Assembly: GCA_020061125.1 (NCBI GenBank)
Contig: JAGUYV010000238.1
Coordinates: forward strand, 1 to 18,087
Source: a bacterium
GTDB taxonomy: Bacteria; UBP15; UBA6099; DSWB01
Direction: 5' to 3'
Length of the DNA: 18,087 nt
How positions within the stretch are numbered: the first letter of the stretch is position 1; each line of letters starts with the position of its first letter. Shown here piece after piece: positions 1 through 18,087 of this stretch. The notes under the pieces are model-generated. The model had not been told where the DNA came from. It searched no databases and saw only the letters and a list, made by a program, of their open reading frames with translations. A program made the position numbers and the translations under genes.

Positions 1-508
1 CGCCCACGCAGAATCCGGCGATGTCATACTCGCCGTCCGAGTAAAAACCCGGCATTTCCGCCATCTCGCCGCCAATGAGCGCGCAGCCAGCCTGCCTGCA
101 CCCCTCGGCGATGCCACCTATCACGGCCGCGGCTTTGCCAGGCTCCAGCCGGCCCGTGGCCAGGTAATCCAGAAAGAACAGAGGACGCGCGCCGCTGCAT
201 ACTACATCGTTCACGCACATGGCCACGGCGTCTATGCCCACGGTGTCGTGGATGTCCAGCGCGAACGCCAGCTTGAGCTTGGTGCCCACGCCGTCCGTGC
301 CAGACACCAGCACCGGATCCTCGAACCCGGACTCCTTGAGCGAAAACAGGCCGCCGAATCCGCCGATGCCGGACAGCACGCCGGGGATGACCGTGGACCG
401 GCAGTGGTCCTTGATCATCTCAACGGTTTTCTCGCCCGCGTCAATGTCCACGCCCGCGTCTTTGTATGTGAGTTTTTTTCCGCTGTGTTTTGTCAAATCC
501 GCTGTCAA
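1..508 (-). CDS. purM: Phosphoribosylformylglycinamidine cyclo-ligase (AIR synthetase), C-terminus cut by window
   Basis: PurM closes the imidazole ring of FGAM to give AIR with ATP, the fifth step of cytosolic de novo purine synthesis. The 169 visible residues are the N-terminal half (the family is about 345 aa). They carry the hallmarks [11 protein letters not shown] (15-25), the glycine-rich GIGGFGGLF (48-55), the phosphate/Mg loop SGTDGVGTK (69-77), CVNDVV (98-103), FFLDYLATG (111-119) and GGEMAEMPG (147-154). No ATG is available: the upstream gene's TAG is in frame 24 bases before the chosen start. I take the TTG at 508, preceded by AAGGA with a short spacing of 3; a second in-frame TTG at 496 is the alternative. 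It is the last visible gene of the guaB3-zincin-purM unit, so two purine genes share one transcript. The product is certain; the start is moderately sure. Confidence 0.95.
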
Positions 509-532
509 AAATCCTTGTCTGATGATGCCGCG

Positions 533-1096
533 CTATGCCGTGGCCTTGCGACGCAACCCTGCGGCGGCGAACTGATCGAGCGCGCAGGGCAGAAAATCCA
601 GGTCCAGAAGGCATGCGGCAAAAGCGTGGGCGGCAATTTCGCGCATGGCCGCCGGGCCGGTTTCGCGGCCTCGCTCGAGATGGTGGTACAACTCGTGCGC
701 CACACAGATGTCCCGAAGCCTGAAAGCTGTGTGCTCAAGACCCGCGCGTATCAGTTCCTCGCGGCACGCTTGAACCACATTGCCGAAAAGAACAATCCGC
801 GGCGGCCGGTGATGATACGCGGCCAGCGCCGCCAAATCATGGAACGCAGGCGCGGCGTGCGTTTGCGACACGCTCACGCCTAACGCTTGGGCAATGGCCT
901 CCGGGTTACAGGTTGCGAACTGCCGCTTCACGCTTCCGGCCAGCTCCGCGCCGCACATCAGAGCCTGTTCTGCAAGAACCGCCCGGCGATTCCCGGGGAT
1001 CCGGGTCCGCAACGATCCGCTCTCGAGCCATGCGAGAACCTGCTCGCGCGCTGCGGGCAACCCCATAACGCCCTGCGAGGTCTGGCTTTGCGGCAC
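533..1096 (-). CDS. Small putative zinc metallopeptidase (ImmA/IrrE-like zincin), 187 aa
   Basis: An uncharacterised protein with a zincin signature. HELYH at residues 134-138 is an HExxH zinc site with catalytic Glu. About 15 residues on, E153 begins ExxAxxFAxxLL, the pattern that supplies the third ligand in the ImmA/IrrE (COG2856) peptidases. A hydrophobic strand (RIVLFGN, 100-106) precedes the helix, also as in that fold. I see no signal peptide or membrane segment, so it should be cytosolic. The start is GTG 1096, because AGGA lies 8 bases upstream and the stop of guaB3 is 29 bases away; an internal ATG at 1066 would remove ten residues. It sits between two purine genes on the same strand, with purM starting 24 bases after its stop, so it is probably co-transcribed. 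The substrate is unknown, and the fold assignment rests on motifs only. Confidence 0.72.
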   Translation of the reverse strand: MPQSQTSQGVMGLPAAREQVLAWLESGSLRTRIPGNRRAVLAEQALMCGAELAGSVKRQFATCNPEAIAQALGVSVSQTHAAPAFHDLAALAAYHHRPPRIVLFGNVVQACREELIRAGLEHTAFRLRDICVAHELYHHLERGRETGPAAMREIAAHAFAACLLDLDFLPCALDQFAAAGLRRKATA

Positions 1097-1125
1097 GATG
1101 TGTGTCCTGGATCCGTCGAAATTAA

Positions 1126-2283
1126 TCAGCGGGCCATTCCCACGCGCTGCGTGGCCTGCAGCATCTTGCCTTCGCTCATGAACGACGATGAGATCACAAG
1201 CCGCGCATTGTGGAACGCCTTGATGTCCGCGGCGCCGCACAGGCCCATGGCCGACTGGAGCGAACCCACGAGGTTCTGCGACCCGTCGTCCACCTTGGCC
1301 GGGCCGAGAAGCACATTCTCCAGCGACCCGCGCACGCCCACGCGCACCAGAGTGCCGCGCGGCAGAGACGGATGCGAGGTGGCCATGCCCCAGTGGTGCC
1401 CCTTGGCGGGCGCTTCCTCGGTGCCCGCGAACGGGGACCCAAGCATAACCGCATCCGCGCCGGACGCGAAAGCTTTGCAGATTTCGCCGCCCTTGCGCAT
1501 GCCGCCATCCGTGATCACCGCCACGCGCCGCCCCGATTCCTTCTCGAAATCGTTGCGCGCTTGCGCCACTTCCAGGGTTGCCGTGATTTGGGGGACACCG
1601 ATGCCCACGACGCCGCGCGTTGTGCACGCCGCGCCAGGGCCGATTCCCACCAGGATTCCGGCCGCTCCGGCACGCATCAGGTCCATGGCCACATCGTAAC
1701 TCACGCAATTGCCGACGATCACGGGCAGCTCGAACGATGCGCAGAATTTGGCCAGATCCAGCACTTTGTGCTTGCTGGATACATGACATGCCGATGTGAC
1801 CGTGGACTGGATTACGAACAGGTCCGCGCCCGCGTCCCGGGCCAGCGCGCCGAAATGCTCGGCGTCCTGGGGAATCGAGGACACGGCGGTGATAACCCCT
1901 CCGGCCTTGATTTCCTGCACGCGCTTTGCGACCAGTTCTTCTTTGATCGGCTCGCGGTACAGGCCCTGGATCACTTTTGTGGTGGCTTCGGGCGCGCTTT
2001 CCAGTATTTTGGCGATCACACTCTGCGGATCTTCGTATCGCGTCTGCAAGCCGTGCAGGTTCAGCACGGCCAGGCCGCCCAGCTTGCCCATGGCATGCGC
2101 GAATTTCACGTCAACCACGCCATCCATGGCCGATGCGATGACCGGCAGCGCGAACTTATGGCCGCCAAGCTCCATGCTCACATCGCATTCGTCCGGATCG
2201 CGGGTCTCTCGCGACGGCACGATGGATACATCATCGAATCCGAAAGCGTACTGCAGTGTTTTGTAACCGACTGTTATATCCAT
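1126..2283 (-). CDS. guaB3: GuaB3-type IMP dehydrogenase-family protein
   Basis: A 385-aa TIM-barrel protein of the IMPDH/GMP reductase superfamily. It lacks the paired CBS domains of ordinary ~490-aa GuaB; the barrel runs straight through. IVPSR (21-25), the NLVGSL stretch (337-342) and HPSLPRGTL (304-312) match the GuaB3 subfamily as I remember it from actinobacteria and cyanobacteria. The loop GIGPGAACTTR (213-223) keeps the catalytic cysteine, C220, which to my recollection mycobacterial GuaB3 has lost. ITDGGMRKGG (257-266) is the phosphate-binding segment. The Arg-Tyr flap of true IMPDHs is not evident. GuaB3 may therefore act as IMP dehydrogenase or in the reverse, GMP-reductase-like direction; I recall reports of the latter in cyanobacteria. 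It is first gene of a unit ending in purM, behind a near-consensus promoter that leaves almost no leader, and there is no Shine-Dalgarno. Confidence 0.9.
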   Translation of the reverse strand: MDITVGYKTLQYAFGFDDVSIVPSRETRDPDECDVSMELGGHKFALPVIASAMDGVVDVKFAHAMGKLGGLAVLNLHGLQTRYEDPQSVIAKILESAPEATTKVIQGLYREPIKEELVAKRVQEIKAGGVITAVSSIPQDAEHFGALARDAGADLFVIQSTVTSACHVSSKHKVLDLAKFCASFELPVIVGNCVSYDVAMDLMRAGAAGILVGIGPGAACTTRGVVGIGVPQITATLEVAQARNDFEKESGRRVAVITDGGMRKGGEICKAFASGADAVMLGSPFAGTEEAPAKGHHWGMATSHPSLPRGTLVRVGVRGSLENVLLGPAKVDDGSQNLVGSLQSAMGLCGAADIKAFHNARLVISSSFMSEGKMLQATQRVGMAR

Positions 2284-2295
2284 AATAGGTTAAGT

Positions 2296-2324
2296 ATAAT
2301 AAACGAGAACCGGGCGTTTGTCAA
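2296..2324 (-). promoter_or_regulatory. Sigma-70 type promoter of guaB3
   Basis: On the minus strand TTGACA (2324-2319), a 17-base spacer and TATTAT (2301-2296) form a near-perfect sigma-70 promoter. The expected start near 2290 leaves only about 7 leader bases before the ATG at 2283, and no ribosome site is visible, so the message may be leaderless or nearly so. Confidence 0.7.
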
Positions 2325-2546
2325 CACAATGCCCTTTTATCGGCAAAAATTACTTTTATTTCAAGATTTTTTAATAATTCGCCACTTTTTTTCACATGAG
2401 TTCCCGTCAATCCTCCGCAATCGCCGATCTGTTCTGTTCCCGGACACTGCACACAGGATCATCTGTGAATTAAAAATTGCGTTTTCTGCGGGTTTTTCAC
2501 AGTGTTATCAACATATCCACATCCAAAAACGCGCGAACCCACAGGA

Positions 2547-2579
2547 TTTTGTGGAAAAACAGGGCTGTTTTCCACAAAA
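2547..2579. repeat. Inverted repeat with paired DnaA-box-like sites
   Basis: Left arm 2547-2562 and right arm 2565-2579 are reverse complements apart from one extra A in the left arm, with two G between them. Each arm holds a TTTTCCACA-type 9-mer, in opposite orientation. There is no T-run after the stem on either strand, so it does not read as an intrinsic terminator although it lies about 70 bases past the end of tsaD. Confidence 0.7.
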
Positions 2580-2650
2580 ATTGTCGTTTCAAGTCTTGGG
2601 ATGCAAAATTGCCAGGAACGCATATTTTACAGATTATGTTGTCTTAAATT

Positions 2651-3649
2651 TTATAAACTGATGTTGGGTTGTGGCGATAATGGCAGTTTATTGTTGCGGT
2701 GTATGAAATTATGATACCCGGCGCAGGCAACCATGGCGGCATTGTCCGTGCATAGGGCAAAATCCGGGCAGAAAAACGGCAGTCCAGAGCGCGAGGCTTC
2801 CCGCTCCAGCCGTTGCCGCAGCGCGGTGTTCGCGGCCACACCCCCGCACAGCAGCACCGATGCCGCACGGGATTCCTCCGCAGCACGCATGGTCTTGCGC
2901 GCCAGCACTTCCACCACGGCGTCCTGAAATTCCGCGGCCAGTTCGGGCACGGAAAGTTCTATGCCCTCTCGTTTAAGTTTTTTCAGCAGATTGACCACTG
3001 CGGTCTTGAGTCCGCTGAAACTGAAATCAAAGGAATCGTCGTGCAGCATTGGTCGTGGGAGTGAATATTGCCTTGCGCTGGCTGAATTCGCGGCTGCGGA
3101 TATGGCAGGGCCACCCGGATATGGCAACCCCATGAGCCGCGCCACCTTGTCAAATGCCTCCCCCGCCGCATCATCCCGCGTGCTTCCAAGTATTTCATAT
3201 TGTCCGAACTCTTTCATGAGCACAATTTCCGTGTGACCACCGGAAACAAGAAGACACAAGGACGGAAGTAAAGGCTTATTTGTGGTCAAAAAATTTGATA
3301 ATATATGCGCTTCAAGATGATTGACTCCTATAACTGGTCTGTGCAATATTTGACTTAATGATCGTGCACAAGATATACCTACGACAAGACTTACCATCAG
3401 TCCAGGTCCTGTAGTTACTGCTATAAGATCTATTTTATCTGCATTTAAGTTTGCGTTATTTAATGCATTTTCAAGCACTAAATTGATTATTTCAGTATGC
3501 ATTCTTGCAGCAATCTCTGGAACTATCCCCCCAAATTCCGCATGAGCCATAACCTGCGAAGAGACAATATTGGACAATATTTCCGTGCCATATCGCACAA
3601 CTGCGATGGATGTCTCGTCGCAAGATGTTTCAATTCCGAGCGTAAGCAT
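2651..3649 (-). CDS. tsaD: tRNA N6-adenosine threonylcarbamoyltransferase TsaD
   Basis: TsaD transfers the threonylcarbamoyl group from TC-AMP to A37 of ANN-decoding tRNAs, with TsaB and TsaE (not in the window). The 332 aa match the usual ~335. Visible features: GIETSCDET (5-13), HAEFGGIVPE (36-45), the metal ligands H111 and H115 in NHLEAH, the nucleotide loop SGGHTE (136-141), GEAFDKVARL (163-172), FSFSGLKTA (209-217), CGGVAAN (268-274) and D302 in CTDNAAM, the third metal ligand. ATG 3649 has GGGA about 8 bases upstream. It is the last gene of the aspS-lspA-DUF4127-tsaD unit, 162 bases after the DUF4127 stop, so it may also have its own weak promoter. Oddly, roughly the first 135 codons are AT-rich and the rest GC-rich, yet the protein is intact. 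Confidence 0.97.
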   Translation of the reverse strand: MLTLGIETSCDETSIAVVRYGTEILSNIVSSQVMAHAEFGGIVPEIAARMHTEIINLVLENALNNANLNADKIDLIAVTTGPGLMVSLVVGISCARSLSQILHRPVIGVNHLEAHILSNFLTTNKPLLPSLCLLVSGGHTEIVLMKEFGQYEILGSTRDDAAGEAFDKVARLMGLPYPGGPAISAAANSASARQYSLPRPMLHDDSFDFSFSGLKTAVVNLLKKLKREGIELSVPELAAEFQDAVVEVLARKTMRAAEESRAASVLLCGGVAANTALRQRLEREASRSGLPFFCPDFALCTDNAAMVACAGYHNFIHRNNKLPLSPQPNISL

Positions 3650-3811
3650 TCATTGATTCCCAAAATTCCGACCTGAATATACAGCGGCTTTCAGTTGTCC
3701 GTTGAGTGGCGCTGGCCATAAGCGAAACATTTAACTTTGAAACGGTATTATTGTACATAAAATTGTCTATACTGTAACTATTCTTAATGAAAGCTATCAT
3801 CTTCTGGCAGG

Positions 3812-5374
3812 TCAGCATCTTTTGATCCCTGGCTTATCGGCTCTAGTAAAATCAATTTTCATGACGCTGAAATGCGCCTGCGGAACAACTTCACATTCAA
3901 AAAGACGGCTCCACGGAAGTTTGATACTTTTAATTCCAGCATGAGAAAAAACAAGATTGATATTTTCAGATAAGCATGTATCAAATGATCTGTCAATGAT
4001 ATTTTTTTGAATGTTAGAATTCCATATATCAATCATCATTTTGTTTAAAATCGGATTGATTTGAATCGTATTTTCAATACTGTGAGGATTTTCGCATTCT
4101 CTTACCAGCTTACACCGGACTCTGCTCTGGTAAATATCATCATCAGCAATTCGCTCTAAAATCAATGAAGCATGTTCTGAAAGAAACCGTTGATCTTCAA
4201 TAATAATATCATTATTTGAATGAATCCAGGACGCTATTGCAGTTGATATAGTTGTTCCAGTGGTGTTTGATGCTGTGTTCCACGCGGCCCATGCGCCAAG
4301 TTTGAATAGCAATTGACGGGAGATCAGTTCATTGGTTAACGACGGATCCGCGCCGTTGGCGAATGCAATGTCCGCCACTGCGGACATTTGTTTTTCGCGA
4401 GCCACGGCTTTTGCGAATGCTGTGTAATATTTTTTGTCCCGCGCGGGTTTTGGGGGCGTGCGCAGTCCACCCATTTGCAAGGCGAACAAATCCTGCTGCT
4501 GCTCTTTGGGACAATGCAGAAACAGGCGGATATCATAAGGTTTTCCGGGCTGCGCCACCCTGCCCCCTGCGGCGCGGATCTGTTCCCGCAGGGTTTTGTC
4601 CAGCTCACGGCTCTCGAACAGGGGCGTGCGCGCCGGAAAATCCGACCCTCGAGAATCAATGAGAAACGCTGGCTTTTTCTTGATCTTTTCAGATATATAC
4701 CGTGATATCAAGAGGCATGTGAGTTCATCCGTGCCATTGATAACCATGGCGCGGCTCGATATCTTCTGTTCCCGGACAACGCGCCGCAGATCGCTGATTT
4801 CCCGCCTGAACGGGTTTGTTGGCGCGGTGTCCTCCTTGCCCAGAAGCGCGAAATCCACGGTCCCATCCGCTGTCAGTTCGAGAACCGCGCGGTTCACAGA
4901 CGCGTTGCGCTGGCGCAGATTCGTGAACCATTGCGGGTACGGCCCTCTGCCTGACTGTAGCCGCTGCCACAGGGCGAAGTCCTCATCATTGCGCACGGAC
5001 ACGGAATCCCGGAGAATCACGCCCGTGGCCATGATGCGCAAATCCGGGAACTTGCGTTTGAGGTGCCGCAGCAGGTCCAGCTTTTTCAGCGCCAGATCGC
5101 AGGAAACCCTGTTTTCACGGGAAAAAATCAGTCCACCGTAACAAAGCAAATCCGCGGAGACGAACAAAACCGGCGATTTTGATGTCAGGGTATCAAAGAT
5201 CCAGGACCGCAGGGCCTCGAAATCGGCTGGAGAATGCAGGCCGCCGAGCATGCCTCGCGGCGGCGTGGCCAGGCGCACACCCGCCAGACGGGCCAGGGAC
5301 ACGGGCAGTCGCACGCTCACCGGCCGGCTGTCAAGCGGCAGCAGCACACAGTTATCGGCCACGCGCCAGCTCAC
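3812..5374 (-). CDS. DUF4127 family protein
   Basis: A full-length member (520 aa) of the uncharacterised DUF4127 family, recognised by LLPLDSRPVSVRLPVSLA near the N-terminus (11-28), the segment ADLLCYGGLIFSRE (74-87) and the near-invariant WNTASNTTGT in the C-terminal third (about 372-381). No enzymatic role is established to my knowledge. There is no signal peptide or membrane segment. The start is uncertain: GTG 5374 has a purine-rich GAGGA right against it, so GTG 5362, with that site about 11 bases upstream, may be the real one. Both overlap the end of lspA, implying translational coupling. The last ~170 codons (3812 to about 4330) are strikingly AT-rich compared with the first ~350, part of a 1.1-kb low-GC block that continues into tsaD. 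Confidence 0.88.
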   Translation of the reverse strand: MSWRVADNCVLLPLDSRPVSVRLPVSLARLAGVRLATPPRGMLGGLHSPADFEALRSWIFDTLTSKSPVLFVSADLLCYGGLIFSRENRVSCDLALKKLDLLRHLKRKFPDLRIMATGVILRDSVSVRNDEDFALWQRLQSGRGPYPQWFTNLRQRNASVNRAVLELTADGTVDFALLGKEDTAPTNPFRREISDLRRVVREQKISSRAMVINGTDELTCLLISRYISEKIKKKPAFLIDSRGSDFPARTPLFESRELDKTLREQIRAAGGRVAQPGKPYDIRLFLHCPKEQQQDLFALQMGGLRTPPKPARDKKYYTAFAKAVAREKQMSAVADIAFANGADPSLTNELISRQLLFKLGAWAAWNTASNTTGTTISTAIASWIHSNNDIIIEDQRFLSEHASLILERIADDDIYQSRVRCKLVRECENPHSIENTIQINPILNKMMIDIWNSNIQKNIIDRSFDTCLSENINLVFSHAGIKSIKLPWSRLFECEVVPQAHFSVMKIDFTRADKPGIKRC

Positions 5375-5858
5375 TCCTCATCAGGGCGTATCCGAACAGG
5401 AACACGCCAAGCACGATGCACGAATCCGCGAGATTGAACGCGGGCCAGTGATACGCGCCCGCATACACATCTATGAAGTCGAACACGCCTATGGCAGGCT
5501 CGCGGATGCGGTCCGCCATGTTGCCCAGCGCGCCCCCGAGAATGCACCCAAGGCCCAGGATGCCCGGAAGTTCAGAGCGCCGGTCTTTGCTGAACAACAG
5601 CAGTACAAAAACCAGAACGATAAGCCCGGAGGGCAGATACAGGAAAATGCGCGGGTGCTGGTCCAGCATGCTGAACGCGCCGCCCGTGTTGTGGCGGAAC
5701 ACCAGGTTCACATGGTTTTTCACAATGGCGTACACGCCGTCCGGGTCCTTGTTCATGAACGCCTTGACCGCGCTTTTGGTCCACTGGTCGGCCACGCACA
5801 CGAAAAAAGCGACTAATATCCCTGAAATTCGGTATTTGAAATTAGCGAGTTGCTTCAT
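5352..5858 (-). CDS. lspA: Lipoprotein signal peptidase (signal peptidase II)
   Basis: LspA is the inner-membrane aspartyl protease that cleaves the signal peptide from diacylglyceryl-prolipoproteins. The 168 aa have four hydrophobic segments (about 9-25, 70-89, 97-113, 139-160). Diagnostic motifs are ADQWTK (23-28), HNTGGAFS (56-63), GNMADR (112-117) with catalytic D116, and FNLADS (141-146) with catalytic D145. ATG 5858 lies 12 bases after the aspS stop, and the gene's end overlaps the DUF4127 start, so aspS, lspA and DUF4127 form one unit. Nothing is missing. Confidence 0.97.
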   Translation of the reverse strand: MKQLANFKYRISGILVAFFVCVADQWTKSAVKAFMNKDPDGVYAIVKNHVNLVFRHNTGGAFSMLDQHPRIFLYLPSGLIVLVFVLLLFSKDRRSELPGILGLGCILGGALGNMADRIREPAIGVFDFIDVYAGAYHWPAFNLADSCIVLGVFLFGYALMRSELARGR

Positions 5859-5870
5859 GCTAATATCCGA

Positions 5871-7667
5871 TCACACCTCGTCGGGCAAATCGAGCTTGAT
5901 GTACACCTCGCGAAGCTGCTTGCGGTCCACCTCGGCGGGAGCGCCGGTCATGAGGCAGCTTCCGGTGGCGGTTTTGGGGAACGGGATCACATCGCGGATG
6001 GAGCGCTCGCCGAGCATGAGCATGATGAGGCGATCCAGGCCCAGGCCCATGCCGCCGTGGGGCGGCGCGCCGTAGCGGAACACCTCGAGCAGGAACCCGA
6101 ATCGCTTTTCGGCTTCCTGATCGTCAATGCCGATCACATTGAACACGCGCTTTTGCAGTTCAGGAGTGTTGATGCGCAGGCTGCCGCTGCCGATTTCCAC
6201 GCCGTTGATCACCAGGTCGTAGAGCTGGCCCAGGACCGCGCCGGGATCGGATTCCAGCAAATCAATGTGCTCCTCGCGCGGCATGGTGAAAATGTGGTGC
6301 ATGGGCGCCCATCCCTTGCGCTCGGGGTCCCACTCGAACATGGGGAAATCCGTGACCCAGAGGCACGAGAACCGGGCCGACGGCTCGGGCTTGAGCTTGC
6401 CGATAATGTACAGGCGCACATCGCCCAGAATGGGCGCAATCTCTTCGGCCGGCCCGGCCACGAAAGTGAGCAGATCGCCCGGCTCGGCTTTGAACACATC
6501 AATCAGATTCTGCTGAATCTGCTCGTTGAAGAATTTCACGATGTTGGACTTGAGTCCCTCGGGCGTGACGCGCATCCAGGCCAGGCCCGTGGAGCCGAGT
6601 TTTTTGGAATACTCGATGAGATCGTCAATGTCCTTGCGGGACAGGGCTTCTCCGCCCTTGACATTGATGCCGCGGATTCTTCCCCCTTTGGCGATAACGC
6701 CCTCGAACACCTTGAAATCCGAGCCTTTGATGGCGTCCGTGATGTCCGTGATCTCGAAGCCGTAGCGCGTGTCCGGCTTGTCCGATCCGTACAGGTCCAT
6801 GGCCTGCCGGTAGGTCATGCGCGGGAACGGAGCGGGTGCGTCCACGGCGCATCCCTGCTTGAGCATGGATGAAATCATGCCCTCGACCAGCTCGAAGATC
6901 TGCTCCTGGGTCACAAAGCTCATCTCGAAATCAATCTGCGTGTGCTCGGGCTGGCGGTCCGCGCGCAGATCCTCATCGCGGAAGCACTTCACGATCTGCA
7001 TGTACTTGTCGAACCCGCAGGCCATGAATGTCTGCTTGAACAACTGCGGGGACTGGGGCAGCGCGTACAGGGAGCCGGGGATGAGGCGCGACGGGACCAG
7101 AAAGTCGCGCGCGCCTTCGGGCGTGCTTCGGGTGAGCACGGGCGTCTCCAGTTCGAGGAATCCCCTGTCCGCGAAATAGTTGCGCACGAACCGGTTCATA
7201 TCCGATCGGAACGCGAGATTGCGCTGCATGCGTTCGCGGCGCAGTTCCAGGAAGCGGTGACGCAGGCGCACGCGTTCATCTTCGTCGCCTTCCTCGTTGA
7301 CCGGGATCGGGGGAGGCTCGCTCGCGGCGAGAATTTTCGCCTCTGACGCCAGAACCTCGATTTCTCCGGTGGGAAGTTTGGGGTTGGCCATGTCCCCGGG
7401 GCGCATGCGCACCCTGCCCCTGATCGCCACCACGAATTCGATGTGCAGGCTGTCGCCGAGCTTGAACACTTCTTCGGAAACATCCGCGGGGTCGAAGACA
7501 ACCTGCGTGACCCCGTACCGGTCCCGCAGGTCAATGAAGATCACGCCGCCGTGATCACGGCTGCGGTTCACCCAGCCCATGAGACACACATCCGCGCCAT
7601 TATCCGAAGCGCGCAAAGCGCCGCAGGTGTGCGTGCGCCGCCAGTCGCCCAGTGGTTCTATTTTCAT
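5871..7667 (-). CDS. aspS: Aspartyl-tRNA synthetase, bacterial type
   Basis: Class IIb synthetase of 598 aa, the normal bacterial length. An N-terminal OB-fold anticodon domain opens with CLMGWVNRSRDHGG (28-41). The catalytic core shows motif 2 in CFRDEDLRADRQPEHTQID (about 228-246), the GAD insert in the middle, and motif 3 GMGLGLDR (539-546). ATG 7667 is chosen because homology begins at MKIEPLGDW and GGGAG lies 9 bases upstream; an open frame extends further but does not look like AspRS. His39 in RDHGG and RPGD (89-92) sit where, as I recall, non-discriminating AspRSs carry His and Gly while E. coli has Leu and Lys; the enzyme may also charge tRNA-Asn. It is the first gene of the aspS-lspA-DUF4127-tsaD unit. 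Confidence 0.97.
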   Translation of the reverse strand: MKIEPLGDWRRTHTCGALRASDNGADVCLMGWVNRSRDHGGVIFIDLRDRYGVTQVVFDPADVSEEVFKLGDSLHIEFVVAIRGRVRMRPGDMANPKLPTGEIEVLASEAKILAASEPPPIPVNEEGDEDERVRLRHRFLELRRERMQRNLAFRSDMNRFVRNYFADRGFLELETPVLTRSTPEGARDFLVPSRLIPGSLYALPQSPQLFKQTFMACGFDKYMQIVKCFRDEDLRADRQPEHTQIDFEMSFVTQEQIFELVEGMISSMLKQGCAVDAPAPFPRMTYRQAMDLYGSDKPDTRYGFEITDITDAIKGSDFKVFEGVIAKGGRIRGINVKGGEALSRKDIDDLIEYSKKLGSTGLAWMRVTPEGLKSNIVKFFNEQIQQNLIDVFKAEPGDLLTFVAGPAEEIAPILGDVRLYIIGKLKPEPSARFSCLWVTDFPMFEWDPERKGWAPMHHIFTMPREEHIDLLESDPGAVLGQLYDLVINGVEIGSGSLRINTPELQKRVFNVIGIDDQEAEKRFGFLLEVFRYGAPPHGGMGLGLDRLIMLMLGERSIRDVIPFPKTATGSCLMTGAPAEVDRKQLREVYIKLDLPDEV

Positions 7668-7742
7668 GCGTATCCGGCTCCCGTACCCGTTGTTATGCGG
7701 AATCGCGCGGGGAAAATCCGCGCGCCGCTGATTGAACATTGT

Positions 7743-7771
7743 ATCATAACTGTTTTCATGGCCGCGTTCAA
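7743..7771 (-). promoter_or_regulatory. Putative promoter of the aspS-lspA-DUF4127-tsaD unit
   Basis: On the minus strand TTGAAC (7771-7766), 17 bases and TATGAT (7748-7743) lie about 70 bases before the aspS ATG. The rest of the 292-base gap (7668-7959) has no gene I can support and no convincing terminator for the gene ending at 7960. Confidence 0.5.
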
Positions 7772-7959
7772 TGCAAAGCATGCGGGGCGCACAGGATACG
7801 GCCGCCGGGCGCGCCCATGGAAAACAGGCTGCCGCTCCGGACATGAAAGCCATGATACAAACAGAACCGCGCCCGCAATTTATGGCAAATCCAGTGCTGC
7901 ATTTATTCATTGTATTAGAAATAAATCTTAGTTAATGTAAGAGTAGAAATTAATAAGCA

Positions 7960-9018
7960 TTATTGAATGGAATCCACGGAGACTTCCTTGTTCTCGCGCG
8001 CGGCGGTTTGCACGGCGATCTGCACGGCCAGCGCCTTGCGCGCATGCGCGGCGGACAATTCCGGCCGCCTGCCCCGCGCCACGCGCTCCAGAAAATGCGC
8101 GGCCGAAGCCTCAAGACTTTGCTCCCAGTCAAGAGCCATACCGCTGCCCACGCCCAGGGTATAGTGTTTTTTCCCGCGCCGCACCTCGATCCACGGCGCT
8201 TCGGTGAGCTTGCCGTGAAAATGGTTGCACCAGATGATGCCGTCGGTGCCCGCAATTTCCAGGGTATCGTCCACTGGCAGCCCCGTGGCGCGGATTTCCG
8301 TGTCCGGCGCAAAGGTGTGCTCGAACACCCCGTAGCGGCCCGGCGCGCGGAACTTGCACCCGGCTACGATGCGCCCGCCCCGGCGGGGCTTCATGGAGCT
8401 GTGATAGCAGCACACGGACTCGACCCCTCCGAGCAGGTAAACCGCCAGCGCGTATTTGTCAAAAGCCGGATGAAAAAAGGCTTTTTCACCCTTGAGCAGA
8501 TCGGGCAAAGGGCCGGAACCGCCGCGCCCGGCAAGATTTGAGCGCACACGAATGGCGCAGACCTCGCCGATTTCTCCTTCCCGTATAAGCCGCCTGACTC
8601 TGCGGTGCGGCTCGAAAAACAGGGAATAATCGTTGACCCGCAGGAAAGCGCGGCCGCGGTGCGCCGCGGCCATGAGCGCGTCCGCCTGTTCCATGCTGTA
8701 TGCGAACGGTTTCTGCAGGGAGACATGGCGGCCTTTTTCGAGCAGGGAGCGCGCCACGATGTCCCGATCCGCGCCCAGATCCAGAACCTCTACGGCTTCT
8801 GCTTGAGCCGCGAACTCGTCGAATTCTGAAAATACGCTGTGAATGCGGCTGTCCGTAGCGAATTTCAGCAATGCTTCCTTGTCCGGGGAATAGACGGCCA
8901 GGGATTCGAGGCGCGGCTGTGCGGCATACGCGCGGATCACGGGGTCGAGCAGGGGGCCGCCGCCTGCGATGCCGATGCGCACGGCGGCGTGCGGCTTGTT
9001 TGCGCTGCGTTTCGCCAT
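7960..9018 (-). CDS. Gfo/Idh/MocA-family protein, probably degenerate
   Basis: A 352-aa protein with an N-terminal Rossmann domain (IGIAGGG, 15-21) and a C-terminal alpha/beta domain of the Gfo/Idh/MocA NAD(P)-dependent sugar oxidoreductase family. The family EKP motif reads QKP (102-104, in HVSLQKPF). Where the paralogue upstream has the catalytic DxxxH, this one has HPAFDKYALAV, so the usual His is missing. It may bind a nucleotide or sugar without standard catalysis, or use another mechanism. ATG 9018 lies 4 bases after the stop of the 98-aa gene. It is the last gene of a three-gene unit. I cannot tell the substrate. Confidence 0.82.
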   Translation of the reverse strand: MAKRSANKPHAAVRIGIAGGGPLLDPVIRAYAAQPRLESLAVYSPDKEALLKFATDSRIHSVFSEFDEFAAQAEAVEVLDLGADRDIVARSLLEKGRHVSLQKPFAYSMEQADALMAAAHRGRAFLRVNDYSLFFEPHRRVRRLIREGEIGEVCAIRVRSNLAGRGGSGPLPDLLKGEKAFFHPAFDKYALAVYLLGGVESVCCYHSSMKPRRGGRIVAGCKFRAPGRYGVFEHTFAPDTEIRATGLPVDDTLEIAGTDGIIWCNHFHGKLTEAPWIEVRRGKKHYTLGVGSGMALDWEQSLEASAAHFLERVARGRRPELSAAHARKALAVQIAVQTAARENKEVSVDSIQ

Positions 9019-9022
9019 GGCG

Positions 9023-9319
9023 TCACCAGTCATAAACATAGTTGCGCAGGTACCCGCGAATCGTGGATTTGACCTGTCCGGGCCTTGCGTCCAGCAGAAT
9101 GCGGCGCAGCGCCTGCGACAGGGGCGAGCCTGTGCCAAAATACTCTTCGAGTTCATCGAGCCGCAGCAGGAGTTCGCCGCCGTCGTTGCGTTCCTGCATC
9201 CTGGCCGAGGCGCGCGCCGCGCGCACCAGTTCCGCGAGCACGGGATCCGGCAGCTTCATGGCCGTGGACAGAGCGCCGTACACCAGTTCGGTCTGAATAT
9301 CCAGAAACAGGTTTTTCAC
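9023..9319 (-). CDS. 98-aa hypothetical protein between two Gfo/Idh/MocA genes
   Basis: I do not recognise this family. It is mostly helical by composition, acidic in the middle (GELLLRLDELEEYFGTG, 48-64) and ends in IRGYLRNYVYDW; there is no signal peptide or membrane segment. The start is GTG 9319, whose last two bases are shared with the upstream TGA (GTGA overlap), with GGAG 8 bases before it. This tight coupling on both sides is the best evidence that it is real. The position suggests a small partner of the flanking oxidoreductases, which is inference. Confidence 0.7.
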   Translation of the reverse strand: MKNLFLDIQTELVYGALSTAMKLPDPVLAELVRAARASARMQERNDGGELLLRLDELEEYFGTGSPLSQALRRILLDARPGQVKSTIRGYLRNYVYDW

Positions 9320-10431
9320 CGGTTGAACTCCTGAATGAACGCGTCGTCCACCTGGTCCGGACGCACCTCGGAGCGCGTTTTGCCCGCGATGATGCAGGCG
9401 AACGCGAACTGAATGACCTTCTTGCCGCGCTCGCCCGTAAGGCTTGGCTCTCCGCCGTGCTTCACGCACTGCACGAAGTGGCGCGTGGAATCGCTGAAGC
9501 TGTCCTGCCAGTCCGCGCGCAGGTCGTCGAACAGAACGCGGCGGCCGCGCTTTGTGAGCACGAGCGCCGGGGCGTCCAGCAACTGCGCCGTGCACCGGGT
9601 GATGGACAGGGATCCTTTTGTGCCTGTGACATCAATGCGTTCGTCCGCCGGAAAATATTTCGAGCGATTGTACAGATTGGGACTCAACGCAAGATCGAAA
9701 ATGCCCACGCAAGGGGAATTTTTGTAGCGCCACATCAGAACTCCGGGCATGTCCGCGAACGCGAACGAGCGATCCACCCACCCGCGCACGGATTCGATGT
9801 CCCCGAAGATGTCAATGGCCTGCGAGAGCTTGTGGTACCCGTCATCAAATACGGCCTGGCCCATGCCCTTTTCCACTTCGAGCAGATGCCACAGCTCCAC
9901 GGAAAGCGGATACGGGCGCGAGCCGAACATGTTGGTGCCGAGCTTGAAGCGCACGGTCAGCGGCTCGCCGATTTCCCCGCCCGCGATGAGTTCCCTGGCC
10001 TTCACGAACGGAGGATAGAATACGAAGTTCTCAAACACCTTGAACAGCACTCCGGCGCGGCGCGTGGCCTCTATCATGCGGTCCGCTTCGAGGATGGTGG
10101 TGCACATGGGCTTCTGCACGGATACATGCTTGCCCGCCCCGGCCGCGGCCTCGACCATGCCGCAATGCAGATGGTGCGGGGTGAGCACCTCGACCAGGTC
10201 CACCTCGGGATCCGCCAGAAGATCGGAATAATCCGTGTAGGTTCTGGGAACGCCCCACTGTTCCCGGCGCAGGGCCAGACGCTCCGGATCGGGGTCGCAG
10301 ATGGCGTACAATTCGCAGTCCGGGTTGTCCACATATCCGGGACGGTGCATCATGGAGATGTCGCCCACCCCGGCCAGGGCAGCCTTAAGCTTTTTCTTTG
10401 AGGGCGGTTTTTTCGGTTTGCTGCCTGTCAT
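9316..10431 (-). CDS. Gfo/Idh/MocA-family NAD(P)-dependent oxidoreductase
   Basis: A 371-aa oxidoreductase with a lysine-rich N-terminus (KPKKPPSKKK, 5-14), then a Rossmann beta strand and dinucleotide loop (AALAGVGDI, 17-25), CDPD at 45-48, and QKP at 106-108 in place of the family EKP. In the C-terminal domain FDDGYHK (195-201) supplies the canonical D196-xxx-H200 pair, so it looks catalytic. Such enzymes oxidise or reduce sugars, inositols and related polyols; the exact substrate cannot be read. ATG 10431 is chosen where conserved sequence starts; a TTG at 10452 is in frame but lies close to the predicted promoter. It is the first gene of the unit, and the next start overlaps its TGA. Confidence 0.9.
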   Translation of the reverse strand: MTGSKPKKPPSKKKLKAALAGVGDISMMHRPGYVDNPDCELYAICDPDPERLALRREQWGVPRTYTDYSDLLADPEVDLVEVLTPHHLHCGMVEAAAGAGKHVSVQKPMCTTILEADRMIEATRRAGVLFKVFENFVFYPPFVKARELIAGGEIGEPLTVRFKLGTNMFGSRPYPLSVELWHLLEVEKGMGQAVFDDGYHKLSQAIDIFGDIESVRGWVDRSFAFADMPGVLMWRYKNSPCVGIFDLALSPNLYNRSKYFPADERIDVTGTKGSLSITRCTAQLLDAPALVLTKRGRRVLFDDLRADWQDSFSDSTRHFVQCVKHGGEPSLTGERGKKVIQFAFACIIAGKTRSEVRPDQVDDAFIQEFNR

Positions 10432-10473
10432 GGTGAAACCGCAAGCTTTCAAAGATGAATCGAACTCTTCAAA

Positions 10474-10502
10474 ACCATACCATGAACGCGCTGCACAGAC
10501 AA
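10474..10502 (-). promoter_or_regulatory. Possible promoter of the Gfo/Idh/MocA unit
   Basis: On the minus strand TTGTCT (10502-10497), 17 bases and TATGGT (10479-10474) stand in the 90-base gap after the acyl-CoA dehydrogenase gene. Two mismatches in each hexamer make this only plausible. Confidence 0.3.
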
Positions 10503-10521
10503 TGCATTCCGCCGCCTTGCA

Positions 10522-11967
10522 TTATGAGCGCGCCAGGCTGTGTTTGTAGGCGAACAATCTGTTTATCTGGTTGGTGCCCTCGTAAATCTGCGTGAGCTTC
10601 ACATCCCGGTATAGTTTTTCCATTCCGAACTCCTCCACAGGCCCGTCCTCGCCCATGATGTCCATGCACTTTGAAACGATCCGCACCGCCAGGTCGCTGG
10701 CGGTGTATTTGGCCATGGAACTGTAAGCGGCAATGAGGGACACATCCGTACGGCGCACATTTTTCGCGGCCAGCTCGCGTACGAGATTGTACATGGCCCG
10801 TGACTGGAATGCCGCGCCCGCGGCGCCGGAGCGCAGCAGCGCGGACGGCATGACATCCAGCGCCCGCATGAGCGGATGGCTCATGAGCTTGGGCACGCCC
10901 AGGAGATCGCAGGAGATCGTGGCGTCAAAATACAACTGGCGGGCCGCCTGGAGCTTAACGCAGAGGTCCGAAAGCGCAGCCTGGCACCACTGGCGTTCAA
11001 ACAGATAACGGCCATTGACCTTGGTGGCGTTCAGATAATCAAGCAACCGCTGGATAGCCCCGCGCGCGATACCTGTGGCGATGGCGCCAACGGGGCCTCT
11101 GGACGCTCCCAGCACATTTGATATCAGCGCTTCGCCCTCTCCCTCGTCACCCACCCGGTCCTCCTCGGGCACAAACACATCCTCGAACACAAGTTCCGAA
11201 GCCGGGCACGCCCTCTGGCCCATCTTCTTTTCGATGCGCCCCACCGAAAACCCCCTGGCGTCGTTCGGCACCACCAGGGACACCGTTGTCTCCACGGGGC
11301 GCTTGCGGTCGAGAACGGCGCCCACCCAGATGTAACGCGCCACGCTGCCGTTGGAGATAAACACCTTGCGGCCGTTCAGAATGTAGCCGCCGGAAACCTT
11401 TTTCGCGTGCGCGCTTAACCGTGCGGTTGCCATTTCGTCACGATCTTCCACATCGCTGCCCGCGTCCGGCTCTGTGATAGCCAAAGCGAAAAGCTGCGGC
11501 TCGCCCCTCTTTTCGGCCAGGGCCACGGGCTGCATATAGCGCGAGTAGTGCCGTATGTCCGGAGACAAAAGCAGAGGGCATAAACCCAGGGCGTGCGCAC
11601 CGAAGATGTTGGCCACACCCGCGCAGTGGCTGCACAACTCTTCCATCAGAACCGCGAAATGCGTGGTGTAGAATCCTTTGCCCCCAAACGGCGCGGGGAT
11701 GATGTAGCTCAAAAAACCGTGGGGCGAGGCGCGGCGAACAAGATCCCACGGGAAATATGTTTCATCCTCGCCGATCCTCCGGTCAATTTCCAGAGCTGCC
11801 GGCGCGATGTGCTTTTCCCCGAAAGCGCGCCCGTCCCTCTGTACGGATTCAAGTTCCCGGCGCAGGCCGGGCATGCTCTTTTCCAGCAAGAGCAGACGGG
11901 GATACGCTTCGCGCACGTCGCGCAGCCTGTGCCGCAGTCTTTCAGGGTCCATTCCGCTTCGAGTCAT
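10522..11967 (-). CDS. Acyl-CoA dehydrogenase (complete active site)
   Basis: FAD-dependent acyl-CoA dehydrogenase, which makes a 2,3-enoyl-CoA by alpha,beta-dehydrogenation. At 481 aa it is about 100 longer than classic members, with extra residues before the core and around 330-385. Motifs: PAPFGGKG (91-98), the FAD/acyl loop ALAITEPDAGSD (161-172), the binding strand KVFISNG (201-207), and QIYEGTNQINR (460-470), where E463 is in the position of the catalytic base. ATG 11967 has GGAG 7 bases upstream and starts 20 bases after the ADC-like stop; ATG 11952 is an alternative. It closes the FadR-led operon. No electron-transfer flavoprotein is in the window, so its acceptor is unknown. It may act alone or pair with the degenerate dehydrogenase two genes upstream. 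Confidence 0.93.
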   Translation of the reverse strand: MTRSGMDPERLRHRLRDVREAYPRLLLLEKSMPGLRRELESVQRDGRAFGEKHIAPAALEIDRRIGEDETYFPWDLVRRASPHGFLSYIIPAPFGGKGFYTTHFAVLMEELCSHCAGVANIFGAHALGLCPLLLSPDIRHYSRYMQPVALAEKRGEPQLFALAITEPDAGSDVEDRDEMATARLSAHAKKVSGGYILNGRKVFISNGSVARYIWVGAVLDRKRPVETTVSLVVPNDARGFSVGRIEKKMGQRACPASELVFEDVFVPEEDRVGDEGEGEALISNVLGASRGPVGAIATGIARGAIQRLLDYLNATKVNGRYLFERQWCQAALSDLCVKLQAARQLYFDATISCDLLGVPKLMSHPLMRALDVMPSALLRSGAAGAAFQSRAMYNLVRELAAKNVRRTDVSLIAAYSSMAKYTASDLAVRIVSKCMDIMGEDGPVEEFGMEKLYRDVKLTQIYEGTNQINRLFAYKHSLARS

Positions 11968-11987
11968 TTCAAGTCTCCGTTCCGCGC

Positions 11988-12758
11988 CTATTCCAGGCGG
12001 CTGGGTCCATAGAGGATGGCCTGGAATTCCGGCGAATACTGGTGGATGAGCGCAGTGCGGGACAGGAGCGCGCTCTTGTATTCGGCTGCGATGCGGTGGG
12101 TTTCGCCCAGTTCGATGCGCAGGCTTCCGGTAGCCGCGGTCTGCCCGAAGAGCTTCGCGTTCACCAGCACATCCGCGTGCTGCGCGCAATCATCCTTCAC
12201 GGGATAGGTCACGTACCGGTAGGTTTTCGAGTCCCGCGCCGGTATTTTTTTGGCAATGACTTTGAAGATTGTCTCCCCGTCCTCCGCCAGGGTCACGACA
12301 ATTTCATCGCCCCGGTCGTCGAACTCTATGGACGCCAGGAACTTGGGGTAGTTGTACACATTCACGCCGCCGTCGAGCGCAATTTTGGTGGTCACAGGCA
12401 GATGATGAACGAACACGTCGAACCGGTTTTTCATAAGCCCCGTAAGCAGGGACGCCGAAGGAACCACGCTCGGAGTTCCGTAGGTCATGGGAATGGAGAC
12501 GGATATCTCGTTGTAGGGCCTGATGTCCGTATCCCTGTACTCGAAGCAGGTCACGGCCACGGCGCCCACGCCAGGAAACAGGGGCGCGGGATGGAAGGAG
12601 CTTTTCGGCATGAATTTTTTAAGCGCGGACATTTTCGCCGGGAAAATTCCCGTGATGGACATTGCGTCGTAGTAGAACACCGGGATTTTCGCGGGTTCGC
12701 CTCCGAAGTCCCCGTCCACCTGGTAGACATTTTTGAAAAAAATCATGTCCCTCTGCAT
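11988..12758 (-). CDS. Acetoacetate decarboxylase-superfamily protein
   Basis: A 256-aa protein of the acetoacetate decarboxylase (ADC) fold. RPYNEISVSIP (80-90) contains the conserved acid E84. YPKF (137-140) aligns with the AYPKK of clostridial ADC, so K139 would be the Schiff-base lysine, but the next residue, Lys in ADC, is Phe140. That second lysine lowers the pKa of the first, so classic decarboxylation of acetoacetate is doubtful. Other superfamily members do aldolase, dehydratase or hydrolase chemistry through the same lysine. ATG 12758 has GAGG 8 bases upstream; an in-frame GTG at 12767 lacks such a site. The gene lies 10 bases after one acyl-CoA dehydrogenase and 20 before another. 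The fold assignment is secure; the reaction is unknown. Confidence 0.83.
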   Translation of the reverse strand: MQRDMIFFKNVYQVDGDFGGEPAKIPVFYYDAMSITGIFPAKMSALKKFMPKSSFHPAPLFPGVGAVAVTCFEYRDTDIRPYNEISVSIPMTYGTPSVVPSASLLTGLMKNRFDVFVHHLPVTTKIALDGGVNVYNYPKFLASIEFDDRGDEIVVTLAEDGETIFKVIAKKIPARDSKTYRYVTYPVKDDCAQHADVLVNAKLFGQTAATGSLRIELGETHRIAAEYKSALLSRTALIHQYSPEFQAILYGPSRLE

Positions 12759-12768
12759 GGCGTTCACC

Positions 12769-13842
12769 TCATCTCATGGTTTGAATTTCGCGATTGATAT
12801 GTTCAAGGCGGCGCGCGCGGGGCGCCGCCATGGCATGGAGCGTTTTGGCATCGCGCAGAAGCCGTTCGACCCTGTAGTCATTCATATAGCCGTACCCTCC
12901 GTGAACCTGCACGGCGTCAAGGCAGATCTGTTCCGCGCACTCCGCGGCCAGCGCGAACCCGAGAAGCCCGGAGCGTCCGCCATACGCCAGAGCGCAGGAT
13001 GCGGCTATCCGCGCGTCCATGTCCGCGAGCATGAGCCGCACCAGATCGTGATCGCAAATCATCTTCCCGCCCTGGCGCCGCTGAAGAGCGTACGCCACGG
13101 CCATGTCGCGCGCCTGTGCGGCTATGCCGATGGCTACGCTTGCGAACACGGGGTCTACGAACCGGTAATAGTCAAGCAGCGGAACCGGGCCGTCGAAGAT
13201 TTTTGTCACATTTTCTGACGCCACTTCGACCCGGTCGAACCGCACATCGTTCACCGGGCAGAATTTCAGACCCATCCGTGCGGTTTCGGGCATCACCTCA
13301 ACGCCCGGTGCGTCACGGGGCGCCACAACCCAGCACAACCCGTCCCCGCTCGCGGCCAGAACAGTGAAATACCCCGCAACACCCGCGCCGGCCACCCTGG
13401 TTTTCATGCCCGTGACGACAACCCCGTGGGCAACTTTTTCCGCGCAAGTATTCACGCGATCCGGTATCAGGCCCGGGTCCGCGGGGTTTTCTTTAATGGC
13501 TGGCGCGAAAATCGGCGGCGCGCCCTGCGACCCGGCCGCGGCTCGGAGCGGCCCGCTCGCGCAATTGTTGCCGTAAAGCAACAGCGGCGCAAGGCCGGCG
13601 AAATGCGCTGCGAGCAGAGCGCCTGCCCCGCCGCTGGCGCGCGACGCCTCCTCCAGAAACGCGCAATAGTCCGCCGCTCCAAGACCGGAGCCGCCTTGCT
13701 CCACGGGAATCGCGAATCCCGGAATTCCGGCTGCGGCCGCCCGCTCCAGAACGGCTTCACGCACGGCGCTGTTAATGCCATCCAGCAACTCCCACCGCTG
13801 CCACAGCGCATCCTTAGAAAAATCCGCGCCCAGTTTTCTCAT
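12769..13842 (-). CDS. Degenerate acyl-CoA dehydrogenase-like protein
   Basis: A 357-aa protein of the acyl-CoA dehydrogenase fold. The C-terminal VQVHGGYGYMNDYRVERLLRD (311-331) is classic, and IPVEQGGSGLG (45-55) matches the N-terminal domain. But the segment that should read like TEPxAGSD is FAPAIKENPADPGL (112-125), and no YEGT with catalytic Glu follows the HGG motif; the chain ends with KTLHAMAAPRARRLEHI instead. It may be the non-catalytic or FAD-sharing half of a heteromer, as in the alpha2-beta2 acyl-CoA dehydrogenases of cholesterol degradation, or use a base elsewhere. ATG 13842 overlaps the TGA of the SDR gene (ATGA); ATG 13854 would add four residues. Confidence 0.85.
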   Translation of the reverse strand: MRKLGADFSKDALWQRWELLDGINSAVREAVLERAAAAGIPGFAIPVEQGGSGLGAADYCAFLEEASRASGGAGALLAAHFAGLAPLLLYGNNCASGPLRAAAGSQGAPPIFAPAIKENPADPGLIPDRVNTCAEKVAHGVVVTGMKTRVAGAGVAGYFTVLAASGDGLCWVVAPRDAPGVEVMPETARMGLKFCPVNDVRFDRVEVASENVTKIFDGPVPLLDYYRFVDPVFASVAIGIAAQARDMAVAYALQRRQGGKMICDHDLVRLMLADMDARIAASCALAYGGRSGLLGFALAAECAEQICLDAVQVHGGYGYMNDYRVERLLRDAKTLHAMAAPRARRLEHINREIQTMR

Positions 13843-14768
13843 TTCGTTTTCCATGAGGCCACCATCTCCCTGAAGGCCTGCTCGGGCGTGCGCCGCGGCG
13901 TCCATCCGAGCAGCCGTTCCGCTTTTTCACAATTCAAATGAAAAGGGTATCGGGACAAAGTCACCCAATGCGACGATACGGGCGATAGGCCCAGCGCATA
14001 CGCGGCGTCCGACACAGGTTTGAGCAGAAAGTATGGAACCGCGACTCCGGGTTTGCCGATCAGCTTCAGCATTGTTGCGTAAGACAAGTTGCCGGCGGCG
14101 ATGTTGAACGCGCCCGGAATCCCTTTTTTCATCGCAAGATGGAACGCCCGGCCCGCGTCATCCTCGTGAACCAGAGGCAGTCCCCGCGGATTCGACGCCG
14201 GGTAGAAAACCACCCGGCCGGACAACAGGTCTGCAAAGAAATTATCCGTTCCGGGACCGCACAAAATGGACGGCCTGATCCGGGTTGCGATAATCCCGGG
14301 ATTATGTTTTTCGAACGAGTCAATCATGCCTTCCACAATGCGCTTGGTGCGCGAGTAATACGAATCCTCGTTCCCGGCCAGCTTAGCCTCCTCGGTCATG
14401 GGCGCCTCGCGGCCCGGCCTCGAACCGTAGGCGCAGATGCTGCTGGCCGCCACAAACCTCTTCACGCCCGCCGCACGCACGGCATCGAGAACGCGTTTCG
14501 TGCCGTTCACGTTGATTTCGTGAATCGCTTTCTTGTCCCGGATTTCGGACACAATAAACGCCATGTGAACCACGACATCCATGCCGTGAGCCGCCGCTTG
14601 CAGATCGCATGTTCTGACATCTCCCCTGATGAATTGGAATTTGGGATTTCTAACGCCCGGTTCGCGCATGTCCAGCCCGCGGACAAGCGTGACTTCATCG
14701 TCTCTGAACAGGTATGGAAGCGTGACACGCGCCACATAGCCGGATGTCCCGGTGACGAGCGCTTTCAT
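13839..14768 (-). CDS. NAD-dependent epimerase/dehydratase-family (extended SDR) protein
   Basis: An extended short-chain dehydrogenase of 309 aa, normal for this class. The dinucleotide loop is TGTSGYVA (6-13), an extended-SDR TGxxGxxG whose last Gly is Ala. GDVR (49-52) binds the adenine side, HMAF (68-71) follows, and the catalytic pair is Y138/K142 in YYSRTK with the Ser of AASSICAYG (108-115). Related enzymes epimerise or dehydrate nucleotide sugars, or oxidise 3-beta-hydroxysteroids; the residues do not decide between them. Next to acyl-CoA dehydrogenases a hydroxy-lipid or sterol-like substrate is as likely as a sugar, which is inference. ATG 14768 overlaps the TGA of the Fe-S gene (ATGA) and has GGGGG 7 bases upstream. 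Confidence 0.9.
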   Translation of the reverse strand: MKALVTGTSGYVARVTLPYLFRDDEVTLVRGLDMREPGVRNPKFQFIRGDVRTCDLQAAAHGMDVVVHMAFIVSEIRDKKAIHEINVNGTKRVLDAVRAAGVKRFVAASSICAYGSRPGREAPMTEEAKLAGNEDSYYSRTKRIVEGMIDSFEKHNPGIIATRIRPSILCGPGTDNFFADLLSGRVVFYPASNPRGLPLVHEDDAGRAFHLAMKKGIPGAFNIAAGNLSYATMLKLIGKPGVAVPYFLLKPVSDAAYALGLSPVSSHWVTLSRYPFHLNCEKAERLLGWTPRRTPEQAFREMVASWKTK

Positions 14769-16009
14769 GGCTTCGCCCCCTTCGTACCGGAACCGAAAGG
14801 CGCAACCGACCTGCGCAGCCACTCTCTGAACGATGCAGCGGCGTATGCGGGCAGCATTTTCAGCATGAGCGTTCCATAATCCCGTTCCGGCCCTTCCTTG
14901 CGCACGGCAATCAAATCCAGCGCATCGTTTTCACAGGCGGACACGCACAGGCCGCACCCGATGCAGCGTTGCGCATCATGGCGCGGAGATCCGCCCTCCA
15001 GAGACCACGCTCGCATGGGACATGCCGTTGCGCACCGCCCGCACGCAACGCACGCAGCCGGGTCCAAACGCGGCATGAACCGGGGCGGCGCGAACAGGCC
15101 GGGCGCGCTGAATTGCGTGACGGTGCGCAGCGCATGGCAGCAGCACCCGCAGCATGAGCAACTGTAGTTGCCCTCGCGCGGATTGCCGCCGTTCATCATC
15201 CAGGTGACGCACCCATGCTCTTCGGCAACGCGTTTCGCCTCGATGACTTCCGCGCGATCCGCGCGGCGCATAAGACCGCGCGCCAGGAGCGGTTCCGCAA
15301 CCGGGCCTATGGCCACGCAGTTTTCCGTAGGCTTTCCGCACCCTCGGCCGGACAGGTCCGTGACAACCCGGCACTGGCAATGCGCGATGCCGAACACATC
15401 GTAGGGCGCGAGCAGTTCCTCAATCATCTCCGCGGGGAACGCCGCCTGCACGCGGGACGCATTGCTCTGCGCTGGGATGTAACGCAACGGCGCGGGCGCG
15501 CGCCCCAGATAACCGGTAATGTATCCGGTGTCCCACACCTTCTCGAACAGTCCGGCGAACCGCTTGTGCCACGAGTTGGCGCGCGCCAGTTCCGGCGTCA
15601 CAATCGCCATCTCGAAGGTGCCCGGCACGAGCGGAAGGATTGTGTACCGCCGCGGTTTCCCCATCCAGAGAATCACTCTCTTGTTTTCCGCGAGGTTGTC
15701 CAGCAAGGCTTTGATGCGTTCGGGAGACTGCCCGCAGCGGCGGGCAACCTGCTTCGCCGTGAGGGGGCGCAGGGGCGCAAGATGCTGCGCCGCGTCCGCC
15801 TCGTCTTCGGTGAACATGTGCGCCACAAGTTCGAGCAGGGCCTCGCCCGGAGGCGGTCCGAACAGCAGCACGGACGAATAGTGCTTCATCAGACGGCGAT
15901 GCGCTCCCGTGACTTTCTTCGCGGAATCAAACCCCTGCATGCGGGCGGCGACATCAACATGCACAGAAACAACGGCCCTGCCGGACCCGGCTTTGCTTGA
16001 GGAACCCAT
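14765..16009 (-). CDS. Cysteine-rich 4Fe-4S protein with winged-helix-like N-terminal region
   Basis: A 414-aa protein I know only as an uncharacterised 4Fe-4S family. A winged-helix-like stretch (LTAKQVARRCGQSPERIKAL, 83-102) comes first. Then AHCQCRVV (209-216) with GCGKPTENC (223-231), and the cluster CSCCGCCCH (284-292). Last is a two-cluster ferredoxin domain, C320/C323/C326/C330 and C349/C352/C355/C359. The ferredoxin part should hold two [4Fe-4S]; the middle cysteines could bind a further cluster or metal. No signal peptide. It probably carries electrons for the enzymes encoded downstream. ATG 16009 has GGGAG about 10 bases upstream; ATG 15940 or 15889 would drop a poorly conserved leader. 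It is first after the regulator, and its last bases overlap the SDR start. Confidence 0.83.
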   Translation of the reverse strand: MGSSSKAGSGRAVVSVHVDVAARMQGFDSAKKVTGAHRRLMKHYSSVLLFGPPPGEALLELVAHMFTEDEADAAQHLAPLRPLTAKQVARRCGQSPERIKALLDNLAENKRVILWMGKPRRYTILPLVPGTFEMAIVTPELARANSWHKRFAGLFEKVWDTGYITGYLGRAPAPLRYIPAQSNASRVQAAFPAEMIEELLAPYDVFGIAHCQCRVVTDLSGRGCGKPTENCVAIGPVAEPLLARGLMRRADRAEVIEAKRVAEEHGCVTWMMNGGNPREGNYSCSCCGCCCHALRTVTQFSAPGLFAPPRFMPRLDPAACVACGRCATACPMRAWSLEGGSPRHDAQRCIGCGLCVSACENDALDLIAVRKEGPERDYGTLMLKMLPAYAAASFREWLRRSVAPFGSGTKGAKP

Positions 16010-16041
16010 AAATGGACATCTCCCAATGAGGCGCGGACCAA

Positions 16042-16066
16042 GCGGCGCAGCCGTCAATGCGCCCGC
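16042..16066 (-). other. Hairpin between the regulator gene and the Fe-S gene
   Basis: GCGGCGCA (16042-16049) can pair with TGCGCCCGC (16058-16066) with one bulged base and an 8-base loop. It lies in the only sizable gap of the operon (16010-16103) and has no T-run, so it could be an RNA-processing or attenuation element rather than a terminator. Confidence 0.3.
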
Positions 16067-16103
16067 AGCCCCTCTGAAAATTCAACTGGCGTGGCTCTTT
16101 CTT

Positions 16104-16841
16104 TTATATTTTCAAAACATCAATGCCCAGCGCGTTCAGAACCACATTCATGGCGGCCTTAACCGCAGCCTTGTTTTGTTCGAGGACCTCATCAACGAGA
16201 TCCGGGCGGTTTGAACAGACGGCGCGGATCAGGGATTCGTTGATTTTGAGGAACAGGTCTCTGGGCAGCGGCGGCAGCGGCATCACGCCAGAATCCACCA
16301 GCATGTTCAGCGTCTTCAAATATGTATTGAAAAACATCCGGAGGACGAGATTGTCACCAATGCGCAATAATTCGTTGTAGAAATCGCGCTCAATGTCCGC
16401 ATAATCCCGCGCCGTGATTCCCTGCGTGTACCGTTTAATGATTTCCATGAGCGCGCGCTCGTGGCCCGGCCCGGCGTTGATCGCGGCGGAAACACAAATC
16501 TGCCGGTAAAGCCAGTTGGCGAAATCATGCATGGCTCGGAAAGTTTCCGGATTGACCACAGCCTGGGGGCACGCGGCAAGAAGCGGAGACAGAGCGTCGA
16601 GACCAACCGTATGGCGGAAATCCAGCACTGTTGCGCCGCGGCCCTGCACGATTTCAATCCATTCTTCGCGAGCAAGTTCCTGCAGGGCCTGGCGCACCGT
16701 GACGCGAGACACTCCGTGCGTGTCCGCGATGTCGCGCTCCGCGGGAAGCCGCTGGCCAGCCCGATACCGGCCCGTGAAAATGTCCTGCCGCAGCCTTGCC
16801 GCAATCTGCGACGAGATCGCCTCTCGCTTCACAACCTGCAT
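16104..16841 (-). CDS. FadR-like GntR-family transcriptional regulator
   Basis: A winged-helix regulator, 245 aa from the chosen start. The N-terminal DNA-binding domain lines up with E. coli FadR: RLPAERDIADTHGVSRVTVRQALQEL-type sequence keeps the AER, SR and R residues that contact DNA, and IVQGRGATVLDFRHTVGLDAL matches the FadR wing and linker. The C-terminal half is helical and of FadR type, so an acyl-CoA ligand is a reasonable guess. I chose ATG 16841 because the alignment to FadR starts there; ATGs at 16847 and 16862 and GTG 16895 are in frame, but 16895 would sit about 5 bases from the predicted transcript start. It heads the operon, and a FadR-type operator overlaps its promoter, so autorepression is likely. 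Confidence 0.88.
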   Translation of the reverse strand: MQVVKREAISSQIAARLRQDIFTGRYRAGQRLPAERDIADTHGVSRVTVRQALQELAREEWIEIVQGRGATVLDFRHTVGLDALSPLLAACPQAVVNPETFRAMHDFANWLYRQICVSAAINAGPGHERALMEIIKRYTQGITARDYADIERDFYNELLRIGDNLVLRMFFNTYLKTLNMLVDSGVMPLPPLPRDLFLKINESLIRAVCSNRPDLVDEVLEQNKAAVKAAMNVVLNALGIDVLKI

Positions 16842-16898
16842 TGGCATACTTTCCAGGCTCATCGGCGTATCGGCCCATCCATGAATTGATTTCACCCT

Positions 16899-16921
16899 AT
16901 TGGTATTATTGTCCTACCAAT
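16899..16921. promoter_or_regulatory. FadR-type operator within a 23-bp inverted repeat
   Basis: ATTGGTA (16899-16905) and TACCAAT (16915-16921) are perfect 7-bp inverted arms. Inside, on the minus strand, TGGTAGGACAA (16919-16909) fits the GntR/FadR pattern TnGTnnnACnA and shares TGGTnnGAC with the E. coli FadR site. It overlaps the -10 of the regulator promoter, the expected place for autorepression. Confidence 0.55.
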
Positions 16922-16936
16922 TAAGCCAAAAGTCAA
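16908..16936 (-). promoter_or_regulatory. Promoter of the FadR-like regulator and operon
   Basis: On the minus strand TTGACT (16936-16931), 17 bases and GACAAT (16913-16908) make a fair sigma-70 promoter, with a predicted start near 16900. The -10 hexamer is inside the operator described separately. Confidence 0.5.
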
Positions 16937-16995
16937 GATTCGCGAAAAAAATCCGTAGCGCACGCGGCCGCGAAAAACCGAATTTCAGATTTCCC

Positions 16996-17024
16996 GTGAC
17001 AATTCGGGTTGGAATCTGCATAAT
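16996..17024 (+). promoter_or_regulatory. Possible promoter of the 83-86-aa gene
   Basis: GTGACA (16996-17001), 17 bases and CATAAT (17019-17024), one mismatch in each hexamer. A start 7 bases on would fall at the ATG at 17032 and give a leaderless message; if so ATG 17023 cannot be the start. Confidence 0.35.
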
Positions 17025-17283
17025 GGGAACTATGACGGACCTGCCCGAAGCCTTCAGCAACCTGAAAAGCGCCATGCCGTCGCAGTCCGACATCCGCAAT
17101 TACAAGACATCGGCCAGCGAGGAGCAGGTGCTCAAAACCCTCGGAGAAATGAAGCAATCCTTCATGGCCGACGGCATGGATGAAGCGGAAGCAGACAAAC
17201 GGGTCTCGATGATGCTCGAGGCCTACGGCATCGCAAAGGAGGTTTTTAAGGACTATTACAATAACAATATCCAGACGCCGTGA
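17023..17283 (+). CDS. Small hypothetical protein (86 aa, or 83 aa from ATG 17032)
   Basis: I do not recognise this family. The product is hydrophilic and probably helical, with an acidic stretch MDEAEADKRVSMMLEAYG (about 56-73) and the tail FKDYYNNNIQTP; no membrane segment or metal motif is visible. The frame is open further upstream, but that part overlaps the divergent promoter and does not look coding. ATG 17023 has a weak GGAA 8 bases upstream; ATG 17032 would fit the predicted leaderless transcript. It is divergent from the FadR-like regulator and stands alone before the tRNA-tuf array. Whether the FadR-type operator also affects it cannot be told. Confidence 0.6.
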   Translation: MGTMTDLPEAFSNLKSAMPSQSDIRNYKTSASEEQVLKTLGEMKQSFMADGMDEAEADKRVSMMLEAYGIAKEVFKDYYNNNIQTP

Positions 17284-17361
17284 CGCCGCCGCCCGCACCC
17301 CGCGCCAGTGCCTCCTCCGACACCCAGAAAATTCTTCCCAAAAGAAATAATCAAGAAACAA

Positions 17362-17390
17362 TTGACATTGTAAACACCGATACTTAAAAT
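17362..17390 (+). promoter_or_regulatory. Strong promoter of the tRNA-tuf operon
   Basis: A perfect TTGACA (17362-17367), 17 bases and TAAAAT (17385-17390) stand about 167 bases before tRNA-Tyr. No other promoter of this quality precedes the array, so I assign it to the stable-RNA/tuf transcript. Confidence 0.7.
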
Positions 17391-17442
17391 CAAATGTTGA
17401 CTAAATGACGCACTTTTGGTTTCGTGCGCGAAAAAGTCCGCA

Positions 17443-17473
17443 GCGCCTCCGCAAAGGAAGCAGACGGAGGCGC
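17443..17473 (+). other. 9-bp hairpin in the tRNA-tuf leader
   Basis: GCGCCTCCG (17443-17451) and CGGAGGCGC (17465-17473) pair perfectly around a 13-base loop. No T-run follows. A smaller CGCAC/GTGCG stem is just upstream (about 17409-17428). These may be processing or antitermination signals in the long leader before the first tRNA. The gap 17284-17556 holds nothing else I can support. Confidence 0.5.
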
Positions 17474-17556
17474 AAACATGTTGGGCGCAGAAACATTAAA
17501 AAAGCCCGGCGTGAAGCGGATTTTTATGTAGTAAAGCACCTTGGCAAACGCAAACC

Positions 17557-17639
17557 GGAGGGATGCCCGAGTGGCTAAAGGGGGCAGACTGTAAATCTGC
17601 TGGCGGACGCCTACGTTGGTTCGAATCCAACTCCCTCCA
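17557..17639 (+). tRNA. tRNA-Tyr (GTA)
   Basis: The 83-base class II tRNA has acceptor GGAGGGA pairing with TCCCTCC and discriminator A. The anticodon stem GCAGA/TCTGC encloses CTGTAAA with anticodon GTA, and a long variable arm and GGTTCGAATCC T-arm follow. CCA is not encoded. Confidence 0.97.
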
Positions 17640-17677
17640 CTCTTGAAGCGCCGCCATGCGCACAGCGCGGCCGGCCC

Positions 17678-17751
17678 GCGGGAGTAGCTCAGTTGGCTAG
17701 AGCACAAGCCTTCCAAGCTTGGGGTCGCGGGTTCGAATCCCGTCTCCCGCT
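17678..17751 (+). tRNA. tRNA-Gly (TCC)
   Basis: A 74-base tRNA with acceptor GCGGGAG/CTCCCGC and discriminator T. The anticodon stem CAAGC/GCTTG encloses CTTCCAA with anticodon TCC, and the T-arm has GGTTCGAATCC. CCA is not encoded. Confidence 0.97.
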
Positions 17752-17767
17752 TGGCAACAACGCTGCC

Positions 17768-17841
17768 GCCAACGTAGCTCAGTAGGTTAGAGCGTATCCT
17801 TGGTAAGGATAAGGTCACCGGTTCGAATCCGGTCGTTGGCT
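17768..17841 (+). tRNA. tRNA-Thr (GGT)
   Basis: A 74-base tRNA with acceptor GCCAACG/CGTTGGC and discriminator T. The anticodon stem TATCC/GGATA encloses TTGGTAA with anticodon GGT, and the T-arm has GGTTCGAATCC. CCA is not encoded. Confidence 0.97.
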
Positions 17842-17919
17842 TGAGCAACATTAAGGAAAGCGCGGCACACTGAACCAGACAAGGTCCGTAAAAACACACG
17901 AACGATTCTGGAGGTTGAC

Positions 17920-18087
17920 ATGGGCAAACAGAAATACGAGCGAACGAAACCGCACGTAAATATTGGAACGATCGGGCACGTGGACCATGGCAAGACCACG
18001 CTCACGAGCGCGATCACGCGCGTGCTGGCCAACCTGGGCCGCGCGCAGCACATGGCGTTTGACCAGATTGACAAGGCGCCGGAAGAG
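17920..18087 (+). CDS. tuf: Elongation factor Tu, 5' end only
   Basis: EF-Tu delivers aminoacyl-tRNA to the ribosome as a GTPase. The 56 visible residues are its N-terminus: [20 protein letters not shown] includes the G1/P-loop GHVDHGKT (19-26), and [10 protein letters not shown] leads into switch I. ATG 17920 has GGAGG about 5 bases upstream. It follows tRNA-Tyr, -Gly and -Thr by 78 bases, the common bacterial tRNA-tuf order, and is expected to share their transcript. The window ends inside the gene; it is not truncated by any visible mutation. Confidence 0.98.

Follow-up and report, generated by a model that had tools for sequence, protein, structure and literature searches.

The window, the 18,087-nucleotide stretch of DNA that was analysed, contains six genes in a row on the minus strand. 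In order of transcription, these specify a GntR regulator, an Fe-S protein, an SDR, and three further proteins designated ACAD2, ADC-like and ACAD1:

16104..16862, minus strand: GntR/FCD-type regulator, 252 aa (Pfam GntR, 79 bits; FCD, 26.2, cut-off 24.3)
14765..16009, minus strand: Fe-S protein, 414 aa (Pfam Fer4, 4Fe-4S dicluster)
13839..14768, minus strand: extended SDR of the 3beta-HSD/epimerase type, 309 aa (Pfam Epimerase, 3Beta_HSD)
12769..13842, minus strand: ACAD2, degenerate acyl-CoA dehydrogenase subunit, 357 aa (Pfam Acyl-CoA_dh; motifs)
11988..12758, minus strand: ADC-superfamily enzyme, 256 aa (Pfam ADC, 48.3 bits, cut-off 29.8)
10522..11967, minus strand: ACAD1, catalytic acyl-CoA dehydrogenase subunit, 481 aa (Pfam Acyl-CoA_dh; motifs)

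The ADC-like gene sits between the genes for ACAD2 and ACAD1, from which it is separated by 10 and 20 bases, respectively. ATGA overlaps are present at the Fe-S/SDR and SDR/ACAD2 junctions, and a gap of 94 bases follows the GntR gene. This arrangement of six same-strand genes agrees base for base with the initial annotation, which had been made from the sequence alone. The enzyme identities given there were upheld by Pfam for each gene, save the label FadR for the regulator. Both a GntR HTH and an FCD domain were detected in this protein by Pfam, placing it in the GntR/FCD group, but its score against the NCBIfam FadR model was 62.4 bits, far under the cut-off of 249.2. FadR proper was therefore rejected, and the proposal that the regulator senses acyl-CoA is not supported.

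The two acyl-CoA dehydrogenases were described as unequal, and this is apparent at the active site as well as in size. ACAD1 of the window contains TEPxAGSD and IYEGT, the latter with the catalytic Glu, as well as an extended N-terminus and an insert in the C-terminal domain. In ACAD2, the catalytic Glu is replaced by Ala and the flavin motifs RxQGG and QxxGGxGY are kept. Within the ACAD family, TEPxAGxD on the one hand and RxQGG/QxxGGxGY on the other belong to two sides of the FAD site. A motif survey of 51 ACAD1 and 45 ACAD2 sequences revealed the same division: TEPxAG(S/T)D is present in all ACAD1 and in essentially no ACAD2 sequences, the catalytic Glu in 50 of 51 ACAD1 and in none of the 45 ACAD2 sequences, while RxQ(GG) and QxxGGxGY, found in 43 and about 42 of the 45 ACAD2 sequences, are absent from ACAD1. 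One row labelled ACAD1 (L093, 15243) carries the complete set of motifs and represents an ordinary FadE. Judged by these motifs, ACAD1 and ACAD2 are complementary halves of one enzyme, with a predicted FAD site built from motifs of both subunits, and they probably form a heteromer.

Such a design is known from the alpha2-beta2 steroid ACADs, which act on CoA esters and have Glu in one subunit only and FAD at the interface (PMC8399759). The suggestion that the pair is heteromeric in the manner of these enzymes is thus supported by the split half-sites. The steroid ACADs ChsE4-ChsE5, ChsE1-ChsE2, Scd1AB and IpdE1-IpdE2 are likewise specified by two adjacent unequal genes, one of them with Glu, and share one FAD site between the subunits. 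Unlike these pairs, ACAD1/ACAD2 is linked to an ADC-like gene and not to steroid genes, none of which was recognised in the window, and ACAD1 carries the N-terminal extension and the insert. The best solved-structure matches of ACAD1 were canonical medium- and short-chain ACADs. The canonical butyryl/medium-chain enzymes belong to the same three-domain family and have the same motifs, but here these are divided over two proteins, neither of which holds the full set.

For the ADC-like protein, a sequence search of the PDB, profile included, yielded no credible match, and its placement comes from the fold search only. The structure was predicted with a pLDDT of 94.4, and all 24 Foldseek matches of this model at E<=0.001 were members of the ADC family. 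Comparison with decarboxylase, MppR and aldolase-dehydratase structures gave Z values of 20-24 over about 210 residues; MppR and the aldolase-dehydratase, ADC-family members with other known chemistry, have the same fold as the model. The candidate Schiff-base lysine, K142 (counted on P0002, the version of the protein starting at 12767), is present in at least 90% of 36 sequences, with L159 as the one clear exception, and was aligned via a bridging relative to the first Lys of PKK in the solved ADC 3bgt. The second lysine is replaced (YPKF in the window, PKF and similar in relatives). Without the Lys-Lys pair of PKK, the protein was not classed as a true acetoacetate decarboxylase. By model and alignment, it is a protein of predicted ADC fold with a Schiff-base lysine, two features in common with CaADC, MppR, Sbi_00515 and Swit_4259 of the superfamily. 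It is set apart from these by an identity of about 11-18%, the replaced second lysine, and a conserved FEYRxTDIxPYNE segment. Alkene/enone reductases were also detected near other ADC-family genes.

An ADC alignment was used to scan GTDB genomes and yielded 80 loci, 81 with the window, in which membership of the core was called with in-house profiles. ADC, ACAD1 and ACAD2 are present together in about 44 loci (45 of 81 by profiles, window included), the lower figure being preferred because a few loci are contig-end or overlapping-frame cases. Rare co-occurrence of the homologues had been named initially as evidence against a joint pathway; for the core, this was not found. The triad appears in many gene orders and, according to record titles and a tree, in Actinomycetota, Thermodesulfobacteriota, Myxococcota, Spirochaetota, and others. 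This recurrence in distant phyla bears out the idea of a dedicated redox module. The other members vary: a classical SDR lies in the same run as ADC in 19 of the 81 loci, an extended SDR in three, and the Fe-S gene in two. Taking both types together, SDR genes were recognised in only about 20 of 45 ADC loci. In L058, which is from another lineage and on the same contig as L105, SDR, ADC, ACAD1 and ACAD2 genes are grouped (45%, 40%, 36%, and 25%, respectively, against the window), with the SDR adjoining ADC. The L058/L105 locus also harbors genes for an oleate hydratase, a TetR regulator, a nitroreductase, and a ferredoxin. Of the distant members of the ADC family in relatives (L059-L069), only that of L066 has a clear ACAD1-like neighbour. 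At L064:4094-6099, in a genome belonging to the same order, a distant ADC-family gene adjoins a relative of the Fe-S protein, with no ACAD genes beside them.

In a reciprocal test, 42 genomes of one class were searched with an ACAD1 seed and the flanks of 26 ACAD1-type genes were fetched. In each of the 23 loci that a contig end does not truncate, ACAD2 lies next to ACAD1; ADC was located nearby in 13 of about 20 loci and is missing in about seven. In a tree built from 65 ACAD1 rows, both large clades include rows with the ADC label, and ADC-less rows are nested within one of them; no claim is made on the ancestral state because sampling started from ADC. ACAD1 of the window forms a deep branch in this tree and is by path nearest to L117 and L113, which have the extended SDR or the Fe-S gene in common with the window. 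At three loci, an Fe-S protein resembling QueG/reductive dehalogenases by sequence is specified beside the core (L113:5179-6495, L117:4789-5859, L136:3630-4643); two of these proteins were scanned and gave no Pfam match. In two actinobacterial loci, the core is followed by methyltransferase genes, one of the cyclopropane-synthase type and another (L086:6877-7740, L085:13735-14769).

The Fe-S protein of the window consists of a helical, winged-helix-like N-terminal part, a Cys-rich middle (CxCR, CxCCxCCC), and a C-terminal 2x[4Fe-4S] ferredoxin domain. Sixteen Cys residues are invariant across 21 relatives, eight in the ferredoxin domain and the rest in the CxCR/CxCCxCCC part. In a fold search with the predicted structure (pLDDT 86), solved folds matched the ferredoxin part only, leaving the Cys-rich middle unmatched. 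The protein is a member of a large paralogous family, with 28 and 24 matches in two genomes (G030 and G046). The wider family occurs near many anaerobic oxidoreductases, as judged from sequence starts only. As an anchor of the module it was rejected: its closest relatives (55% and 51%) are on contigs without ADC or ACAD nearby, their neighbours being carboxypeptidase, YchF and PriA in one case and an HGD-D-type dehydratase and carbamoyl phosphate synthase in the other. With the gene in two of 81 loci, window included, and its closest relatives elsewhere, the Fe-S carrier could not be upheld as an integral part of the pathway, as had been proposed, and is most readily regarded as a local partner for electron transfer.

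How the core might act can be outlined from its components. We consider the chances about even that it constitutes, with the SDR, a three-activity module for a keto- or hydroxy-lipid as the putative substrate. The SDR would interconvert alcohol and ketone. ACAD1 and ACAD2 would work as an obligate heteromer that introduces or reduces a double bond in conjugation with the carbonyl; the catalytic Glu and the isoalloxazine face of the flavin pocket would come from ACAD1, and the remainder of the FAD site from ACAD2. On the ADC-like enzyme, the ketone would be held through a Schiff base to Lys142 while the double bond is shifted into or out of conjugation, or the enone is hydrated and cleaved. Electrons would pass from FAD to ETF, for which genes are present in the genome of the window; in this organism, the neighbouring Fe-S protein is another possible acceptor. 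In favour of this keto-lipid reading, besides the co-occurrence of the core, the half-sites, and the ADC fold with its lysine, are the union of genes at L058/L105, where SDR, ADC and both ACADs are accompanied by oleate hydratase, nitroreductase and ferredoxin, the alkene/enone reductases near other ADC-family genes, and a precedent in L. plantarum, in which an SDR, an ADC-family isomerase and an enone reductase (CLA-DH, CLA-DC, CLA-ER) act in sequence on 10-hydroxy/10-oxo fatty acids (PMC13365329). Against it are the limited share of ADC loci with a recognised SDR and the scarcity of oleate hydratase, for which counts are given below.

The pair could instead be an ordinary alpha2-beta2 ACAD whose substrate is a bulky or branched acyl-CoA, with the SDR serving as hydroxyacyl dehydrogenase and the ADC-like protein decarboxylating or cleaving the resulting beta-keto acid, a possibility of appreciable, minor weight. 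It is favoured by the CoA esters used by the steroid enzymes (PMC8399759) and by the ADC-less loci, in which the same ACAD pair adjoins genes for an AMP-ligase (CoA ligase), enoyl-CoA hydratase (ECH), SCP2/lipid-transfer-type thiolase, nitroreductase, and SDR. These neighbours point to CoA thioesters and count against a plain ketone pathway. An AMP-ligase gene also lies directly before ADC in L085, and ligases of the same cluster are found in a few ADC loci. However, genes for ligase, hydratase and thiolase do not recur across ADC loci; among the relatives, the set of SCP2-type thiolase, ECH and ligase is confined to ADC-less loci. In addition, the ADC-like protein has YPKF where true decarboxylases have PKK and lacks their second lysine. 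ADC-less pairs beside thiolase, hydratase, ligase, or nitroreductase genes are located at L209, L216, L217, L218, and L222, in the class of G072; L216 also specifies an NAD(P)-flavin/Fe-S protein of 818 aa fused to a nitroreductase domain.

It is rather improbable that the operon represents a variant of the lactobacillus pathway for saturation of polyunsaturated fatty acids in which the ACAD pair replaces the enone reductase CLA-ER. The enzyme classes and the order of the chemistry are the same as for CLA-HY/DH/DC/ER, with an SDR and an ADC-family protein, by enzyme class, likewise directed at a keto-fatty acid, and L105 has a hydratase and a nitroreductase together with SDR, ADC and both ACADs. 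Its nitroreductase, however, is only weakly similar to CLA-ER (E 5e-4), and the hydratase is missing from nearly all other loci and genomes. The window differs from the L. plantarum set by its split ACAD and has neither a hydratase nor a CLA-ER-like gene. A search of plasmids for a Lactobacillus CLA-DC yielded none. Oleate hydratase genes were present in about four of 41 genomes reached via triad loci, compared to five of 60 in the relatives search, and oleate hydratase was rejected as a general partner of the core; none (MCRA) was found in the window's own genome, which is 79% complete. By far the least probable reading, that the six genes are mere neighbours without joint function, as the variation of gene order, SDR type, and Fe-S gene between loci might suggest, is already refuted by the co-occurrence counts for the core, though not for the Fe-S gene: membership is kept on re-association in distant phyla, the opposite of chance, and with about 15 ACAD genes in the 4.1 Mb of the window's genome, chance adjacency amounts to a few per cent.

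The component parts of the keto-lipid module are of known kinds, and the ADC-linked split ACAD looks like a so far undescribed combination. Searches for the gene set in open-licence papers yielded nothing relevant and no description of such an ACAD, in line with the earlier statement that no pathway with exactly this set was known. Tentatively, and with less confidence than in the module itself, a widespread undescribed pathway may be envisaged by which anaerobes and soil actinobacteria would saturate, desaturate, or cleave keto-lipids. In it, an ACAD split independently of the steroid enzymes and acting on ketones rather than thioesters would cooperate with an ADC-like isomerase or hydratase-aldolase that forms a Schiff base. 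A testable enzyme module is thereby named in several phyla, its carriers including uncultured actinobacteria from soil and syntrophic deltaproteobacteria, and the alpha2-beta2 ACAD design would extend beyond steroid degradation and be tied to Schiff-base ketone chemistry. For annotators, the paired half-sites provide sequence marks that distinguish these proteins from ordinary, unpaired acyl-CoA dehydrogenases.

The operon is followed downstream, without a change of strand (2651-10452 of the window), by two GFO/IDH/MocA oxidoreductase genes and, beyond these, by genes for a class II (D/K/N-type) tRNA synthetase, signal peptidase II, a DUF4127 protein, and TsaD.
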